From: Robiginitalea sediminis
GTDB taxonomy: Bacteria; Bacteroidota; Bacteroidia; Flavobacteriales; Flavobacteriaceae
DNA: 64,000 nt
Direction of reading: 5' to 3'
Assembly (NCBI RefSeq): GCF_002198115.1
Contig: NZ_NGNR01000001.1
Location: 1,353,332-1,417,331, forward strand
A model generated the notes under the pieces. The model was not told the origin of the DNA, did not search any database, and worked only from the letters and a program-made list of their open reading frames with translations. A program made the translations under genes and the position numbers. Shown in pieces: positions 1-64,000 of this stretch. The number at the start of each line of letters is the position of its first letter. Within the stretch, counting starts at the first letter, position 1.

Positions 1-3
1 GCG

Positions 4-933
4 ATGACGGAGACGCCCTACCATAGGCCCGTGCTGCTGAGGGAGTCGGTCGACGGGCTGGCGGTCCGTGCAGATGGGGTCTATGTAGATGTCACCTTCG
101 GAGGCGGGGGGCACAGCCGGGAAATCCTCAGCAGGTTGGGTTCTGAAGGCAGGCTAATCGCGTTCGACCAGGATGAGGACGCCTTGGCCAACGCCCCTCA
201 GGACGACCGGTTTTTGCTGGTCAATGAAAATTTCAGATACCTGAAAAGGTATTTAAAGTTCTATGGCATTCTGAAGGTTGACGGTATCCTGGCGGATTTT
301 GGGGTTTCTTCCCATCAATTCGACCAGGCCAGCCGGGGCTTTTCCACCCGTTTGGAAGGGGAACTCGATATGCGCATGTCGCGCCGTTCGGGGCGTTCGG
401 CCAGGCAGGTGATCGGGGAATACCCTTTTGAAGCCCTGCGGGAAATCCTCCGGAATTACGGGGAACTCCGCAACCCGGCACCCGTGGCCCGTGCTATTGT
501 GGAGGCCCGGGAGAAGGCGCCCATCTTAACCACCTCCGACCTGAGTGCCGCGGTGCGGCCCCTCTTGCAAAAAGGGAAGGAGAACAAAGGGTTGGCCCAG
601 GTGTACCAGGCCATACGGATGGAGGTCAATGAGGAGCTCGGCGTGTTGCGCGAATTCCTGCTGCAGACCCCGGATGTCCTGAAGGCAGGGGGCAGGCTGA
701 GCCTGATCAGTTACCATTCCCTGGAGGACCGGCTGGTTAAGCGCTATATCCGCTCGGGCAAGTTCGAAGGGGAGGTGGAGAAGGATTTCTTCGGGAACCC
801 CATCAGGCCGTTTAAGGCTGTGGGCAAACTTATCGTCCCGTCCGATACTGAAATACAGGTCAACCCCAGAGCCAGAAGCGCCAAACTGCGGATCGCAGAG
901 CGGCTGCAAACGCATAACGAGAGCAAAAAATGA
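4..933 (+). CDS. rsmH: 16S rRNA (cytosine(1402)-N(4))-methyltransferase RsmH
   Basis: RsmH (MraW) transfers a methyl group from S-adenosylmethionine to N4 of C1402 in 16S rRNA, in the cytoplasm. The 309-residue protein has the family's normal length. It begins with TPYHRPVLLRESVDGL, followed by the SAM-binding loop DVTFGGGGHSREIL near residue 30 and the ADFGVSSHQFD motif near residue 97. The C-terminal part contains SYHSLEDRLVKRY. The ATG overlaps a TGA in another frame (bases 5-7), as expected if mraZ ends just outside the window. The stop overlaps the next start by 4 bases (ATGA), so this is the first visible gene of the dcw operon. Identification is firm. Confidence 0.97.
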   Translation: MTETPYHRPVLLRESVDGLAVRADGVYVDVTFGGGGHSREILSRLGSEGRLIAFDQDEDALANAPQDDRFLLVNENFRYLKRYLKFYGILKVDGILADFGVSSHQFDQASRGFSTRLEGELDMRMSRRSGRSARQVIGEYPFEALREILRNYGELRNPAPVARAIVEAREKAPILTTSDLSAAVRPLLQKGKENKGLAQVYQAIRMEVNEELGVLREFLLQTPDVLKAGGRLSLISYHSLEDRLVKRYIRSGKFEGEVEKDFFGNPIRPFKAVGKLIVPSDTEIQVNPRARSAKLRIAERLQTHNESKK

Positions 934-1247
934 AAAAAGGAATCGTGGCCATACTGAAAGGAACCTTCCTGGTGAGCGGGGATGCCCTGCGCAACTGGAA
1001 GTTTATCCTTTTTGCCTCCGCCCTGGCTACCATCATGATTGCCAGCTCTCATGCCGCAGACCGGAAGGTGCACCAGATTGCAGCTATGAATGATGAGGTG
1101 CGCGAGCTGCGGAGCGAGTTCGTGGAGACCCGTTCCCGTGCCCAACGCCTCAAACTGGAATCGACCATCCGCGAACGGGTCCGGGAGGTTGGGTTGTTGC
1201 CCGCCCAGAGCCCGCCCCGCAAAATCCTTATAAACGCAACTCCGTAA
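930..1247 (+). CDS. ftsL: FtsL-like cell division protein
   Basis: This 105-residue protein has a short cytoplasmic N-terminus, one membrane segment at about residues 25-42 (FILFASALATIMIASSHAA) and then a charged helical stretch likely to form a coiled coil. That is the architecture of FtsL, the bitopic partner of FtsQ and FtsB at the division site. FtsL sequences diverge strongly, so the call rests on topology, size and position between rsmH and ftsI, where ftsL sits in most dcw clusters. It overlaps rsmH by 4 bases and is 3 bases from ftsI. No separate ftsB is visible in the window. Confidence 0.85.
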   Translation: MKKGIVAILKGTFLVSGDALRNWKFILFASALATIMIASSHAADRKVHQIAAMNDEVRELRSEFVETRSRAQRLKLESTIRERVREVGLLPAQSPPRKILINATP

Positions 1248-1250
1248 CCC

Positions 1251-3257
1251 TTGGCCATCACCCCGAAAAACATATTGATCCGTTTGTACGTCGTGGCCGG
1301 CGGGATGTTCCTTTTCGCCCTTGCCGTGGTCTTTAAGCTGGTGAATATCCAGACGGTAGACGGCGACAAGTATCGCGATCTGGCCATGCAGCGGACCGAG
1401 AAAATGTTTACCATTGCCCCCAACCGGGGCAACCTCTATTCGGACGATGGCAGCCTGCTGGCCACTTCCGTTACCAAATACACCATCCGCTTCGATGCCG
1501 TTACGGTTTCCGAACAGGATTTCCAGGAAGAGGTCGGTCCCCTGGCTTCTGCCCTGGCCAACCTCCTGGGCAAACCCCAGGCACACTATGAGCGGCTGCT
1601 TCGCAAGGCGCGCTCGGGTAAGAACCGCTATGCCCTGGTGGCCCGCAACCTGGATTATTCCCAGTACACGGCCGTTAAGCAGTTCCCGCTTTTTAGAAAA
1701 GGCCCCTACAAAGGGGGCATGATCGTGGAGCAGCGCACCGTACGGGAACACCCCCTGGGCAAGATTGCCGAACGCAGTGTAGGGTACGAGCGCATTGACG
1801 ACAATGGCTATGCCACCCGGGTAGGCCTGGAAGGGGCTTTCGGGAATTACCTCCGCGGGATGGAGGGTAAGCGGCTCAAGCAGCGCATTGCCAAGGGGCA
1901 ATGGAAACCGATCGGCCTGGACAACATCATTGAGCCCAAGGACGGGTATGATGTGGTTTCCACCATAGATATCAACATCCAGGATATTGCCCACCACGCC
2001 CTGTTGCAGCAGCTGGAACACTACAAGGCCGAACACGGCACTGTTATTGTCATGGAGGCCGCCACGGGGGAGATCAAGGCCATCAGCAACCTGGGCCGCA
2101 CCGAGGAAGGCACCTATTACGAAAGGCTCAACTACGCCATTGGGGAGTCCCACGAACCCGGCTCCACCTTTAAGCTGATGTCCCTGGTGGCCGCCCTTGA
2201 GGATGGCATTGTAGACACCGCAACGGTGGTAGACACAGAGAAGGGTTACTGGCGTATATACGATCGGGTGGTACGCGATTCGCGCCATGGGGGCTACGGA
2301 AAGATCACAGTGGGGGAAGCCTTCGAGGTTTCTTCCAATACCGCATTTGCCAAAATCATCCATAACGGATACAAGGACCGCCCGCAGGATTTTGTGAACC
2401 GCCTCATGGAGATGAACCTGCACAGCGACCTGGGCATGCCCATAAAGGGCGAGGGCAAGCCCGTTTTGCGCAGCCCGGGAGACAAGGGTTGGTCGGGGAT
2501 TTCCCTGGCCTGGATGTCCCACGGGTATGAGGTGTCCCTAACGCCCCTTCAGACCCTGGCCTTCTACAATGCCATAGCCAACGGGGGGGAGCTGTTGCGC
2601 CCAAGGCTTATCAAGGAGGTCCGCGAGTGGGACCGCACCGTACAGCGCTTCGACAAACACGTGCTCAACCCGCAGGTGGCCTCTGCCGAAACCATCTCCA
2701 AGGTGCAGCAGCTGTTGCGCAATGTAGTGGCCAAGAAACACGGTACGGGCCATAAACTGGAAACACCCTACCTGGCCATCGCCGGAAAAACCGGGACGGC
2801 CCAAAAGAATTACGCCCAGCGCGATCCGGAAAAGCTGGCCTACATCTCCACCTTTGCCGGGTATTTCCCCGCAGACAATCCGCAGTATTCCTGTATCGTG
2901 GTCATCCATGAGCCGGATAAAAGTGTAGGGTATTACGGGGCCGATGTGTCCGGACCGGTTTTCCGTTCGGTGGCCCAGAAAATCATTGCCAACCAGCCCA
3001 TTGTGGAGCAGTTGCCCGGGGTGGTGTTGCACACGCCGGACCTGGACCAGTCCTATGAGTCGTATTACCAGGCCCTCCGACAAGAGTATAAAACGCTCCC
3101 CGACCTGCGTGGGATGAGTGGGATGGATGCCCTCTCCATTCTGGAGAATATGGGGGTTCAGGTCGAAATACGGGGCAACGGCAAAGTGCGAAAGCAATCG
3201 GTCTCCAAAGGAACCGACCTGAAAAAAGTAAAACGAATCGTCCTGGAACTATCATGA
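1251..3257 (+). CDS. ftsI: Peptidoglycan transpeptidase FtsI (PBP3) with PASTA domain
   Basis: This is the septal class B penicillin-binding protein, which cross-links peptidoglycan in the periplasm. It has 668 residues. A TTG start is chosen because the N-terminus MAITPKNILIRLYVVAGG matches flavobacterial homologues and lies 3 bases after ftsL. The membrane anchor spans about residues 11-33. The transpeptidase motifs are STFK at 305-308 (catalytic Ser305), SSN at 361-363 and KTGT at 513-516. One PASTA-like domain follows at about 605-668. The stop overlaps the murE start (ATGA). FtsI works with FtsW, encoded downstream in the same operon. Identification is firm; which ligand the PASTA domain binds is unknown. 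Confidence 0.96.
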   Translation: MAITPKNILIRLYVVAGGMFLFALAVVFKLVNIQTVDGDKYRDLAMQRTEKMFTIAPNRGNLYSDDGSLLATSVTKYTIRFDAVTVSEQDFQEEVGPLASALANLLGKPQAHYERLLRKARSGKNRYALVARNLDYSQYTAVKQFPLFRKGPYKGGMIVEQRTVREHPLGKIAERSVGYERIDDNGYATRVGLEGAFGNYLRGMEGKRLKQRIAKGQWKPIGLDNIIEPKDGYDVVSTIDINIQDIAHHALLQQLEHYKAEHGTVIVMEAATGEIKAISNLGRTEEGTYYERLNYAIGESHEPGSTFKLMSLVAALEDGIVDTATVVDTEKGYWRIYDRVVRDSRHGGYGKITVGEAFEVSSNTAFAKIIHNGYKDRPQDFVNRLMEMNLHSDLGMPIKGEGKPVLRSPGDKGWSGISLAWMSHGYEVSLTPLQTLAFYNAIANGGELLRPRLIKEVREWDRTVQRFDKHVLNPQVASAETISKVQQLLRNVVAKKHGTGHKLETPYLAIAGKTGTAQKNYAQRDPEKLAYISTFAGYFPADNPQYSCIVVIHEPDKSVGYYGADVSGPVFRSVAQKIIANQPIVEQLPGVVLHTPDLDQSYESYYQALRQEYKTLPDLRGMSGMDALSILENMGVQVEIRGNGKVRKQSVSKGTDLKKVKRIVLELS

Positions 3258-4714
3258 AGCCGCTAAAAGACTTGTTGTTCGGGGTCTCCATCAATGCCGT
3301 TAGCGGAAGTACCGCCATACGGGTAGGAGGCCTTTGCTTCGACTCCAGGTCAGCAGGCCGGGACGATGCCTTTGTGGCCGTCCGCGGAACCCAGGCAGAC
3401 GGGCACCGCTTTATAGATAAAGCCCTGGAAGGCGGGGCAAGCGCCGTAATCTGCGAAACCCTGCCCGAAGACCTCAGGGATGGGGTTACCTATGTGGAGG
3501 TAACGGATACCCAGGAGGCGCTGGCGGTAATGGCTTCTAATTTTTACGGAAATCCTTCGGCCAACCTCAAGCTGGTCGGGGTTACCGGAACAAACGGGAA
3601 AACCACCGTGAGCAGCCTGCTTTTCGATTTGTTCCGCCAGGCGGGGTACAAGGTAGGCTTGCTTTCCACCATCCGCATTGTGGTGGGCGATACCGTTTAT
3701 CCTACAACCCACACCACCCCGGATGCCCTGACCATCAACAAATACCTGGCCGAGATGAGCCGGGAAGGGGTGGAGTTCTGTTTTATGGAGGTCAGTTCCC
3801 ACGGGATTGCCCAGGGGCGGATTGCCGGGCTGCATTTTCAGGGGGCGATATTTACCAACCTCTCCCACGACCACCTGGACTACCACAAGACCTTCGCGGA
3901 ATACCGGGACACCAAGAAACGCCTTTTTGACGGCCTGCCGGCCGCTTCCTTTGCCCTGACCAATGCCGACGACAAGAATGGCCTGTTCATGATCCAGAAC
4001 ACCCGGGCACGAAAAGTTACCTATGCCCTGAAATCCTATGCGGACTACAGGGCCCAAATCCTCGAACAGCAGATAGACGGGCAGTTGCTCAAGATCCAGG
4101 AGAGCGAAGTCTGGACCAAGCTGATCGGGGCTTTCAATGCATACAATATTCTGGCAATTTATGCCACAGCCCGCTTACTCGGGCTGGAACAGCTGGAGAT
4201 CCTGAAACTGCTCAGCGGCCTGCAAACCGTGGATGGCCGGTTTCAGTACTTCGTCTCCAAACAGCGTATAACGGCTATTGTTGATTATGCCCATACGCCG
4301 GACGCCTTAAAAAATGTGTTGGTTACTATCAATGCATTGAGGACTGGAAATGAGTCCGTCATCACCGTAGTGGGGTGTGGTGGTGATCGTGACAAGTCTA
4401 AGCGTCCGGTAATGGGTCATATCGCATCGGAAATGAGCAATACGGCCATTTTCACCTCGGACAACCCGAGGTCAGAAGACCCGGCTGCGATCATTGCCGA
4501 AATGGAAAAAGGGGTAGAGGCCCAGAATACCCGCAAGGTCCTCTCCATCGAGGACCGGGAACAGGCCATCCGTGCAGCTTGCAAATTGGCTGCCGGCGGC
4601 GATATCATCCTCATTGCGGGCAAGGGCCATGAGACCTATCAGGAAACCCGGGGTGTCCGCCGGGATTTCGACGATTTCAAGATTGTCCGGGAGATCCTGG
4701 AGGAGTTGGCGTAA
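3254..4714 (+). CDS. murE: UDP-MurNAc-L-Ala-D-Glu--meso-diaminopimelate ligase MurE
   Basis: MurE is the cytoplasmic ATP-dependent ligase that adds the third amino acid to the peptidoglycan stem peptide. The 486-residue protein has the ATP-binding loop TGTNGKTT at 111-118 and the Mur ligase fold throughout. The substrate-selecting motif DNPRSEDP lies in the C-terminal domain; DNPR is the form known for enzymes that add meso-diaminopimelate rather than lysine. This suggests an A1-gamma, Gram-negative type wall. The start overlaps ftsI by 4 bases, and mraY follows after 18 bases. Confidence 0.97.
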   Translation: MKPLKDLLFGVSINAVSGSTAIRVGGLCFDSRSAGRDDAFVAVRGTQADGHRFIDKALEGGASAVICETLPEDLRDGVTYVEVTDTQEALAVMASNFYGNPSANLKLVGVTGTNGKTTVSSLLFDLFRQAGYKVGLLSTIRIVVGDTVYPTTHTTPDALTINKYLAEMSREGVEFCFMEVSSHGIAQGRIAGLHFQGAIFTNLSHDHLDYHKTFAEYRDTKKRLFDGLPAASFALTNADDKNGLFMIQNTRARKVTYALKSYADYRAQILEQQIDGQLLKIQESEVWTKLIGAFNAYNILAIYATARLLGLEQLEILKLLSGLQTVDGRFQYFVSKQRITAIVDYAHTPDALKNVLVTINALRTGNESVITVVGCGGDRDKSKRPVMGHIASEMSNTAIFTSDNPRSEDPAAIIAEMEKGVEAQNTRKVLSIEDREQAIRAACKLAAGGDIILIAGKGHETYQETRGVRRDFDDFKIVREILEELA

Positions 4715-4732
4715 CGATTAGAGCGGAGCGAG

Positions 4733-5953
4733 ATGCTGTATTACCTATTTGAGTACCTGGAACAGGCCTACCAGTTGCCTGGTGCCACCCTTTTCCGGTT
4801 TTTGACCTTCCGGGCAGGGATGGCAGTCCTGCTCTCGCTCATCCTGGCCACGGCATATGGCAAGCGGGTGATCCAGTTCCTGCGCCGCCGTCAGATCGGG
4901 GAAACCATCCGGGACCTCGGTTTGGAGGGGCAGCAGCAAAAAGCCGGCACCCCAACCATGGGTGGTCTCATAATTATTTTTTCCACCCTTATCCCGACCC
5001 TGCTTTTTGCCCGGCTGGACAATATTTACGTCATCCTGCTGATCATCACCATGCTCTGGATGGGGGCCATCGGTTTTATCGACGATTACATCAAGATTTT
5101 CAAAAAGAACAAGAAGGGCCTTAAGGGGCGTTTTAAGATAACCGGGCAGGTGATCCTTGGCCTCATGGTGGGGGCGGTGCTTTACTTCCATCCGGAAGTA
5201 ACCATGAAGGAGAAAAACACCACCATCATTACCCAAGCCTACGAAGTTCAGCAAATCGAGGGGCGGGAGGTAAAGTCCCTGAAAACCAATGTGCCTTTTT
5301 TCAAGAATAACCAGCTGGACTACGCCAAATGGGTGTCCTGGCTGGGAGAAGGGGCCGAGAACTACGCCTGGCTGATCTTTATCCCGATCGTCATTTTTAT
5401 CGTCACCGCGGTTTCCAACGGGGCCAACCTCACAGACGGCATAGACGGCCTGGCTGCGGGCACCTCCGCCATAATCGTCCTCACCCTTGGGATTTTTGCC
5501 TGGGTTTCGGGGAACGTGATTTTCTCGGAGTATCTGGATATTTTCTTTATTCCCCGGGCAGGGGAGCTGGTCGTGTTTATTGCGGCCTTTGTAGGGGCGC
5601 TGGTGGGCTTCCTCTGGTACAATGCCTTTCCGGCCCAGGTCTTTATGGGAGATACCGGGAGCCTGACCATAGGCGGGGTCATTGCGGTTATTGCCCTGAT
5701 CGTCCGCAAGGAACTGCTCATTCCGCTGCTATGCGGGATCTTCTTTGCCGAGTCGCTTTCGGTCATGTTACAGGTGAGTTATTTCAAGTATACCCGGCGC
5801 AAGCTGGGAGAAGGGAAGCGGATATTCCTGATGGCACCGCTGCACCACCATTACCAGAAGAAGGGATACCACGAAAGTAAGATCGTAACCCGCTTCTGGA
5901 TTATCGGTATCCTGCTTGCCATCATAACCATCGTGACCCTCAAGGTGCGTTAA
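4733..5953 (+). CDS. mraY: Phospho-N-acetylmuramoyl-pentapeptide transferase MraY
   Basis: MraY transfers phospho-MurNAc-pentapeptide from UDP to undecaprenyl phosphate, making lipid I at the inner membrane. It has 406 residues, longer than the roughly 360 of E. coli. The extra length is mostly an insertion at about residues 160-205 after the third catalytic-face segment, typical of Bacteroidota. The signatures [30 protein letters not shown] and FMGDTGSL, with the catalytic aspartates, are all present. About ten hydrophobic segments are visible. It lies 18 bases after murE and 2 before murD. Confidence 0.97.
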
Positions 5954-5955
5954 GG

Positions 5956-7335
5956 ATGGGAACAGGAAAGGAGTACCCCGGAATGGAACCCCTGTTGAAA
6001 GACGGCCTGCTGGTAGTTCTGGGATCCGGGGAAAGCGGGGTAGGGGCAGCCCTCCTCGGGAAACAAAAAGGGTATGAGGTCTTTGTTTCGGACAAAGGCC
6101 AGATTGCCGAGAAGTACAAGGAAGTTCTTATACAAGCTGGTATTCCCTGGGAGGAAGGGACCCACACTATTGGGCGGGTCCTGCAGGCAACCCTCTGCGT
6201 GAAGAGCCCCGGGATTCCCGATACGGCCCCCCTGGTGGTAGCCCTGACGCAACGCGGTATTCCGGTGATTTCGGAAATCGAGTTTGCCTCCTGGTTCAGC
6301 AACGCCACCCTGGTGGCTATAACCGGGAGCAACGGAAAAACAACCACTGCCATGCTTACCCACCACCTGTTGGTGGAGGGCGGGCTCAAAGCCGGGCTGG
6401 CGGGGAACATCGGCAACAGCTTTGCGCGGATGGTGGCCGAAGACCCGCATCCGTGCTACGTGCTCGAGGTAAGCAGCTTCCAGCTGGACGGGATCCGCCG
6501 GTTCAGGCCGCATATCGGGGTCATAACCAATATCACCCCGGACCACCTGGACCGCTACGGGAACCAGATGGAGTTGTACACACGCTCCAAGCTGCGTCTG
6601 GCAGAGAACATGCAGCAGACGGACCACCTGGTTTACGACCGGGATTGTCCGGTGCTCTCGGAGCATATCAGTCCGGAAGGGATGCAGCCGCAAGTGTGGC
6701 CGTTTTCCCTGGAGGAACAAGGAACCAAAGGCGCCTGGCTGGACCAGGACATGATTTATATACAAACGGATAACACCGAAATGCAAATGAGTACGGATTC
6801 ACTGGCCCTCGAAGGCCGGCACAACATTAAAAACACCATGGCGGCGGCCACGGTGGCCCGGCTTCTGGGTATTCGCAAGGAAAGCATCCGGCAGAGCGTC
6901 GCCAATTTCCAGGGGGCGCCACACCGTTTGGAAAAGGTGCTGAAAATACACCACGTGCAATACATCAACGACTCCAAGGCTACCAACGTAAATGCCACTT
7001 ATTACGCCCTGGAAAGTATGACTGCCCCCACCGTCTGGATTGTAGGAGGGGTGGACAAGGGCAATGATTACAGTGCCCTGATGCCTCTGGTACGCGAGAA
7101 GGTTAAGGCTATCATCTGCCTTGGGGTAGACAATACCCGCATCCTTGAAGCGTTCGGGCGTGCCGTGGACCTGGTGGTCGAGACTGTGGCCATGTCCGAG
7201 GCGGTTAAGGTGGCGTACAAGATAGCCGAGCGGGGCGATACCGTCCTGCTGTCTCCGGCCTGCGCCAGTTTTGACCTTTTTAAGAATTACGAGGACCGGG
7301 GCGATCAATTCAAAGAGGCAGTAAAGGCGCTATAA
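5956..7335 (+). CDS. murD: UDP-N-acetylmuramoyl-L-alanine--D-glutamate ligase MurD
   Basis: MurD adds D-glutamate to UDP-MurNAc-L-alanine in the cytoplasm. The protein has 459 residues from the first ATG, with an N-terminal GSGESGVG loop, the ATP-binding loop ITGSNGKTT at 122-130, and HRLEKV and YINDSKATN in the C-terminal half, all Mur ligase hallmarks. A second ATG at 5983 would remove nine residues (MGTGKEYPG) that are not obviously part of the fold, so the true start is uncertain. The gene sits 2 bases after mraY and 1 base before ftsW. Confidence 0.95.
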   Translation: MGTGKEYPGMEPLLKDGLLVVLGSGESGVGAALLGKQKGYEVFVSDKGQIAEKYKEVLIQAGIPWEEGTHTIGRVLQATLCVKSPGIPDTAPLVVALTQRGIPVISEIEFASWFSNATLVAITGSNGKTTTAMLTHHLLVEGGLKAGLAGNIGNSFARMVAEDPHPCYVLEVSSFQLDGIRRFRPHIGVITNITPDHLDRYGNQMELYTRSKLRLAENMQQTDHLVYDRDCPVLSEHISPEGMQPQVWPFSLEEQGTKGAWLDQDMIYIQTDNTEMQMSTDSLALEGRHNIKNTMAAATVARLLGIRKESIRQSVANFQGAPHRLEKVLKIHHVQYINDSKATNVNATYYALESMTAPTVWIVGGVDKGNDYSALMPLVREKVKAIICLGVDNTRILEAFGRAVDLVVETVAMSEAVKVAYKIAERGDTVLLSPACASFDLFKNYEDRGDQFKEAVKAL

Positions 7336-7336
7336 G

Positions 7337-8533
7337 GTGAAAAGGGTTCTGCAACATCTGGAAGGAGACAAGGCCATCTGGGCCGTGGTGGCCCTGTTGG
7401 CGCTCTTTTCCTTTTTGCCCGTTTACAGCGCCAGCAGTAACCTGGTCTACGTAGTGGGCAGCGGAACCACCTTCGGACACCTGCTTAAGCACGGGGTACT
7501 CCTGTTGTTGGGCTTCGGCATCATCTACGGGATCCATAAGATCCCGACCCATTTCTTTAAGGGCCTTTCCATTATTGCCATCCCTGTAGTACTGGTCCTG
7601 TTGATCTACACCCTGGCCCAGGGGAACACCATTGAAGGGGCCAATGCCAGCAGGTGGATCCGCATCCCCGTGGTGGGCTTCACCTTCCAGACCTCCAACC
7701 TGGCTGCCGTGGTCCTGATGATCTACGTGGCCCGGTACCTGAGCCGGATCAAGGACCGGAGCATCCGTTTTACCGAGAGCCTGTGGCCCCTCTGGGCCCC
7801 GGTTTTTGCGATTATCGCCCTTATCCTGCCGGCGAATTTCTCAACAGCGGCCATCCTGTTCTGTATGGTACTGATGCTTTGCTTTTTGGGAGGGTACCCG
7901 CTCCGCTACCTGGGCGGGATTGTCCTGACCGGCCTCGCATGCCTGGCCCTTTTTGTGCTGTTGGCCAAGGCTATGCCAGGGGTGTTCCCAAACCGGGTGG
8001 ATACCTGGATGAGTCGTGTGGAAAGCTTCTGGGACGGGCAGGACTCCGAAGGGGACTACCAGATTGAAAAAGCCAAGATTGCCATTGCCAGCGGCGGGCT
8101 GGTTGGAAACGGTGCCGGGAAGAGTGTGATGAAACACTTCCTGCCCCAGAGCAGTTCGGATTTTATATACGCCATCATCATTGAGGAGTACGGGCTTCTC
8201 GGGGGGCTGAGCCTGATGTTCTTTTACCTGTTGCTCTTGTTTCGAATTGTGGTGGTGGCCAATGCCAATGCCAGTGTTTTTGGCAAACTGGTGGTGATAG
8301 GGGTGGGCCTGCCTATCGTATTCCAGGCCCTGATCAATATGGCTGTGGCGGTGGAACTCTTCCCGGTAACCGGGCAGACCCTGCCGCTGATCAGCAGTGG
8401 GGGGACGTCCATCTGGATGACCTGCCTGGCCATAGGGGTAATCCTTTCGGCCAGCCGGAAGCAGCCGGAAGTGCCCGATGAGACTAAAATTAATGAGGAA
8501 CATCCTCTGGAGATATTGAGTGGACAACTATAG
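7337..8533 (+). CDS. ftsW: Septal peptidoglycan polymerase FtsW (SEDS family)
   Basis: FtsW is the SEDS-family glycosyltransferase that polymerises lipid II at the septum in a complex with FtsI. The 398-residue protein has about ten membrane segments. SEDS signatures are visible, including NRVDTWMSRVESF, a long periplasmic loop, and the terminal PLISSGGTSIWMTCLAIGVIL. The start is GTG, 1 base after murD. The 3' end overlaps murG by 14 bases. RodA is the alternative family member, but position beside murG and ftsI argues for FtsW. Confidence 0.94.
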   Translation: MKRVLQHLEGDKAIWAVVALLALFSFLPVYSASSNLVYVVGSGTTFGHLLKHGVLLLLGFGIIYGIHKIPTHFFKGLSIIAIPVVLVLLIYTLAQGNTIEGANASRWIRIPVVGFTFQTSNLAAVVLMIYVARYLSRIKDRSIRFTESLWPLWAPVFAIIALILPANFSTAAILFCMVLMLCFLGGYPLRYLGGIVLTGLACLALFVLLAKAMPGVFPNRVDTWMSRVESFWDGQDSEGDYQIEKAKIAIASGGLVGNGAGKSVMKHFLPQSSSDFIYAIIIEEYGLLGGLSLMFFYLLLLFRIVVVANANASVFGKLVVIGVGLPIVFQALINMAVAVELFPVTGQTLPLISSGGTSIWMTCLAIGVILSASRKQPEVPDETKINEEHPLEILSGQL

Positions 8534-9632
8534 GTTTTTACTCTCCGGCGGTGGCACCGGGGGCCATATTTACCCGGCCATTGCCATTGCCGATGAACTG
8601 AAGAAAAGGTACCCCGGGGCCCGGTTCTTGTTTGTAGGGGCCCGTGGGCGGATGGAAATGGAAAAAGTTCCCCAGGCGGGGTACGAGATTAAAGGCCTCT
8701 GGATAAGCGGCCTGGTGAGGAAACTGACCTGGAAGAACCTGCTGTTTCCGATCAAGTTAATAGTGAGTCTGATGCAAGCGCGGAAAATCATACGGCAATT
8801 CAAACCCCACCTGGTGGTGGGCACGGGAGGTTTTGCCAGTGGCCCCACCCTGCGCATGGCCGCCGCCCGCGGAATCCCCTGTGTGCTTCAGGAACAAAAC
8901 TCCTATGCCGGGATTACCAATAAATGGCTGGCTTCCAGGGCGCGTCGCATATTTGTGGCCTACCCGGAGATGCACCGGTTCTTCCCCAGGGAAGCCATCG
9001 TCTTTACGGGCAACCCCGTACGCGGAAAGCTGGCCGGGACCCTGCCGCCCCAAACCGACGCCCTTCGGCATTTTGGCCTGGAACCCGGAATGACCACCTT
9101 GCTGGTACTTGGGGGAAGCCTGGGTGCCGGAAGGATCAACCGCCTTATAGACGAGAACCTGCCGCTTTTTGAGGCTCTGGGCCTGCAGGTATTGTGGCAG
9201 TGTGGCAAGATGTATTTCGACCAGTATGCCCACCGCGAAAGCCACTCGGTGGCAGTCCGGGCCTATATCCCGGAGATGGAACAGGCCTACGCGGCGGCCG
9301 ATATGATTATTTCCCGGGCCGGGGCGGGTTCCGTATCGGAACTCTGCCTGGTGGGAAAACCGGTTCTTTTTATCCCATCGCCCAATGTGGCTGAGGACCA
9401 CCAGACCAAGAATGCCCAGGCCATGGTAGACCAGCAGGCGGCCCTTATGCTTCGGGAACGGGAACTGGAGGAGCGCTTCGAAAGCACCTTCCGCCAATGG
9501 GTGGCTTCGCCCGCGGAAATGCTGCGCATGGGCCAGCGGCTTCGCGAGCAGGGAAAGCCGGCAGCCACAGCCCACATCGTCAATGAAATAGAAAAAATAC
9601 TCGCAACAGATGCAGCTGCAAGCCGTTCATAG
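8520..9632 (+). CDS. murG: UDP-GlcNAc--undecaprenyl-pyrophosphoryl-MurNAc-pentapeptide transferase MurG
   Basis: MurG adds N-acetylglucosamine to lipid I to make lipid II on the cytoplasmic face of the membrane. The 370-residue GT28 protein has the glycine-rich loop SGGGTGGHIYPA near residue 9, a second one at LGGSLGAGRIN, and the UDP-sugar site region ISRAGAGSVSELCLVGKP followed by HQTKNAQ. The start is GTG, inside the end of ftsW, giving MDNYRFLLSGGGTGG, which places the first loop at the usual distance from the N-terminus. The 3' end overlaps murC by 23 bases, which suggests translational coupling. Confidence 0.97.
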   Translation: MDNYRFLLSGGGTGGHIYPAIAIADELKKRYPGARFLFVGARGRMEMEKVPQAGYEIKGLWISGLVRKLTWKNLLFPIKLIVSLMQARKIIRQFKPHLVVGTGGFASGPTLRMAAARGIPCVLQEQNSYAGITNKWLASRARRIFVAYPEMHRFFPREAIVFTGNPVRGKLAGTLPPQTDALRHFGLEPGMTTLLVLGGSLGAGRINRLIDENLPLFEALGLQVLWQCGKMYFDQYAHRESHSVAVRAYIPEMEQAYAAADMIISRAGAGSVSELCLVGKPVLFIPSPNVAEDHQTKNAQAMVDQQAALMLRERELEERFESTFRQWVASPAEMLRMGQRLREQGKPAATAHIVNEIEKILATDAAASRS

Positions 9633-10971
9633 GGTTTACTTCCTCGGGATAGGAGGCATCGGCATGTCCGGGTTGGCGCGCTATTTCCTGAGGGAAGGCC
9701 GCCAGGTGGCCGGGTACGACCGTACCCCTACCCCCCTGACGCGCGCCCTGGAGGCCGAAGGGGCCCAAATCTGTTACGAGGCGTCCACAGCGCTGATTCC
9801 GGAGCCTTTCCAAAAGGCCGGGGGTACCCTGGTGGTTTATACCCCAGCGGTGCCCCAGACACACCCCGGTTTTGCCTTTTTTAACGCCGGTGGGTTTGAG
9901 GTGCTCAAACGGGCGCAGGTCCTGGGGATGATCAGCGAAGCTACCCGTTGCCTGGCTGTAGCCGGGACGCATGGCAAGACCACTACGAGCTGTATCCTGG
10001 CCCATTTGCTTAAGGAAGCGGGGATGGACGTCCTGGCATTTTTGGGCGGGGTTTCCGAGGATTTCGGCAGCAATTTCCTGATGGAGGGAACCGAATTTTC
10101 CGTGGTGGAGGCCGATGAATACGACCGGTCCTTCCTGTGGCTTACCCCGGAGGTGGCCTGCGTGACCTCCATGGATGCAGACCACCTGGATATCTACGGG
10201 AGCGGAGCAGCCCTTACCGAAGCCTTTGGCGCTTTTGCCGGGCGGGTAAGGCCTGGCGGTAGGTTAGTGGTGCGCAACGGGTTGCCGTTAAAGGGTATCA
10301 CCTACGGCATTGGGGACGATTCCCAGTACTGTATCGAAAACCTCCGGACCGAGGACGGTCACTATTGCTTTGACATCCGTACCCCGGACAGAACCTACCG
10401 CTCGGTGCGCTTCAGCAAACCGGGCCGGCATAATTTATTGAATGGATTAGCTGCTTTTACCATGGCGGTCCAGGTTGCAGCCCAGCCGGACCGCCTCGTA
10501 GAAGCCTTGGCGACCTTCAAGGGCGTCGAGAGGCGATTCTCATATAAGCTCCGAAGCGAGCACCTGATTTTTATAGACGATTACGCCCACCACCCCACCG
10601 AGATCGATGCGGTGTACGAGGCCATCCGGGAAATGCACCCGGGCCGGGAAATCCTGGCGGTTTTCCAGCCCCACCTGTTTTCCCGCACCCGCGATTTCGG
10701 GCCCGAGTTTGCACGGAGTCTCTCCCGATTTGACCGGGTCTGGCTGCTGGACATTTATCCGGCTCGGGAAGAGCCCCTGGAAGGGATCACCTCGGAGTGG
10801 TTGCTAGGGCAAATTGAAAACCCGCGGAAAAGGCGGGTGGAAAAAGGGCAATTAATAGATGAAATCCGGGCCGCGGCACCTGAGATCCTCCTCACCATAG
10901 GGGCCGGCGACATCGGGTTGGAAGTAGAAGCGATCAAAGATGCATTAAGCCATGCGAATGAATATGAATAA
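9610..10971 (+). CDS. murC: UDP-N-acetylmuramate--L-alanine ligase MurC
   Basis: MurC adds the first amino acid, L-alanine, to UDP-MurNAc. The 453-residue protein carries the N-terminal nucleotide loop FLGIGGIGMSGLAR, the ATP-binding loop VAGTHGKTTTSCI near residue 117, EADEYDRSFL, and DDYAHHPTEI in the C-terminal domain. It overlaps murG by 23 bases and ftsQ by 20. Neither murB nor ddl lies beside it, unlike in enterobacteria; this is common in Bacteroidota. Confidence 0.97.
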   Translation: MQLQAVHRVYFLGIGGIGMSGLARYFLREGRQVAGYDRTPTPLTRALEAEGAQICYEASTALIPEPFQKAGGTLVVYTPAVPQTHPGFAFFNAGGFEVLKRAQVLGMISEATRCLAVAGTHGKTTTSCILAHLLKEAGMDVLAFLGGVSEDFGSNFLMEGTEFSVVEADEYDRSFLWLTPEVACVTSMDADHLDIYGSGAALTEAFGAFAGRVRPGGRLVVRNGLPLKGITYGIGDDSQYCIENLRTEDGHYCFDIRTPDRTYRSVRFSKPGRHNLLNGLAAFTMAVQVAAQPDRLVEALATFKGVERRFSYKLRSEHLIFIDDYAHHPTEIDAVYEAIREMHPGREILAVFQPHLFSRTRDFGPEFARSLSRFDRVWLLDIYPAREEPLEGITSEWLLGQIENPRKRRVEKGQLIDEIRAAAPEILLTIGAGDIGLEVEAIKDALSHANEYE

Positions 10972-11671
10972 GTGGAAGCTGATAGGGTTATGTATTTGTA
11001 TAACAGGGTTATACGCCTTTACTGATATCCGCAGCAACAAAAGGCAGGTACAGGGGATCCGGGTGCAGTTTACCGGGCCGGATGCCCTCTATATGACGGA
11101 GTCTGCGGTTAATAAATTGTTAATACAAAATTATGGGAGCCTCCAGAACGTCCCTCAAGAAGCGATAGTTTTGAATACTATAGAATCGGTTCTGAGGAGC
11201 CATGATATGGTGAAAAGTGCCCAAGTCTATCTCACTGTCAACGGTGAACTTAACGCGAAAATAACCCAGAGGCATCCCATTGGCCGCGTGGCCGCCGACC
11301 GGCAATTCTACCTGGACGACCAGGGTACGAAAATGCCATTGTCTGCGAACCATTCAGCGCGGGTCCCAATTATTACGGGCAAGATTACGGGCAAAAGTCT
11401 GGAAGACGCCTATGTAATCTTAAAATTCATCAACGAGGATCCCTTTCTGAGTAAAAATGTGATCGGGATCCACATTGAGGAAGAAGGCGATTATCGCCTG
11501 AAATTTCGCATGGACCCCTTCGAGGTACACCTGGGCGGGGTTGCAGACCTGAAACAGAAGTTTGACAATTTCAAGGCCTTTTACGCCAAGGCCGCACAAG
11601 ACAAGACACTGGCACAATACCAGATGGTAAGCCTGGAGTTTGAGAACCAGGTAGTGTGTACTAAAATTTGA
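10952..11671 (+). CDS. ftsQ: Cell division protein FtsQ/DivIB
   Basis: FtsQ is a bitopic division protein that holds FtsL/FtsB and the septal synthase together. The 239-residue protein has one N-terminal membrane segment (about residues 7-22), then a POTRA-like region starting at VQGIRVQFTGPDALYM and a beta domain with VYLTVNGELNAKITQRHPIGRV. That order fits FtsQ. Sequence conservation in the family is low, so position between murC and ftsA carries weight. It overlaps murC by 20 bases and is 6 bases from ftsA. Base composition is slightly more A+T-rich than in the mur genes. Confidence 0.9.
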   Translation: MRMNMNKWKLIGLCICITGLYAFTDIRSNKRQVQGIRVQFTGPDALYMTESAVNKLLIQNYGSLQNVPQEAIVLNTIESVLRSHDMVKSAQVYLTVNGELNAKITQRHPIGRVAADRQFYLDDQGTKMPLSANHSARVPIITGKITGKSLEDAYVILKFINEDPFLSKNVIGIHIEEEGDYRLKFRMDPFEVHLGGVADLKQKFDNFKAFYAKAAQDKTLAQYQMVSLEFENQVVCTKI

Positions 11672-11677
11672 GAAGCC

Positions 11678-13006
11678 ATGGAAGAAGCGAAGTATTCGGT
11701 AGGACTTGACATCGGAACCACCAAAATCGTGGCCATAATCGGTAAGAAAAACGAATATGGCAAGATTGAGGTAGTCGGTACAGGCCGATCCAAGAGCCTG
11801 GGGGTACACAGGGGGGTGGTAAACAACATCACCCAGACCATCCAGTCCATTCAACAGGCCGTGGAACAGGCCGAAGCCAATTCGGGCCTAAAAATCGATT
11901 CGGTAACCGTTGGGATCGCCGGGCAGCACATCCGCTCCCTGCAACACAGCGACTACATTACCCGCCCGGATTCCGAAGAGGTGATCTGCGAGGAGGACCT
12001 GGAAAAGCTCTGCGACCAGGTGTATAAACTGGTCATGCTTCCCGGGGAGGAGATCATCCATGTCCTGCCACAGGAATACAAGGTAGACGGCCAGGCCGAG
12101 GTCAAGCAGCCCATCGGGATGTACGGGGGGCGGCTCGAGGCGAATTTCCACGTAGTAGTCGGGCAGATTTCTTCCATAAAAAATATTGGTCGCTGCATAA
12201 AGAGTGCCGGCCTGGACCTGGACAGTATTACCCTGGAACCCCTGGCTTCAGCAGATGCCGTCCTGAGCCAGGAGGAGAAGGAGGCGGGAGTGGCCCTGAT
12301 CGATATAGGGGGGGGTACCACAGACCTCGCCATCTTCAAGGATGGGATTATCCGGCATACAGCTGTAATCCCTTTCGGGGGCAATGTGATAACCGAAGAC
12401 ATCAAAGAGGGGTGCTCTATTATTGAAAAGCAGGCCGAGTTGCTCAAGATCAAGTTCGGGTCGGCCTGGCCCGGGGAGAACAAGGATAACGAAATCGTAT
12501 CTATCCCGGGGCTCAGGGGCCGTGAGCCCAAGGAGATCTCCCTGAAAAACCTCTCAAAGATCATCAATGCCCGGGTGGTGGAGATCATCGAGCAGGTATA
12601 CCTGGAGATCAAGAATTACGGGCACGAAGACCAGAAAAAGAAACTCATCGCCGGGATTGTACTCACCGGCGGGGGCAGCCAGCTCAAACACCTGAAGCAG
12701 TTGGTGGAGTATATCACCGGTATGGATACGCGGATTGGCTACCCCAACGAACACCTGGCCGGGGATTCGGAGGCGGAAATCGCCAGCCCGCTGTACGCCA
12801 CGGCAGTGGGGCTGCTGATGAATGCCGTGAAGCAGAAGGACCGGCATAAAAAGCGCCCGGAAGCCGGGGAGGACCAGCCCATGATGGGCGAGCCTGTTCT
12901 GGAAGGTGTTCCGGAGGCGGTTGCCGGGGGAATGAAGAAGGAACGTCGGTCCGTACTCGATAAATGGGCAGACAAGCTCAAGGAATTCCTGGACAACGCC
13001 GAATAG
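11678..13006 (+). CDS. ftsA: Cell division protein FtsA
   Basis: FtsA is an actin-like ATPase that tethers FtsZ to the membrane and recruits the divisome. The 442-residue protein begins with VGLDIGTTKIVAIIG (phosphate 1 loop). It has the FtsA-specific 1C insertion after about residue 85, the phosphate 2 motif LIDIGGGTTDLAIF and the adenosine motif VLTGGGSQLKHL. The C-terminus VLDKWADKLKEFLDNAE can form the amphipathic membrane-targeting helix. It lies 6 bases after ftsQ and 53 bases before ftsZ. Confidence 0.97.
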   Translation: MEEAKYSVGLDIGTTKIVAIIGKKNEYGKIEVVGTGRSKSLGVHRGVVNNITQTIQSIQQAVEQAEANSGLKIDSVTVGIAGQHIRSLQHSDYITRPDSEEVICEEDLEKLCDQVYKLVMLPGEEIIHVLPQEYKVDGQAEVKQPIGMYGGRLEANFHVVVGQISSIKNIGRCIKSAGLDLDSITLEPLASADAVLSQEEKEAGVALIDIGGGTTDLAIFKDGIIRHTAVIPFGGNVITEDIKEGCSIIEKQAELLKIKFGSAWPGENKDNEIVSIPGLRGREPKEISLKNLSKIINARVVEIIEQVYLEIKNYGHEDQKKKLIAGIVLTGGGSQLKHLKQLVEYITGMDTRIGYPNEHLAGDSEAEIASPLYATAVGLLMNAVKQKDRHKKRPEAGEDQPMMGEPVLEGVPEAVAGGMKKERRSVLDKWADKLKEFLDNAE

Positions 13007-13059
13007 GCTTTACAATAAGAGAACCCACAATCTATAATTACAAAAAACGAACAGAAGAC

Positions 13060-14976
13060 ATGGAAATGGAGAACATCACCTTCGACCTGCCTAAGAACCA
13101 AAGCAACGTCATCAAGGTCATCGGCGTAGGCGGCGGCGGTAGCAACGCGATCAACCACATGTTCCAGGCGGGCATTAACGGGGTGGACTTCGTGATTTGC
13201 AATACGGACGCCCAGGCCCTCCAGAACAGTGCCGTTCCCAATAAGATCCAGCTCGGGGTAAGCCTTACCGAAGGCTTGGGAGCCGGGGCCAACCCTGAGG
13301 TTGGCGAACAGGCTGCCCTGGAGAGCATGGAAGAGATCAAGGGGATGCTCTCGGCCAACACTAAAATGGTATTTATTACCGCAGGTATGGGAGGCGGTAC
13401 CGGTACAGGTGCGGCCCCTATTATCGCCAAGCAGGCCAAGGAGATGGACATCCTCACTGTGGGTATCGTGACCATCCCATTTCAGTTCGAGGGTAAGATG
13501 CGGTGCCAGCAGGCCCAGCGCGGCATCGAAAAACTGCGCGGCAATGTGGATTCCCTTATCGTGATTAACAACAACAAACTCAGGGAGGTCTATGGCAACC
13601 TAGGTTTCAAGGCCGGGTTCTCCAAGGCCGATGAAGTGCTTTCCACCGCTGCCCGCGGGATTGCCGAGGTGATTACCCACCACTATACCCAGAACATCGA
13701 CCTTCGCGATGCCAAGACCGTCCTTTCCAACAGCGGCACCGCCATTATGGGGTCGGCTGCAGCCACGGGGTCTGCCCGGGCGCACGAGGCCATCATGAAG
13801 GCGCTGGATTCGCCCCTGCTGAACGACAACAAGATTACAGGAGCCAAAAATGTACTGTTGCTTATCGTTTCCGGTTCCCAGGAAATCACCATCGACGAGA
13901 TCGGGGAGATCAACGACCACATCCAGGCCGAAGCCGGCCACGGGGCCAATATCATCATGGGGGTTGGGGAAGACCCGGACCTCGGGGAGGCTATTGCCGT
14001 GACGGTCATCGCCACCGGGTTTAACATGGACCAGCAGGACGATATCGTCAATACCGAATCCAAGAAGATCATCCATACCCTCGAAGATGAACAAAAGGCC
14101 CAGCAGGACCTCTCCGAACCGGAAGTAGTACATCATGTCCTGGACATGAGCGAGGCAGAACTGGACGAGATTGAAGTGGTGGAAGCAGATATCCTGGGTG
14201 CAGAACCCGAACTGGTACCCACCACCGACTATATCCGGAACTTTAATGTTTTCTATGAGGAGGTAGTGGCCAGTCCGGCGCCTTCCGAAGATTTTGTCAT
14301 TGTAGACACCCAGGACCTGATCCGGGATATGGAGGTCATAGACCCCATTGTGGTGAAGGCCGATACAGAGGAGCGGGACCAGATGAGCCTGCTCTTCGAT
14401 ATGCCCATGGAGAACAAGCAAAACCCGGAAGAAGAGGAGGAAAAGCAGCACATCATTACCTTCGACCTGAATGACGATATCCGGGATATGGATGTGAAGG
14501 AACACGTGGAGATTACCCCTGTTCTGGAATACCGCAATGAGGGGGAAACCCGGTACTCCCTGGATGAGTACATGGAACTGGAGCGCCACCTGACCGGGGC
14601 TACCTCCAAGGCCGAGCACTACGAGCCCAAGCTGGTGGAGGACGAACTGGTTTTTGAAAAGAAAACAGTGGAGGCGCCCAAGCCCCAGGAAACCCCGGCT
14701 GATGCCGACCCCACAGACCGACCCATTAGCGAAATCCTGAAGGAGCGGGCCGATGAGCGCCGCCGGAAGCTAAAGGACTTCAATTACAAGTTCCAGCACA
14801 ACCGTTCCCATATTGACGAGATAGAAAAAGAGCCCGCTTACAAACGGAAAGGCGTGGACCTGAACCCACCCAAGGAAGGGGAGGGCAGGGTTTCCCGGAC
14901 CACCCTGAGCGAGGACTCCAACGAGGAGATGCGCCTGAGGACGAACAACTCCTTTTTGCACGATAACGTGGACTGA
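13060..14976 (+). CDS. ftsZ: Cell division protein FtsZ
   Basis: FtsZ is the tubulin-like GTPase that forms the division ring. The ATG at 13060 gives MEMENITFDLPKNQSNVIKV, the usual N-terminus; an in-frame upstream codon at 12964 lies inside ftsA and is rejected. The protein has 638 residues. The GTPase core covers about residues 15-335, with the tubulin signature GGGTGTG at 111-117. The remaining roughly 300 residues form a long acidic linker ending in a basic segment and NNSFLHDNVD. E. coli FtsZ has about 380 residues, so the linker is far longer, as is usual in Flavobacteriia. A strong terminator follows 21 bases after the stop. Confidence 0.98.
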   Translation: MEMENITFDLPKNQSNVIKVIGVGGGGSNAINHMFQAGINGVDFVICNTDAQALQNSAVPNKIQLGVSLTEGLGAGANPEVGEQAALESMEEIKGMLSANTKMVFITAGMGGGTGTGAAPIIAKQAKEMDILTVGIVTIPFQFEGKMRCQQAQRGIEKLRGNVDSLIVINNNKLREVYGNLGFKAGFSKADEVLSTAARGIAEVITHHYTQNIDLRDAKTVLSNSGTAIMGSAAATGSARAHEAIMKALDSPLLNDNKITGAKNVLLLIVSGSQEITIDEIGEINDHIQAEAGHGANIIMGVGEDPDLGEAIAVTVIATGFNMDQQDDIVNTESKKIIHTLEDEQKAQQDLSEPEVVHHVLDMSEAELDEIEVVEADILGAEPELVPTTDYIRNFNVFYEEVVASPAPSEDFVIVDTQDLIRDMEVIDPIVVKADTEERDQMSLLFDMPMENKQNPEEEEEKQHIITFDLNDDIRDMDVKEHVEITPVLEYRNEGETRYSLDEYMELERHLTGATSKAEHYEPKLVEDELVFEKKTVEAPKPQETPADADPTDRPISEILKERADERRRKLKDFNYKFQHNRSHIDEIEKEPAYKRKGVDLNPPKEGEGRVSRTTLSEDSNEEMRLRTNNSFLHDNVD

Positions 14977-14997
14977 TATTACCAATATTCGTTTCCG

Positions 14998-15030
14998 ACC
15001 CCCGGGGCTTTGCTTCGGGGGTTATTTTTT
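14998..15030 (+). terminator. Rho-independent terminator after ftsZ
   Basis: ACCCCCG at 14998-15004 pairs with CGGGGGT at 15016-15022, with an 11-base loop, followed by TATTTTTT. It lies 21 bases after the ftsZ stop and ends the dcw operon. Its right arm touches the stop codon of the convergent exporter gene. Confidence 0.85.
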
Positions 15031-16941
15031 GGCGGGATCTCTGGAGGTTCCCTGGGACGGATATACTTTCCTAAGGAGTTCCGGGAGTAGGAAGAGGTCG
15101 CAGGCTAGGGCCAGAAGGATGGCGGAGGTACTCAGCAACCCGAAATAGTGGATAGGGGGTGCCCCTGAAGCCATCAGAACGGAGAACCCCATGGTAATAA
15201 TGACCGTGGTAAGCACGATGCCAGGGCCGGCATACCGGAGGGCGGCATCCACATCTCGGTGCTTGCGGTAGGCGTGCATGAAGTGGATGGTATCGTCCAC
15301 CACAATCCCAAGCAGGAGGCAGCCCAGGGGGATCGTTATCATGTCCAGGCGGATGCCCAGCCAGCCCATGGCCCCCAGCATGGCCCCTATGGGGACCACA
15401 TTCACAACCAGGGTGGGAAGGATCAGTTTCCAATTTCGCAGATAGAGAATCATCATCAGGAAAATAATGCTGAAACCCAGTAGCATCCCGTTGTGGAAGG
15501 CCTTCAGCAAATCGTCCGACATTCCGGAATACACGGGCATAAACCCTTTGATCTGAGGCCGGTTTGTCTCAAAGAAGTCATGTCCGAGCGTTTCTATCCG
15601 GCCTGCGAGGGCTTTCCCTTCTTCGGTGGATAAGAGGGGAATGAAAAAGGTAATCCGGTACTGGTCCGGTTCCTTCCGGGAACGAAGCCCCAGGCCAAAC
15701 AGGTCTGCCATGGGCGGGATGCGGTGGAAGGAGGCCATGGCGCCAACTTCGGGAAGTTCAAAAACGGCCCGCGCCCAGGCGCTGAGTTCTTTCCTCGGGA
15801 CGGATTCGCTTACGGTGTATTCCAGGGGGAAATAGGGGCCTACGGTTTCCAGGGTTTTCAAATGGTCCTGGTAGGCCTTCTCGGACCGGTCCAGAAGGGA
15901 GAGGCTGTGGATTTCGGACCGGAGCATCCCTACTCCGGGGGCAGTTATGGCAAAGAGGGCGAGGACCGCCATGGCCATATACTTCCGCAGGGGCCTTTTG
16001 ATTTTCCCGAAGCTGCGGGTAAACCGGTTGCCTGGGTAGGGATAGACCCTGGGGAAGAACACCCACAGGGAGGCTAGGACCACCCCAACCATCCCGGAAA
16101 TGCCCAGCAGGGCAAAGTCCTGCAACAAGGGAATACGGCTCACCAGGAAAGCCGAAAACCCAAGGATGGTCGTGCCCGCCACCCAGAGGCTGGGCGCGAG
16201 GATTTCACGGTAGTTGCCCCCATGGGCCAGCACATGCATAGCTGTGGAGGTACTGTAAAAGAGGATCAGGACCGGGATTACCGTATGGGCCATGCTGATG
16301 GGCACCTCCAGGAGGACCGAAGCGTAAACCAGCGTGGCAATGGCGGCCAGGGCAACCGAGAATACCTGGAGGATGGCAAGGGCGTCCCGGACCAGGTACA
16401 CCAGGCCGGCCAGCAGGAGGATAAACCCGATAACCAGGAATTGGGAGGCATCCCGTTGCGTCTGTTCGTTGATGGCCCGCCCGACCACCCCTGTCCCCGC
16501 CAGGTAATAGTCCCTGCCGGTTTGGGCCATGATGGAATCGATCCCTTCCAGGAGTTCCATGCGGTTGGGGTTCAGGTGGGATTCCGGCCGGAACCGGATC
16601 AGGGCCGTGCGGTAACCTGCCGTTGGTTTGACCTTGTGTTGGACATAAGGCGGGGGCCAGGGGCTTATGTCCAGGACGTGTTCGAAGTCTTTAACGACCT
16701 TCAGCTCTTCTTCGAAGGCTTGGGTTCCTGCCTCTGAGGTGTCTACCTCCCTGCTGAGCAACAACAGGGCATCGGACCCAAAGCTGTCCAGGAAGTCCGC
16801 ATATTGGGAAAGGGCTTCGGAATCCCGCGCCAACCACCGCTCCAGGGAATTGTTTAGCTGGAGGCCGGGGAGCAGCCAAAGGGCTCCTGCTATATACAGG
16901 AATAGGGGGAATAATCGAAAGGCAAGCCTACCAGGTTTCAT
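15022..16941 (-). CDS. RND superfamily exporter (MMPL type)
   Basis: This 639-residue inner membrane protein has the two-fold repeat of the RND superfamily. Each half has a large periplasmic loop (about residues 35-180 and 345-470) followed by a bundle of five to six membrane segments. GIVVDDTIHFMHAYRKH in the second bundle is the conserved segment with acidic residues used for proton coupling. At about 640 residues it is much shorter than AcrB-type pumps and fits the MMPL/HAE3 group, which moves lipids, hopanoids or other hydrophobic molecules. The start at 16941 (MKPGRLAF) is chosen because a promoter lies at 17005-17036, so an in-frame codon at 17007 would be upstream of transcription. The substrate cannot be told from sequence. 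Confidence 0.85.
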   Translation of the reverse strand: MKPGRLAFRLFPLFLYIAGALWLLPGLQLNNSLERWLARDSEALSQYADFLDSFGSDALLLLSREVDTSEAGTQAFEEELKVVKDFEHVLDISPWPPPYVQHKVKPTAGYRTALIRFRPESHLNPNRMELLEGIDSIMAQTGRDYYLAGTGVVGRAINEQTQRDASQFLVIGFILLLAGLVYLVRDALAILQVFSVALAAIATLVYASVLLEVPISMAHTVIPVLILFYSTSTAMHVLAHGGNYREILAPSLWVAGTTILGFSAFLVSRIPLLQDFALLGISGMVGVVLASLWVFFPRVYPYPGNRFTRSFGKIKRPLRKYMAMAVLALFAITAPGVGMLRSEIHSLSLLDRSEKAYQDHLKTLETVGPYFPLEYTVSESVPRKELSAWARAVFELPEVGAMASFHRIPPMADLFGLGLRSRKEPDQYRITFFIPLLSTEEGKALAGRIETLGHDFFETNRPQIKGFMPVYSGMSDDLLKAFHNGMLLGFSIIFLMMILYLRNWKLILPTLVVNVVPIGAMLGAMGWLGIRLDMITIPLGCLLLGIVVDDTIHFMHAYRKHRDVDAALRYAGPGIVLTTVIITMGFSVLMASGAPPIHYFGLLSTSAILLALACDLFLLPELLRKVYPSQGTSRDPAKK

Positions 16942-17004
16942 GCACACGTATCGGTAGGGATTCCGGACAGGTTGCCCGTTTGGATCTTCTCGGTCATAGC
17001 GGTA

Positions 17005-17036
17005 CAAAAATAGCCATTGCGGGGGAGTTTGCCCAA
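17005..17036 (-). promoter_or_regulatory. Bacteroidota-type promoter for the RND exporter
   Basis: On the minus strand, TTG (17036-17034) and TATTTTTG (17012-17005) are separated by 21 bases, fitting the Bacteroidota consensus TTG/TTTG-N19-21-TAnnTTTG. Transcription should begin near 16998, which supports the internal start at 16941 for the exporter. Confidence 0.65.
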
Positions 17037-17093
17037 TGGGCCTTTACCACTTAATGCCTCCATGGTGTTTATGGGATACCCTCTCTTCTTCGG

Positions 17094-17126
17094 TTTGGGC
17101 CAGCCCACGCGAGTTCCGTATCTTTG
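17094..17126 (+). promoter_or_regulatory. Bacteroidota-type promoter for the YqeY gene
   Basis: TTTG at 17094-17097 and TATCTTTG at 17119-17126 are separated by 21 bases, a full match to the Bacteroidota consensus. The predicted transcript starts near 17133, so translation of the downstream gene should begin at 17151, not at the in-frame ATG at 17124, which lies inside the -7 element. Confidence 0.7.
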
Positions 17127-17150
17127 AATGGCAATTTAAAGTCTGAAACT

Positions 17151-17600
17151 ATGAGCCTGGAATCGAGAGTTATGGAGGAAATGAAGGCCGCCATGAAGGC
17201 CAAGGATACGGTAACCCTGGAATCGCTTAGGGCCATTAAGTCTGCGCTCCTGCTGGCCAAGACCGAAAAAGGCGGGGGCAGTGGCCTGGCCGAGGCCGAG
17301 GAAATGGCCTTGGTGCAGAAACTGGTCAAACAGCGGCGGGACAGCGCCGCAATCTACAAGGAACAGGGCCGGGAGGACCTGGCCGGGCCCGAACTCGCAC
17401 AGGTGGCCGTCCTGGAGCGTTTCCTGCCGGAACCCCTCACCGAGGCCGAAATTGAGAAAGTTGTGGTGCAAACCATCGAAGCCCTGGGGGCCGATGGCAT
17501 GAAGGATATGGGGAAGGTAATGGGCGCCGTGACCAAGGAGCTCGCCGGGGCTGCCGATGGGAAGACCATTTCGGCTATCGTGCGGAAAAACCTCCTTTGA
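17151..17600 (+). CDS. GatB/YqeY domain protein
   Basis: This 149-residue protein is a stand-alone YqeY domain, related to the C-terminal tRNA-binding tail of the GatB amidotransferase subunit. It begins MSLESRVMEEMKAAMKAKD. The family motifs TLESLRAIKSALL, LVQKLVKQRRDSA and a C-terminal GKTISAIVRKNL are present, and the length is usual. Its molecular role is not established; a link to tRNA-dependent amidation is inferred from the domain only. The start at 17151 follows from the promoter at 17094-17126. The neighbours give no clue. Confidence 0.92.
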   Translation: MSLESRVMEEMKAAMKAKDTVTLESLRAIKSALLLAKTEKGGGSGLAEAEEMALVQKLVKQRRDSAAIYKEQGREDLAGPELAQVAVLERFLPEPLTEAEIEKVVVQTIEALGADGMKDMGKVMGAVTKELAGAADGKTISAIVRKNLL

Positions 17601-17678
17601 GTATTCTGCCCCTGTGGTTTCGGGGCTATTAAGGGTTGTATTTATCTTCTAGTATCGACAGGAAACTTTTCCAGGAAC

Positions 17679-18107
17679 ATGAAGCTCTTTAAAGGTTGCT
17701 TTTCAGGCCAATCGCTACGCTCGCGGTCGTCTTTCATTGCGGTAGGCCTCGCGGTTTGCCTCCTTTTGCAGTCCTGCAGCATCTACCGGAAAACCTCCAT
17801 TTCCCTGGAGGAGGCAGCAACATCGGGTACGCCCGTCAAGATTCAGCGCCAGGATGGCCGGCCCCTGCGGTTCAAGGCAGTAGAGCAGCGCGGGGACAGG
17901 TACTTCGGCATCCCCAATTCGCCAAGGAAAAGCCAGATTCCCATCGATACTGCGGGGATAAGCGGCGTATACCCGAAGAACATCAAAGCCTCCCGCCGGG
18001 TAACTACGGCCGTTGGGGTTTTGGCTGCCGGGGGAATCGCATTTGGGTTTATGGTTGCCATGTTCTCCTATCTTGGCGAGACGGTTGTCGATGAAGGGGA
18101 ACAGTAA
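17679..18107 (+). CDS. Small lipoprotein with C-terminal membrane segment, function unknown
   Basis: I do not recognise a characterised family. The 142-residue protein has a long basic N-terminus, a hydrophobic signal and a lipobox LLQSC with Cys33. It then has a short domain containing DGRPLRFKAVEQRGDRYFGI and SQIPIDTAGISGVYPKNIKASR, and a hydrophobic segment at about residues 108-132 (TTAVGVLAAGGIAFGFMVAM). The middle region resembles small envelope lipoproteins common in Bacteroidota. It stands 78 bases after the yqeY-type gene and converges on the molybdenum hydroxylase gene with 18 bases between the stops. Confidence 0.7.
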   Translation: MKLFKGCFSGQSLRSRSSFIAVGLAVCLLLQSCSIYRKTSISLEEAATSGTPVKIQRQDGRPLRFKAVEQRGDRYFGIPNSPRKSQIPIDTAGISGVYPKNIKASRRVTTAVGVLAAGGIAFGFMVAMFSYLGETVVDEGEQ

Positions 18108-18125
18108 GCGGGCAGAAGGACAATA

Positions 18126-20288
18126 CTATCCCACCCGGATGGGCATACGATCGGGCCGCTGACCCGTTGCCCGCGTCACGGCATTGGCAATGGCGGCCCC
18201 TACAGGCCCCAATGGCGGTTCGCCAACAGGCCCTGGGGTATCCTTCCCTTGCAGCAGGACCACCTCGATTTCCCGGGGGGCATCCTTCATCAGCCCCATC
18301 CGGTATGGCCCGTACATGGAAGGGGTCAGTTGGCCGTCTACTACCTTCATTTCCTCAAAAAGGGCCGCGCTGAGCCCCATGTGGATGGCGCCTTCGCATT
18401 GGGCCTTTACCTGGTCCGGGTTTACGGCCAGGCCGGGGTCCAGCACACAAGTTACCTTGTGCAGCCGGATCTCCCCGTCCGTAACGGAAAGCTCCACGAC
18501 CTGGGCGCATGGGGTGCCCACATCTACCGAGGCAGCGAGGCCCATGGCACGCCCATCCCGGACTTCTTCTGTATACCGGGAAGTCTCCACCGCTTTTCGG
18601 ATCACGGCTTTCAGTCGCCTCCCTGCCGGGTCATCCGGTATATGCCGCAGTCGGAACCCTGCAGCATCCTGCCCGGCGAGGGATGCCATGTGGTCCATAA
18701 AACTTTCGATGGCAAAGGTGTTGGCCAACAGGCCCAGGCTCCGCCACCAACTGGTGGCAAACGGCAGGTCCACATGCCAGTAAACCGAGCGGTGGTTGGG
18801 AACGGCCCCGTACTGGAGGAACCCGCCCCGGACAGCACCTATATCTGCCCCGACCAGGGTGGGGACCCCCGGGGGCATCAGGGCGGAATCGTTACCTACA
18901 TCCCCGCTCACAAAATGGTGTTCGAGTCCTTCGAGGCTGCCGTCCGCGGCCAGTTTGCCCCGCAGGATGTGGTGGGTGGGCGGGCGGAACATGTCGTGCT
19001 GGAATTCCTCCTCCCGGCTGAAGATGTATTTTACGGGTTTACCCACTGCCCGGGACATCAGGGCAGCCTGAACGGCGTGGGGCGTATGGAGCCTGCGGCC
19101 AAAACCGCCCCCCAGGTAGGTGGGAACCACATTGACCTTTTCCTCCTCAAAGCCCAGGCTTTTGGCCACCTCTTTGCGGGTGAGGGCTACCACCTGGGTG
19201 GAAAGGATAACCGTGGCCCGGTCTGCCTCAACATGGGCGAGTGCCCCGTTGGGTTCCAGCTGTGCATGGGCCCCGATGGGACTCCTGAACTCCAGTTCCA
19301 CGACGTGATCCCCGTCCAGGCCGCGTCCCTCCTTCTGGATGATGGTGGACTTGCCATGGCCAACGGTCATCAGGGCTTCGATATCGGCTTGCTGCAGGTC
19401 CGAAGGGGCATCCCAGGTGACCTCAATGGCATTCTTGGCCCGCTCGGCCTGCGGGTAGGTGCGGGCTACAACCCCTACAAACCCGGCTTCTTCCACAATT
19501 TGAACCACCCCGGGCATGGAAACGGCCCGGGAGGTATCCGCGCTTACAAACCGGGCGCCAATCCGGGTAGGTCGCACCACCGCCCCATAGAGCATGTCCG
19601 GCAGTTCGGCATCCAGTCCGAAGATGGGATGGCCGAAAACCTTGGGCTCCAGATCTACGCGGGGCTCGGGCTTTCCGATATACCGGAAGGATTCCCTGGG
19701 TTTCAGTTTCGGGACTTCAGGGATGTCCCAGCTGGTTACTCCCTGTGCAGCCTGAGCATAACTCAGGCGTTTCTCTCCATACCGGAATATGCCTTCGGCA
19801 ACGGTAAGTGCCGCCGGGGAGGCATTCAGTTTTCCTGCGGCGGCCTCCCGTAGCATTTCCCTGAAGGTGGCGGCCAGGGACCGCAAGGGTTCCCAAAGCC
19901 CGGAGATAGAGGTACTGCCCCCGGTACTCATGCCGTCTATGTTCCCGGTTATGGTGGGGGCGTGGATTACCTGCAGGCGGGCTAAAGGGAATTCCAGTTC
20001 TTCGGCAGCCAGTTGTGCCAGGCCCGTAAAGGTGCCCTGCCCCATTTCCACCTTTGGGGAATACAGGACAATATGGTTGTCCGAAGTTAGTTCGAACCAG
20101 ATCATAGGGTTGTCGATTTCCCCTATATAGCTCATTTCCATTGTGTTGGCCATGGCCAGGATGGACCGGCGGATGGGGTTGCGCGCCAGGTAGGTCCCCA
20201 GGGCGAGGACCCCGGCCGTACCCAGACCGCCGCGGATGAGGAATTTCCGGCGGGATATCTTTTGGGTGTTGGTCTTGCGCCTGGCCAT
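18126..20288 (-). CDS. Molybdopterin-binding aldehyde/isoquinoline oxidoreductase beta subunit (IorB-like), Tat-exported
   Basis: This 720-residue protein belongs to the xanthine dehydrogenase molybdenum-cofactor subunits, closest in layout to isoquinoline 1-oxidoreductase beta. An N-terminal twin-arginine motif SRRKFL (12-17) and a hydrophobic stretch point to folded export. VEMGQGTFTGLAQLAAEEL and a second Moco domain with GGGFGRRLHT follow. The C-terminal VGEPPLGPVG contains the conserved Glu (about 690) that acts as base at molybdenum. The start at 20288 forms TAATG with the stop of the iron-sulfur subunit, giving strict coupling. Family members hydroxylate N-heterocycles or aldehydes; the substrate here is unknown. 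No cytochrome c domain is fused, so the electron acceptor is not evident. Confidence 0.93.
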   Translation of the reverse strand: MARRKTNTQKISRRKFLIRGGLGTAGVLALGTYLARNPIRRSILAMANTMEMSYIGEIDNPMIWFELTSDNHIVLYSPKVEMGQGTFTGLAQLAAEELEFPLARLQVIHAPTITGNIDGMSTGGSTSISGLWEPLRSLAATFREMLREAAAGKLNASPAALTVAEGIFRYGEKRLSYAQAAQGVTSWDIPEVPKLKPRESFRYIGKPEPRVDLEPKVFGHPIFGLDAELPDMLYGAVVRPTRIGARFVSADTSRAVSMPGVVQIVEEAGFVGVVARTYPQAERAKNAIEVTWDAPSDLQQADIEALMTVGHGKSTIIQKEGRGLDGDHVVELEFRSPIGAHAQLEPNGALAHVEADRATVILSTQVVALTRKEVAKSLGFEEEKVNVVPTYLGGGFGRRLHTPHAVQAALMSRAVGKPVKYIFSREEEFQHDMFRPPTHHILRGKLAADGSLEGLEHHFVSGDVGNDSALMPPGVPTLVGADIGAVRGGFLQYGAVPNHRSVYWHVDLPFATSWWRSLGLLANTFAIESFMDHMASLAGQDAAGFRLRHIPDDPAGRRLKAVIRKAVETSRYTEEVRDGRAMGLAASVDVGTPCAQVVELSVTDGEIRLHKVTCVLDPGLAVNPDQVKAQCEGAIHMGLSAALFEEMKVVDGQLTPSMYGPYRMGLMKDAPREIEVVLLQGKDTPGPVGEPPLGPVGAAIANAVTRATGQRPDRMPIRVG

Positions 20289-20773
20289 TACCGGGGATTT
20301 TCGGTTGAAGGGACGGCGAGCAATGCTGCGGCACGGTGGATGGCTTTTCGGATGCGCCCATGTGTGCCGCAGCGGCAGACATTGACGATATGCTGGTCGA
20401 TATCGGTATCGGTGGGCTGCGGGATTTTCTCCAGCAGGGCTGCTGCTGCCATTATAAAGCCGGGCTGGCAATACCCGCATTGGGGTACGATTTCCTCCAT
20501 CCAGGCCTGCTGTACCGGGTGGGGGGCATCCGGGGAGCCGAGCCCTTCGATGGTAGTGATTGTTTTCCCCACAACATTGGCCGCCGGATAACTGCAACAC
20601 CTAACGGCCTCACCATCTATCAGGACGGTACAGGCCCCGCATGCTGCGCGGCCGCAACCAAATTTAGTGCCCATAAGCCCCAGGGCGTCCCTGAGGACCC
20701 ACAGCAGGGGGGTGGCCGGGTCTTCCAGTTCCAGTTGCAAAGGGGCGCCGTTAAGGGTGCATTCCAGGGTCAT
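20288..20773 (-). CDS. (2Fe-2S) subunit of molybdenum hydroxylase (IorA-like)
   Basis: This 161-residue protein is the electron-transfer partner of the downstream Moco subunit. A plant-type [2Fe-2S] domain has Cys40, Cys45 and Cys48 in [13 protein letters not shown] with Cys59/60. The second, helical cluster uses Cys99 and Cys102 (QCGYCQPGF) and Cys133 and Cys135 (VCRCGTH). Both clusters are complete. It has no export signal of its own and would be carried out with the Tat-targeted partner, as known for this family. Translation of the two genes is coupled through TAATG. A dedicated third (FAD) subunit is absent, which fits the IorAB two-subunit type. Confidence 0.95.
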
Positions 20774-20898
20774 GTGCTCTTAGTATGGCCTTCCTGTAAA
20801 GGTAGGAAAATGATATGAGGGTCCTGTGGGGAAAAACCGGGACTTTCCGCTGGCGGCCCGGATTTTTCGTACCTTAAACTCAACATAAAACCAACCCT

Positions 20899-21780
20899 AT
20901 GAAAACCCGACTTTTACCCCTCCTTTTGATGCTGCCCCTACTGGTAACCGCCCAACGCGATTGGAGCCAGGTGGAGGTCACCTCCGAGCCTCTGGCCGAC
21001 AACCTCTATGTGCTTTTCGGGGCCGGTGGGAATATGGGCCTGGCCCTGGGGGATCAGTATGCCTACCTGATCGATGACCAGTTTGCCCCCCTGTCCGATA
21101 AAATCCTGGCGGCCATACGCCAGATCACCGACAAGCCCCTGAAATATGTCGTAAATACGCATTGGCACGGCGACCATGCCGGTGGTAATGCCCCCATGGC
21201 CGCGCAGGGGGCCGTCCTGATTGCCCACGACAATGTGCGAAAGCGGATGTCCTCCGTCCAGTGGGAGGGAACCGACCGGGAGACCCAGCCTGCGCCGTTT
21301 GCAGCCCTTTCCCGGATCACCTTCAATGAGAAAATGACGGTCCACCTCGATGCCTCCAACAGCATGCACCTGATGCATGTGAACCCATCCCATACCGATG
21401 GGGATACCTATGTCTACTTTCCCGAGGCCAATGTAATCCACATGGGAGACAACTTCATCAGTGGGTATCCGTTTATCGACATTGCCTCCGGGGGCGATAT
21501 AGACGGCCTGGTCAGCAACCTGAATATGGCCCTTTTTATCGTGGACGACCAGACCCGGATTATCCGGGGCCATGGGCAAGTGGCTACCCGTGCAGACCTG
21601 CTGGCATTCCGGGATATGGTGGATACCATCCGCATGCGGGTACATCAGGCCAAGTCTTCCGGCAAATCCCTGGAGGAGGTACAACAAATGGGCCTTACAG
21701 CCGAATGGGACCAGCAATACGACAACGGGTTTATCAATGCCCAGCGCTTGCTGGAAGCGGTTTACGCCTCTGTGGACTAA
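20899..21780 (+). CDS. Secreted metallo-beta-lactamase-fold hydrolase
   Basis: This 293-residue protein starts with a signal peptide (MKTRLLPLLLMLPLLVTAQ). The metal-binding motif HxHxDH is intact: His88, His90, Asp92 and His93 in NTHWHGDHAGGN. A further ligand His is in VNPSHTDGDTYVYFP, and an Asp in IHMGDNF. The fold covers class B beta-lactamases, lactonases, alkylsulfatases and quinone-related hydrolases. Lack of clear B1 motifs beyond the metal site makes an antibiotic role unproven. It is divergent from the hydroxylase pair and shares a bidirectional terminator with the esterase gene on the other strand. Confidence 0.88.
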   Translation: MKTRLLPLLLMLPLLVTAQRDWSQVEVTSEPLADNLYVLFGAGGNMGLALGDQYAYLIDDQFAPLSDKILAAIRQITDKPLKYVVNTHWHGDHAGGNAPMAAQGAVLIAHDNVRKRMSSVQWEGTDRETQPAPFAALSRITFNEKMTVHLDASNSMHLMHVNPSHTDGDTYVYFPEANVIHMGDNFISGYPFIDIASGGDIDGLVSNLNMALFIVDDQTRIIRGHGQVATRADLLAFRDMVDTIRMRVHQAKSSGKSLEEVQQMGLTAEWDQQYDNGFINAQRLLEAVYASVD

Positions 21781-21800
21781 AGCCCTGCCTGTAAAATTAA

Positions 21801-21827
21801 AAGCCGCCTCTTCAGGCGGCTTTTTCA
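21801..21827. terminator. Bidirectional terminator between MBL and esterase genes
   Basis: AAGCCGCCT (21801-21809) and AGGCGGCTT (21814-21822) form a 9-bp stem with a CTTC loop. A T run follows on the plus strand and TTTTAATTTT on the minus strand. It separates two convergent genes. Confidence 0.88.
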
Positions 21828-21828
21828 T

Positions 21829-23127
21829 TTATTTCTTCTGAGCTGCCAGCCACTGCATGACCGTTACCGGGGTGTTGCCCAGGCGCACCGGTTTCCCATC
21901 GAAGTCGCGCATGGCGGTATTCGCGTGGGAATAGATCCAGGACCAGTGCCCGCTATAGTGGAAGTCTTCCCCGCCATATTGCCCCGTGATATCGGTAACA
22001 TGGTCGTAGAACGAGAAATGGACCTTCCGGGCCCCGGCTGCCATAAGCCGGTTGTATATGGGGACCACGGTTTCCTCCGGTACAGTAACCGGGTCGTCCT
22101 TGGAGTGGATAAACCAGATGGGTACGTTGCGGATGCTTCGGATCTGGGCATCGGAGAGGAACTCGGAGTGGTAGGCCAGGGCGCTGATATAACCGGCGGC
22201 GAAGTAGTCCGGGTGTTCCAGGATGAGCTTCAGGCTCATGTACCCCCCGTTGCTGCACCCGCCTACGTAGATCCGGTTGCGGTCTATTTCCGGATGGCGT
22301 TCCACATAATCCTGTATCAGCGCCATAAGCCCGGCATGGTAGATGTCATCGACGTCCCCACGGGTATATCCGCCCCCTTCTCGGTTCATCCAGAAGGTAG
22401 GGGTTTGGGGAACCAGAACATAGGCCCCTCCAAAAATTTGCTGGATCTCCGGAGAGGCGTAGTTGGCCGCCCGGTTGCCCAACAGGGCAATGGTGGGGTC
22501 GGTACCTCCTTCACCACCGCCGTGAAGCCAGATGAGAAGGGGTTTTTTGCCACTTCCCGTGGTAGGGGTATAATGGGCATAGGAGAGGGATTTCCCGGGG
22601 GCGTATTCGAAGGAGCCATCCAGGCGGAAACGGTCTGCCTGCGGCATGATCCGGCCGGTTTTCCAGGTCCAGGTCCTGCTGCTGGGCAGGTGGGTAACGC
22701 CTACCTGGTAGTCTACCCAGAAGTTGCCCCGTACTTTTTCATTGCGGGCATAATGGAAAGGGGAAGCCAGCCGCATCTGTGGGTTTACCGAAAGGACCAG
22801 GGTGAGGTATTCCCCTTTCGATTGACGGTTCCCGGAAGCATCTGAGATATAGGCGCCCAGGACTTCCCTCTCCCCGGAGGCGGTGTCCTCAGGCAGCTCT
22901 GCCAGGTCGGTTTTCCGGGTGGCCAGAACCGTAAAGGACCCTTCCGGGACGGAGTCCAGGGTTTGCCCGAAGTCCAGAACGACCTTGTTTACGGCGGGTC
23001 CCCAATCGAAGCCTTCAACCACAATCCGGTACTGTCCGGCCGGCTCGGGTGCGGGTTCGGCTTGGGCCTGCGCAGCGAGTATTACCAGGCTAAGGATGCC
23101 TGTGAGAATAGTTCGTATTGTTTTCAT
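21829..23127 (-). CDS. Secreted alpha/beta-hydrolase esterase (PHB depolymerase/feruloyl-esterase-like)
   Basis: This 432-residue protein has a signal peptide (first 23 residues, ending AQAQA), an N-terminal beta-rich domain to about residue 170, and an alpha/beta-hydrolase domain from about 180. The oxyanion-loop motif LLIWLHGGGEGG is followed by the nucleophile elbow GGCSNGG with Ser292. Candidate acid and base are Asp344/345 (HSKDDPVTVP) and His394 (YSGHWSW). The arrangement matches secreted carbohydrate esterases and peptidase-like enzymes of Bacteroidota that act on plant or algal polymers; the substrate is inferred only at that level. It stands alone in its strand context. Confidence 0.85.
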   Translation of the reverse strand: MKTIRTILTGILSLVILAAQAQAEPAPEPAGQYRIVVEGFDWGPAVNKVVLDFGQTLDSVPEGSFTVLATRKTDLAELPEDTASGEREVLGAYISDASGNRQSKGEYLTLVLSVNPQMRLASPFHYARNEKVRGNFWVDYQVGVTHLPSSRTWTWKTGRIMPQADRFRLDGSFEYAPGKSLSYAHYTPTTGSGKKPLLIWLHGGGEGGTDPTIALLGNRAANYASPEIQQIFGGAYVLVPQTPTFWMNREGGGYTRGDVDDIYHAGLMALIQDYVERHPEIDRNRIYVGGCSNGGYMSLKLILEHPDYFAAGYISALAYHSEFLSDAQIRSIRNVPIWFIHSKDDPVTVPEETVVPIYNRLMAAGARKVHFSFYDHVTDITGQYGGEDFHYSGHWSWIYSHANTAMRDFDGKPVRLGNTPVTVMQWLAAQKK

Positions 23128-23225
23128 GAGTATGGTGTTTAGAGTTGGTTATGGCCCCGCCTTCGATCGTGATGGGCCAGGGGTGAAACACCCCTGGATG
23201 TTAGACGTCCCAGCTCCCAAAAGGT

Positions 23226-24512
23226 TTATTCCTCCTGTGGGTTCCGCTCATTTTCTGCCCTGCGGTAAGGGCGGATAATAAGCCCCAGGGGTCGGTCATA
23301 GCTGATATAATTGAAGGCCCAGTGGTAAAGGGCCGAGAGTTTGTTGCGGAAGCCAACCAGGGAAAGGATATGCACCAGCATCCAGACCAGCCAGGCAAAA
23401 CCGCCCTGGAATTTCCAGTTGGGCAGGTCCACCACTGCACGCACCCGGCCTACTGTGGCCATTACGCCCTTATTGCTGTACTGGAAGGGCTGCATTTCCT
23501 GTTTGCGCAAAAGCCTGTCCAGATTCCGGGCCAGGTGCCTGCCCTGTTGCTGGGCTACAGGTGCCATCATGGGCAGCCCCTTTGGGTAGTCTTCCGAAAT
23601 ACATGCGGCTACATCCCCTATGGCAAAAATATCCTGGGTACCCAGGACCCTGTTACACGCATCCACGGCAATCCGCTGGCCGCGGCCATAACAGGAATCG
23701 GGCATGCCGGGAACCGGCGCTGCGCATACCCCAGCCGTCCAGATGACCGTATCGGTTGGGAAGGAGGAGCCGTCTTCCAACAGGATGCGGTCCTCCGTAT
23801 AGGAGGCAACCCGGGAATGCAGCAAAACGTTTACCCCGAGCTCCTTCAGGTAGTCCAGCGCTTTTGCAGACGCTTCTTCGGACATGGCGTTTAATACCCT
23901 GGACCCTGATTGATACAGGTTTATGCTCATTCGGGAGGTGTCCAGGTCCGGGAAGTCCTTCGGGATGACGTGTTTTTTCATTTCTGCCAGGGCCCCGGCC
24001 ATTTCAATACCGGCCGGCCCGCCCCCCACGATGGCGATATTCATGATCTCCTCCAGAGATTCCCCGCTGTAGTTGGCCAGGGCTTTTTCCAGGTTCTGGT
24101 AGATATAGCTGCGGATGTTCAGGGCATCGGGTACCGACTTCAGGGTAAGCAGCCGGTCTTTTACTGTGTCGAAATTGAAAAAATTGGTGGCGCTGCCCGT
24201 GGCCAGAACGAGGTAGTCATAGCCAATAGCGCCGATACTGGTATGGATGCGGTTGCGTTCCCATTCCACGGAATGCACCTGGGCCATCCGGCAGGTTATG
24301 TTGCGCTGGTTGCGGAAGATGCGGCGGATGGGGTAGGCAATACTGTCCGGTTCCAGTCCACCCGTGGCCACCTGATACAGCAGGGGTTGGAAATTGTGAT
24401 AGTTGTTCCGGTCAATCAGGATAACCTCCACCGGCATTCGCCTGAGGGCCTTGGCCAGGGCAATCCCGCCGAAGCCGGCGCCTACGATTACGATTTTTGT
24501 GGGTGATGGCAT
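23226..24512 (-). CDS. ndh: Type II NADH:quinone oxidoreductase (NDH-2)
   Basis: NDH-2 oxidises NADH and reduces quinone at the cytoplasmic face of the membrane without pumping ions. The 428-residue protein has the FAD loop GAGFGG at residues 11-16, the NAD loop IAIVGGGPAGIEMAGAL near 165, and the second FAD motif IFAIGDVAAC near 300. The C-terminus has an amphipathic to hydrophobic stretch (WLVWMLVHILSLVGF) that fits membrane attachment. YQVATGGLEPDSIAYPIR is a strong family signature. It lies between the esterase and the gluconate-dehydrogenase-type gene but is probably transcribed alone. Confidence 0.93.
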   Translation of the reverse strand: MPSPTKIVIVGAGFGGIALAKALRRMPVEVILIDRNNYHNFQPLLYQVATGGLEPDSIAYPIRRIFRNQRNITCRMAQVHSVEWERNRIHTSIGAIGYDYLVLATGSATNFFNFDTVKDRLLTLKSVPDALNIRSYIYQNLEKALANYSGESLEEIMNIAIVGGGPAGIEMAGALAEMKKHVIPKDFPDLDTSRMSINLYQSGSRVLNAMSEEASAKALDYLKELGVNVLLHSRVASYTEDRILLEDGSSFPTDTVIWTAGVCAAPVPGMPDSCYGRGQRIAVDACNRVLGTQDIFAIGDVAACISEDYPKGLPMMAPVAQQQGRHLARNLDRLLRKQEMQPFQYSNKGVMATVGRVRAVVDLPNWKFQGGFAWLVWMLVHILSLVGFRNKLSALYHWAFNYISYDRPLGLIIRPYRRAENERNPQEE

Positions 24513-24663
24513 CCGGGGATGGTTTTTAGGGAGGTAAGATACAACGGCGTATTGGGAAGGGCAACCCGTCGGCGTGGGTGCTATGGGGTTGCAGGGGTGG
24601 AGGGTAATTTAGCGGGTGGGAGGATGGGGGTTTTAGTGCTACAAAAAAATAAATCAAAACCCC

Positions 24664-25257
24664 TTACAAACTCCATCGGTTCCCGACTTCAGAAACCGGG
24701 ATACAGCCGTTATAGGCCCCAGGGATCGGATCGTAGCTCAGGACGTTTTCGCCTATTTCTTCCGAGCTGAAATACGCCCAGATCAGGGTGGATTTAAACT
24801 GCCGGTAGAATCCGATGGGTGCTTCTTCGCCCACAGGGGTGCCCCATACGCTAATCCTGAATTTACCGTCCTCCTGTTCGGCCTGCTTCAGGACTTCGTG
24901 ACGGCGGTCCTGGGAAAGTTCCGCAAAAACAGCCCCGAAAGCCTCTTTACAATGCGCGTCGAAACCCGCAAATGCATACCGCATACCCTCTTTTCCCTCA
25001 GGGTCGAAGGATTTTGCAATAAGGCGGTCTATAAAGATGTCGACTTTTACATCCAGGGCCCCGGGGGTATCGGTACGGGGGAGGATGGTATCGGCAAGGG
25101 ATGCCACCAGTGCCGCTTCGGCCGGAGTAAAGAACAAGGGGGTCCAGTCCAGCCTTTTTTCGGATTGGCATGCCTGGAGAAGTGAAAGGGCAGAAGGCAA
25201 GGCCAGGGAGGCGCTGGCAAGGAGGCCGGTAGTCTTAAGGGCTTTTCTACGGTCCAT
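24664..25257 (-). CDS. Gluconate 2-dehydrogenase subunit 3-like small subunit, Tat lipoprotein
   Basis: This 197-residue protein belongs to the small (gamma or hitch-hiker) subunits of membrane-bound FAD sugar dehydrogenases. An RRK motif at residues 3-5, a hydrophobic region and LQAC with Cys30 suggest a Tat signal ending in a lipobox. The core has LFFTPAEAALVASLADTILP, the family signature. In characterised enzymes this subunit carries the signal-less GMC subunit across the membrane. It starts by TGATG overlap with the stop of the GMC gene, so the two are translationally coupled and most likely form one complex. Confidence 0.92.
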   Translation of the reverse strand: MDRRKALKTTGLLASASLALPSALSLLQACQSEKRLDWTPLFFTPAEAALVASLADTILPRTDTPGALDVKVDIFIDRLIAKSFDPEGKEGMRYAFAGFDAHCKEAFGAVFAELSQDRRHEVLKQAEQEDGKFRISVWGTPVGEEAPIGFYRQFKSTLIWAYFSSEEIGENVLSYDPIPGAYNGCIPVSEVGNRWSL

Positions 25258-26963
25258 CAGAGGTTGAATTTTTTGAGTTCAGAAACGGCGTGGTGTGCGG
25301 CGCGGGCGCTCAGGGCCATGTACGTAAGGGATGGGTTGACACAAGAGGAGGAGGTCATGCAGGCCCCGTCGGTAACGTACACATTTTCCGCCCCAAACAC
25401 CTGGTTGTGGGCATTGAGGACCGCGGTTTTGGAGCTGTGCCCCATCCGGGCAGTCCCCATTTCATGTATGCCATAACCCGGTTCGTGTTCCTTGTCGAAT
25501 CCTTCGACATCCTTCAGGCCTGCGCGTTCCAGCATCTCCACGGCATCTATCCGGATTTGCCGGTTGATGGCTTTTTCGTTTTCCTTAAACTCGCAGTCAA
25601 TGGCTAGGGTTGGTTGTCCCCATTTGTCCAGGACGTCGGGATTCAGGCTTACTTTGTTTTCGTGGTAGGGCAGGCATTCTGCGAACCCTGTGATAAAGAA
25701 CTCCCAGGGCCCGGGTTTGAGGATGGCATCCTTGTAGTCTGCTCCGAATCCTTCCATGTTGGCTGCCGCCTGTATCCCGCCACGGCTCCCGCCACCCTGG
25801 AACCCGAAGCCCCGCACAAAATCCTGTGACCGGGTGGTGTCGTCCAGGTTCCAGTAACGGGGGATGTAGATCCCGTTTGGCCTGCGCCCGCTGTAGGTTT
25901 CATTTTCAAAACCGTCCACCCGGGCTACGGCACCAATGCGATAGGTATGGTCCATCAGGTTGTGTCCGAGTTCCCCGCTGTCGTTGCCCAGGCCGTTAGG
26001 AAACCGGTTGGAAGTGGATTGCATCAGGATCTGGGTGGAACTCAGGCAGGAAGCATTGCAGAAAATAACGCGGGCGTGATATTCCAGGGCTTCGCCTGTT
26101 TCGGCATCGATGATGCGCACCCCAGTGGCCTTGCCCTTGTTTTCGTCGTAAATGATGGATTGTGCGATAGAGAAAGGCCGGATGGTCAGGTTGCCCGTGG
26201 CGTGTGCGGCGGGCAGGGTGACGGCATTGCTGCTGAAATAGGCCCCGTAGGGACAGCCCCGGCTGCAGCGGTTGCGGTACTGGCACTGACCCCTCCCGTT
26301 CAAGGGTTGGGTCAGGTGGGCCACCCGCCCAATAATCATATGCCTTCCCGGGAAGGCGCCCTCTATCCGCTCCTTCACGTGTTTTTCCACACAGTTCATT
26401 TCCATGGGGGGCAGGAAATGGCTGTCCGGCAGTTGGGGCAGCCCCAGGGCCTCCCCGCTAATCCCGGCAAACTTTTCCACATAGGTGTACCAGGGTTCTA
26501 TGTCTTTGTAACGGATGGGCCAGTCCACACCGAAGCCGTCTTTGGCATTGGCCTCAAAATCCAGGTCGCTCCAGCGGTAGGTCTGTTTGCCCCATAGAAG
26601 ACTCCGTCCTCCCATCTGGTGGGCCCTTACCCATAAAAAGGGTTTTACTTCCGTGTACGGGTTTTCCTGGTCATTGGCCCAAAAGTGCTCCGTGCTTTTT
26701 CCGATGAATCCGGTTCGTATGGCTTTATAGTGCCTGGCCTTTTCTTCCGGGGTTAGGGCCTCCCGGAGATTCATGTCCCAGGGGTCGTCGTTCATGGTGG
26801 GGTAATCCACCACGTGTTCTACCAGGCGCCCGCGTTCCAGGACAAGAGTCTTCAGGCCCTGTTCGCATAATTCCTTTGCAGCCCAGCCTCCGCTGATGCC
26901 CGAACCGATGACAATGGCATCGTAAGTCATCTCTTTGCGGGCATCAATATTGTAGTTTGCCAT
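25257..26963 (-). CDS. GMC-family FAD sugar dehydrogenase catalytic subunit with Cys-x5-Cys-x3-Cys motif
   Basis: This 568-residue glucose-methanol-choline oxidoreductase has the FAD-binding loop GSGISGGWAAKEL at residues 20-32. The catalytic pair is likely His500 (YGIHEMGTARMG) and Asn543 (SCVNPSLTYMAL). Cys227, Cys233 and Cys237 have the C-x5-C-x3-C spacing that holds a [3Fe-4S] cluster in bacterial FAD glucose dehydrogenases. It has no signal of its own; the start at 26963 (MANYNIDARKEMTYDAIVIG) puts the FAD loop near the N-terminus, and a longer in-frame reading adds only low-complexity residues. Export would rely on the coupled small subunit. Glucoside 3-dehydrogenase or glucose/gluconate dehydrogenase activity is plausible; the substrate is unproven. 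Confidence 0.93.
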   Translation of the reverse strand: MANYNIDARKEMTYDAIVIGSGISGGWAAKELCEQGLKTLVLERGRLVEHVVDYPTMNDDPWDMNLREALTPEEKARHYKAIRTGFIGKSTEHFWANDQENPYTEVKPFLWVRAHQMGGRSLLWGKQTYRWSDLDFEANAKDGFGVDWPIRYKDIEPWYTYVEKFAGISGEALGLPQLPDSHFLPPMEMNCVEKHVKERIEGAFPGRHMIIGRVAHLTQPLNGRGQCQYRNRCSRGCPYGAYFSSNAVTLPAAHATGNLTIRPFSIAQSIIYDENKGKATGVRIIDAETGEALEYHARVIFCNASCLSSTQILMQSTSNRFPNGLGNDSGELGHNLMDHTYRIGAVARVDGFENETYSGRRPNGIYIPRYWNLDDTTRSQDFVRGFGFQGGGSRGGIQAAANMEGFGADYKDAILKPGPWEFFITGFAECLPYHENKVSLNPDVLDKWGQPTLAIDCEFKENEKAINRQIRIDAVEMLERAGLKDVEGFDKEHEPGYGIHEMGTARMGHSSKTAVLNAHNQVFGAENVYVTDGACMTSSSCVNPSLTYMALSARAAHHAVSELKKFNL

Positions 26964-27267
26964 TCGTATTGGGTTAGGTGATCCCCAAGATACGAAATTG
27001 GAATAAAGGTAGGGGGGAGGTTTGTGGCGGGACTGCTTTTGCCTTGCATTCCTGAGTTGTAAGTTTTCTGCGGGCGGGGTTGGGGCCCCGCCCAAAGCCG
27101 TTACACAACCTTACAGTCTCTGTACCCCAGTACCACACCCCATCCCGAAACAGGCGCTCTCCATAGTGTTCACATGGAGGTATTAGCAATAACCCACATA
27201 GTTTTTCTGGGATTTCAGAATGGCACTTAATTGGGTAGTCCCCTTAGATCTTGTTCTGTTGGGAGAA
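26964..27267. other. Intergenic region with a G+C-rich inverted repeat, no gene seen
   Basis: This 304-base stretch lies upstream of the GMC gene. I see no convincing coding frame. GGGCGGGG (27072-27079) and CCCCGCCC (27086-27093) form an 8-bp stem with a 6-base loop but no T run on either side. A weak -7-like box, TATCTTGG on the minus strand (26992-26985), could serve the GMC gene. The stretch CCCATCCCGAA near 27140 recalls 5S rRNA, but nothing else there does. Confidence 0.5.
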
Positions 27268-27777
27268 TTACCGGAACCGGTTTTCAGGGAAGGTGTAAAG
27301 GATGCCGATATTGGCAGTGGCCCATTCAAAACCATCTACTGCAATGCCTGTGTAGGATACGCTTATTTCGGTCTGTGGGCCAAAGAGGAAGCCCAGGATA
27401 GGCTTGTAATAAACCCCGCCCTCGTTGCCGTCATTCAACCCCAGGGCATATCCGCCATCAATTCCAAAGGAAAAGGAATTGGAGGGCCAGATGCGCACGC
27501 TGGCGGCCAAGGGAAGAAACTGTACACTGGGCAGGTCTATCCCCCCGCTGTCGAACTTTTCAGGGAATCCGTGGATGTAGCCCAGCATGGGCCCAAGGTC
27601 TACTACCTCCCCAAGGGCAAACATATATCCGGTATCAATCCCGGCTACCAGGCTTACGGCGTCGTTGGCATCGCCGGCAACAGGAAGGGATCCGTGTATA
27701 CCGAGTTTAAACCCCTGCTGGGACTGCAGGGCACCAAAACAGCTCAGAAATAGGAATGTCCAGACAAATCGGTTCAT
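27268..27777 (-). CDS. Small outer membrane beta-barrel protein, function unknown
   Basis: This 169-residue protein has a signal peptide (to about residue 20, ending ALQSQ) followed by alternating hydrophobic/polar beta strands rich in Gly, Tyr and Phe. Examples are FKLGIHGSLPVAGDANDAVS, GFLFGPQTEISVSYTGIAV and the last strand ANIGILYTFPENRF with a near-terminal aromatic. This is the pattern of eight-stranded OmpA/OmpX-like barrels. No specific family is recognised. It follows folE on the same strand after 95 bases, and no clear terminator separates them, so co-transcription is possible. Confidence 0.72.
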   Translation of the reverse strand: MNRFVWTFLFLSCFGALQSQQGFKLGIHGSLPVAGDANDAVSLVAGIDTGYMFALGEVVDLGPMLGYIHGFPEKFDSGGIDLPSVQFLPLAASVRIWPSNSFSFGIDGGYALGLNDGNEGGVYYKPILGFLFGPQTEISVSYTGIAVDGFEWATANIGILYTFPENRFR

Positions 27778-27872
27778 AAGGTCAGTTTGTCCCTATAAAC
27801 GCGTCATGGGAAATTTATTGCTCCTTACCAGGAGGTTTTGTTGTAAAAACCGGGAAAAAAGGGGTTTTGGGG

Positions 27873-28556
27873 TTAGTCTGCCAGAAAACTGCGGAGCTGG
27901 GCCTGGGTTTCCGGGTTCAGGAAGGCCCCACCGTAAAAGGCGGTAACCGTGGAGGAATGGTCGTCCTGGATTCCCCGGGAGGCTACACAAAGGTGTTTGG
28001 CGTCAATGATAACGGCCACATCTTCGGTGCGCAGGAGTTGCTGCAGGTCTGCCCCGATCTGGTTGGTCATGCGCTCCTGGACCTGGGGCCTGCGGGCATA
28101 ATAATTCACAATCCGGTTCAGTTTGGACAGGCCGATGACCTTGCCACTGGAGATGTAAGCAATATGCGCTTTTCCGAAGATCGGGACAAAATGGTGTTCA
28201 CAATTGGAATAGAACCCGATATGCTTCTCCACCAGCATCTGCCCGTATTGGTATTTGTTTTCGAACAAACTGGCTTCGGGGCGGTTCTCCGGGTTAAGGC
28301 CTGCAAAGATTTCATCTACATACATCCGGGCCACCCTCCCGGGGGTTCCCTTCAGGGAATCGTCGGTGAGGTCCAGGCCAAGGGTTTCCATAATCTGCCC
28401 GAAATGGTAGGCGATGCGCGCTTTTTTTTCGGAGTCTGAGAGGTCAAAAGCATCAGGCCTGAGTGGGGTCTCCATCCCTGAAGGCAGGTGGTCGTCCCCG
28501 TAGAGGTCGTGGCTATGGCCGTTGAGATTCTTGGCTTTGAGTATGGAATCGATCAT
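27873..28556 (-). CDS. folE: GTP cyclohydrolase I FolE
   Basis: FolE converts GTP to 7,8-dihydroneopterin triphosphate, the first step of tetrahydrofolate (and related pterin) synthesis. The 227-residue protein has the zinc ligands in YSNCEHHFVPIFGKAHIAYI (Cys and two His) and the Cys of DAKHLCVASRG. GLSKLNRIVNYYARRPQVQE and ERMTNQIGADLQ complete the active site. The N-terminal 40 residues (to about DAFDLSD) are a variable extension. A 57-residue gene ends 26 bases upstream on the same strand and probably shares its transcript. Identification is firm. Confidence 0.97.
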   Translation of the reverse strand: MIDSILKAKNLNGHSHDLYGDDHLPSGMETPLRPDAFDLSDSEKKARIAYHFGQIMETLGLDLTDDSLKGTPGRVARMYVDEIFAGLNPENRPEASLFENKYQYGQMLVEKHIGFYSNCEHHFVPIFGKAHIAYISSGKVIGLSKLNRIVNYYARRPQVQERMTNQIGADLQQLLRTEDVAVIIDAKHLCVASRGIQDDHSSTVTAFYGGAFLNPETQAQLRSFLAD

Positions 28557-28582
28557 TGGGCGTGTCTTTAGGCAGGGTTAGG

Positions 28583-28756
28583 TCAGGATTGGCTTTCCAG
28601 GGCTTTGATTTGGTCCATAACCGCTTCGGCCTCGGCATACTTGGCATCGCCCTGGCTGCGGTTTACCTGGGAAAGCCGGTGAGCTTCTCCCATAAGCTTG
28701 CGATAGCGGCGCTCCAGTTTTTCCTTCTGGGAAGTCGATTTAAACCATCCTAACAT
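28583..28756 (-). CDS. Small charged helical protein (Lacal_2735-like family)
   Basis: This 57-residue reading frame starts with MLGWFKSTSQKEKLERRYR and has AHRLSQVNRSQGDAKYAEAE in the middle, then a short helical tail. It resembles a family of very small flavobacterial proteins annotated as Lacal_2735, identified by their WFK start, the KLxxxYxxLMxEA helix and the SDAKYAEAE-type segment. The function of that family is unknown. It contains no signal peptide and no cysteine, so a cytoplasmic location is likely. It ends 26 bases before folE on the same strand, suggesting co-transcription. The conserved pattern and normal codon use support a real gene despite its size. Confidence 0.8.
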   Translation of the reverse strand: MLGWFKSTSQKEKLERRYRKLMGEAHRLSQVNRSQGDAKYAEAEAVMDQIKALESQS

Positions 28757-28875
28757 ATCACCTTGGATTTGTAGGGTCCAAAGTAGGTATTATGTTTAAC
28801 AATAAATGTTAAAGATTAAACAAAATTTGATTTACGGAGGTAACCCCAGCCGTCACTCCACGAGGAAGGGGGGCC

Positions 28876-29856
28876 TCAGGGGAGGAGGTCCTCGGGGCGC
28901 AGTTCTGGTTTATAGACCTGTCCGAAGCCCGAATTGTTTGGGGCGTATGGTCTAACAGGCTCCAGGTTGGGATTTTCAGGGACGGGAAGGTCGAGCCCCC
29001 ACGCGATGCCATTCAGGGCAAGCCTGCGCATGTTGGGGTCCTTCCAGTCATAGGGATGCCCCAGCGTGGTAAAGAATACCCGGGCGGCTTTCCCGGCCTC
29101 CCCCGTATACGTCTTGGTCCAGGCAACGGGATTGGTTAGGGGGTACTGGTCGGTTTTGCCGGCCTCTTCATGTGCCGATCGTAAAGCCTGCCCGGTCAGC
29201 AAAGGGCGCGAATCGCCATATAGCTGCCACTCCCCGCCGTCCACATGGTAGAGCCAGGAGTATGCCTGGAAGGGTTCAACCCCGCCGAGGATGGGATGGT
29301 TGCCACCCTCGGCCACGGAAACCGAGGTAAGCGGGGCGCGCCCATCGTCGAAATGCCCGTGGTGGGTAATCCATTGCTGCCCAAATACGCGGGTGGGCCA
29401 GTCGTTGTTCATATGGGTATATGCGGAGGAATCGGGATAGAGGAAGGCATGGGTTGCCGTGCGGAAACCGACCATGGGTTTTCCGGATTCGGCGAATGCG
29501 GTAATCCGGGAAAGTTCTTCCGGCGGGAGGGCTCGGAAACGGGTGAAGAGGACCATCAGATCGGCGCTGTCCAGGGCTTCCAGTCCCTGGATATGGTCCA
29601 GGCGGTTCGGGTCGATAACCCCTGCGGAGTCCACCGAAAAACAAAGGGTTACCCGGGCCCCCAATTCTCGTTTTACCAGCCCGGCCAGCATCGGCATGGA
29701 CTCTTCGGAACGGTATTCTTCATCCCCGATTACAAAGACGATATGCGGGGTGCCTTCACCCTGCTTGCTGGCATCAGTTTTGGATACGGCCTCACCGCAA
29801 GCAACCAACAGGAACAAAATCATCAAAAAGAGGAAGGGGTGGAGCGCTTTGTTCAT
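28876..29856 (-). CDS. ThuA-like domain lipoprotein
   Basis: This 326-residue protein begins with a lipoprotein signal (lipobox LVAC, Cys20), then a ThuA-like class I amidotransferase-type fold. Signatures are HIVFVIGDEEYRSEESMP at about residue 38, GKPMVGFRTATHAF near 125, and HHGHFDDGRAP with the later GHPYDWKDPNMRRLALNGIAWGL. ThuA of rhizobia acts in trehalose use through 3-keto-sugar intermediates; exported ThuA-like proteins of Bacteroidota are mostly uncharacterised. It starts 5 bases after the giant cytochrome fusion gene ends, so both belong to one operon. Location at the outer face of a membrane is inferred from the lipobox. Confidence 0.9.
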   Translation of the reverse strand: MNKALHPFLFLMILFLLVACGEAVSKTDASKQGEGTPHIVFVIGDEEYRSEESMPMLAGLVKRELGARVTLCFSVDSAGVIDPNRLDHIQGLEALDSADLMVLFTRFRALPPEELSRITAFAESGKPMVGFRTATHAFLYPDSSAYTHMNNDWPTRVFGQQWITHHGHFDDGRAPLTSVSVAEGGNHPILGGVEPFQAYSWLYHVDGGEWQLYGDSRPLLTGQALRSAHEEAGKTDQYPLTNPVAWTKTYTGEAGKAARVFFTTLGHPYDWKDPNMRRLALNGIAWGLDLPVPENPNLEPVRPYAPNNSGFGQVYKPELRPEDLLP

Positions 29857-29861
29857 GGGTA

Positions 29862-32800
29862 TTACTTTAATTCATCAGTATGGTAAAAGCCTTTTTTGTC
29901 TTTTTCTGCTTCCCGTATCTCCGAAACGACCCCGGCAGAAACGGGTGCTGCCCGGTTCCCGAAAGCATTGCGGACATAAGTCAGGACCGCAGCTATTTCC
30001 TCATCGGTCAGGAGGCCCTCAAACGGAGTCATGGGCACGGTTCCATCATAGGCGATGGCATTGATCATAAGCGGGCCCTGCAAGCCTTTTAAAGTAACTT
30101 TTATCAGCCGTTCTTCTGGGCCGCTGACCCATGAGCTATTGGCCAGGGGCGGAAACCCCGAACCCGGGAGCCCTTGTCCATCCTCCTGGTGACAAGTTAC
30201 GCAGAAACCGTCTCGCATGTAGATCTCCCGCCCATTTACAAAGAGCAGACTATCACGGGCGTTAAAACCTTCGGGCACCGGAATCTCCATTTTTTCCACA
30301 TCGTTTTCCCGCTGACCCGTAATGCGGCGGTTTACGGCCAGGAAGGGATCTTGATTCCAAGTATCCAGGCCCGACCTGAGCAGGGTTTCCATAATGGTTT
30401 TCGCCTCGGCGTCCGGCAACCAGGAGGCAGCGGCCAGGACTTCCATACGCACCCTGCCATGGGGGTCTGCGGCAGCGGAAAGCAACAACCCGGGTGCCTC
30501 TTCAATAACATGGGTGTTGTAGCGCACTGCACGTACTGCAGCGGCCCTTACCCTGTGGTCCGTGGAGGCCAGCAAGTCGCCCAGCAATGCGGTATCGACG
30601 CGGTTGGCCCCCCAACTCACCCAAAGGGCCTCCAGGCGGTGGTGTTCCGAATCTGGGTCTTCCGGGTCAATTTCGCTGAGCCATTTGGTCAGGGCTTCCA
30701 TTACCCTGTCCGAATCCCTGCCCCTGAGTGCCCGCCGAGCCCGGTAACGGGTCCGGTAGTCGGGGTTTTTCAGCAGCTCGAGCAATGCCGCCGTACCTGC
30801 CCCGGCGACCTGTGCCGGCACGGTGGTGGCACGGTCGGTCCGGCTGATCCTGTAAATCCGCCCATGGCTGTGGTCGCGGTAGGGGTCACGGGCGTTGTGT
30901 TGCATATGGCCCACCAGCATATTGTGCCAGTCGACTATATAGAGGGTCCCGTCCGGTGCAAATTCGAGGTCTACCGGGCGGAAGTTCCGGTCCGAGCTCT
31001 GCAGCAGGTCCTGGCGGAATTCCAGGCGGTACCCGGTGCCGTCCTCGACTACCTTATGCTGTTTGATCCCCAGAAACCCTATGCTGTTGCACAGCAGGAC
31101 ATCTCCCTGTACCTCTTCGGGGAAATGGCGGCTCGAAACGAATTCCAGGCCGGCGGTGGGCCTGACCTTATGCGCGTCGGGTACCAGGTCTGCCGGAAGG
31201 GGGTGGGATACGCCGTACTCCGGCTGGATTGTCCCGGGTAGCATCCACCGCAGGGCCGGGCCGGAGGTGTCCAGGAAAAACGGCTGCCCCCATCGGTCGA
31301 AGGCGATCCCCCAGGGGTTGGGGATGGGGAGCTGGGCCGTGCGCTCCAGGTGCTGGCGTCTGGGGTTGTACCGGTAGAACCCGCCCTGGGTACCCCTTAC
31401 CGTACCGTACGGGGTCTCCACATTGGTGTGCAGGAAGGTGCCCTCCCCCATATAAATGGCCCCGCTTGGGTCTGCCGTGTAGGCGCTAATGGCATGGTGG
31501 GTATCGTGGTCGTCGAATCCGCTCAGGAGGATTTCCTCTTGGTCTGCACGGTCGTCCCCATCGGTGTCCGAAAGTCGTTTGAGGTGGCTGCCCTGGGAAA
31601 CATATACCCCCTCCGGGCTTAGCTCGAAGCCCACTGGCAGGTGGAGGCCGTCTGCCCAGACCTTCAGGGTGTCGGCACGGCCATCCTGGTCGGTGTCCTC
31701 CAGGATGATCAGTTTATCGTTGGGCCGGGAATCCCCGGGTTTATAATGCGGATAGGAGGGCATAGTGGCCACCCAGAGACGACCCGAGTCGTCGAAGGAG
31801 AGCTGAACCGGATTAGCCAGCTCGGGGAATTCCCGCTCCGAGGCAAAGAGTTCTATGGTATACCCCGGAGCAAGGGTAAAGGACGCCAGGGCATCCTCCC
31901 CATAAAGATAGCCGGAGCCATGCCCGTAGGTCTCGGGTTGGTAGTTGGAGGTAACTTCCGGAAGCACCCGGGTACGGGCATCTGCCGCAGCCAGGTCGAA
32001 GGCCTCCCCCCTGGCGGCGGCCCAGATGGCGGTATCCCGCACCGCGGTCATCTGGCGGATTTTTTCGAGTTCGAACGGGTAGTTGTCCGGGCCAAAGGGG
32101 TCGTACCGCCGCCCGAAGACATGTACCCCGTTCGGGATTTTGAAGTCGTTTTCCCAGAACCAGTTCTTTTCCTGTACCGCCTGGAGTATTTCCGGGTTGG
32201 GTGTGTTGGTGTCCCGGAGCCCGAAAAGAGCCTCCGCCAGGTGTGCTGCCAGTTTGCGGTTGCCCAGTTCGTTAAGCTGTAACCCGTCTATGGTATGGGG
32301 CTCTTCGGCCCTGTACCAGCCTTCTGAAGCGTGGTACAGGTCCACGAAAGGGACGTCCATTTCCGAAGCCACCCGCTGCATCATCGCCGTGTGCGCTTCC
32401 AGCTTTTGGTTAGCGGCTTTAAAGTCCGGGAGTTCCGCCTCGGTAATGCCTTCCTCCAGGGCCGTGGGGGAGAGCAGGACCAGGAAGGGCGTGCTGTTGC
32501 CGTTATAGGCCTGGGCCCGGGTATGGGTTATAAAGGCCCGGAGTTCCTCTTCCGAAACGGCTTGGTAGCCCTCTGGGCGAAGGGCTTCGCTATACCCGAA
32601 AAACGCCAGGAGGAGATCGGCCTGTAAGCGGGTCAGCCATTGGTCCGGGGTCTCCAGGTGTCCTTCGCTCCCGGAAGGCGGGTAGAGCCCGGAAAGCAAG
32701 GCTTCCGCCTGGGGGAAAGCCCATGGGCTGTTCCTACCGGAATGGGGCCGGAAGCCCGGGGTGTTGCCCCCGTCCCCCATATTCCGGATGCGCAATAGGC

Positions 32801-32996
32801 TGTCCGGGAAGGCCTGCTGCAGGGTGGCCTCAAAAAGGCCGTACTGCATCATGCGGGAAGGCAGGTTGTTGCCAATAAGCACCAGGGTATCCCCTTTGCG
32901 GATGGGGACCAGCGGCTGGTTTCGGTCACAGGCTGCGGCCAGGACAAGCAGGCCGGCGAGGTACCCGAGGATTCGGGTCCGGGAGGTAACGTGCAT
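29862..32996 (-). CDS. SGNH-like / PVC-type propeller / HEAT / cytochrome c fusion lipoprotein
   Basis: This protein has 1044 residues from the ATG at 32996, which yields a signal with Cys23 (VLAAAC). Domains in order: an SGNH-hydrolase-like part (about 35-320), a PVC-type membrane-bound dehydrogenase beta-propeller (about 360-735) with DTDQDGRAD and DTDGDDRAD calcium-like loops, HEAT-like repeats (about 744-875), and a c-type cytochrome domain with CVTCH at 932-936 and probable axial Met989 (VPMTP). Such proteins are widespread in Planctomycetes, Verrucomicrobia and Bacteroidota and are thought to be exported dehydrogenases, but the substrate is unknown. The SGNH block I reads LIGNNLPSRM, so the usual Ser nucleophile seems absent. 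It is co-transcribed with ThuA. Confidence 0.9.
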   Translation of the reverse strand: MHVTSRTRILGYLAGLLVLAAACDRNQPLVPIRKGDTLVLIGNNLPSRMMQYGLFEATLQQAFPDSLLRIRNMGDGGNTPGFRPHSGRNSPWAFPQAEALLSGLYPPSGSEGHLETPDQWLTRLQADLLLAFFGYSEALRPEGYQAVSEEELRAFITHTRAQAYNGNSTPFLVLLSPTALEEGITEAELPDFKAANQKLEAHTAMMQRVASEMDVPFVDLYHASEGWYRAEEPHTIDGLQLNELGNRKLAAHLAEALFGLRDTNTPNPEILQAVQEKNWFWENDFKIPNGVHVFGRRYDPFGPDNYPFELEKIRQMTAVRDTAIWAAARGEAFDLAAADARTRVLPEVTSNYQPETYGHGSGYLYGEDALASFTLAPGYTIELFASEREFPELANPVQLSFDDSGRLWVATMPSYPHYKPGDSRPNDKLIILEDTDQDGRADTLKVWADGLHLPVGFELSPEGVYVSQGSHLKRLSDTDGDDRADQEEILLSGFDDHDTHHAISAYTADPSGAIYMGEGTFLHTNVETPYGTVRGTQGGFYRYNPRRQHLERTAQLPIPNPWGIAFDRWGQPFFLDTSGPALRWMLPGTIQPEYGVSHPLPADLVPDAHKVRPTAGLEFVSSRHFPEEVQGDVLLCNSIGFLGIKQHKVVEDGTGYRLEFRQDLLQSSDRNFRPVDLEFAPDGTLYIVDWHNMLVGHMQHNARDPYRDHSHGRIYRISRTDRATTVPAQVAGAGTAALLELLKNPDYRTRYRARRALRGRDSDRVMEALTKWLSEIDPEDPDSEHHRLEALWVSWGANRVDTALLGDLLASTDHRVRAAAVRAVRYNTHVIEEAPGLLLSAAADPHGRVRMEVLAAASWLPDAEAKTIMETLLRSGLDTWNQDPFLAVNRRITGQRENDVEKMEIPVPEGFNARDSLLFVNGREIYMRDGFCVTCHQEDGQGLPGSGFPPLANSSWVSGPEERLIKVTLKGLQGPLMINAIAYDGTVPMTPFEGLLTDEEIAAVLTYVRNAFGNRAAPVSAGVVSEIREAEKDKKGFYHTDELK

Positions 32997-33049
32997 CAGG
33001 GAGCGGTTGGGTTCCCCTAAAGCTAAGGAAATTTTTGGCGTAACGCCCC

Positions 33050-34027
33050 TTAAGCCTCTGAGCTGGTCGGCTTTTGAGAGGCGGAAATGTGGTTGGCAAT
33101 GAGCCGGGCGTGGTCGCGGGAGTTTTCGATGAACCACTTGTGGGTTTCCATCCCCCCGCAGATCACCCCTGCCAGGTAGAGCCCCGGCACGTTGGTTTCC
33201 ATGGTTTCCGGGTTGTAGTGCGGCCGCTTTTTGCCATCCTCGCTGAGGTCGATGCCCGCCTGTTCCAGAAACGCAAAATTGGGTTGGTATCCGGTAAGGG
33301 CCAGGACGAAGTCATTTGGCAATTCCACCCGCCCATCAGGGGTGTCTATCAGCAGGCGGTCCGGAAGCACTTCTGCCACCGTACTGTTGTAAAAGGCCTT
33401 TATACTGCCTTCCTCAATGCGGTTAAGGATATCCGGCCGGACCCAGTACTTTACCCGCGTTCCGATTTCCGGGCCCCTTACGATCATGGTGACTTCGGCA
33501 CCTTTTCGCCAGCACTCAAGGGCGGCATCTACCGCAGAGTTGCTGGCCCCTACTACGGCCAGTTTCTGGCTGGCATAGAAGTGGGGGTCTTTATAGTAAT
33601 GGGATACCTTCGGCAGGTCTTCCCCGGGAACCCCCAGCAGGTTGGGCAGGTCGTAGAACCCGGTAGCGATGATTACATGGCCCGAATGGTACTCCGCCTT
33701 ACTGGTCCCGATATGGAACCCACCGGCCTCCCGCCGGATCGCGGTGACCTCCTCAAAAAGGTGGATGTTGAGTTTGTTGGAGGTGACGATGCGGCGGTAA
33801 TATTCCAGGGCCTCGTTGCGCTTGGGTTTCGCTTCCTTGCTGATAAACGGTATGTCGTCGATCTCCAAGCGTTCCGAGGAGGAAAAAAACTGCATGTTAA
33901 CCGGATAGTTGAACAGGGAGTTCACGATAGGGCCTTTTTCCAGGATGAGGTAGGAGAGCCCCTTCTTCTGGGCTTCCAACCCGCAGGCAATCCCAATTGG
34001 TCCTCCTCCAATGATTATCAGGTCCAT
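33050..34027 (-). CDS. ypdA: YpdA family FAD-dependent oxidoreductase (putative bacillithiol disulfide reductase)
   Basis: This 325-residue flavoprotein has the FAD loop IIGGGPIGIACGLEAQ at the N-terminus, the NADPH loop LAVVGASNSAVDAALE near residue 165 and the C-terminal motif VPGLYLAGVICGGMETHKWF. YpdA enzymes of Firmicutes reduce oxidised bacillithiol, and many Bacteroidota also make bacillithiol. No CxxC redox pair is present, which fits YpdA and excludes thioredoxin reductase. The downstream fusion gene begins 53 bases after its stop and could be read from the same promoter. Identification of the family is firm; the in vivo substrate is inferred. Confidence 0.9.
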   Translation of the reverse strand: MDLIIIGGGPIGIACGLEAQKKGLSYLILEKGPIVNSLFNYPVNMQFFSSSERLEIDDIPFISKEAKPKRNEALEYYRRIVTSNKLNIHLFEEVTAIRREAGGFHIGTSKAEYHSGHVIIATGFYDLPNLLGVPGEDLPKVSHYYKDPHFYASQKLAVVGASNSAVDAALECWRKGAEVTMIVRGPEIGTRVKYWVRPDILNRIEEGSIKAFYNSTVAEVLPDRLLIDTPDGRVELPNDFVLALTGYQPNFAFLEQAGIDLSEDGKKRPHYNPETMETNVPGLYLAGVICGGMETHKWFIENSRDHARLIANHISASQKPTSSEA

Positions 34028-34049
34028 ATCCGCTCCGGCTTGTTTCTTG

Positions 34050-34057
34050 CAAAATTA
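34050..34057 (-). promoter_or_regulatory. Candidate -7 element for ypdA
   Basis: TAATTTTG on the minus strand matches the Bacteroidota -7 consensus TAnnTTTG and lies 23 bases before the ypdA start codon. No clear -33 element is seen. Confidence 0.5.
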
Positions 34058-34127
34058 GCTAAACTATCCGGAAAGGCCACGGACCCGCCCGGCATGATAT
34101 TTATCATACTTTTTGGGAGGTAAACCT

Positions 34128-34592
34128 ATGATCTTTAAGTCACAGAACCCTGTAAATCCTATTGATATGAAAGTCCAGGAGCGCGTACCGGTTTCCAGCA
34201 TCATGAGTACCCAGTTGGTCGTGCTCAATACCTCCGACGGACTGGAAAAGGCCGAACACCTGTTTAAAAAACACCGTATCCGTCATATCCCTGTCATCCA
34301 GGGGAAAAAGATCGTGGGCATGCTCAGCCTCACGGACCTGTTGCGCATCAGTTTTGCCGATGGGGCCTATGAGGAGGAAGAGGACATCGAAGCCGTGGTA
34401 TACGATATGTTCTCCATCTCCCAGGTCATGGCCAAGAATATCAAGACCGTAAGCCCGGAGACCACGGTTAAGGAGGTGGCCCAACTCCTCTCAAAAGAAG
34501 AGTTTCACGCCCTCCCGGTAGTGGAAGACGGCGCCCTGGTGGGGATCGTAACCACCACAGACCTGATCCGCTACCTGCTGGACCAGTACTAA
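34128..34592 (+). CDS. Two-CBS-domain protein
   Basis: This 154-residue protein consists of a CBS pair and little else. The first repeat spans about VPVSSIMSTQLVVLNTSDGL to SLTDLLRI, the second AKNIKTVSPETTVKEVAQLL to TTTDLIRYLL. CBS pairs bind adenine nucleotides and act as energy or ligand sensors. The ATG at 34128 is chosen because GGGAGG lies 9 bases upstream; an ATG at 34167 (MKVQERVPVSSIM) is also possible. The gene converges with rpe and overlaps its end by 4 bases. The partner protein it regulates is not evident. Confidence 0.9.
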   Translation: MIFKSQNPVNPIDMKVQERVPVSSIMSTQLVVLNTSDGLEKAEHLFKKHRIRHIPVIQGKKIVGMLSLTDLLRISFADGAYEEEEDIEAVVYDMFSISQVMAKNIKTVSPETTVKEVAQLLSKEEFHALPVVEDGALVGIVTTTDLIRYLLDQY

Positions 34593-35251
34593 GGAAGGGA
34601 AAGGGATGCCAGACGGGAAATAGTACCTGTCGGGTTCTCAGAGCGGAAGACTGTACTTCCCGCCACCAGCACATCTGCCCCTGCCTCCAGGAGGGAGGCG
34701 GCATTCTCCAGGGTAACCCCCCCGTCAATTTCGATATGGGTGTTGCAGCCCCGATCATTAATTAGGGCGCGCAGTGCTTTAATTTTTTCGTAGGTTCTGG
34801 GGATAAAACGCTGCCCGCCAAAGCCGGGATTGACGCTCATCAGGCACACCAGGTCTATTTCTTCGAGCACCTCAGAAAGCACTTCCACAGGGGTATGGGG
34901 GTTCAGGGCCACCCCGGTTTTCATCCCGGCGCTGTGGATGTGCTGCAAACTCCGGTGCAGGTGGGTGCACGCTTCGTAGTGCACGGTTAGGTTATGGGCT
35001 CCCAGCCCGGCAAAAGTATCGATGTAGCGGTCCGGATCCACAATCATCAGGTGAACGTCCAGGGGTTTGGTAGCGTGTTTTGCTATAGCCTGAATAACCG
35101 GCATCCCATAGGAGATATTTGGCACAAAAAGCCCGTCCATAACGTCTATGTGGTGCCAGTGGGCTTCGCTGGCTTCCACCATCTTAACATCGCGTTCCAG
35201 GTTTCCAAAATCCGCTGCCAGCAGGGAAGGGGCTATTATCGGGTGTTTCAT
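34589..35251 (-). CDS. rpe: Ribulose-phosphate 3-epimerase
   Basis: Rpe interconverts ribulose 5-phosphate and xylulose 5-phosphate in the pentose phosphate pathway. The 220-residue TIM barrel has APSLLAADFGNLERDV at the N-terminus, the metal site and catalytic Asp in HIDVMDGLFVPNIS, HLMIVDPDRYI, MSVNPGFGGQRFI, and the final EIDGGVTLENA with catalytic Asp. All known active-site motifs are intact and the length is usual. It is convergent with the CBS gene. Confidence 0.97.
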   Translation of the reverse strand: MKHPIIAPSLLAADFGNLERDVKMVEASEAHWHHIDVMDGLFVPNISYGMPVIQAIAKHATKPLDVHLMIVDPDRYIDTFAGLGAHNLTVHYEACTHLHRSLQHIHSAGMKTGVALNPHTPVEVLSEVLEEIDLVCLMSVNPGFGGQRFIPRTYEKIKALRALINDRGCNTHIEIDGGVTLENAASLLEAGADVLVAGSTVFRSENPTGTISRLASLSLP

Positions 35252-35268
35252 GCGCTTGGGAATTAATG

Positions 35269-35276
35269 CAAAGGTA
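35269..35276 (-). promoter_or_regulatory. Candidate -7 element for rpe
   Basis: TACCTTTG on the minus strand matches TAnnTTTG and lies 17 bases before the rpe start codon, implying a very short leader. A -33 element is not clear. Confidence 0.45.
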
Positions 35277-35287
35277 GGGGTTTTGGG

Positions 35288-35803
35288 CTAAGGTTCCTCC
35301 GCTGCCAGGGCAGCCAGCGCCTCCAGGTCCAGGCTTCGGGTAAACATTTTAAGGTTGCCCTCAGGGTCCCGTGGCCACCGGGCGCGGGGCCGGTCCCAGT
35401 AGAGCTCCACCCCGTTGCCGTCCGGGTCATCCAGGTAAAGTGCCTCGGAAACCCCATGGTCTGCCGCCCCGGTAAGCGGGTATCCGGCTGCCATAAGACG
35501 CGCGTAGATCCGGGCCAGGTCTTCCCGCTTCGGGTAACAAATGGCCACGTGGAATAATCCGGCGCTGTTCCTCGGGGCAGGAGGGGCACCGAGGCTCTGC
35601 CAGGTATTCAGGGCAAGGTGGTGGTGGTAGTCCCCGGAAGCGAGGAAAACAGCCTGTTCTCCGTAGCGCTCTGTGATATGAAACCCCAAGAGGTCCCGGT
35701 AAAAGGCCAGGGCGCGGTCCAGGCGGGAAACTTTCAGGTGGACATGCCCAATCCGGGTACCGTCCGGTACCTGATAGACATTGGAAGCGTTGCCGTTTTC
35801 CAT
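35288..35803 (-). CDS. VOC family protein (catechol-dioxygenase/glyoxalase-like)
   Basis: This 171-residue protein has one and a half vicinal-oxygen-chelate modules. The metal ligands are likely His in IGHVHLKVSRLDRALAFYRD, His in AGLFHVAICYP, and Glu in DPDGNGVELYWDRP. This pattern is that of CatE-like extradiol dioxygenases and glyoxalases. The ATG at 35803 is preferred over a TTG two codons earlier. The substrate is unknown and the neighbours (rpe, rpoD) do not help. Confidence 0.85.
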   Translation of the reverse strand: MENGNASNVYQVPDGTRIGHVHLKVSRLDRALAFYRDLLGFHITERYGEQAVFLASGDYHHHLALNTWQSLGAPPAPRNSAGLFHVAICYPKREDLARIYARLMAAGYPLTGAADHGVSEALYLDDPDGNGVELYWDRPRARWPRDPEGNLKMFTRSLDLEALAALAAEEP

Positions 35804-35847
35804 GGTCAAGGAGGGTTATGCAGGAGGGCTGGGTGCTAAAATGAAAA

Positions 35848-35870
35848 AACTCCGGTAATCAGCCGGAGTT
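35848..35870 (-). terminator. Rho-independent terminator downstream of rpoD
   Basis: AACTCCGG (35848-35855) and CCGGAGTT (35863-35870) form an 8-bp stem with a 7-base loop. On the minus strand a run of six T follows. It lies 117 bases after the rpoD stop and before the VOC gene. Confidence 0.8.
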
Positions 35871-35986
35871 TATTCATCAATCAAAAAACGAACAGTCATG
35901 ATATACTGCTGTTGCGGTGTACAAATTACAAACTTTATACCAAATTTCCAACAGGAAGAGGTTTTAACATGCAATTTGCATTTCGG

Positions 35987-36850
35987 TTACCCGAGGTAGG
36001 TCTTCAGGATTTTACTCCGGGAGGTGTGCTTCAGCCTCCGGATCGCCTTTTCTTTGATCTGGCGTACCCGCTCGCGGGTCAGGTCGAAGGTTTCCCCGAT
36101 TTCCTCCAGGGTCATGGAATGTTGCCCGGCCAGCCCGAAATACAACCGGATCACATCCGCCTCACGGGGAGTAAGGGTTTCCAGGGCCCGTTCTATTTCG
36201 GTGCGCAGGGACTCGTGCAGGAGTTCCTTATCCGGATTAGGGGATTCCCCGCTGCGGAGTACATCGTACAGGTTGGAATCCTCCCCGTCAATCAGGGGGG
36301 CGTCCATGGAAACGTGGCGCCCTGAATTCTTCAGGCTCTGTTTCACATCTTCCACGGTCATGTCGAGTTCCTTGGCGATTTCCTCTGCGGAAGGCTGACG
36401 CTCGTGTGCCTGCTCCAGGAAGGCATAGGTCTTGTTGATCTTGTTGATGGAGCCAATCTTGTTCAGGGGCAGGCGAACAATACGGGATTGCTCGGCGAGC
36501 GCCTGCAAGATGGACTGGCGGATCCACCATACCGCGTAGGAAATGAACTTAAAACCGCGGGTCTCGTCAAAACGCTGGGCGGCCTTGATCAGGCCCAGGT
36601 TCCCTTCGTTGATCAGGTCCGGGAGGGTAAGCCCCTGGTTCTGGTACTGTTTGGCCACAGAAACCACAAAACGAAGGTTGGCCTTGGTGAGCTTTTCCAG
36701 GGCAGACTGATCGCCTGCCTTGATGCGCTGTGCCAGTTCTACTTCCTCATCGGCTGTAATCAGGTCTACCTTCCCGATCTCCTGGAGGTATTTGTCCAGG
36801 GAGGCTGTTTCCCGGTTGGTAACCTGTTTTGTAATTTTTAACTGTCTCAT
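35987..36850 (-). CDS. rpoD: RNA polymerase primary sigma factor RpoD/SigA
   Basis: This is the housekeeping sigma-70 factor that directs RNA polymerase to promoters. At 287 residues it has the short Bacteroidota form, lacking region 1.1 and the non-conserved insertion. Region 1.2 ([16 protein letters not shown]), region 2 ([19 protein letters not shown] with [13 protein letters not shown]), region 3 and region 4 ([15 protein letters not shown] and [19 protein letters not shown]) are all present. Its promoter preference explains the TAnnTTTG boxes seen elsewhere in the window. A terminator follows at 35848-35870. Confidence 0.97.
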
Positions 36851-36974
36851 CTATAATCCTTTGCTAAACCTTATGATGCCCCTTTACTTATGGGTTGCTT
36901 AAGTTATACGTACAAATTGTGTAAATGTTACACAGGCACCCCAAAAAATCCAAAAACACGCTAAAATGCATAAA

Positions 36975-36998
36975 AAAACCCCTGAGAACAGGGGTTTT
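36975..36998 (-). terminator. Rho-independent terminator after pnp
   Basis: AAAACCCCTG (36975-36984) pairs with CAGGGGTTTT (36989-36998) over a 4-base loop. On the minus strand it is followed by a T run (TTTTTTT). It lies 22 bases after the pnp stop. Confidence 0.88.
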
Positions 36999-37020
36999 GA
37001 TACTTGGATAGGGTTTCGGG

Positions 37021-39297
37021 TTAATCGCGGTTGCGGCGACCTCCACGGTCTCCGCCTCTGCGGTCTCCGCCATTGCGGCGGTCTCCACCGCGGCCTCGGT
37101 CTCCGCCACCGCGACGGTCTCCACCGCGGCCTCGGTCTCCGCCTTCCCGGCGCGGCGGGCGTTCCTGCCAGCCTTCGGGTTTGGGTTGCAATACGCGGTA
37201 GGAAACGCGCTCCTTGCGGGTGCGCGGGTCGATACCCATATACTTCACGTCGATGACATCGCCCAGTTTTACCACATCCTCCACGTTTTCCGTGCGTTCC
37301 CACGCGAGTTCGGATACGTGCAGGAGGATTTCGTTCCCCGGGGCATCGGTATATTCCACCACGGCGCCAAATTCGAGGATCTTGATGACCTTCACCTCGT
37401 ATACGCTTCCCTCTTCGGGCACGAACATGATGGAGTCGATCTTGGCCAGTACGGCGTCGATACCGTCCTGGTCGGTTCCGAGGATTTCCACAATACCTTC
37501 CCCGGTAACGGGGTCTTCGTTGATAACGATGGTGGTTTTGGTGGTTTTCTGCAGTTCTTGGATGACTTCCCCGCCTTTTCCGATAACTGCACCGATGTAC
37601 TCGTTCGGAATAATACGGGTGACCATTTTCGGGGCATGCGGTTTTACGTCCTCACGCGGCTCGGCAATGGTGTCGGTCAGTTTGGAGAGGATATGCAGGC
37701 GTCCGTCGCGGGCCTGCTTGAGGGCCTTGATCAGGATTTCATAGGCGAGGCCTTTGATTTTGATATCCATCTGGCAGGCTGTGATCCCATCTGCGGTACC
37801 TGTAACCTTGAAGTCCATATCTCCCAGGTGGTCTTCATCGCCAAGGATGTCCGAAAGCACGGCGTACTTCCCGGTCTCGGCATCGGAGATGAGTCCCATG
37901 GCGATACCGGAAACGGGCTTTTTCAGCTGTACACCGGCGTCCATCAGCGCCATGGTCCCGGCGCATACCGTAGCCATGGAGGAAGAACCGTTGCTTTCCA
38001 GTACCTCGGAAACGACCCGTACGGTGTAGGGGCAATCTTCAGGTACCATGCGGGAGAGGGCGCGCTGCGCCAGGTTCCCGTGACCGATCTCCCGGCGGGA
38101 TGTCCCGCGGATGGGCCGGGCTTCCCCGGTGGAGAAGGGCGGGAAGTTGTAGTGCAGGTAGAAACGCTCTTCCCCTTCGAAGGAAGGCATGTCAATGATA
38201 TTGGCTTCCCGGGAAGTACCGAGGGTTACCGTGGCCAGGGCCTGAGTTTCCCCACGGGTAAATACCGCGGAACCATGGGTGGAGGGGAGGTAGTCCACCT
38301 CGCACCAGATGGGCCGGATCTCGTCGGTCTTACGCCCGTCCAGGCGAACCCCTTCGTTCAGAGTGAGGTCGCGGATGGCCGCTTTTTCAGCTTTGCCGAA
38401 GTATTTGGAGATCAGATCGCCATGGGCTTCCTGCTCTTCTTCGCTGAAGCTGGCCACGATTTCGTCCTTAAGGGCACTGAAGGCAGCGCTTCGCTCCTGC
38501 TTGGAGGACCCGCTTTTGGCAATGGCATAGACCTTGTCATAGGCCATGTCGTGGATTTTCTTCTGGAGTTCTTCGTTCTCCTCTGCGGTGGCGTATTCCC
38601 GGACCTCTTTGCGGCCAAAGGCATCGGCCAGGCGCTCCTGGGCCTGGATTTGTACCTTGATGGCTTCGTGTGCAAATTTGATGGCCTCGGTCATATCCTC
38701 CTCGGAAATCTCATTCATCTCCCCTTCCACCATCATCACGGAATCCGCAGAAGCCCCAACGATCATATCGATGTCGGACTCCTCCAGTTCGGTGCGGGTA
38801 GGGTTGATGACGAACTCCCCGTTTACGCGGCCTACGCGGACCTCGGAAATGGCGCATTCAAAGGGAAAATCGGAAAGCTGGATGGCGGCTGAAGCGGCCA
38901 GTCCGGCCATGGCGTCCGGCATTACGTCCTCGTCGTGGGACATCAGCTGGATCATGACCTGGGTTTCCGAGTGGTAGTCTTTCGGGAAAAGCGGGCGCAG
39001 TACGCGGTCTACCAGACGCATGACCAGGATTTCCCCCGTACTCGGGCGGGCTTCACGTTTAAAGAAGCCTCCGGGGTACCGCCCGGAAGCGTGGAATTTT
39101 TCGCGGTAATCTACCGTAAGCGGCAGAAAATCGACGTCAGAAGGTTTGTAATTGGATACGACGGTACACAGCAACATACATTTGCCGGATTGCACCACCA
39201 CGGATCCATGGGCCTGTTTGGCCAGTTTTCCGGTTTCGATAGAGATTTCCCTACCGTCGCCGAGGTCGATGACCTCTTTGAATACTTGTGGTATCAT
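37021..39297 (-). CDS. pnp: Polyribonucleotide nucleotidyltransferase (PNPase)
   Basis: PNPase degrades RNA from the 3' end by phosphorolysis. The 758-residue protein has two RNase PH domains (first about 10-235, second about 320-545 with [19 protein letters not shown] and [20 protein letters not shown]). A KH domain follows (about 560-620, [20 protein letters not shown]), then an S1 domain (about 635-705). The last 46 residues are an Arg/Gly/Asp-rich tail made of repeats of [11 protein letters not shown], encoded by a 36-base tandem repeat. Such a tail is absent in E. coli PNPase and probably binds RNA. It lies downstream of rpsO, the classic rpsO-pnp order. Confidence 0.97.
37079..37143 (-). 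repeat. Tandem 36-base repeat in the pnp tail
   Basis: A 29-base block at 37079-37107 is repeated exactly at 37115-37143, a 36-base period equal to 12 codons. It encodes the [11 protein letters not shown] repeat of the PNPase C-terminus. Near-copies flank it. Confidence 0.85.
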
Positions 39298-39419
39298 AAA
39301 AAAGAATTGTTACCCAGGGGTAAATGTTAAACAAAGGTCTACCGTCTTACCGGACGGCCAGGGTTGTGTTGTTGTGCAGGTCAGACCAATGAAAAACCGG
39401 AAGTAAGCTTTTTATGTTG

Positions 39420-39464
39420 CCCTGCCGGGGCAGGGACTTGTAATGGGCGGCCGGCAGGCCGGCC
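39420..39464. repeat. Two perfect inverted repeats between rpsO and pnp
   Basis: CCCTGCC-GG-GGCAGGG (39420-39435) and GGCCGGC-AG-GCCGGCC (39449-39464) are adjacent hairpins of 7 bp each with 2-base loops as written. Neither has a T run. Together with the terminator-like stem next to rpsO they form three hairpins in the 208-base spacer. Confidence 0.7.
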
Positions 39465-39474
39465 TATAGCAAAA

Positions 39475-39498
39475 CAGGGGAACCCGAAGGTTCCCCTG
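39475..39498 (-). terminator. Terminator or attenuator after rpsO
   Basis: CAGGGGAACC (39475-39484) and GGTTCCCCTG (39489-39498) make a 10-bp stem with a CGAA loop. A short T run (TTTT) follows on the minus strand. It begins 8 bases after the rpsO stop and separates rpsO from pnp. Confidence 0.8.
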
Positions 39499-39505
39499 AT
39501 CTGAT

Positions 39506-39775
39506 TTATTTCCTGATATTCAGCTCCTTGATAAGGGCGCGGTACTTTTCGATATCCTTTTTCTTGAGGTAATCCAAAAGGCTGCGGCGCTTTCCTACCA
39601 ATTTCACCAGGGCGCGTTCCGTGTTGAAATCCTTTTTGTTGTTCTTCAGGTGGCCGGTAAGGTGGTTGATCCTGAAGGTGAACAGGGCAATTTGCCCTTC
39701 GGTGGAACCCGTATTGGTTTCTGAATTGCCGAATTGTTTAAAGATCTCGGCTTTCTTTTCTTTCGTTAAATACAT
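39506..39775 (-). CDS. rpsO: 30S ribosomal protein S15
   Basis: S15 binds 16S rRNA early in 30S assembly. The start at 39775 gives MYLTKEKKAEIFKQFG and an 89-residue protein, the standard length; a longer in-frame reading to 39847 adds an unrelated segment. The motifs NTGSTEGQIALFTFRINHLT, HLKNNKKDFNTERALVKLVG and KRRSLLDYLKKKD are fully typical. The -7 box TATCTTTG at 39863-39856 lies about 80 bases upstream. The downstream gene is pnp. Confidence 0.98.
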   Translation of the reverse strand: MYLTKEKKAEIFKQFGNSETNTGSTEGQIALFTFRINHLTGHLKNNKKDFNTERALVKLVGKRRSLLDYLKKKDIEKYRALIKELNIRK

Positions 39776-39855
39776 GCCAATATTATTGTAAATGATTCTT
39801 ATGTATTTGAACGTGTCGTTACGTTCGCAGACGGGAGGTTCTCCCAATCAGGCTG

Positions 39856-39863
39856 CAAAGATA
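39856..39863 (-). promoter_or_regulatory. Candidate -7 element for rpsO
   Basis: TATCTTTG on the minus strand matches the Bacteroidota -7 consensus and would give a leader of about 75 bases before the rpsO start, room for translational autoregulation. The -33 element is not clear. Confidence 0.5.
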
Positions 39864-39965
39864 GGAATATTTTTTATTGCCTGACGCCCAGGGGCCAATA
39901 TTTGCGCTTTTAAACCTTTTGGCCTGCCAGGAGGTCCAAGAGGGGTAATCAAAAATTGCAATGTT

Positions 39966-40832
39966 ATGAAAAAGCCTCAGGTTCAAACCTACTTGCTCGC
40001 CGTGCTCGGCATGGCAACCCTTGTCCTTTCCTCCTGCCAGAAGGAGGATGTGCAGACCCCTGAGCCCGATGCCCGGGAAACTTTGGACGCGTCCGTCCTG
40101 CTCCAGGCTGACGAATCGGAGTGGATCTCCGAAGAAATCGTCAGTATCGGGGAAGAAGTTTATGCGGCGGAGGAGCTGTCCGTTACCGGGAAGGGTATTG
40201 CCTTTTCCGGGTTCATCCCGGAATGCGTGACCATTACCACGGTGCGAACCGGGACCACCGTGGAGAAAACCATCGATTTTGGAGCCGGGTGTGAAATGCC
40301 CAACGGAAACCTTCTCTCCGGCATGATTGCCCTGACCTACCAGGCCGATGTGGAAGCCGCTACCCAGACCCTGGAATTGGCCTTGTCCGGTTTCGCCTTC
40401 AACGGTATTTCGGTGGAAGGCGGCGCTGAAGTATTCCGTACCCGGGTCAACGCCAACGGCAACCCCCAGTCTGAAGTCACTTCCGCCTTTGAGGCCTCCT
40501 GGCCCGAAGGGGAGAGGGCATCCTGGACGGGCAACCGCACCCGGGAGTGGGTGGAAGGCTACGGCAGCGGATTCTGGGGGGATAATGTCTTCCTCATTTC
40601 CGGCAGCCAGACCTTTACCGGCCCGGCCGGCAATACCTACAGCCGTACGGTTCTGGAAACCCTCAGGCGTGAACTTTCCTGTCGGTTCCTGGTAAGCGGT
40701 GTGTTGGAGGTAAGCCGCAACGACCAGGCGGCCGAGCTGGACTTTGGCGATGGGAGTTGTGATGCCTTCGGCACCCTGACCTACCCGGATGGGACCTCGG
40801 AAACGGTAACCCTCAGGCGGATTCGTAAGTAG
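39966..40832 (+). CDS. Lipoprotein of unknown function
   Basis: I do not recognise a family. The 288-residue protein has a clear lipobox (VLSSC, Cys24), then an acidic spacer to about residue 60 and a beta-rich body. Two further pairs of cysteines occur at ECVTIT / GAGCEM and SCRFLV / GSCDAFG, which may form disulfides. GFAFNGISVEGGAEVFRT and GNRTREWVEGYGSGFWG look like long beta strands. The pattern is that of surface or periplasmic lipoproteins common in Flavobacteriia. It is transcribed alone, between rpsO and a bidirectional terminator. Confidence 0.78.
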   Translation: MKKPQVQTYLLAVLGMATLVLSSCQKEDVQTPEPDARETLDASVLLQADESEWISEEIVSIGEEVYAAEELSVTGKGIAFSGFIPECVTITTVRTGTTVEKTIDFGAGCEMPNGNLLSGMIALTYQADVEAATQTLELALSGFAFNGISVEGGAEVFRTRVNANGNPQSEVTSAFEASWPEGERASWTGNRTREWVEGYGSGFWGDNVFLISGSQTFTGPAGNTYSRTVLETLRRELSCRFLVSGVLEVSRNDQAAELDFGDGSCDAFGTLTYPDGTSETVTLRRIRK

Positions 40833-40853
40833 GGCACCCAAATAGCTCGCACC

Positions 40854-40887
40854 AAAAAACCCCGGCCTTTCCAGGCCGGGGTTTTTT
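40854..40887. terminator. Bidirectional terminator between the lipoprotein gene and accD
   Basis: A 15-bp perfect stem, AAAAAACCCCGGCCT (40854-40868) with AGGCCGGGGTTTTTT (40873-40887), has a TTCC loop and ends in T runs on both strands. It stands between two convergent genes. Confidence 0.92.
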
Positions 40888-40906
40888 CTTTGTTATGCCG
40901 GGGGCC

Positions 40907-41785
40907 CTAGGCCTCCTGGACTTCTTCCTTTCGGATAGGCTGGTTCTGGATCAGGTCCAGGTAGAGGTTGATTTTGGTCTTCAGGTCCCTGCGATGGACT
41001 ATAAAATCCAGAAAACCGTGCTCCAGGACGAATTCAGCGGTCTGGAAATCTGGCGGCAGGTCCTTTCCGGTGGCCTCCTTGACCACCCGGGGTCCGGCAA
41101 ACCCGATCAGGGCACCGGGTTCGGCAATGTTAATATCGCCCAGCATGGCGTAAGATGCCGTGGTCCCACCCGTGGTAGGGTCCGTGCAGAGGGAGATGTA
41201 GGGCAGTCCCGCTTCGGCCAGCTGTGCCAGTTTGGCGGAGGTCTTGGCCAGCTGCATCAGGGACAGGGCGGCTTCCATCATCCGCGCCCCGCCGGACTTG
41301 GATATCATCAGGAAGGGGAGCTTCTTTTTAATGGCATAATCGATGGCGCGGGCAATCTTTTCGCCTACCACACTCCCCATGGAGCCGCCAATGAAGGCGA
41401 AGTCCATACAGGCGATAACCAGTTCTTTCCCCATGGATTTCCCAACCGCCACGCGGACCGCATCCTTCAGGCCGGTTTTCTTTTCGGCGGCCTTGAGCCT
41501 GTCCGAATACTTTTTCGTGTCTTCGAATTTCAGGGGGTCTTTGGAGGTGATGTTGGCATCGAGCTCCTTGAAGGTATTGTCGTCGAAGAGGATTTTGAAA
41601 TATTCCTTGCTCCCGATGCGGACGTGGTAGTCGTCCTCCGGGCTTACATAGAAATTTTTGGCGAGCTCTTCCGATTCAACAATCTTTCCCGTGGGGGATT
41701 TGTACCACAACCCTTTCGGGGTGTCCTTCTTTTGCTCCGTGGCAGTTTGTATGCCCTTTTCTTTACGCTTAAACCAGGACGACAT
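40907..41785 (-). CDS. accD: Acetyl-CoA carboxylase carboxyltransferase subunit beta
   Basis: AccD pairs with AccA to move the carboxyl group from carboxybiotin to acetyl-CoA, making malonyl-CoA for fatty acid synthesis. The 292-residue protein has the crotonase-like carboxyltransferase core with [54 protein letters not shown] and [13 protein letters not shown]. The N-terminal zinc ribbon has lost all four cysteines: the usual Cys positions read Ser30, Gly33, Ser48 and Asp51. Related flavobacterial AccD sequences seem to share this loss. It starts 21 bases after fbaA and is probably in the same operon. Confidence 0.96.
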
Positions 41786-41806
41786 AGTATTGGGATTTGG
41801 GGTGGC

Positions 41807-42874
41807 CTATAAGGTGTTGACGTTATTCAGGTCTTCGAAGGCCTTTTTCAGGCGCTCTACAAAGGTCTTTTCCCCTTCGCGGAGCCAGACCCTGGGGTCG
41901 TAGAATTTCTTATTCGGCTGGTCGGCCCCTTCCGGGTTGCCGATCTGCGCCTGCAGGTAGGCCTCCTTCTGCTTCATGTAATCCCGGATCCCGGTCATAA
42001 AAGCGTATTGGAGGTCGGTGTCTATATTCATCTTGATGACCCCGTAGGAAATGGCCTCCCGGATTTCTTCCAGGGTGGAGCCGGAGCCCCCGTGGAAGAC
42101 GAAATCGATGTGGTTGTGTTCCACCTTGTATTTTTCGCTGATATATTCCTGGCTGTTCTTCAGGATTTTGGGCGTGAGTTTCACGTTGCCGGGCTTATAC
42201 ACCCCGTGTACGTTTCCAAAGGCGGCCGCGATGGTAAAGCGGTGGCTTACCTTGGAGAGCTCCTCATAGGCATAGGCCACTTCCTCGGGCTGGGTGTAGA
42301 GCTTGGAATCGTCCACATCCGTATTGTCTACCCCGTCTTCTTCGCCCCCGGTGATCCCGAGTTCGATTTCCAGGGTCATATTCATTTTGCTCATCCGGGC
42401 GAGGTACTCCTTACAGATCTCGATATTTTCCTCGAGGGGCTCCTCTGAAAGGTCTATCATGTGGGAGGAAAAGAGCGATTTTCCGGTGGTGTTAAAGTGG
42501 GCCTCGCTGGCATCCAGCAGCCCGTCTATCCAGGGCAGGAGTTTTTTGGCGCAATGGTCGGTATGCAGGATAACGGTTGCCCCGTAGGCCTCTGCCAGCT
42601 GGTGGATGTGTTTGGCGCCAGCTATGGCCCCGTGGATGGCTGCCTGTTGGCCCTCGTTGGAGAGGCCCTTGCCTGCGTTGAACTGGGCGCCTCCGTTGGA
42701 GAACTGGATGATGACCGGTGCCTTGAGTGCCGCCGCAGTTTCCATAACGGCGTTGATGGTATCGGATCCGATTACGTTTACCGCCGGGAGGGCAAAACCT
42801 TTCTCCTTGGCGTATTGGAAAATCGCCTGGACTTCGTCTCCGGTGGCAACCCCCGGTTTGATGCTATGGGCCAT
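41807..42874 (-). CDS. fbaA: Fructose-bisphosphate aldolase, class II
   Basis: This zinc-dependent aldolase splits fructose 1,6-bisphosphate into glyceraldehyde 3-phosphate and dihydroxyacetone phosphate. It has 355 residues. The zinc ligands lie in VILHTDHCAKKLLPWID, in the later AFGNVHGVYKPGNVKL and in DFVFHGGSGSTLEEI. LEIELGITGGEEDGVDN is the class IIA signature. A -7 box lies at 42909-42916. accD follows after 21 bases. Confidence 0.97.
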   Translation of the reverse strand: MAHSIKPGVATGDEVQAIFQYAKEKGFALPAVNVIGSDTINAVMETAAALKAPVIIQFSNGGAQFNAGKGLSNEGQQAAIHGAIAGAKHIHQLAEAYGATVILHTDHCAKKLLPWIDGLLDASEAHFNTTGKSLFSSHMIDLSEEPLEENIEICKEYLARMSKMNMTLEIELGITGGEEDGVDNTDVDDSKLYTQPEEVAYAYEELSKVSHRFTIAAAFGNVHGVYKPGNVKLTPKILKNSQEYISEKYKVEHNHIDFVFHGGSGSTLEEIREAISYGVIKMNIDTDLQYAFMTGIRDYMKQKEAYLQAQIGNPEGADQPNKKFYDPRVWLREGEKTFVERLKKAFEDLNNVNTL

Positions 42875-42908
42875 AAAAATGCTTTTGTGGGTTGGGTTAT
42901 TGTTGCGA

Positions 42909-42916
42909 CAAAAGTA
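42909..42916 (-). promoter_or_regulatory. Candidate -7 element for fbaA-accD
   Basis: TACTTTTG on the minus strand matches TAnnTTTG and lies 34 bases before the fbaA start. The -33 element is weak. Confidence 0.5.
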
Positions 42917-42928
42917 ATAATATCCGCT

Positions 42929-45496
42929 TTAAAACGGGTAATTTATTCCGATCTGCAGCACGGAATTGGCGAAGTTGTAGGCCCGGAACCACCTTTTGGA
43001 TGGCGGGTCTGCCGGGTTATACGTCTTAAACCCGAGGTCTGCCCGGAATACAAAGTAGGTGAAATCGTAACGCAGCCCGAAGCCGGTACCCAGGGCGATA
43101 TCCTCCAAAGAACCCAGGCCGGTGAAGGTGGCCTCAGGGTTGTCTTCGCTGTCCCAGATGTTCCAGATATTCCCCAGGTCCGAGAAGAAAGCCCCTTTCA
43201 GGTCGCCTACCACCGGGAACCGGTATTCCAGGTTCAGGGCGATCTTGAAATTGGCCTCGTTGAAGTCATTGAGGTTTTCGGTGCGCCCGGGGCCTAAGGA
43301 ATAGGGAAACCAGGCGCGGTTGTCGTTGGAGCCTCCGGCAAAATAGGAGCGCACAAACGGGATATCCTGGCTGTTGCCATACGGGATCGCAATCCCCACG
43401 AAGGAGCGGAAAGCCAGGACGTTTTCTCCGGACATGGCCCAGTGGCGGATATAATCCACCTCGGTTTTCACGTATTGGGAATAGGGGACCCCGAAGACCA
43501 GCCGCTGTTCGGAGTCGTTTTCGTCGAAGGGTATGAGTCTGGAGAGGCCCGAAAGGAAGTTTCCGGCCCCTTCTATCTTCCACCGGAACTGGTAGAAGGT
43601 ATTGTCGTTGATATCCGTTTTGGTATTCTTGGTATAGGTGTAGTTGGAGGTAAAGATCAGGTTGTCTTCGGTAAGGCGCTGGCGGCGTTCCTCCACCCGG
43701 CGCACTTCGGTGTAGTCGTCCGAGCCCACCGGCGCCAGCCCATCCTCGAGGACGGCCTCCGTAAAATCTGAGGTCCCTTCGGGAATACTCAGTCGGAGCG
43801 GGTTTTCGGGGTCGTCCGAAGGCTCGAAAAAGCCTGCGGCTGCAGGGTTGTCCACATAATTCTGGGCCACGTTGTTCAGCCGGGCGTACGTGCTCTGGTA
43901 CACATTGAAGAAGCGATCCGGGTTCAGGTTGCGGACAAATTCCACGTTGAGGATTTCAAACTGGTTGCGGCGCATCTCGTCCGGTTGCCAGCTGAACTCC
44001 ATAATGGAGTTGAAGGTCTGCTTGTCCAGCCCCAGGTTTTTCTGAAAGCTGGTCCCCAGGCGCAGTCGGGTCTGGGGCAGCATGTAATACGGGATGATCT
44101 TGTCGGTATTGACAAAGGGCATCATCCAGATCCTGGGGAATATCAAATTGATTTCCCCCCCGATCTCCGAAAAGAAATCCTCCCCCTGGTTGTCGTTGCG
44201 CAACAGCCCGAAGGACCCGTTCACCGAAAGGCTCAGGGTTTCCGCGCCTTTGAACACGTTCCGGGTAATAAGGGCGGTCCCCAGGCCTACCCCCAGGCGG
44301 CGGATATTGGAGTGGGTTACGTCAAAGTCCAGGCTCAGGGAGTTTTTGGGCCGGGATGTAAGATAAATATTGGCATCCAGGCGGTCCCCGGGGGCTTCCA
44401 GCAGCTCTATATTGGGGTAACGGAAGGTGTTCAGGCTGGTGATCCTGCGGTAGGTGCGCAGGCGGTCGATGTCCCGGTACACGCTATCACGGGCCAGGAA
44501 TATGGCATCGGTAAGGGCCTTGGGCCGGTACCGCAGTGCCCCGTCATAGTACAGGGTATAATTCTCATATTGGATGGAATCGAGGCTTTGGCTTTGGGGG
44601 CCGAAACTATGGTCCGGATAGATGTGGATATCCCCCATGCGACGGACCCTGTAGGGCTCCGAGGCGGTAATGCTGTCCCCCCGGCTGCGGAGGTTGTCTA
44701 TGTTCAGGGTGACATCCAAACGCTGATCCTGCCGGTTGAGGGTATCGAGAAGGATGTCGAAGGTGATGGAACTCTCCTGGAAATTCCAGACCCCGGAGTT
44801 GCGGAAAAGGTTCGTAAGTCGTTCCCGCTCCCCGGTAAAGTGGTCGGTGTCGTATTGGTCGCGCTGGCGGACCAGGCTGCCACCCTTATGCAGCAGGTAG
44901 AGGGAATCCAGGGCAGGGGAGGCGATGCTGCGCCCCAGGGTATCAATGGTATAGGGGTCTCCCAGGTCAATTTGGTAGCGCACCTGCGCCCTGCGGTCTC
45001 CGGTCTTTTCCACTTCGTACCGGCCTTCCTTGTCGAAATAGCCCCGGTCGAAGTAATAGGCTTCCAGGCGCCTCAGCCCCCGTTCGGTCCGGGAGGAATC
45101 GACCAGGACCGGGGCTTCTCCCACCCGTTTGAGCCACTGGCTGTAGCCGCTGACCATAAAGGAGTTACCCAGGCGGTCTACCTGCTTCTCCGAAAGGAAA
45201 TTCACCAGGCGTTGCCTGCGTTTTTCCTTGCGCTCCAACCAGGCCTGGTAGGAGGAGTCCGCGTCTTTCTTGGCCAGGTTGTACAGGTGCAGGCGCAGGG
45301 GGAACCCCAGCACCTTGCTGTTGGGTTTTTGGTAGACCAGGCTGTTGACGTCCGGATCGGTTATCTTCAGGCTGTCTGCCAGGATTTCGTATTGGGTGAG
45401 CAGTAGCTGATCCTCCTCCACCCGTTTGAGGGTGTTGCAGGAGTAAATACTGATCCCCAGCAAGAATAATCCTATTTTTGGGGGGATCCCCGCCAT
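42929..45496 (-). CDS. BamA/TamA-family outer membrane lipoprotein (TamL-like)
   Basis: This is an Omp85-superfamily protein of 855 residues. A signal ends in a lipobox (SIYSC, Cys20 from the chosen start), followed by POTRA-like domains (about 25-400, for example GLRRLEAYYFDRGYFDKEGR) and a C-terminal 16-strand barrel ending in INYPF. Lipidated TamA homologues called TamL are known in Bacteroidota and work with TamB in envelope biogenesis; this fits, though no tamB is in view. The ATG at 45496 is preferred to that at 45514 because a promoter at 45521-45550 would start transcription close to 45514. It is divergent from a TrmH-type gene. Confidence 0.88.
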   Translation of the reverse strand: MAGIPPKIGLFLLGISIYSCNTLKRVEEDQLLLTQYEILADSLKITDPDVNSLVYQKPNSKVLGFPLRLHLYNLAKKDADSSYQAWLERKEKRRQRLVNFLSEKQVDRLGNSFMVSGYSQWLKRVGEAPVLVDSSRTERGLRRLEAYYFDRGYFDKEGRYEVEKTGDRRAQVRYQIDLGDPYTIDTLGRSIASPALDSLYLLHKGGSLVRQRDQYDTDHFTGERERLTNLFRNSGVWNFQESSITFDILLDTLNRQDQRLDVTLNIDNLRSRGDSITASEPYRVRRMGDIHIYPDHSFGPQSQSLDSIQYENYTLYYDGALRYRPKALTDAIFLARDSVYRDIDRLRTYRRITSLNTFRYPNIELLEAPGDRLDANIYLTSRPKNSLSLDFDVTHSNIRRLGVGLGTALITRNVFKGAETLSLSVNGSFGLLRNDNQGEDFFSEIGGEINLIFPRIWMMPFVNTDKIIPYYMLPQTRLRLGTSFQKNLGLDKQTFNSIMEFSWQPDEMRRNQFEILNVEFVRNLNPDRFFNVYQSTYARLNNVAQNYVDNPAAAGFFEPSDDPENPLRLSIPEGTSDFTEAVLEDGLAPVGSDDYTEVRRVEERRQRLTEDNLIFTSNYTYTKNTKTDINDNTFYQFRWKIEGAGNFLSGLSRLIPFDENDSEQRLVFGVPYSQYVKTEVDYIRHWAMSGENVLAFRSFVGIAIPYGNSQDIPFVRSYFAGGSNDNRAWFPYSLGPGRTENLNDFNEANFKIALNLEYRFPVVGDLKGAFFSDLGNIWNIWDSEDNPEATFTGLGSLEDIALGTGFGLRYDFTYFVFRADLGFKTYNPADPPSKRWFRAYNFANSVLQIGINYPF

Positions 45497-45520
45497 GCGG
45501 CCACAGACCTTCATACCCGT

Positions 45521-45550
45521 CAAAATTAAACTATTTGGATGGTTGCCAAA
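45521..45550 (-). promoter_or_regulatory. Bacteroidota-type promoter for the TamL-like gene
   Basis: On the minus strand, TTTG (45550-45547) and TAATTTTG (45528-45521) are 18 bases apart. The -33 element lies inside the first codons of the divergent methyltransferase gene. It supports a start at 45496. Confidence 0.65.
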
Positions 45551-46264
45551 AACGAAATAAAGCGAATACGGAGCCTGCATCAAAAAAAGTACCGCTCCCG
45601 CCTTGGCCTTTTTCTGGCCGAAGGTACCAAGCTCGTAACCGAGTTGCTCAACTCCCCCCTTGAAGCCTGTGGGCTCTATGCCTCGGAGGAGGGGATCCTG
45701 GAGGAGGCCGTATTGGTTACAGAGGCAGAGCTGCGCAAAATGAGTGCCCTGAGCCAGCCCAGTAAGGTCCTGGGGGTGTTTCGCATACCCCTTCAGGCAT
45801 CGCCCGTATGGCAGGGCTGGACCCTGGCCCTGGATGGGGTGCGGGATCCCGGAAACCTGGGTACGCTGATTCGTCTGGCCGACTGGTTCGGAGTCCGCCA
45901 GGTCCTCTGTAGTCCGGATACAGTGGACTGCTTCAATCCCAAGGTGCTGCAGGCCACCATGGGGTCCATCGGCCGGGTTCCTGTTATTTACGTGCCCCTG
46001 GAGGAGACCCTCCGCCACTCCGGCCTCCCCGCCTTTGGGGCGAGTATGGAAGGGGAATCTGTAGGGGGGGTGACCCTGCCCCAGGACGGTATCCTCGTCC
46101 TGGGGAGTGAGTCCCATGGCCTGTCGGATACGGTACGTGAGGAGTTGGCCCAAACCGTTGCCATCCCGTCCTACGGGCAGGCGGAAAGCCTGAATGTAGC
46201 AACTGCCGGGGCGATCCTGCTATACGAGTTGCGCAGGGGTACCCCAGGCCTTACTCAAAAGTGA
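45539..46264 (+). CDS. TrmH/SpoU family RNA 2'-O-methyltransferase
   Basis: This 241-residue protein has an N-terminal substrate-binding L30e-like domain (RSRLGLFLAEGTKLVTELL) and a C-terminal SPOUT domain with the knot motifs ALDGVRDPGNLGTLIRLADW, ILVLGSESHGLS and IPSYGQAESLNVATAGAILL. Members methylate ribose of tRNA or 23S rRNA; the target here is unknown. It is divergent from the TamL-like gene, and its end overlaps the end of porT by 14 bases on the opposite strand. Confidence 0.93.
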   Translation: MVAKNEIKRIRSLHQKKYRSRLGLFLAEGTKLVTELLNSPLEACGLYASEEGILEEAVLVTEAELRKMSALSQPSKVLGVFRIPLQASPVWQGWTLALDGVRDPGNLGTLIRLADWFGVRQVLCSPDTVDCFNPKVLQATMGSIGRVPVIYVPLEETLRHSGLPAFGASMEGESVGGVTLPQDGILVLGSESHGLSDTVREELAQTVAIPSYGQAESLNVATAGAILLYELRRGTPGLTQK

Positions 46265-46961
46265 AGTTCACAAAGATGCCCCGGGTTTTAATGGCCGTAA
46301 GGTTGCCGGTCCACGGGCTGTTGGGGTCTACGTCTGGCACCAACTCGTCCGAGATGGCGAAAACGCCCCGTATGGAAGGGGAAAACTTGAAGTATTCCAG
46401 GTAAAAGTCGATCCCGAAACCGAGTTCGTAGTTGTAGACCTGCCGTTTCATGCGGAAGGTACCGCTGCTGTTGTCGTCCAGGGAGTCCTCGTTGGCCCCC
46501 AGGTTTAGGGCTGTTCCTACCCCGCCCACCACGTAGGGCTTCCAGTTGCCCAGGCGCCTGGCGCTGAGCTTGACCAGAAGCGGGACGCTGATGTAGGTGG
46601 ATTTGACCTCCCGCTCGGCATCCACAGGGTCTTCGATACCCGGGTAGCGCAGCAATCGGCTGGTGTAAAACAGGCCTGGTTCTATGCGGATATCCACAAA
46701 TTCGTTGATGCGCATCTCCCCGATGAGGCCCACATTAAACCCGAAGGATCGGTCTACGGCTATATTGGGCACATCGTTTTCGTACTCGAATTTGAAATCG
46801 TAGTGGTTAAAACCGAGGTAGTACCCCCAATTGAGGAATTTTTTGTCTTCGTTTTCCAGGTTCAGGACCGGTTTCTCGTTAAACTGGCTCCGGGAGGTGG
46901 TGGCCAGCAGGAGAGAACCCAGGGCAAGGAACAGGCGGAATCCCTTATTTAGTGGCGACAT
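46251..46961 (-). CDS. porT: Type IX secretion/gliding protein PorT
   Basis: PorT is an outer membrane beta-barrel protein needed for type IX secretion in Porphyromonas and flavobacteria. The 236-residue protein has a signal peptide ending near TTSRSQ. A beta-rich body follows with FLNWGYYLGFNHYDFKF, RIEPGLFYTSRLLRY and VKSTYISVPLLVKLSARR, the outer-membrane-beta-barrel pattern of the PorT family. Position next to ubiE is the arrangement I know for porT in flavobacteria. It overlaps ubiE by 17 bases. A generic PorT-like barrel without a secretion role remains possible. Confidence 0.8.
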   Translation of the reverse strand: MSPLNKGFRLFLALGSLLLATTSRSQFNEKPVLNLENEDKKFLNWGYYLGFNHYDFKFEYENDVPNIAVDRSFGFNVGLIGEMRINEFVDIRIEPGLFYTSRLLRYPGIEDPVDAEREVKSTYISVPLLVKLSARRLGNWKPYVVGGVGTALNLGANEDSLDDNSSGTFRMKRQVYNYELGFGIDFYLEYFKFSPSIRGVFAISDELVPDVDPNSPWTGNLTAIKTRGIFVNFTFE

Positions 46962-47673
46962 AGATAGCAGCTACCCCGAACGTCTGCGGGTGGTGTTTCA
47001 TACCTATAAACCCGATTTTGCCCAAAATATTGTTGAATGCCTGGCCGCAAGGGAAGGCCGCGGCAGATTCGGAGAGGTAGGTATAGGCCAGGCCGTCGCT
47101 GGAGAACCATTTTCCGATGCGGGGCAGGAGGTATTTACCGTAGAGGTGGTACCCCCAACGGAAGGGCTGCCGCTCCGGGACGGAGGTTTCCAGGATGGCC
47201 AGGGTACCCCCGGGTTTTAGCACACGGTAGATCTCTGAGAGCCCTTTCTCCAGGTTTTCGAAATTCCGGACCCCAAAGGCCACGGTTACCGCATCGAAGT
47301 GGGCATCGGGGAAATCCAGGGCCTCACTGTCTCCTTCTACCATTTCCACCTGCTGTTCCAGCCCTTTCCGGGCTACTTTTTTCCGGCCAACCTCCAGCAT
47401 GCCAGGGGCCAGGTCCAGGCCCACTACGCGGCGCGCCCCGGTTTTGACCAGGGCAAGGGCCAGGTCCCCCGTCCCGGTCGCGATATCCAGGATCTGGTCC
47501 GGGTTGCCTGCCGCTACTTTGCGCACCAGGCGCTTGCGCCAGCCCTGGTCCAGGCCCAGGGTAATGACGCGGTTCAGGCCGTCGTAGTTGCCCGAAATAG
47601 TATCGAACATCTGGCGGACCTGTTGCTTTTTTCCCAGTTCGGAATCTTTGTAAGGGAGGATTTCCTTACCCAT
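46945..47673 (-). CDS. ubiE: Demethylmenaquinone methyltransferase UbiE/MenG
   Basis: This SAM-dependent enzyme makes the last step of menaquinone synthesis. The start at 47673 gives MGKEILPYKDSELGKKQQVR and 242 residues. The UbiE motif I is DIATGTGDLALALVKTGA, followed by VGLDLAPGMLEVG and later FGVRNFENLEKGL and LYGKYLLPRIGKWFS. The menaquinone product suits the NDH-2 and Na+-NQR enzymes also encoded here. A TATCTTTG box lies 20 bases upstream. It overlaps porT by 17 bases. Confidence 0.95.
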   Translation of the reverse strand: MGKEILPYKDSELGKKQQVRQMFDTISGNYDGLNRVITLGLDQGWRKRLVRKVAAGNPDQILDIATGTGDLALALVKTGARRVVGLDLAPGMLEVGRKKVARKGLEQQVEMVEGDSEALDFPDAHFDAVTVAFGVRNFENLEKGLSEIYRVLKPGGTLAILETSVPERQPFRWGYHLYGKYLLPRIGKWFSSDGLAYTYLSESAAAFPCGQAFNNILGKIGFIGMKHHPQTFGVAAIYVATK

Positions 47674-47692
47674 CTGTTGCCGTTTTAGGGCG

Positions 47693-47700
47693 CAAAGATA
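47693..47700 (-). promoter_or_regulatory. Candidate -7 element for ubiE-porT
   Basis: TATCTTTG on the minus strand matches TAnnTTTG and lies 20 bases before the ubiE start at 47673, implying a short leader. It confirms that the in-frame codon at 47862 is not used. Confidence 0.5.
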
Positions 47701-47793
47701 CGACAACAGATGCAAGTCCCCTTCCCGACAGGACCAATGGGCTGTACTTGAGGATTGCATTTCCTTTAACGGGTGGGAATCATAAAATTGCGT

Positions 47794-47801
47794 AATTTTG
47801 C
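47794..47801 (+). promoter_or_regulatory. Candidate -7 element for trkA-trkH
   Basis: TAATTTTG matches TAnnTTTG and lies 66 bases before the trkA start. The -33 element is not evident. Confidence 0.5.
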
Positions 47802-47867
47802 CCTGCGGGGCAGACGCTTCCGGCCAAGGGGCTCCCGCGGCCCGGCCCGGAATCAATCCCAAATGGA

Positions 47868-49217
47868 ATGAAGATTATTATTGCCGGCGCAGGTGAAGTT
47901 GGCTTCCATCTCGCAAAACTCCTTTCTTACGAATCTCAGGACATCACACTGATCGATACGGACAAGGAAAGCCTTGCCTACGCGGAAGGGCACCTGGATA
48001 TCCGCGTCCTCAGGGGCGATGCCACCAGTATTTCGGTCCTCAAGGATGCCCGGGTTACCGGCGCAGACCTGGTCATTGGGGTAACCTCTTCTGAGACTAC
48101 CAATATCACCCTGTGTATGCTGGCCAAGCAGCTGGGTTCCCGCCGGACCATTGCCCGGATATCCAACACGGAATTCGTGGAGTTCAAGGATACGATCCGG
48201 TTCTCCCAGCTGGGCATCGATGAGCTTATTTCCCCGGAAGAGCTGGCCGCCACGGAAATCCAGCTCCTGCTGAACCAGTCCGCCTTTAACGATACGTACG
48301 AGTTTGAGGAGGGGCTGCTCATCATGGTGGGGGTTTCCCTGCCCAAGGGCGCGCCCTTTATCGGGAAGATGGTCAAGGAGGCTGCCCGGGTTTTCCCGGA
48401 ATTGCATTTTATGCCCATCGCCCTGCAGCGCAGGGGGACGCAGTATACCCTCATCCCCAGGGGGGATACGGTTTTCCAGGAGGAGGACCAGGTCTATTTT
48501 ATCACCGATCGCAAGGGGGTGGACGAGCTCTACAAACTCACCGGAAAGAAGAAGGAGGATATCCGAAACGTGATGATCCTGGGAGGCAGCAAGGTTGGGG
48601 TAAAGGCCGCCCGTGAACTCTGCGACAAGCGCTTTAACGTGAAGATCATCGAGAAGGACAAAAACAAAGCCTTCGAGATTGCGGACATGCTGCCAAATGC
48701 CCTGGTCATCAACGGGGACTGCCGCAATGTGGAGCTCCTCGAGGAAGAGTCCCTGGAATCCATGGATGCCTTCATTGCCGTTACCGGGAACTCCGAGACC
48801 AATATCATGTCCTGCCTGGTGGCAAAATCCAAGAACATCAAGAAGACCATTGCCCTGGTGGAGAACATGGACTACTTCCAATTGTCCCATTCCATAGGGG
48901 TAGATACCCTGATCAACAAAAAACTGCTGGCGGCCAACAACATCTTCCGCCATATCCGAAAGGGCGAGGTGGTGGCCCTGACCCGGCTGAACAACCTCAA
49001 TGCCGAAATCCTGGAGTTTGTGGTGAACGCCTCCTCGGAGGTAAACGACACGATCATCCGGGAATTGGATTTTCCCAGGGAAGCCATTATTGGCGGGGTC
49101 ATCCGGGAGGGCAAAGGCCTCATTGCCCTGGGGGATTTCCGCATCGAGGAGGGAGACCGGGTAGTGGTTTGCTGCCTGCCCAGCGCCATCCACAAGGTAG
49201 AAAAGCTATTCCTCTGA
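47868..49217 (+). CDS. trkA: Trk potassium uptake regulator TrkA
   Basis: TrkA is the cytoplasmic nucleotide-binding ring that gates the TrkH channel. The 449-residue protein has two RCK units, each with an N-terminal Rossmann half and a C-terminal half. The first starts MKIIIAGAGEVGFHLAK, the second at about residue 232 with VMILGGSKVGVKAAREL. Both Rossmann loops are intact, so NAD(H) or nucleotide binding at both sites is likely. trkH starts 1 base after its stop, so the two are one operon. Confidence 0.96.
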   Translation: MKIIIAGAGEVGFHLAKLLSYESQDITLIDTDKESLAYAEGHLDIRVLRGDATSISVLKDARVTGADLVIGVTSSETTNITLCMLAKQLGSRRTIARISNTEFVEFKDTIRFSQLGIDELISPEELAATEIQLLLNQSAFNDTYEFEEGLLIMVGVSLPKGAPFIGKMVKEAARVFPELHFMPIALQRRGTQYTLIPRGDTVFQEEDQVYFITDRKGVDELYKLTGKKKEDIRNVMILGGSKVGVKAARELCDKRFNVKIIEKDKNKAFEIADMLPNALVINGDCRNVELLEEESLESMDAFIAVTGNSETNIMSCLVAKSKNIKKTIALVENMDYFQLSHSIGVDTLINKKLLAANNIFRHIRKGEVVALTRLNNLNAEILEFVVNASSEVNDTIIRELDFPREAIIGGVIREGKGLIALGDFRIEEGDRVVVCCLPSAIHKVEKLFL

Positions 49218-49218
49218 A

Positions 49219-50709
49219 ATGGGAATGAACACCAGAATTATCGTGCACCTGATGGGGATGCTCCTGCTCATCAACGGGGGCTTCATGCTCCTGGCCGCCC
49301 TGGTGAGCGGCATCTACCAGGATGGGGTAACCTATAATATCGCCCTGGCAGCCATAACCACCCTTTTTGTAGGTACTGCTTCCATGTACGCAACCCGCGG
49401 CCACCGCAAGGAGGTGAAGCGGCGGGAGGGCTATGTGATCGTGACCCTGGGGTGGGTGGTCATGTCCGTTTCCGGGGTGCTGCCTTACCTGTTTACAGGG
49501 GCCATTGAAAACCCTGTGGATGCCCTTTTTGAAACCGTGAGCGGGTATACCACCACGGGGGCCTCCATCCTGAACGATATAGAAGTTTTACCCGAAGGGC
49601 TCCTGGTATGGCGCAGCCTCACCCACTGGATAGGGGGGATGGGGATCATTGTGCTGGCCATCGCCATCCTGCCCTTACTCGGCATTGGGGGCATGCAGTT
49701 ATTTGCGGCAGAAGCCCCCGGTCCCACGGGCGATAAACTCCACCCCCGCATAACCGATACCGCCAAGCGCCTCTGGTATATCTATGTGGGGTATACGGCA
49801 GCCGAAACCATCCTGCTCAAGGTGGCCGGCATGAGCTTCTTCGATGCCCTGAACCACGCCCTGGCCACGTTGTCCACCGGCGGGTTCTCGACTAAAAACG
49901 CGAGCGTGGCCTACTGGAACGACCAGCCGGTGATCCAGTATATCATCATCCTGTTCATGTTCCTGGCCGGGTCCAATTTTGTGTTGAGTTATTTTGCCTT
50001 CAAGGGCAAGGTGCAGAAGATCCTGAAGGACGAGGAATTCAAGTATTACGGGATCTTTATCGGCTTGTTTGCCCTGATGGTAGGGGCCGTGGTCCTGTTT
50101 CGGGCCGATGTTCCGGTATCGGATTACCACCCGCAGGTATGGGGAGCGGCCGAAAGCGCCTTCCGGCATGGCCTTTTCCAAGTGGTTGCCGTGGTCACTA
50201 CCACCGGCTTTGTGTCTGCCGATTTTACCGCCTGGACCCCTTTTCTGACTATCTTCTTTTTCGGGTTGATGTTTGCCGGGGGATCGGCAGGGTCTACCGC
50301 CGGGGGTATCAAGGTGATGCGCCATATCCTGATCATCAAGAACGGGCTGCTGGAGTTTAAGCGGACCCTCCACCCGAGCGCTATCATCCCGGTACGGTTT
50401 AACAATAAAACCGTTTCGGAGCACATCGTTTACAACATCATCGCCTTCTTTGTGCTCTACATGCTCCTGTTTATCATTGGGGCCTTTGTATTGGGGCTGA
50501 TGGGGCTGGATTTTGTTTCGGCCATAGGGGGAGCCGCTTCGGCCCTGGGCAATGTGGGGCCTGCCTTCGGCGACTTAAGCCCGCTGAATAACTTCAGCAG
50601 CCTCCCGGACCTGGGCAAACTCTGGTGTGCCTTCCTGATGCTGGCAGGTAGGTTGGAACTCTTTACCGTGCTGATTCTGTTAACCCCGACGTTCTGGAAA
50701 CGGACCTAG
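49219..50709 (+). CDS. trkH: Trk-type potassium channel subunit TrkH
   Basis: TrkH is the membrane channel for potassium uptake, gated by TrkA. The 496-residue protein has four repeated M1-P-M2 units, with selectivity filter loops SGYTTTGAS, LSTGGFSTKN, VTTTGFVS and LGNVGPAFG. The glycine at each filter is present. Membrane segments cover most of the length. It starts 1 base after trkA and its end overlaps the convergent aminotransferase gene by 4 bases, leaving no room for an intergenic terminator. Confidence 0.96.
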   Translation: MGMNTRIIVHLMGMLLLINGGFMLLAALVSGIYQDGVTYNIALAAITTLFVGTASMYATRGHRKEVKRREGYVIVTLGWVVMSVSGVLPYLFTGAIENPVDALFETVSGYTTTGASILNDIEVLPEGLLVWRSLTHWIGGMGIIVLAIAILPLLGIGGMQLFAAEAPGPTGDKLHPRITDTAKRLWYIYVGYTAAETILLKVAGMSFFDALNHALATLSTGGFSTKNASVAYWNDQPVIQYIIILFMFLAGSNFVLSYFAFKGKVQKILKDEEFKYYGIFIGLFALMVGAVVLFRADVPVSDYHPQVWGAAESAFRHGLFQVVAVVTTTGFVSADFTAWTPFLTIFFFGLMFAGGSAGSTAGGIKVMRHILIIKNGLLEFKRTLHPSAIIPVRFNNKTVSEHIVYNIIAFFVLYMLLFIIGAFVLGLMGLDFVSAIGGAASALGNVGPAFGDLSPLNNFSSLPDLGKLWCAFLMLAGRLELFTVLILLTPTFWKRT

Positions 50710-51893
50710 GTTAAAGCCTCCTTCATCCGGCGGACGGCCTCCCGGATCTCCGCCTCGGAAGCCGCATAGGAAATCCGGATACAGTCCGGGTTGCCAAAGG
50801 CTTCCCCGGTTACCGTGGCCACGCTGGCTTCTTCCAGCAAGTACATGGCCAGGTCCGAAGCATTGGCAATAGGCTTCCCGCGGAGGGTCTTTCCGAAGTA
50901 GTCCGAAATGTCCGGGAAGACATAAAACGCCCCTTCCGGAACATTCAGCTTAAACCCGGGGATTTCCCCCAACAACTCCAGGATGAGGTCCCGGCGCTGG
51001 TGGAATTTCTCGATCATGAACTGGATTTTCTCCAGGGGGGCGTCCAGGGCCGCGATGGTAGCGCGTTGGGCGATGGCGTTGGCCCCACTGGTAATTTGCC
51101 CCTGGAACTTGGTACAGGCTTTGGCAATCCACGCCGGGGCGCCGATAAACCCAATCCGCCACCCGGTCATGGCATAGGCCTTGGAGACCCCGTTCACCGT
51201 AATGGTCCTTTCGTACATCCCGGGCTGGGCTGCGATACTCACATGGCCGCCCCGGAAGTTGATGTGCTCGTAAATCTCATCGGAAACCACGTAAATATCC
51301 GGGTGGTCCCTGAGGACTTCCGCCAACCCCCTGAGTTCCGCTTCACTGTATACGGAGCCGCTGGGGTTGCAGGGGGAGCTGAACCAGAGCATCTTGGTTT
51401 TCGGCGTTATGGCTGCCCGCAACTGGTCTGCGGTCATTTTAAAGTCCGATTCGATCCCCGTGGGGACTTCCACCGGGACGCCCTCGGCCAGTTTTACAAT
51501 ATCGCTGTAGCTCACCCAGTACGGGGCCGGCAGGATTACCTCGTCGCCCTTGTTGAGCATGACCATGGCCACGTTGGCCAGGGATTGCTTGGCCCCTGTG
51601 GAGACCACGATCTGATCCAATCCGTATTCCAGGCCGTTGTCCCGTTTAAATTTCCGGGAGATGGCGGCCTTCAGGTCTCCGTACCCGTCTACGGGCGAAT
51701 AGCTGCTGTAGTTTTCGTCTATGGCGACCTTGGCGGCCTCCTTGATGAAATCCGGGATGTTGAAATCGGGCTCGCCCAGGCTGAGGCCAATGATGTCTTT
51801 GCCTTGGCCGCGCAGTTCGCGGGCTTTTGCAGCCATGGCCAGGGTAGCCGAAGTGGACATGGCGTTGATCCGGTCGGAGAGAGCGTGGGTCAT
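50706..51893 (-). CDS. Class I/II aminotransferase, aspartate aminotransferase type
   Basis: This 395-residue PLP enzyme belongs to aminotransferase subgroup I-gamma, as in Bacillus and Thermus AspC. The sequence ITVNGVSKAYAMTGWRIGF contains the PLP lysine (Lys238), with FSSPCNPSGSVYSE, YVVSDEIYEHINF and the N-terminal GLSLGEPDFNIPDFI as further signatures. Aspartate is the likely amino donor, though related enzymes accept prephenate. It is transcribed alone, convergent with trkH, 13 bases after the desaturase stop region. Confidence 0.92.
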   Translation of the reverse strand: MTHALSDRINAMSTSATLAMAAKARELRGQGKDIIGLSLGEPDFNIPDFIKEAAKVAIDENYSSYSPVDGYGDLKAAISRKFKRDNGLEYGLDQIVVSTGAKQSLANVAMVMLNKGDEVILPAPYWVSYSDIVKLAEGVPVEVPTGIESDFKMTADQLRAAITPKTKMLWFSSPCNPSGSVYSEAELRGLAEVLRDHPDIYVVSDEIYEHINFRGGHVSIAAQPGMYERTITVNGVSKAYAMTGWRIGFIGAPAWIAKACTKFQGQITSGANAIAQRATIAALDAPLEKIQFMIEKFHQRRDLILELLGEIPGFKLNVPEGAFYVFPDISDYFGKTLRGKPIANASDLAMYLLEEASVATVTGEAFGNPDCIRISYAASEAEIREAVRRMKEALT

Positions 51894-51906
51894 GGACCTT
51901 GGTGCT

Positions 51907-53010
51907 TTAGGTTAGTTGGTACCCGGGTTTGCGGCCCAGGTCTTTCAGGTGTCTGAAGTGCGAAAGTATGGCTTTCCGGGTGGTTTTGTATTCGTTGTAC
52001 GGCAAATTGAATTCCCGGGCCGTTTGTTTCACAATTTCAGCAATTTTTGTGTAGTGGATGTGGGAAATATTCGGGAAAATATGGTGCTCCACCTGGTGGT
52101 TCAAACCTCCGGTAAACCAGTTCACCAGGCGGTTTCGGGTACCGAAATTCACGGTGGTTTTCAGTTGGTGTATGGCCCAGCTGTTTTTCATGGTCCCGTC
52201 TTTCTGGGGCAGGGGCATATCCGCATGGTCCACTACGTGGGCCAGCTGGAAGACCACACTGAGGATGACCCCGGCGGTGTAATGCATGATAAAGAAGCCC
52301 AGCAGGACCTTCCACCAGGCGATATCCAATACCAGCATAGGGAGGATAATCCATACGGTGGCGTAGATCAGCTTGGTGATGACCAGGACACTCCAGTTCA
52401 CGATGGGGTTGGGCAATTTCCCATAAGCCAGCTTGCGCCTGGTATACCGGGACATTTGCAGGAAGTCCGAGGTAATGGCCCAGTTAAAGGTCAGCAGCCC
52501 GTACAGGAAAATGGAATAATAGTGCTGGAAGCGGTGGAAGCGGTGCCACTTGGCGTGCTTGGAGAAGCGTAAAAGCCCCTTGGCTTCGATATCCTCGTCG
52601 TGCTCGTGGATGTTGGTATAGGTGTGGTGCAGCACGTTGTGCTGTACCTGCCAGTTATAGACATTGCCGGCAAGGATGTAAATGCTGCTGCCCATGATCT
52701 TGTTTACCCAGCTCTTGGAGGAGAAGGTCCCGTGGTTGCCGTCGTGCATCACATTCATACCCACCCCGGCCATGCCAATGCCCATCAGGATGGTGAGCAG
52801 CAGGTTGGCCCAGTTGGGCAGCCCCAGGGTCATGATCAGGAAATAAGGGGTGAAAAACAGGCTGAACATCACGGCGGATTTCAGGTAGAGTTTCCAGTTG
52901 CCGGTTTTCTTGATGCCGTTTTCTTTGAAATACGCATTGACGCGTTTGTTGAGCGTCCTGAAAAATTGGGGGGAATCGGTCCGGGAGAATCGGATGTTTG
53001 TTTGCTCCAT
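51907..53010 (-). CDS. Membrane fatty acid desaturase (front-end type)
   Basis: This di-iron enzyme introduces a double bond into fatty acyl chains at the membrane. The 367-residue protein has the three histidine boxes HDGNH (89-93), HNVLHH (124-129) and HQVEHH in the C-terminal part, with VVFQLAHVVDH between. The QVEHH form of the last box is typical of front-end and linoleoyl-CoA-type desaturases. Several membrane segments flank the boxes. No cytochrome b5 domain is fused. It is divergent from rsmG. Confidence 0.93.
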   Translation of the reverse strand: MEQTNIRFSRTDSPQFFRTLNKRVNAYFKENGIKKTGNWKLYLKSAVMFSLFFTPYFLIMTLGLPNWANLLLTILMGIGMAGVGMNVMHDGNHGTFSSKSWVNKIMGSSIYILAGNVYNWQVQHNVLHHTYTNIHEHDEDIEAKGLLRFSKHAKWHRFHRFQHYYSIFLYGLLTFNWAITSDFLQMSRYTRRKLAYGKLPNPIVNWSVLVITKLIYATVWIILPMLVLDIAWWKVLLGFFIMHYTAGVILSVVFQLAHVVDHADMPLPQKDGTMKNSWAIHQLKTTVNFGTRNRLVNWFTGGLNHQVEHHIFPNISHIHYTKIAEIVKQTAREFNLPYNEYKTTRKAILSHFRHLKDLGRKPGYQLT

Positions 53011-53075
53011 ACTAAAACTTAAAATGAATCATTCAGATTTGGGAGAGGCCAAAAACTACCTCCATGTGAAAATAG

Positions 53076-53083
53076 TATTTTTG
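53076..53083 (+). promoter_or_regulatory. Candidate -7 element for rsmG
   Basis: TATTTTTG matches TAnnTTTG, 22 bases before the rsmG start. Transcription would begin near 53090. A -33 element is not clear. Confidence 0.5.
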
Positions 53084-53094
53084 CCGTCAAAGCA

Positions 53095-53102
53095 CAAAGA
53101 TA
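53095..53102 (-). promoter_or_regulatory. Candidate -7 element for the desaturase gene
   Basis: TATCTTTG on the minus strand matches TAnnTTTG. Transcription would begin near 53088 with a leader of about 78 bases. It lies 11 bases from the opposite -7 box, so the two promoters share space. Confidence 0.5.
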
Positions 53103-53105
53103 CGC

Positions 53106-53753
53106 ATGAAAGCAGAAACAGTCTTCAGGTATTTCCCGGATTTGTCCGACCTCCAGCGCCGGCAAATCGAAAAGCTCGGGGCGCTCTACCAGGACTGGAA
53201 CCAGAAAATCAATGTGGTTTCCCGAAAGGACATCGAGGAACTCTATCTCCGCCACGTACTGCATTCACTGGGTATTGCTAAGGTTCTTGCTTTCGAGCCC
53301 GGCACTTCTGTTCTCGATGTGGGAACGGGCGGTGGCTTCCCCGGAATTCCACTGGCCATCCTTTTTCCCGATGCTCAGTTTACCCTTGTGGACTCACGGA
53401 TTAAGAAAATAAGCGTGGTGGAAGAGGTGATTCGCGGCCTGGGCCTTGAAAATGCACGGGCCCTCTGCATGCGGGTAGAGGAGATGGACCAGGCCTTCGA
53501 CTACATCGTCAGCCGCGCCGTGGCGGCCATGCCCACCTTTGTGCGCTGGACACACGGGCGCCTTACCACAGGCCCCGGAGCACCGAAAAGCGGCGGGACC
53601 TACTACCTGAAGGGAGGAGACCTCTCCGAGGAACTGGCAGGGTTCCCACAGGCGCAGGTAACCGACCTCTCCTCCTTTTTCGGCGAACCCTTTTTCGAAA
53701 CCAAGAAGGTGGTATACCTGCCGGCACGGGCACAACAAAAAAAGCCCCGCTAG
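53106..53753 (+). CDS. rsmG: 16S rRNA (guanine(527)-N(7))-methyltransferase RsmG (GidB)
   Basis: RsmG makes m7G527 in 16S rRNA. The 215-residue protein has the signature QIEKLGALYQDWNQKINVVS near residue 20, the SAM loop VLDVGTGGGFPGIPLAILFP near 75, LVDSRIKKISVVEEV, and VSRAVAAMPTF. The C-terminal half is typical. Its end overlaps a bidirectional terminator shared with the convergent pruA gene. Confidence 0.96.
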   Translation: MKAETVFRYFPDLSDLQRRQIEKLGALYQDWNQKINVVSRKDIEELYLRHVLHSLGIAKVLAFEPGTSVLDVGTGGGFPGIPLAILFPDAQFTLVDSRIKKISVVEEVIRGLGLENARALCMRVEEMDQAFDYIVSRAVAAMPTFVRWTHGRLTTGPGAPKSGGTYYLKGGDLSEELAGFPQAQVTDLSSFFGEPFFETKKVVYLPARAQQKKPR

Positions 53754-53762
53754 GCAGGGCTT
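53742..53762. terminator. Terminator between rsmG and pruA
   Basis: AAGCCC (53742-53747) and GGGCTT (53757-53762) pair, with a further GC pair inside. On the minus strand a seven-T run follows (53743-53737), and the plus strand is T-rich after the stem. It overlaps the rsmG stop. Confidence 0.75.
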
Positions 53763-53784
53763 GTTTCCATTTATGAGGCCATAC

Positions 53785-55413
53785 CTACCCCAGGAACGGG
53801 TAGCGATAGTCTTCCGGGGTAACGAAGGTTTCCTTGATTAGCCTGGGGGATACCCACCGCAGCAGGTTCTGGGCAGAGCCAGCCTTGTCGTTAGTCCCCG
53901 AGGCCCGGGCACCCCCGAAGGGCTGTTGCCCTACAACGGCTCCTGTGGGTTTGTCGTTGATGTAGAAATTGCCCGCACAATCCTGCAGGGCCTCGGTAGC
54001 CTGGCTGATGGCATAGCGGTCCGTTGCCAGTACGGCCCCGGTAAGGGCGTATTCCGAGGTCTGGTCTACCAGCTTCAGGGTGGCTTCCCAGTCGGAGTCC
54101 TCGTAGATGTAAACCGTAACCACCGGGCCGAACAATTCGGTTTCCATGGTCACATAATGGGGGTTCGTGGTGAGGATTACCGTAGGCTCAATGAAATACC
54201 CTTTGGATTTGTCGTACCCGCCCCCGGCGATGATTTCCGCATCCTTGTCGGCCTTAGCCCGGTCGATGTAGGAGGCGAGTTTGTCGAAGGAACCTTCGTG
54301 GATGACAGCGGTAATGAAATTACTCATATCCTCCGGAGACCCGGGTTTGTTAAAGGAGGCGATGTCCTTTTTTACCCGGTCCAGAACGGCGTCGGCCGTG
54401 CTCTTGGGCAGGTAGACCCTGGAGGCTGCGCTGCATTTTTGCCCCTGGAGTTCGAAGGCCCCGCGGGTAATGGCGGTGGCTACCTGCTCCGGCTTGGCAC
54501 TGGGGTGGGCAATGATAAAGTCCTTGCCCCCGGTTTCCCCCACAATACGGGGGTAGGTTTTATAGCGGCCGATGTTGGTCCCGATCTGTTTCCAGAGGGC
54601 CCGGAAGACATCGGTTGATCCGGTGAAGTGCAGGCCGGAGAAGTCCGGGTGGTCCAGGATGGTGTTGGTAATCATGACCGGGTCCCCGAAGACAGTATTG
54701 ATGACCCCGTCCGGTACGCCGGCTTCGCGGAATACCTCCACAATTACCTGGGCGGAAAAGATCTGGTGGTCCGAGGGTTTCCAGACTACCGTATTCCCCA
54801 TAAGGGCGGCGCTGGCCGGCAGGTTTCCTGCAATGGCTGTAAAGTTGAAGGGGGTGATGGCGTAGATGAACCCTTCCAGGGGGCGGTACTCGATCCGGTT
54901 CCATATCCCTTCTGCGGACTCCGGCTGGTCTTTGTAAATGCCGGCCATGAATTCCACGTTGAACCGGAGGAAATCGATCAGTTCGCAGGCGGCGTCGATC
55001 TCCGCCTGGTGGATGGTTTTGGACTGCGCCAGCATGGTGGCGGCATTGATCCGCGCCCGGTAGGGCCCGGCAATGAGATCTGCGGCCTTCAGGAACACCG
55101 CGGCCCGCTGCTCCCAGGGCAGGGCTGCCCAGGATTTCCGCGCCTCCAGGGCTGCGGAAATGGCGCTTTCCACTTCCTTTACCGAGGCCAGGTGGTACTG
55201 CCCCACGGGGTGCTGGTGGTCGTGCGGGGGCGACATGGTACGGGTCTTCCCGGTACGGACGTCCTTCCCGTTAATCGTCATGGGAATATCCTTGTTTCCC
55301 TGGTAATACGCCCGGTATTGTTTAAGTACGGATTCGCGCTCCGGGCTTCCCGGGGCGTAGCTTTTTACCGGCTCGTTATACGCCGGCGGGACTTGAAAAA
55401 ACCCTTTGCCCAT
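53785..55413 (-). CDS. pruA: L-glutamate gamma-semialdehyde dehydrogenase (P5C dehydrogenase)
   Basis: This enzyme oxidises glutamate semialdehyde to glutamate, the second step of proline breakdown. The 542-residue protein has the aldehyde dehydrogenase fold with a catalytic Cys in QGQKCSAASRVYLP, the NAD region FNFTAIAGNLPASAALMGNT and the Glu region VGETGGKDFIIAHP. INDKPTGAVVGQQPFGGARASGTNDKAG is the P5CDH-specific C-terminal segment (given here in part). It stands alone, without a fused proline dehydrogenase. A promoter box lies at 55446-55453. Confidence 0.95.
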   Translation of the reverse strand: MGKGFFQVPPAYNEPVKSYAPGSPERESVLKQYRAYYQGNKDIPMTINGKDVRTGKTRTMSPPHDHQHPVGQYHLASVKEVESAISAALEARKSWAALPWEQRAAVFLKAADLIAGPYRARINAATMLAQSKTIHQAEIDAACELIDFLRFNVEFMAGIYKDQPESAEGIWNRIEYRPLEGFIYAITPFNFTAIAGNLPASAALMGNTVVWKPSDHQIFSAQVIVEVFREAGVPDGVINTVFGDPVMITNTILDHPDFSGLHFTGSTDVFRALWKQIGTNIGRYKTYPRIVGETGGKDFIIAHPSAKPEQVATAITRGAFELQGQKCSAASRVYLPKSTADAVLDRVKKDIASFNKPGSPEDMSNFITAVIHEGSFDKLASYIDRAKADKDAEIIAGGGYDKSKGYFIEPTVILTTNPHYVTMETELFGPVVTVYIYEDSDWEATLKLVDQTSEYALTGAVLATDRYAISQATEALQDCAGNFYINDKPTGAVVGQQPFGGARASGTNDKAGSAQNLLRWVSPRLIKETFVTPEDYRYPFLG

Positions 55414-55445
55414 AGTTCGTGATTTTCGCGGTTAATAAAGTTCCG

Positions 55446-55453
55446 CAAAGGTA
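55446..55453 (-). promoter_or_regulatory. Candidate -7 element for pruA
   Basis: TACCTTTG on the minus strand matches TAnnTTTG and lies 32 bases before the pruA start. A TTTT stretch 19 bases upstream may replace the TTTG -33 element. Confidence 0.55.
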
Positions 55454-55497
55454 CGAAAACCGGGAGGGTTTAAAAAGTGTGCCGATGGGGGCGGGAA

Positions 55498-55884
55498 CTA
55501 ATTCAACGCAAAGGGCGCGCTGAGCTTGAATGTGGGGACGTAAACCCTGAATTTCTCCGTGGAGGAGAAGTTCACCATGTTGTAGTGGCCCTTCATGGCC
55601 CCAATGGGGGAGGCTAGCAGGCAGCCGGAACTGTAGGTGTGGGATTCCCCGGGCCGGATCACCGGCTTTTTGCCGATAACCCCTTCGCCATCGAGTACCT
55701 CCATGTCGTTCAGGGCATCGTAGATATTCCAGTGGCGGGAGGTGAGCTGCACCGAATCCTTGCTCTGGTTCTCGATGGTAATGGTGTACCCGAATGCGAA
55801 ATGCATCTTGTAGTTTTTGAAGAATGTGCCTTCAAAAGTGGTCGCTACCGAAATCCGTATGCCTTTGGTTACTTGTGTGATCAT
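55498..55884 (-). CDS. apaG: ApaG domain protein
   Basis: This 128-residue protein is a single ApaG (DUF525) beta-sandwich domain. The motifs FAFGYTITIENQSKDSVQLT, SRHWNIYDA, GEGVIGKKPVIRPGE and YSSGCLLASPIGAMKGHY are all family hallmarks. ApaG is linked to Co2+/Mg2+ resistance in Salmonella, but its molecular activity is not settled. It starts 3 bases after the stop of the DUF3667 gene and is probably co-transcribed with it. Confidence 0.94.
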   Translation of the reverse strand: MITQVTKGIRISVATTFEGTFFKNYKMHFAFGYTITIENQSKDSVQLTSRHWNIYDALNDMEVLDGEGVIGKKPVIRPGESHTYSSGCLLASPIGAMKGHYNMVNFSSTEKFRVYVPTFKLSAPFALN

Positions 55885-55887
55885 GTA

Positions 55888-57021
55888 TCAGTACGTAATG
55901 GCGCTTGAAAACAATACTACCAACCCTGCAAAAATGGCAAGGATAAAAAATACCGTATTGAGGAAAACAAACTTAAGGATGGTCTTAAAGTGGCCCTGCT
56001 GGTAAAACTTTCGCATGGCTGCATACAAATAGATGCAAAAGGCCAGTACACAGAGTCCGTTGATGTCCCACCCCACGAGATTCTCAAAGAGGTATCCAAT
56101 GATGAGCAAGATAAAAAAGAGGGACTGATTGTGAAAACTAAACACCAGATTATCGGTGTAGGTATAATTTTTCCTGATGTATACCAGCCAGATGAACACG
56201 GTAAAGACCGGGAGGAAGAAAAAAGTGACCAGGGGCAGCCTGGAAATCAGGTCGTTTACGAAGGATCCAGGGCGCGATAACGCCCGCTTCAATGAGCTCG
56301 CCCCATTGAAACTCATGCGGTTTTCCCGGGTGCTATCAATGCCGTATTTCTGCGCTGCATCCTCGAAGGTATACAGGGTGTCTTTCCGCATCAATTCGTA
56401 AAAGGCCTCCGATTTTTTAACTAACCGCCCCGTAAACCCTCCTTCCACAGACTGGAAATAGGCTTTTGGGTTGGCCCGGATGGCCGAGTCCTTTTTGCGT
56501 TCCCCTTCCAGGAAACGATCGATCAGGCCAACCGAGTCCTTGCCCTGGAGCGAATCCAGCACGGCCCGGGCTTCCGCATTGGGGATTTCATCCACATCCA
56601 GTTCCAGGTTCAGGGCCGACGGATCTACTTTCTGGGCCTGCTGGTCCAGGTTCAGGCGGTCCAGGCTTCGGAAATCCCCGCTCATTTGCATGAGCAGGAA
56701 ATAGATAATGGCAAGGCTCAGCAGGAACCTGAACGGGTTGGTGTAGGTGACGCGTTTGCCGGCCACGTAATCCAGGGAAATGCGCCCGGGGCGCAGCAAC
56801 AGGGCGGACATGGTGCGCAGCAGGCGGGAATCGTAGTCGATAATACTGCCGAAAAACTCCTCCGCAAAATCCCGCATGGTGAGTTTCTTGGAGCTGTTCA
56901 GCTGGGAACAGTTCGGGCAGTAGCGGTCGCTCAGGTCCAGAGGGTGCCCGCAGTTCAGGCACTCGGTCCCCCGGTACTTGACCATAAAGCGGGTAGCGCG
57001 TCTTGCGGGCTTGGATTCCAT
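55888..57021 (-). CDS. DUF3667 domain membrane protein with N-terminal zinc ribbon
   Basis: This 377-residue protein begins with a zinc ribbon, ECLNCGHPLDLSDRYCPNCS (CxxC-CxxC), followed by the DUF3667 block LTMRDFAEEFFGSIIDYDSR and RTMSALLLRPGRISLDYVAG. A hydrophobic segment starts at about residue 95, a soluble loop spans about 115-250, and several more membrane segments fill the C-terminal third. Function is unknown. It is common in Bacteroidota. It lies 18 bases after the plug-protein gene and 3 bases before apaG on the same strand, suggesting one operon. Confidence 0.9.
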   Translation of the reverse strand: MESKPARRATRFMVKYRGTECLNCGHPLDLSDRYCPNCSQLNSSKKLTMRDFAEEFFGSIIDYDSRLLRTMSALLLRPGRISLDYVAGKRVTYTNPFRFLLSLAIIYFLLMQMSGDFRSLDRLNLDQQAQKVDPSALNLELDVDEIPNAEARAVLDSLQGKDSVGLIDRFLEGERKKDSAIRANPKAYFQSVEGGFTGRLVKKSEAFYELMRKDTLYTFEDAAQKYGIDSTRENRMSFNGASSLKRALSRPGSFVNDLISRLPLVTFFFLPVFTVFIWLVYIRKNYTYTDNLVFSFHNQSLFFILLIIGYLFENLVGWDINGLCVLAFCIYLYAAMRKFYQQGHFKTILKFVFLNTVFFILAIFAGLVVLFSSAITY

Positions 57022-57039
57022 GGGCGAAACGGGTGTCCG

Positions 57040-58284
57040 TTAGTTGCTGATAGTACTGGAATTGGCGTTGCCAACCCCAATGAGGCTATCGTAAATATCC
57101 CCAAAATTCCGGTAATACACCAGAATCGTGTAGTGGTTTTCCGCAAAGTGGAAGTTACCCCCAACCGTATTGAGCTCCACGGTCCCGTCCTCTCGCTCCA
57201 CCACGTATTTGTAATTGTAGAAGCCCTGTTTGAGCAGCAGGCGGGCCTCCATATCGCCCGTATCCGGGTTAAAGGTCATCCGGTTGAGGTCCTGCAGGGC
57301 GTAATTGTTGAATTTGCCGTAGATGTAAAGGTTATCCAGCCCCAGGCGCTCGGTGTAGGGGAGTTTGAAATGCACCCAGGTGTATTCCGCTTCCCGGCCG
57401 GGGTCGGACCCTTGAAGAGTGCGGATGCGGAAATCCCCGTTGATGTCCGGAAAATAGGTGTAGGCCCTGTCGAAACGGTAAAGGTCCCGGAAGAGGTAAT
57501 GGTGGTAGAGGTCCTCCAGGGAAATATGGGATATGGCTGCTGTGGGGGCCCTCAGGTCGCTGGAATCGAAATTCAGGAATTCGTTCCCCCCGAAAAAGGC
57601 GGTTTCCTGATCGTATTTGTAAACCAGTTCCTGGCCTATGGTAAACTGGGGTGCAATATCGTAGCGGGCCGTGGGCCAGTGGTAATTCTGCAAAATGGCT
57701 ACCCGTACTTCCTTCTTGGGGTTGATAAGCTGAATCCCTGTGGGGATAATGCTGAACTGTACGGACTGTTTCTCATCGGCGAAATTCAGGTCGCGCGAGC
57801 GCCTGACAACTGCAGGGACCTGCACCAGGTCCTGGTACACCACAAAGCGGCGGGAAAACTGCAGCTCCCCCACCATGTTGTAAATCTCCAGCACATAGTT
57901 TCCGCTTACCCGGAGACTCACCTGGTTGTTGGGGATGCGCAGGCGGTAGTTGGAATAGGGCTGCAGGGTGGTGTAGCTGTTGCCGTAATCGATGATGCGC
58001 TGGTTGTCTATTCCGTTGAGGTACTGCGATTTAAGCAGGGCAGAGGGCTGCCAGTCGTAATCGCAATGCACCAGTTTGTAGTAGAAATCCTGTTCGCTGG
58101 CGGAGAGGTCGTCGAATTCCAGGGTAATGCTTTCCCCCAGCCGGATGATGGGGAACTGGTCCTGGGTGGACCCGCGGAAGATTACGGACTTGATATGCTC
58201 CGGTTCCGGCACCTCCACCTGTACCTGGGCCAGTGCCCCGGCAAAGGCCAGAAAGATCGGAATTTGTTTAAGAGATAATCGCAT
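57040..58284 (-). CDS. Type IX secretion plug-type protein (DUF5103)
   Basis: This 414-residue protein has a signal peptide (about the first 19 residues) and the DUF5103 domain. Recognisable segments are HIKSVIFRGSTQDQFPIIRL, FYYKLVHCDYDWQPSAL, YNMVGELQFSRRFVVYQD and NPDTGDMEARLLLKQGFYNY. A member of this family in F. johnsoniae, called Plug, closes the periplasmic side of the SprA translocon of the type IX system, so a similar role is likely. The partners (SprA, PorV) are not in the window. It leads a minus-strand set with DUF3667 and apaG. Confidence 0.88.
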   Translation of the reverse strand: MRLSLKQIPIFLAFAGALAQVQVEVPEPEHIKSVIFRGSTQDQFPIIRLGESITLEFDDLSASEQDFYYKLVHCDYDWQPSALLKSQYLNGIDNQRIIDYGNSYTTLQPYSNYRLRIPNNQVSLRVSGNYVLEIYNMVGELQFSRRFVVYQDLVQVPAVVRRSRDLNFADEKQSVQFSIIPTGIQLINPKKEVRVAILQNYHWPTARYDIAPQFTIGQELVYKYDQETAFFGGNEFLNFDSSDLRAPTAAISHISLEDLYHHYLFRDLYRFDRAYTYFPDINGDFRIRTLQGSDPGREAEYTWVHFKLPYTERLGLDNLYIYGKFNNYALQDLNRMTFNPDTGDMEARLLLKQGFYNYKYVVEREDGTVELNTVGGNFHFAENHYTILVYYRNFGDIYDSLIGVGNANSSTISN

Positions 58285-58394
58285 GGAGCCCCCGTTTTCC
58301 GGGCAAAGGTAAACAAAAACACCAGGGTTGGAATTCCCATCGTTGTAATGTCCAAAAAATGGGTTAATTATTATGATTACTTTTAATTGTTCGT

Positions 58395-58402
58395 TATTTT
58401 TG
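58395..58402 (+). promoter_or_regulatory. Candidate -7 element for the nqr operon
   Basis: TATTTTTG matches TAnnTTTG and lies 35 bases before the nqrA start. A weak TTATG stretch 19 bases upstream could be the -33 region. The surrounding sequence is A+T-rich compared with the genes. Confidence 0.55.
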
Positions 58403-58437
58403 CGACCGTATTTTCATAACCTAAGGTTTACGATCCT

Positions 58438-59790
58438 ATGCCAACTGACATCCGAATTAAAAAGGGGTTGAATATCAATCTTGTCGGTGCTGCAGAACCT
58501 TCCACTTCCAAAGCTGTTTCCAGTAACGCCTATGCGCTTAACCTCCTCGATTTTCACGGGCTAAAGCCCAAGTTGATGGTCAAGGAAGGGGGCGAGGTAC
58601 AGGCCGGGGAGCCCTTGTTTTTCAACAAGGATTTTCCGGATATGTACTTTGTTTCGCCGGTGAGCGGGGAATTGGTCGAAGTGGAACGCGGTGCCCGTCG
58701 CCGGATCCTTTCCCTGCGGATCCTCGCAGACAAGGAGCAACGCGTGCTGAAGCACAAGCCGTTGGATGCGGAGAAGGCAGATGCCGACGCCATCCGCGCC
58801 TTCCTGCTGAAATCCGGTTGCTGGCCCTTTATCCGCCAGCGCCCTTACGATGTGGTTGCAGACCCGACCTTCGTGCCGAAAGCGATCTTTGTTTCGGCCT
58901 ATGTGACGGCGCCCCTGGCAGCGGATATCAATTATACCCTCAAAGGGAAGGAAAAGGAGATGCAGGCTGCCCTGACGGCCCTGGGCAAACTCACCCCTGG
59001 CAAAGTCCACGTTAGCGTAGGCAAGGGCGAGGAATCTCCCTTTGCCGCCCTTACCGGGATTGAACTCCACAAGGTGAGCGGGCCGCACCCGGCCGGCCTG
59101 GTGGGGACGCAGATCAACCGCATTGACCCCATCAATAAAGGGGAACGCGTCTGGACGGTATCGCCCCAGGATTTGGTCATTATCGGCGAAGCCTTGCTAA
59201 CCGGTGTTTTCAACCCGGAGCGCACCGTTGCCCTGGCAGGCTCCTGCGTAAAGCAACCCCAGTACTATACCACCAAAATCGGCGCCGAGATTTCCACCTT
59301 CCTCTATGCGAGCGGGGTGAAAGAGGAACGCTGCCGTGTCATTAACGGAGACGTGCTGACCGGAAGCAAAACCAGCCCTGAAGGGTTCTTAGGGTTTTAC
59401 AACAACACCGTTAGCGTGATCCCGGAAGGGGATGACTACGAGCTCTTTGGCTGGGCCAAGCCAGTTACGAAAAAGGTGTCTACCACCCGGTCCCTGACCT
59501 TTTCCTGGCTGACCCCCAAGAAGAAATATAATCTGGATACCAATACCAACGGGGAGCACAGAGCCTTTGTGGTCACCGGCCAGTACGAAGAGGTCTTCCC
59601 CCTGGATATTTACCCCATGCAGCTGCTTAAAGCCTGTATGTACAAGGATATTGACGAGATGGAGCAACTGGGACTCTACGAAGTGTCCCCGGAGGATTTC
59701 TCCCTCACCGAGTTTATCTGCATCTCCAAACAACCGCACCAGCAGATTATCCGCGAAGGATTGGATTTATTGCAAAAAGAAATTGGATAA
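58438..59790 (+). CDS. nqrA: Na+-translocating NADH:quinone reductase subunit A
   Basis: NqrA is the large cytoplasmic subunit of the sodium-pumping NADH dehydrogenase, implicated in quinone binding. The 450-residue protein has the usual length and starts with MPTDIRIKKGLNINLVGAAE. Typical segments are FHGLKPKLMVKEGGEVQAGE, FNKDFPDMYFVSPVSGELVE and AGSCVKQPQYYTTKIGAEIS. Presence of NqrA distinguishes this complex from RNF. It is the first gene of nqrABCDEF, 3 bases before nqrB. Confidence 0.97.
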   Translation: MPTDIRIKKGLNINLVGAAEPSTSKAVSSNAYALNLLDFHGLKPKLMVKEGGEVQAGEPLFFNKDFPDMYFVSPVSGELVEVERGARRRILSLRILADKEQRVLKHKPLDAEKADADAIRAFLLKSGCWPFIRQRPYDVVADPTFVPKAIFVSAYVTAPLAADINYTLKGKEKEMQAALTALGKLTPGKVHVSVGKGEESPFAALTGIELHKVSGPHPAGLVGTQINRIDPINKGERVWTVSPQDLVIIGEALLTGVFNPERTVALAGSCVKQPQYYTTKIGAEISTFLYASGVKEERCRVINGDVLTGSKTSPEGFLGFYNNTVSVIPEGDDYELFGWAKPVTKKVSTTRSLTFSWLTPKKKYNLDTNTNGEHRAFVVTGQYEEVFPLDIYPMQLLKACMYKDIDEMEQLGLYEVSPEDFSLTEFICISKQPHQQIIREGLDLLQKEIG

Positions 59791-59793
59791 CCC

Positions 59794-61071
59794 ATGAGTG
59801 ACAGCAACAACACCCTGAAGAAAAAGCTGCACGCCATAAAAGTCCGCATGGCGGGCAAGAAGATGGCGCCGGCTTTCAACGCGTTCCATACCTTCTTGTT
59901 CACCCCGAACGACACTACGCATTCCGGTGCGCACGTGCGGGGTGCCGACGATTTGAAGCGCACCATGAATACAGTAATTCTGGCTCTTATCCCGGTCTTG
60001 CTGTTTTCCTTTTTCAACACCGGCTACCAGCACTTCGCCGCCATTGATGCCGCCAACGGCATGCCGCGTACCCTGGACCTGTTCGGCAACTTCCTGACCT
60101 GGGAGAATTTCTGGCTGGGCTTCGTGCAGGTGATCCCCCTGGTAATCGTCTCCTATGCGGTAGGCCTTGGGGTGGAGTTCCTGTTCGCCGTAATTAAGGG
60201 CCATGAAGTGGAGGAAGGCTACCTGGTTACCGGGATGCTGGTCCCGCTCATTGTTCCTGTAGACACCCCCCTGTGGATGCTCGCCGTTGCCGTGGTATTC
60301 GGGGTGGTTATCGGCAAGGAGGTCTTTGGCGGAACCGGGATGAACATCCTCAACCCGGCCCTGACCATCCGCGCCTTCCTGTTCTTTGCCTATCCCACCT
60401 GGATGAGTGGGGACAAGGTGTGGGTGCACGGTGCCGTAGAGCGCGCCGGTACGCCGGACGCTATTTCAGGAGAGACTATTCTGGGGTCCCTGGCCCAAAA
60501 CGCGGATTACTCCTACAGTACCTTCGATATGTTCTTTGGGTTTATCCCGGGCTCCGTGGGGGAAACCTCCGCCTTTTTGATCCTTTTAGGGGGCCTCTTT
60601 CTGGCCTTCAGTAAGATCGCCAGCTGGCGTATCATGCTGAGCGCCGTTATCGGGTCCCTGGTAATGGGCCTGATCTTCAACGGCGTGGTAGATATGGGGT
60701 GGGTATCCGAGAGCAGCCGCTTCTACGGTCTTATGAGCTTCGATTTCTGGAAACACCTGATTGTAGGCGGGCTTGCCTTTGGTATCGTCTACATGGCTAC
60801 CGACCCGGTAACCGGGTCTCAGACCCACCGCGGTAAATGGATTTACGGGTTTCTGATCGGGTTTATCTCCGTGATGATCCGCGTCTTTAACCCGGCCTAC
60901 CCGGAAGGGGTATTCCTGGCGATCCTGCTGATGAACGTCTTTGCCCCCACCATAGACCACTATGTGGTACGGGCCAATGTGCGCAAACGCCTTAAGCGCC
61001 TTAAAAATGCTACCATCCTGCCCAAGGCTGGGGAAGGCAAAATGGAAGAACTTCAAGCTGAAACTGTCTGA
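59794..61071 (+). CDS. nqrB: Na+-translocating NADH:quinone reductase subunit B
   Basis: NqrB is a membrane subunit that carries covalent FMN and riboflavin. The 425-residue protein has about ten membrane segments. The flavinylation site is SGETIL with Thr228, where the usual motif is SGAT; the variant alanine-to-glutamate position should still allow ApbE-type flavin transfer but is worth noting. GMNILNPALTIRAFLFF and VYMATDPVTGSQTHRGKW are conserved. The gene lies 3 bases after nqrA and 2 before nqrC. Confidence 0.97.
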   Translation: MSDSNNTLKKKLHAIKVRMAGKKMAPAFNAFHTFLFTPNDTTHSGAHVRGADDLKRTMNTVILALIPVLLFSFFNTGYQHFAAIDAANGMPRTLDLFGNFLTWENFWLGFVQVIPLVIVSYAVGLGVEFLFAVIKGHEVEEGYLVTGMLVPLIVPVDTPLWMLAVAVVFGVVIGKEVFGGTGMNILNPALTIRAFLFFAYPTWMSGDKVWVHGAVERAGTPDAISGETILGSLAQNADYSYSTFDMFFGFIPGSVGETSAFLILLGGLFLAFSKIASWRIMLSAVIGSLVMGLIFNGVVDMGWVSESSRFYGLMSFDFWKHLIVGGLAFGIVYMATDPVTGSQTHRGKWIYGFLIGFISVMIRVFNPAYPEGVFLAILLMNVFAPTIDHYVVRANVRKRLKRLKNATILPKAGEGKMEELQAETV

Positions 61072-61073
61072 TT

Positions 61074-61823
61074 ATGGCCATTAACACCGAAAAGAACGTC
61101 TATACGGTACTCTTTGCAGCGGTAATGGTTGCGGTAGTCGGGACCATCCTGGCCTTCGCCGCATCCGGCCTCAAGCCGCTGATTAAGGAAAACGAGCGCT
61201 TCGAAAAGCAGCAGAACATCCTCTACGCCATGGGCGTGAATGAAAATTCGGATGAGGGTTCTGTCTCCTTTATCCCTACCAGCGAGGTGGAAAGCACATT
61301 CTCCGAGTACATCACCAGGCAAATCGTGGTGCGCGACGGGGAGATTACCGAAGACCCGGAAGCTTATCTGATAGACATGAAGAAACAGCTCAACCTGGCC
61401 AAGGATGGGGAAACCCCCAGCCTCCCGGTCATGATTGGCGAAAAAGACGGGAAGACCTACTATGTGATCCCCATGTATGGCAAAGGCCTCTGGGACGCGA
61501 TCTGGGGCCACATGGCCATAGACGAGAACATGGTGGTCCAGGGCGTTTACTTCGACCACAAGGGTGAAACCCCCGGTCTGGGCGCCAACATCAAGGCCCG
61601 CTACTTCATGGACGATTTCAGCGGGGAGTCCCTGCTTAACAACGGGCGCTATGCCGGTATCTCGGTAGCCAAGGGAAACAACGACCCCCTCAACCAGGAC
61701 AAAGACGACAACCAGGTGGATGCTCTTGCCGGTGCCACCATTACCGGTAACGGGATCACTGCCATGATCTCGGAGACCCTCTATCTGTATAAAGACTATC
61801 TCGAATCCATAAGAACCCAATAG
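61074..61823 (+). CDS. nqrC: Na+-translocating NADH:quinone reductase subunit C
   Basis: NqrC is anchored by one N-terminal membrane segment (about residues 10-30) and has a periplasmic domain bearing covalent FMN. The flavinylation motif is DALAGATITGNG, with Thr222 as the likely FMN residue. The segment GKGLWDAIWGHMAI and the DHKGETPGLGANI block are typical. It has 249 residues, the usual length, and lies 2 bases after nqrB and 3 before nqrD. Confidence 0.97.
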   Translation: MAINTEKNVYTVLFAAVMVAVVGTILAFAASGLKPLIKENERFEKQQNILYAMGVNENSDEGSVSFIPTSEVESTFSEYITRQIVVRDGEITEDPEAYLIDMKKQLNLAKDGETPSLPVMIGEKDGKTYYVIPMYGKGLWDAIWGHMAIDENMVVQGVYFDHKGETPGLGANIKARYFMDDFSGESLLNNGRYAGISVAKGNNDPLNQDKDDNQVDALAGATITGNGITAMISETLYLYKDYLESIRTQ

Positions 61824-61826
61824 CAT

Positions 61827-62474
61827 ATGGCACTCTTAAGTAAAAAAGATGCAAACCTGATCCTGGACCCGCTGGCGGACAACAACCCCATCACCATCCA
61901 GGTTCTGGGGATCTGTTCGGCCCTGGCCATCACCGCGGAGCTCAAGGCCTCCGTCGTCATGGCCCTGTCGGTTATCTTCGTGCTAGGGCTGGGGAACGTG
62001 GTGATTTCGCTGATGCGGAACATCATCCCGTCCAAGATCCGGATCATCGTGCAGCTCATCGTAATCGCCACCCTGGTGATTATCGTAGATCAGGTCCTCA
62101 AGGCGTTTGCCTATGAACTGAGCAAGACCCTGGCGGTTTTTGTGGGCCTGATTATCACCAACTGTATCATCATGGGCCGTTTTGAGGCCTTCGCCCTGGG
62201 TAACGGCCCCTGGCGTTCCTTCCTGGATGGGATCGGAAACGCCCTGGGTTATGGCGTTATCCTGATTATTGTCGGGTTCTTCCGGGAGCTCCTGGGTTCC
62301 GGGACCCTTTTCGGCTACCCTGTACTGGGCGACCCCATCGCAAAGACCGGGCTTTATGCCACCGGGTACGAGAATAACGGGTTTATGATTATTCCCCCTG
62401 CCGCGCTTATCGTCGTGGGGGTCATCATCTGGGTACAACGCTCGCGCAACCGCGCCCTGATCGAAGAAAACTAA
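61827..62474 (+). CDS. nqrD: Na+-translocating NADH:quinone reductase subunit D
   Basis: NqrD is one of two homologous membrane subunits that share an iron centre within the membrane. The 215-residue protein has six hydrophobic segments. Cys30 (VLGICSALAIT) and Cys113 (IITNCIIMGR) match the conserved iron-ligand cysteines. The family signature GRFEAFALGNGPWRSFLDG is present. It lies 3 bases after nqrC; nqrE follows after 26 bases. Confidence 0.97.
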   Translation: MALLSKKDANLILDPLADNNPITIQVLGICSALAITAELKASVVMALSVIFVLGLGNVVISLMRNIIPSKIRIIVQLIVIATLVIIVDQVLKAFAYELSKTLAVFVGLIITNCIIMGRFEAFALGNGPWRSFLDGIGNALGYGVILIIVGFFRELLGSGTLFGYPVLGDPIAKTGLYATGYENNGFMIIPPAALIVVGVIIWVQRSRNRALIEEN

Positions 62475-62500
62475 ACGCTGCGCACTAAAAGCACAAGAAG

Positions 62501-63265
62501 ATGTTAGAACACGTAGAACTCTTTTTCAAATCCATATTCATAGACAATATGGTCTTTGCCGTCTTCCTGGGGATGTGTTCCTACCTGGCTGTTTCCAAGA
62601 AGGTGAGCACGGCGGTAGGTCTCGGGGCGGCCGTTATCTTCGTCCTCGGGGTAACTGTGCCCCTTAACTGGCTCCTGGACCAATACCTCCTGCAGGAAGG
62701 TGCGCTGAGCTGGATGGGACCGGAATATGCCGATTACGACCTGAGTTTCCTCTCCTTTATCATGTTTATCGCTACGATTGCCACCATGGTGCAGCTCGTG
62801 GAGATCGTGGTGGAGAAATTTTCCCCGGCCCTGTATAACTCCCTCGGGATTTTCCTCCCGCTCATCGCGGTAAACTGTGCCATCCTCGGGGGCTCCCTGT
62901 TCATGCAGGCGCGGGAAATCCCTTCCCTGGGCCTGGCCTTCAATTACGGGATCAGTTCCGGAATCGGATGGTTTCTGGCCATTTTGGCCATTGCAGCCAT
63001 CCGGGAGAAAATCCGGTACTCCAATGTTCCGCCACCCCTGCGCGGGCTGGGGATTACCTTTATCATTACCGGCCTGATGGGCATTGGCTTCCAGAGTTTC
63101 GGGGGCATGCTTACCGGAGGGGACAGCGGCCCTGCCGAGGAGGCAGAGCAGGCTGAGGTAATCCGTACGGAAATCCCGGCTACCGAAGCGGCGGAAACCG
63201 AAGACGAAATTAAAAGTGAGGCGCAGGACGCCGTATCCTATAACGATCTTACAAACCCGAATTAA
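62501..63265 (+). CDS. nqrE: Na+-translocating NADH:quinone reductase subunit E with acidic C-terminal extension
   Basis: NqrE pairs with NqrD in the membrane. The 254-residue protein has a typical core to about residue 204, with Cys26 (LGMCSYLAV) and Cys126 (AVNCAILGGSLF) as iron ligands and the segment ISSGIGWFLAILAIAAIREK. A further 50 residues (205-254) form an acidic tail rich in Glu and Ala. Vibrio NqrE has about 198 residues, so the tail is an addition; it seems common in flavobacteria. nqrF starts directly after the stop. Confidence 0.96.
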   Translation: MLEHVELFFKSIFIDNMVFAVFLGMCSYLAVSKKVSTAVGLGAAVIFVLGVTVPLNWLLDQYLLQEGALSWMGPEYADYDLSFLSFIMFIATIATMVQLVEIVVEKFSPALYNSLGIFLPLIAVNCAILGGSLFMQAREIPSLGLAFNYGISSGIGWFLAILAIAAIREKIRYSNVPPPLRGLGITFIITGLMGIGFQSFGGMLTGGDSGPAEEAEQAEVIRTEIPATEAAETEDEIKSEAQDAVSYNDLTNPN

Positions 63266-64000
63266 ATGATCTTAGCTGCAAGTACCGTAGGTACCATTGT
63301 CATTACCGTAGTTGCTTTCCTGATCCTGGTTTTGCTCCTGGTGGCCCTGTTGCTGTTCACCAAGGAGAAGCTTTCGCCCTCCGGCCCGGTAACCATTACC
63401 ATCAACGGGGAAAAGCAGATTGAGGTGGCGTCTGGGAACTCCCTGCTCTCCACCCTTGGAAACGCCAAGATATTCCTGCCCTCGGCCTGCGGGGGAGGGG
63501 GAACCTGCATCCAGTGCGAGTGCCATGTGATGTCCGGCGGGGGAGAAGCCCTGCCCACCGAAACCCCCCACTTTTCGAAGCGGGAACTTAACGAAGGGGC
63601 CCGGCTGGCCTGCCAGGTAAAGGTGAAGCAGGACATGGAGATCACCATCCCGGAAGAAGTATTCGGGATCAAGAAATGGGAAGCCACCGTGGTCCGGAAC
63701 TACAATGTGGCCTCCTTCATCAAGGAATTTGTAGTGGAAATCCCCGAGGATATGAATTACAAAGCCGGGGGGTATATCCAGATCGAGATCCCGCCCTGCG
63801 AGGTGCCCTATAAGGACATCGACATTACCGCCCACCCGGAGGAACACGAAACCCCGGATAAATTCCAGGCGGAATGGGATAAATTCAACCTCTGGCCCCT
63901 GGTCATGAAAAACCCGGAAACAGTAGAGCGGGCCTATTCCATGGCCTCCTACCCGGCAGAAGGGCGTGAAATCATGCTCAATGTGCGGATTGCCACCCCG
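63266..64000 (+). CDS. nqrF: Na+-translocating NADH:quinone reductase subunit F, 5' part
   Basis: NqrF is the NADH-oxidising entry subunit. Only the first 245 residues are in the window, and the frame is open to the edge. One membrane segment spans about residues 10-31. The [2Fe-2S] ferredoxin-like domain has Cys75, Cys81, Cys84 and Cys116, the same spacing as in Vibrio NqrF. The flavin motif RAYSMASYPAEG begins the FAD domain near the end. The NADH-binding domain lies outside. The ATG immediately follows the nqrE TAA. Confidence 0.96.
   Translation, partial: MILAASTVGTIVITVVAFLILVLLLVALLLFTKEKLSPSGPVTITINGEKQIEVASGNSLLSTLGNAKIFLPSACGGGGTCIQCECHVMSGGGEALPTETPHFSKRELNEGARLACQVKVKQDMEITIPEEVFGIKKWEATVVRNYNVASFIKEFVVEIPEDMNYKAGGYIQIEIPPCEVPYKDIDITAHPEEHETPDKFQAEWDKFNLWPLVMKNPETVERAYSMASYPAEGREIMLNVRIATP

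Follow-up and report, generated by a model that had tools for sequence, protein, structure and literature searches.

The subunit families of lactose 3-dehydrogenase (LacABC) and glucoside 3-dehydrogenase are a GMC flavoprotein and a small subunit, and the chemistry of ThuA is that of 3-keto sugars. In the available text of two reports, LacABC and a glucoside 3-dehydrogenase are described with cytochrome c as the acceptor (PMC9007349, PMC9915066), and the accessible part of a third includes ThuA in the ThuAB trehalose route of S. meliloti (PMC3518184). Among the PQQ dehydrogenases the catalytic histidine is His144 in sGDH and His363 in CcPDH, and the PQQ quinone pair is Arg430-Asn431 in CcPDH (PMC6881789). 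According to the portion of the report available, a protein from a Verrucomicrobia soil clone, Lac161_ORF7 (AGW45552), is a beta-galactosidase that releases glucose from lactose, for which the authors state no similarity to known glycoside hydrolases (PMC5342196).

The locus discussed here lies in a window of 64,000 nucleotides (the whole stretch of DNA that was analysed) from Robiginitalea sediminis. Profile searches and the sequence itself confirmed that every gene named in the original prediction is present between positions 24664 and 32996, all on the minus strand. Both sets also appear extracytoplasmic and come from families that act on sugars, in support of the original prediction. The two gene pairs probably help to process sugars outside the cytoplasm. 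We give just under even odds (about 0.47) to the reading that two extracytoplasmic sugar modules, separable from each other, share the interval, one with an oxidising propeller protein and the other an orphan GMC/small-subunit pair paralogous to the glycoside dehydrogenases of that type. Module A encodes two lipoproteins whose genes are 5 bp apart, the 1044-aa propeller/cytochrome protein PVC-cyt (29862..32996; DUF7133, TIGR02604, HEAT_2 and Cytochrom_C) and a ThuA-like protein (28876..29856; PF06283, 42.6 bits, cut-off 33.4; lipobox judged by eye). Module B encodes the GMC small subunit (24664..25257; Gluconate_2-dh3, PF13618, 111.9 bits, cut-off 23.4) and the GMC flavoprotein dehydrogenase (25257..26963; GMC_oxred_C 71.8 bits, GMC_oxred_N 46.7 bits), and the two genes have one base in common. 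The small subunit starts with MDRRKALK..LLQAC, a twin arginine and a lipobox, and the dehydrogenase carries no signal peptide of its own (both judged by eye); the Tat-like signal at that start may serve to export the module.

Between the modules lie three further genes of the minus strand. These are a 57-codon gene between ThuA and folE (28583..28756; DUF6435, PF20027, 27.2 bits, cut-off 26.9), folE itself, which encodes GTP cyclohydrolase I and is a bystander (27873..28556; Pfam 197.6 bits; NF006824 261.7, cut-off 202), and a gene for a barrel-like hypothetical protein (27268..27777), which had no match in the Pfam search, was placed in neither module and recurs at this site in G102, G107 and G104. 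The gap between ThuA and folE is 319 bp, with the 57-codon gene inside, and that between the barrel gene and GMC is 304 bp (computed with starts at 26963 for GMC and 32996 for PVC-cyt; longer frames exist). Immediately upstream of PVC-cyt is the gene of a YpdA-family putative bacillithiol disulfide reductase (33050..34027, minus strand; TIGR04018, 486.6 bits, cut-off 339.9), a neighbour without a demonstrated link. Transcript borders were marked neither by a terminator scan (12 observed vs 14.1 expected) nor by scans for TAnnTTTG promoters (25 vs 23.65) and sigma-70-like promoters (8 vs 4.7, sd 2.1).

In module A the PVC-cyt propeller would bind a sugar or sugar derivative and oxidise it, the electrons would pass to the C-terminal c-type haem of the same protein, and ThuA may act, in a presumed order of steps, on what this oxidation yields or on a precursor of it. 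A wider proposal sees ThuA and PVC-cyt as a haem-linked two-lipoprotein sugar system that occurs throughout Bacteroidota; its propeller, whose site is not of the standard PQQ kind, would oxidise a glycoside, and bond cleavage would ensue. We hold this to be improbable. If true, such oxidation-driven cleavage would account for a relative scored as a beta-galactosidase without glycoside hydrolase similarity. No settled function was found for the PVC-cyt family, and the ThuA partnership, the sugar operon, a ThuA-dehydrogenase-cytochrome fusion and the reported lactose activity of the relative together make a concrete enzymatic hypothesis that is simply assayable.

The original prediction had tentatively joined GMC, ThuA and PVC-cyt in one route and proposed co-occurrence among relatives as a check. 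In a sample of 10 genomes of the genus (G105 being 74% complete), PVC-cyt, ThuA, folE and GMC are side by side in four, G107 has the GMC pair at the same place without PVC-cyt, and G104 has PVC-cyt and ThuA there without the GMC pair; the genus test of the GMC/PVC-cyt association gave p 0.21. Linkage failed outside the genus, as the pairs are unlinked in all five sampled genomes of other genera that have both, lying on different contigs or, in the sole genome with both on a single contig, 908 kb apart (G037 is fragmented). Only one of the 80 named PVC-cyt loci includes a GMC (30% identity). Shared presence held: in the family sample (100 genomes, 19 of them with completeness below 90% or contamination above 5%), all six genomes with a GMC of the window protein's clade carry PVC-cyt (Fisher 1.8e-7, kinship uncorrected). 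On a pnp tree, built for 50 of 98 matching genomes (the nearest by score and an outgroup, with one rank skipped), too few independent pairs were left for this test. The pairs look like neighbours rather than one fixed pathway because they can come and go independently among relatives, and on these linkage tests the single route was set aside as the main reading and retained as a rival.

The rival that survives best holds that the modules adjoin by chance, at a variable spot between kept genes that gains and loses sugar genes. The spot has conserved flanks, being bounded by pnp-rpoD-rpe-YpdA at one end and by NDH-2 and a molybdenum hydroxylase at the other, and G102, G106, G107 and G104 share these flanks but have differing fillings, that of G107 being an alpha-L-fucosidase and an aldehyde dehydrogenase. 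Chance adjacency falls a little short of an even bet; it accounts for module A beside module B but not for the partnership of ThuA with PVC-cyt, and G018 hints that GMC genes beside those of DUF7133 proteins may be non-random. It concerns only why the modules adjoin, and is compatible with the two-module explanation.

The GMC pair is not the recurrent partner of PVC-cyt; ThuA is, which supports the part of the original prediction that puts ThuA together with a cytochrome-bearing propeller. A genome-wide search, covering the family sample and the window's own genome, placed ThuA relatives (E of 1e-40 or lower) in eight of the 100 family genomes, all among the 10 with PVC-cyt; in seven the two genes share a contig and are neighbours or no more than 10 kb apart, and in G037 they are on separate contigs. 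Among the 80 named PVC-cyt loci, at least two of which repeat family-sample genomes (L143 = G026, L173 = G018), ThuA is within 10 kb in 33 and directly downstream in 13, with a chance expectation of about 2 (a crude estimate from the ThuA density of this genome). The available flank of the other 47 contains no ThuA. Flanks are cut in 28 of the loci, and those with full flanks have ThuA in 24 of 52.

The window ThuA is the weakest of four ThuA matches in its genome. Its predicted fold is best matched by ThuA-like 4e5v (Z 19.7, 227 residues, 3.5 A), with 1t0b at Z 18.3; its profile had no match at E 1 among PDB sequences. It shares the ThuA fold with the S. meliloti protein, but has a low score, is a lipoprotein by its start and is partnered by PVC-cyt instead of the ThuB dehydrogenase. 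The same genome encodes a 1133-aa ThuA-GSDH-PKD-cytochrome c protein, that is, a fusion of ThuA, sugar dehydrogenase and cytochrome. No paper joining ThuA with the TIGR02604/DUF7133 family was found among the matches listed in searches of open-licence literature.

PVC-cyt scores above both curated cut-offs of the TIGR02604/DUF7133 'PVC-type heme-binding CxxCH protein' family (DUF7133 233 bits, cut-off 27; TIGR02604 216.3 bits, cut-off 122.2), with HEAT_2 at 33.5 bits and Cytochrom_C at 38.5 bits. The propeller/cytochrome c fusion foreseen in the original prediction has the expected domains, the same propeller (residues ~370-725), HEAT (~735-895) and cytochrome c (~913-1012) as the family, but an additional N-terminal SGNH-like domain (~32-270), which has lost its catalytic residues, had been overlooked. 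This domain matches Lipase_GDSL_2 at 26.8 bits, below the cut-off of 32.9, and in the predicted structure resembles 7br2 (Z 20.7, 263 residues, 3.4 A). When aligned to 1yzf, 2hsj, 7bxd and 3mil, Gln240 replaces the His of what we take to be the DGLH motif, and the presumed block I, placed by eye, reads GNN; Gln240 and Asn44 are each present in 49/49 rows. Judged from these residues the domain is degenerate, without catalytic Ser and His, and an active SGNH esterase was rejected. The genome's four other DUF7133 matches, one of them below the cut-off, gave no SGNH match. The alignment (A3) covers 48 of the 77 loci with an intact frame; G037, a genome broken over contigs in which the frame is interrupted by a stop, was excluded. 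At least 575 PVC-cyt relatives were confirmed, and the best 80 of these are nearly all from Bacteroidota.

The haem site residues Cys932, Cys935, His936 and Met989 are identical in 49/49 rows, and Met989 would be the axial ligand. The best structural match of the propeller is the PQQ sugar dehydrogenase 3a9g (Z 23.0, 3.0 A, 285 residues), followed by 2ism (Z 22.3) and 7cgz (Z 22.1), with lactonase-type folds at Z 21.5 and below and AA12 (6h7t) at Z 20.5; the lead of the PQQ dehydrogenases is modest because other propellers score 20-21. PVC-cyt shares the propeller fold and the His and Asn columns with these soluble aldose/glucose dehydrogenases and AA12, but has Pro for the quinone-side Arg and a fused cytochrome c. 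In a bridging MAFFT alignment of low identity, His501 aligns with the catalytic His of sGDH and Pro559-Asn560 correspond to Arg430-Asn431 of CcPDH, and all three residues are identical in 49/49 rows. The PQQ site is incomplete because Pro559 occupies the Arg column, and outright membership of the PQQ dehydrogenases was rejected on this ground. No pqqE above the cut-off was found in the window's genome, in a search without a positive control since none of 14 control genomes passed either; PQQ could come by import. A profile-profile alignment of the propeller with a GSDH protein spans 27 columns only, and its profile reached a best E of 0.1 among PDB sequences.

PVC-cyt may instead be a glycoside-cleaving enzyme of the beta-galactosidase type, with a cytochrome that is regulatory or supports redox-assisted cleavage and a ThuA that handles the released sugar. 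Lac161_ORF7, the sole assayed protein found for which a TIGR02604-HEAT-cytochrome architecture is described, speaks for this, as does the match of the propeller to lactonase folds. However, the assay readout was released glucose, hydrolysis alone leaves the fused cytochrome c unexplained, and Lac161_ORF7 is likened to PVC-cyt by its description, with the same three domains and, in the available text, no mention of the SGNH domain that PVC-cyt has (PMC5342196). We consider such cleavage unlikely.

The oxidising role proposed in the two-module explanation is set in a sugar context at some loci. A five-gene sugar operon precedes PVC-cyt in 13 of the 80 named loci and is absent from 67; it encodes relatives of an AP_endonuc_2 barrel, a levoglucosan-DH-like Gfo/Idh, a Zn-ADH, an SDR and an IolG-like Gfo/Idh (families assigned on one representative, G018). 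In G075, genes for DUF1080 (168.5 bits) and Gfo/Idh proteins stand ahead of PVC-cyt and ThuA. Genes near PVC-cyt are rhaM-like in 7/80 loci and encode amidohydrolases in 2/80; an L-fucose route suggested by them was dropped, without a substrate-specific match.

The window GMC pair, like LacABC and glucoside 3-dehydrogenase, combines a GMC protein with a small subunit, here from overlapping genes, but window-type GMC genes have no adjacent DUF1080, and no separate cytochrome c gene was found near them in a weak test, where an HMM of the PVC-cyt haem domain matched PVC-cyt alone near clade GMCs, had no match in 22 other GMC stretches and missed an L069 cytochrome domain that Pfam finds. GMCs of the clade are 73-88% identical to the window protein, and other full-length matches 63% or less; a second G037 GMC fragment has 68% identity. 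On the GMC tree (25 further loci, fast model, very long outgroup branch, G037 fragments excluded), nine clade rows fall on one side of a branch with SH-aLRT 99. The GMC and Gluconate_2-dh3 pair is present in 10/10 clade loci (the L093 small subunit via tblastn). Home-made profiles, with seeds from this genome's loci confirmed by Pfam, found 3-keto neighbours (DUF1080, TIM barrel, Gfo/Idh, transporter) in 0/10 clade stretches (7.7-22 kb) vs 18/20 other GMC stretches, the latter being the best-scoring non-clade loci, one per genome, with no random draw.

Next to the GMC pair of G018, one of the five genomes of other genera with both pairs, stands a DUF7133-HEAT-cytochrome protein other than PVC-cyt, which shares 63% identity with one encoded in the window's genome. 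A DUF7133-cytochrome protein occurs in 5/10 clade stretches vs 0/20 others (p 0.0018 uncorrected); four of the five belong to one genus, outside which the count is 1/5 (p 0.2), and the five amount to about two independent cases. The single route, perhaps in a looser form, in which GMC would oxidise an extracytoplasmic sugar, ThuA would process the resulting keto compound and the electrons would go to PVC-cyt or to a further protein of the DUF7133-cytochrome type, gains from these neighbours, from the four intact genus loci and from the PVC-cyt of all six clade genomes, but is the most doubtful of the rivals given the unlinked pairs outside the genus, the occurrence of either pair alone within it, the intervening genes and gaps, and the clade stretches empty of 3-keto genes. 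Adjacency of GMC and ThuA alone is insufficient for calling a 3-keto pathway. A canonical 3-keto locus is present elsewhere in the genome, and its two GMCs are 57-58% identical to the window GMC.

The GMC dehydrogenase pair and the ThuA/PVC-cyt pair are two separable units. All of the gene parts named in the original prediction were found in place on the minus strand of the window: a Gluconate_2-dh3 small subunit (24664-25257), whose start carries a twin arginine and a lipobox, a GMC dehydrogenase (25257-26963), which has one base in common with the small-subunit gene, a ThuA-like lipoprotein (28876-29856), also with a lipobox, and PVC-cyt, a 1044-residue propeller/cytochrome c lipoprotein (29862-32996) that lies 5 bp from ThuA; signal and lipobox calls were made by eye. 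From the GMC gene on, the order is a barrel-like gene, folE, a DUF6435 gene of 57 codons between folE and ThuA (28583-28756, minus strand; 27.2 bits, cut-off 26.9), ThuA, and PVC-cyt. Similar frames of 71-72 codons were seen by reading at the place of the DUF6435 gene in two genomes of the genus (G102 and G106). A gene for a YpdA-family putative bacillithiol disulfide reductase (33050-34027; TIGR04018, 486.6 bits) lies directly upstream of PVC-cyt.

PVC-cyt orthologues (56-60% identity, E 1e-100 or better) are present in 10 of the 100 Flavobacteriaceae genomes sampled, R. sediminis included, and a window-type GMC (73% or more) in six: R. sediminis, G011, G075, G032, G018, and G037, the last as two contig fragments (77% and 68%). 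The two genes are on different contigs in G011, G075, G018, and G037, with a distant link possible in the fragmented G037, and are 908 kb apart in the single contig of G032. Within the genus (10 genomes), PVC-cyt is found in five, GMC in five, and both in four (p 0.21), and the order PVC-cyt, ThuA, folE, GMC is identical in those four. G107 carries GMC and the small subunit at the window-equivalent place in a genome without PVC-cyt and a stretch without ThuA, and G104 carries PVC-cyt and ThuA at that place without GMC and the small subunit. It is these single-pair loci, together with the unlinked positions in other genera, that separate the units. The single fixed GMC-ThuA-PVC-cyt route that had been proposed is not borne out, as the pairs are separable in the genus and unlinked in all five genomes of other genera; its wider theme of sugar redox chemistry outside the cytoplasm remains likely. 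Alpha-L-fucosidase and aldehyde dehydrogenase genes occupy the place in G107 (L096:11281-14093) where relatives carry PVC-cyt and ThuA.

Two observations count against full independence of the units. The first is that PVC-cyt is present in each of the six sampled Flavobacteriaceae with a window-type GMC (Fisher 1.8e-7, uncorrected for kinship); the expected co-occurrence holds at that level but not in G107, and without linkage outside the genus. On a pnp tree of 50 genomes, two supported independent GMC/PVC-cyt pairs were counted, or five on all branches, and none in the opposite direction, numbers too few for significance. The second is that the G018 GMC pair adjoins another, divergent DUF7133, HEAT, and cytochrome c protein (L069:11096-14515, DUF7133 105.7 bits; whole stretch L069:8702-14515). 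This protein is 63% identical to one in R. sediminis (L214) that has no GMC beside it, and both have, by reading, the same mnmA-like and nitronate-monooxygenase-like neighbours. Of the 10 stretches around the window GMC and its close relatives, five contain some DUF7133-cytochrome protein, compared with none of the 20 around other GMCs (uncorrected p 0.0018); outside the genus the proportion for the close relatives is 1/5 (p 0.2).

Two further GMCs of R. sediminis, which share 57-58% identity with the window GMC, lie in a canonical 3-keto setting with TIM barrels, MFS transporters, Gfo/Idh, and DUF1080; a fourth GMC adjoins a TIM barrel, Gfo/Idh, and, by reading, SusC/SusD-like genes, and the genome has nine DUF1080 domain matches. 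Published studies describe LacABC and the DUF1080 route (PMC9007349), BT2158 as a periplasmic glycoside 3-dehydrogenase (PMC11300592), and a glucoside 3-dehydrogenase with a cytochrome c as acceptor (PMC9915066). A branch with SH-aLRT support of 99 separates the window GMC and its close relatives (9 rows) from the other GMCs in the tree. DUF1080, TIM barrel, Gfo/Idh, and MFS genes were detected in 0/10 of their stretches, one of just 7.7 kb, versus 18/20 other GMC loci (all except L186 and L197; Fisher 2e-6), using home-made profiles that divergent members may escape. The GMC pair is likely to be a glycoside dehydrogenase that stands apart from the usual 3-keto loci, because its sequence is kin to GMCs of 3-keto loci and its clade is found without the 3-keto neighbours.

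Eight of the 100 family genomes, R. sediminis included, contain a ThuA relative (40-62% identity at E 1e-40 or better), and all eight carry PVC-cyt. The ThuA relatives adjoin PVC-cyt in R. sediminis, G026, and G075, are less than 10 kb away in G032, G011, G001, and G050, and are on a different contig in the fragmented G037. None was found at this threshold in the PVC-cyt genomes G018 and G080; a lower-scoring homologue lies beside the G018 PVC-cyt locus (L173). Among the best 80 of at least 575 PVC-cyt loci (Saprospiraceae, Cyclobacteriaceae, Flavobacteriaceae, Chitinophagaceae, Rhodothermales, others, and one Calditrichia MAG), at least two of which repeat the family sample (L143 is G026, L173 is G018), a ThuA homologue flanks PVC-cyt in 33; among the 52 loci whose flanks are complete, the figure is 24. 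ThuA density in R. sediminis, a crude yardstick, gives an expectation of ~2/80. In 13 of the 80, ThuA is the next gene downstream of PVC-cyt and runs in the same direction; in three more it is adjacent in some other arrangement. Small overlaps occur in four of the adjacent loci. Additionally, components of these types occur fused in nature: on contig 11 of R. sediminis, ThuA, GSDH, PKD, and cytochrome c domains are united in a single 1133-residue protein that starts like a lipoprotein (L209:3276-6677). The families themselves are already known; the ThuA/PVC-cyt partnership was not found in print among the matches listed from open-licence literature, which does not prove its absence.

PVC-cyt contains a DUF7133/TIGR02604 propeller, HEAT repeats, and cytochrome c (Pfam, NCBIfam), and its structural model (mean pLDDT 83.7, pTM 0.85) adds an N-terminal SGNH-like domain (match 7br2, Z 20.7, 263 residues, 3.4 A). 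In the latter, Gln240 stands where the catalytic His is expected and, by eye, Asn44 replaces the catalytic Ser (both in 49/49 aligned rows). In structure the propeller is closest to PQQ sugar dehydrogenases (3a9g, Z 23.0; 2ism, 22.3; 7cgz, 22.1), which hold a modest lead over lactonase-type folds (21.5 and below); AA12 (6h7t) scores 20.5. The quinone-side pair of sGDH is Arg228/Asn229. In a bridging alignment PVC-cyt resembles the PQQ sugar dehydrogenases in having His501 in the catalytic-His column and Asn560 in the quinone-side Asn column, and differs from them in having Pro559 in place of the neighbouring quinone-side Arg (each 49/49), the residue roles being taken from PMC6881789. The haem-binding residues are complete. 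The pqqE search, which had no positive control, gave nothing above the cut-off in R. sediminis. Our first choice is a putative sugar-oxidising haemoprotein with unusual or absent PQQ. A less likely alternative is glycoside cleavage by PVC-cyt: Lac161_ORF7, a protein from a Verrucomicrobia soil clone with a described TIGR02604, HEAT, and cytochrome architecture, is reported to be a beta-galactosidase that releases glucose from lactose (PMC5342196).

An operon-like run of sugar genes precedes PVC-cyt in 13 of the best 80 loci and in five of the nine other family genomes (G080, G050, G018, G032, and, on two contigs, G037). Judged by the family matches of the G018 copy, the run comprises five genes: a TIM barrel, a Gfo/Idh resembling levoglucosan dehydrogenase (347 bits against a cut-off of 650), Zn-ADH, SDR, and a second Gfo/Idh resembling IolG. 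An MFS transporter and a barrel similar to psicose-3-epimerase (158 bits against a cut-off of 300) frequently accompany it. In G075, DUF1080 (168.5 bits) and Gfo/Idh genes lie ahead of PVC-cyt and ThuA. A GMC, at 30% identity, is found in one of the 80 loci. In the sugar operons of L106, L135, L168, and L173, a rhaM-like gene lies next to PVC-cyt, and downstream of the rhaM-like gene comes one for another PVC-type protein, a divergent one that shares 26-39% identity with PVC-cyt. The window also encodes molybdenum hydroxylase large and iron-sulfur small subunits (18126-20773; MoCoBD_1, MoCoBD_2, Fer2_2); divergent large subunits (28-30% identity) adjoin the GMC pair in G100, G102, G106, and G107, and in G104 one of the same identity range sits past the barrel gene.
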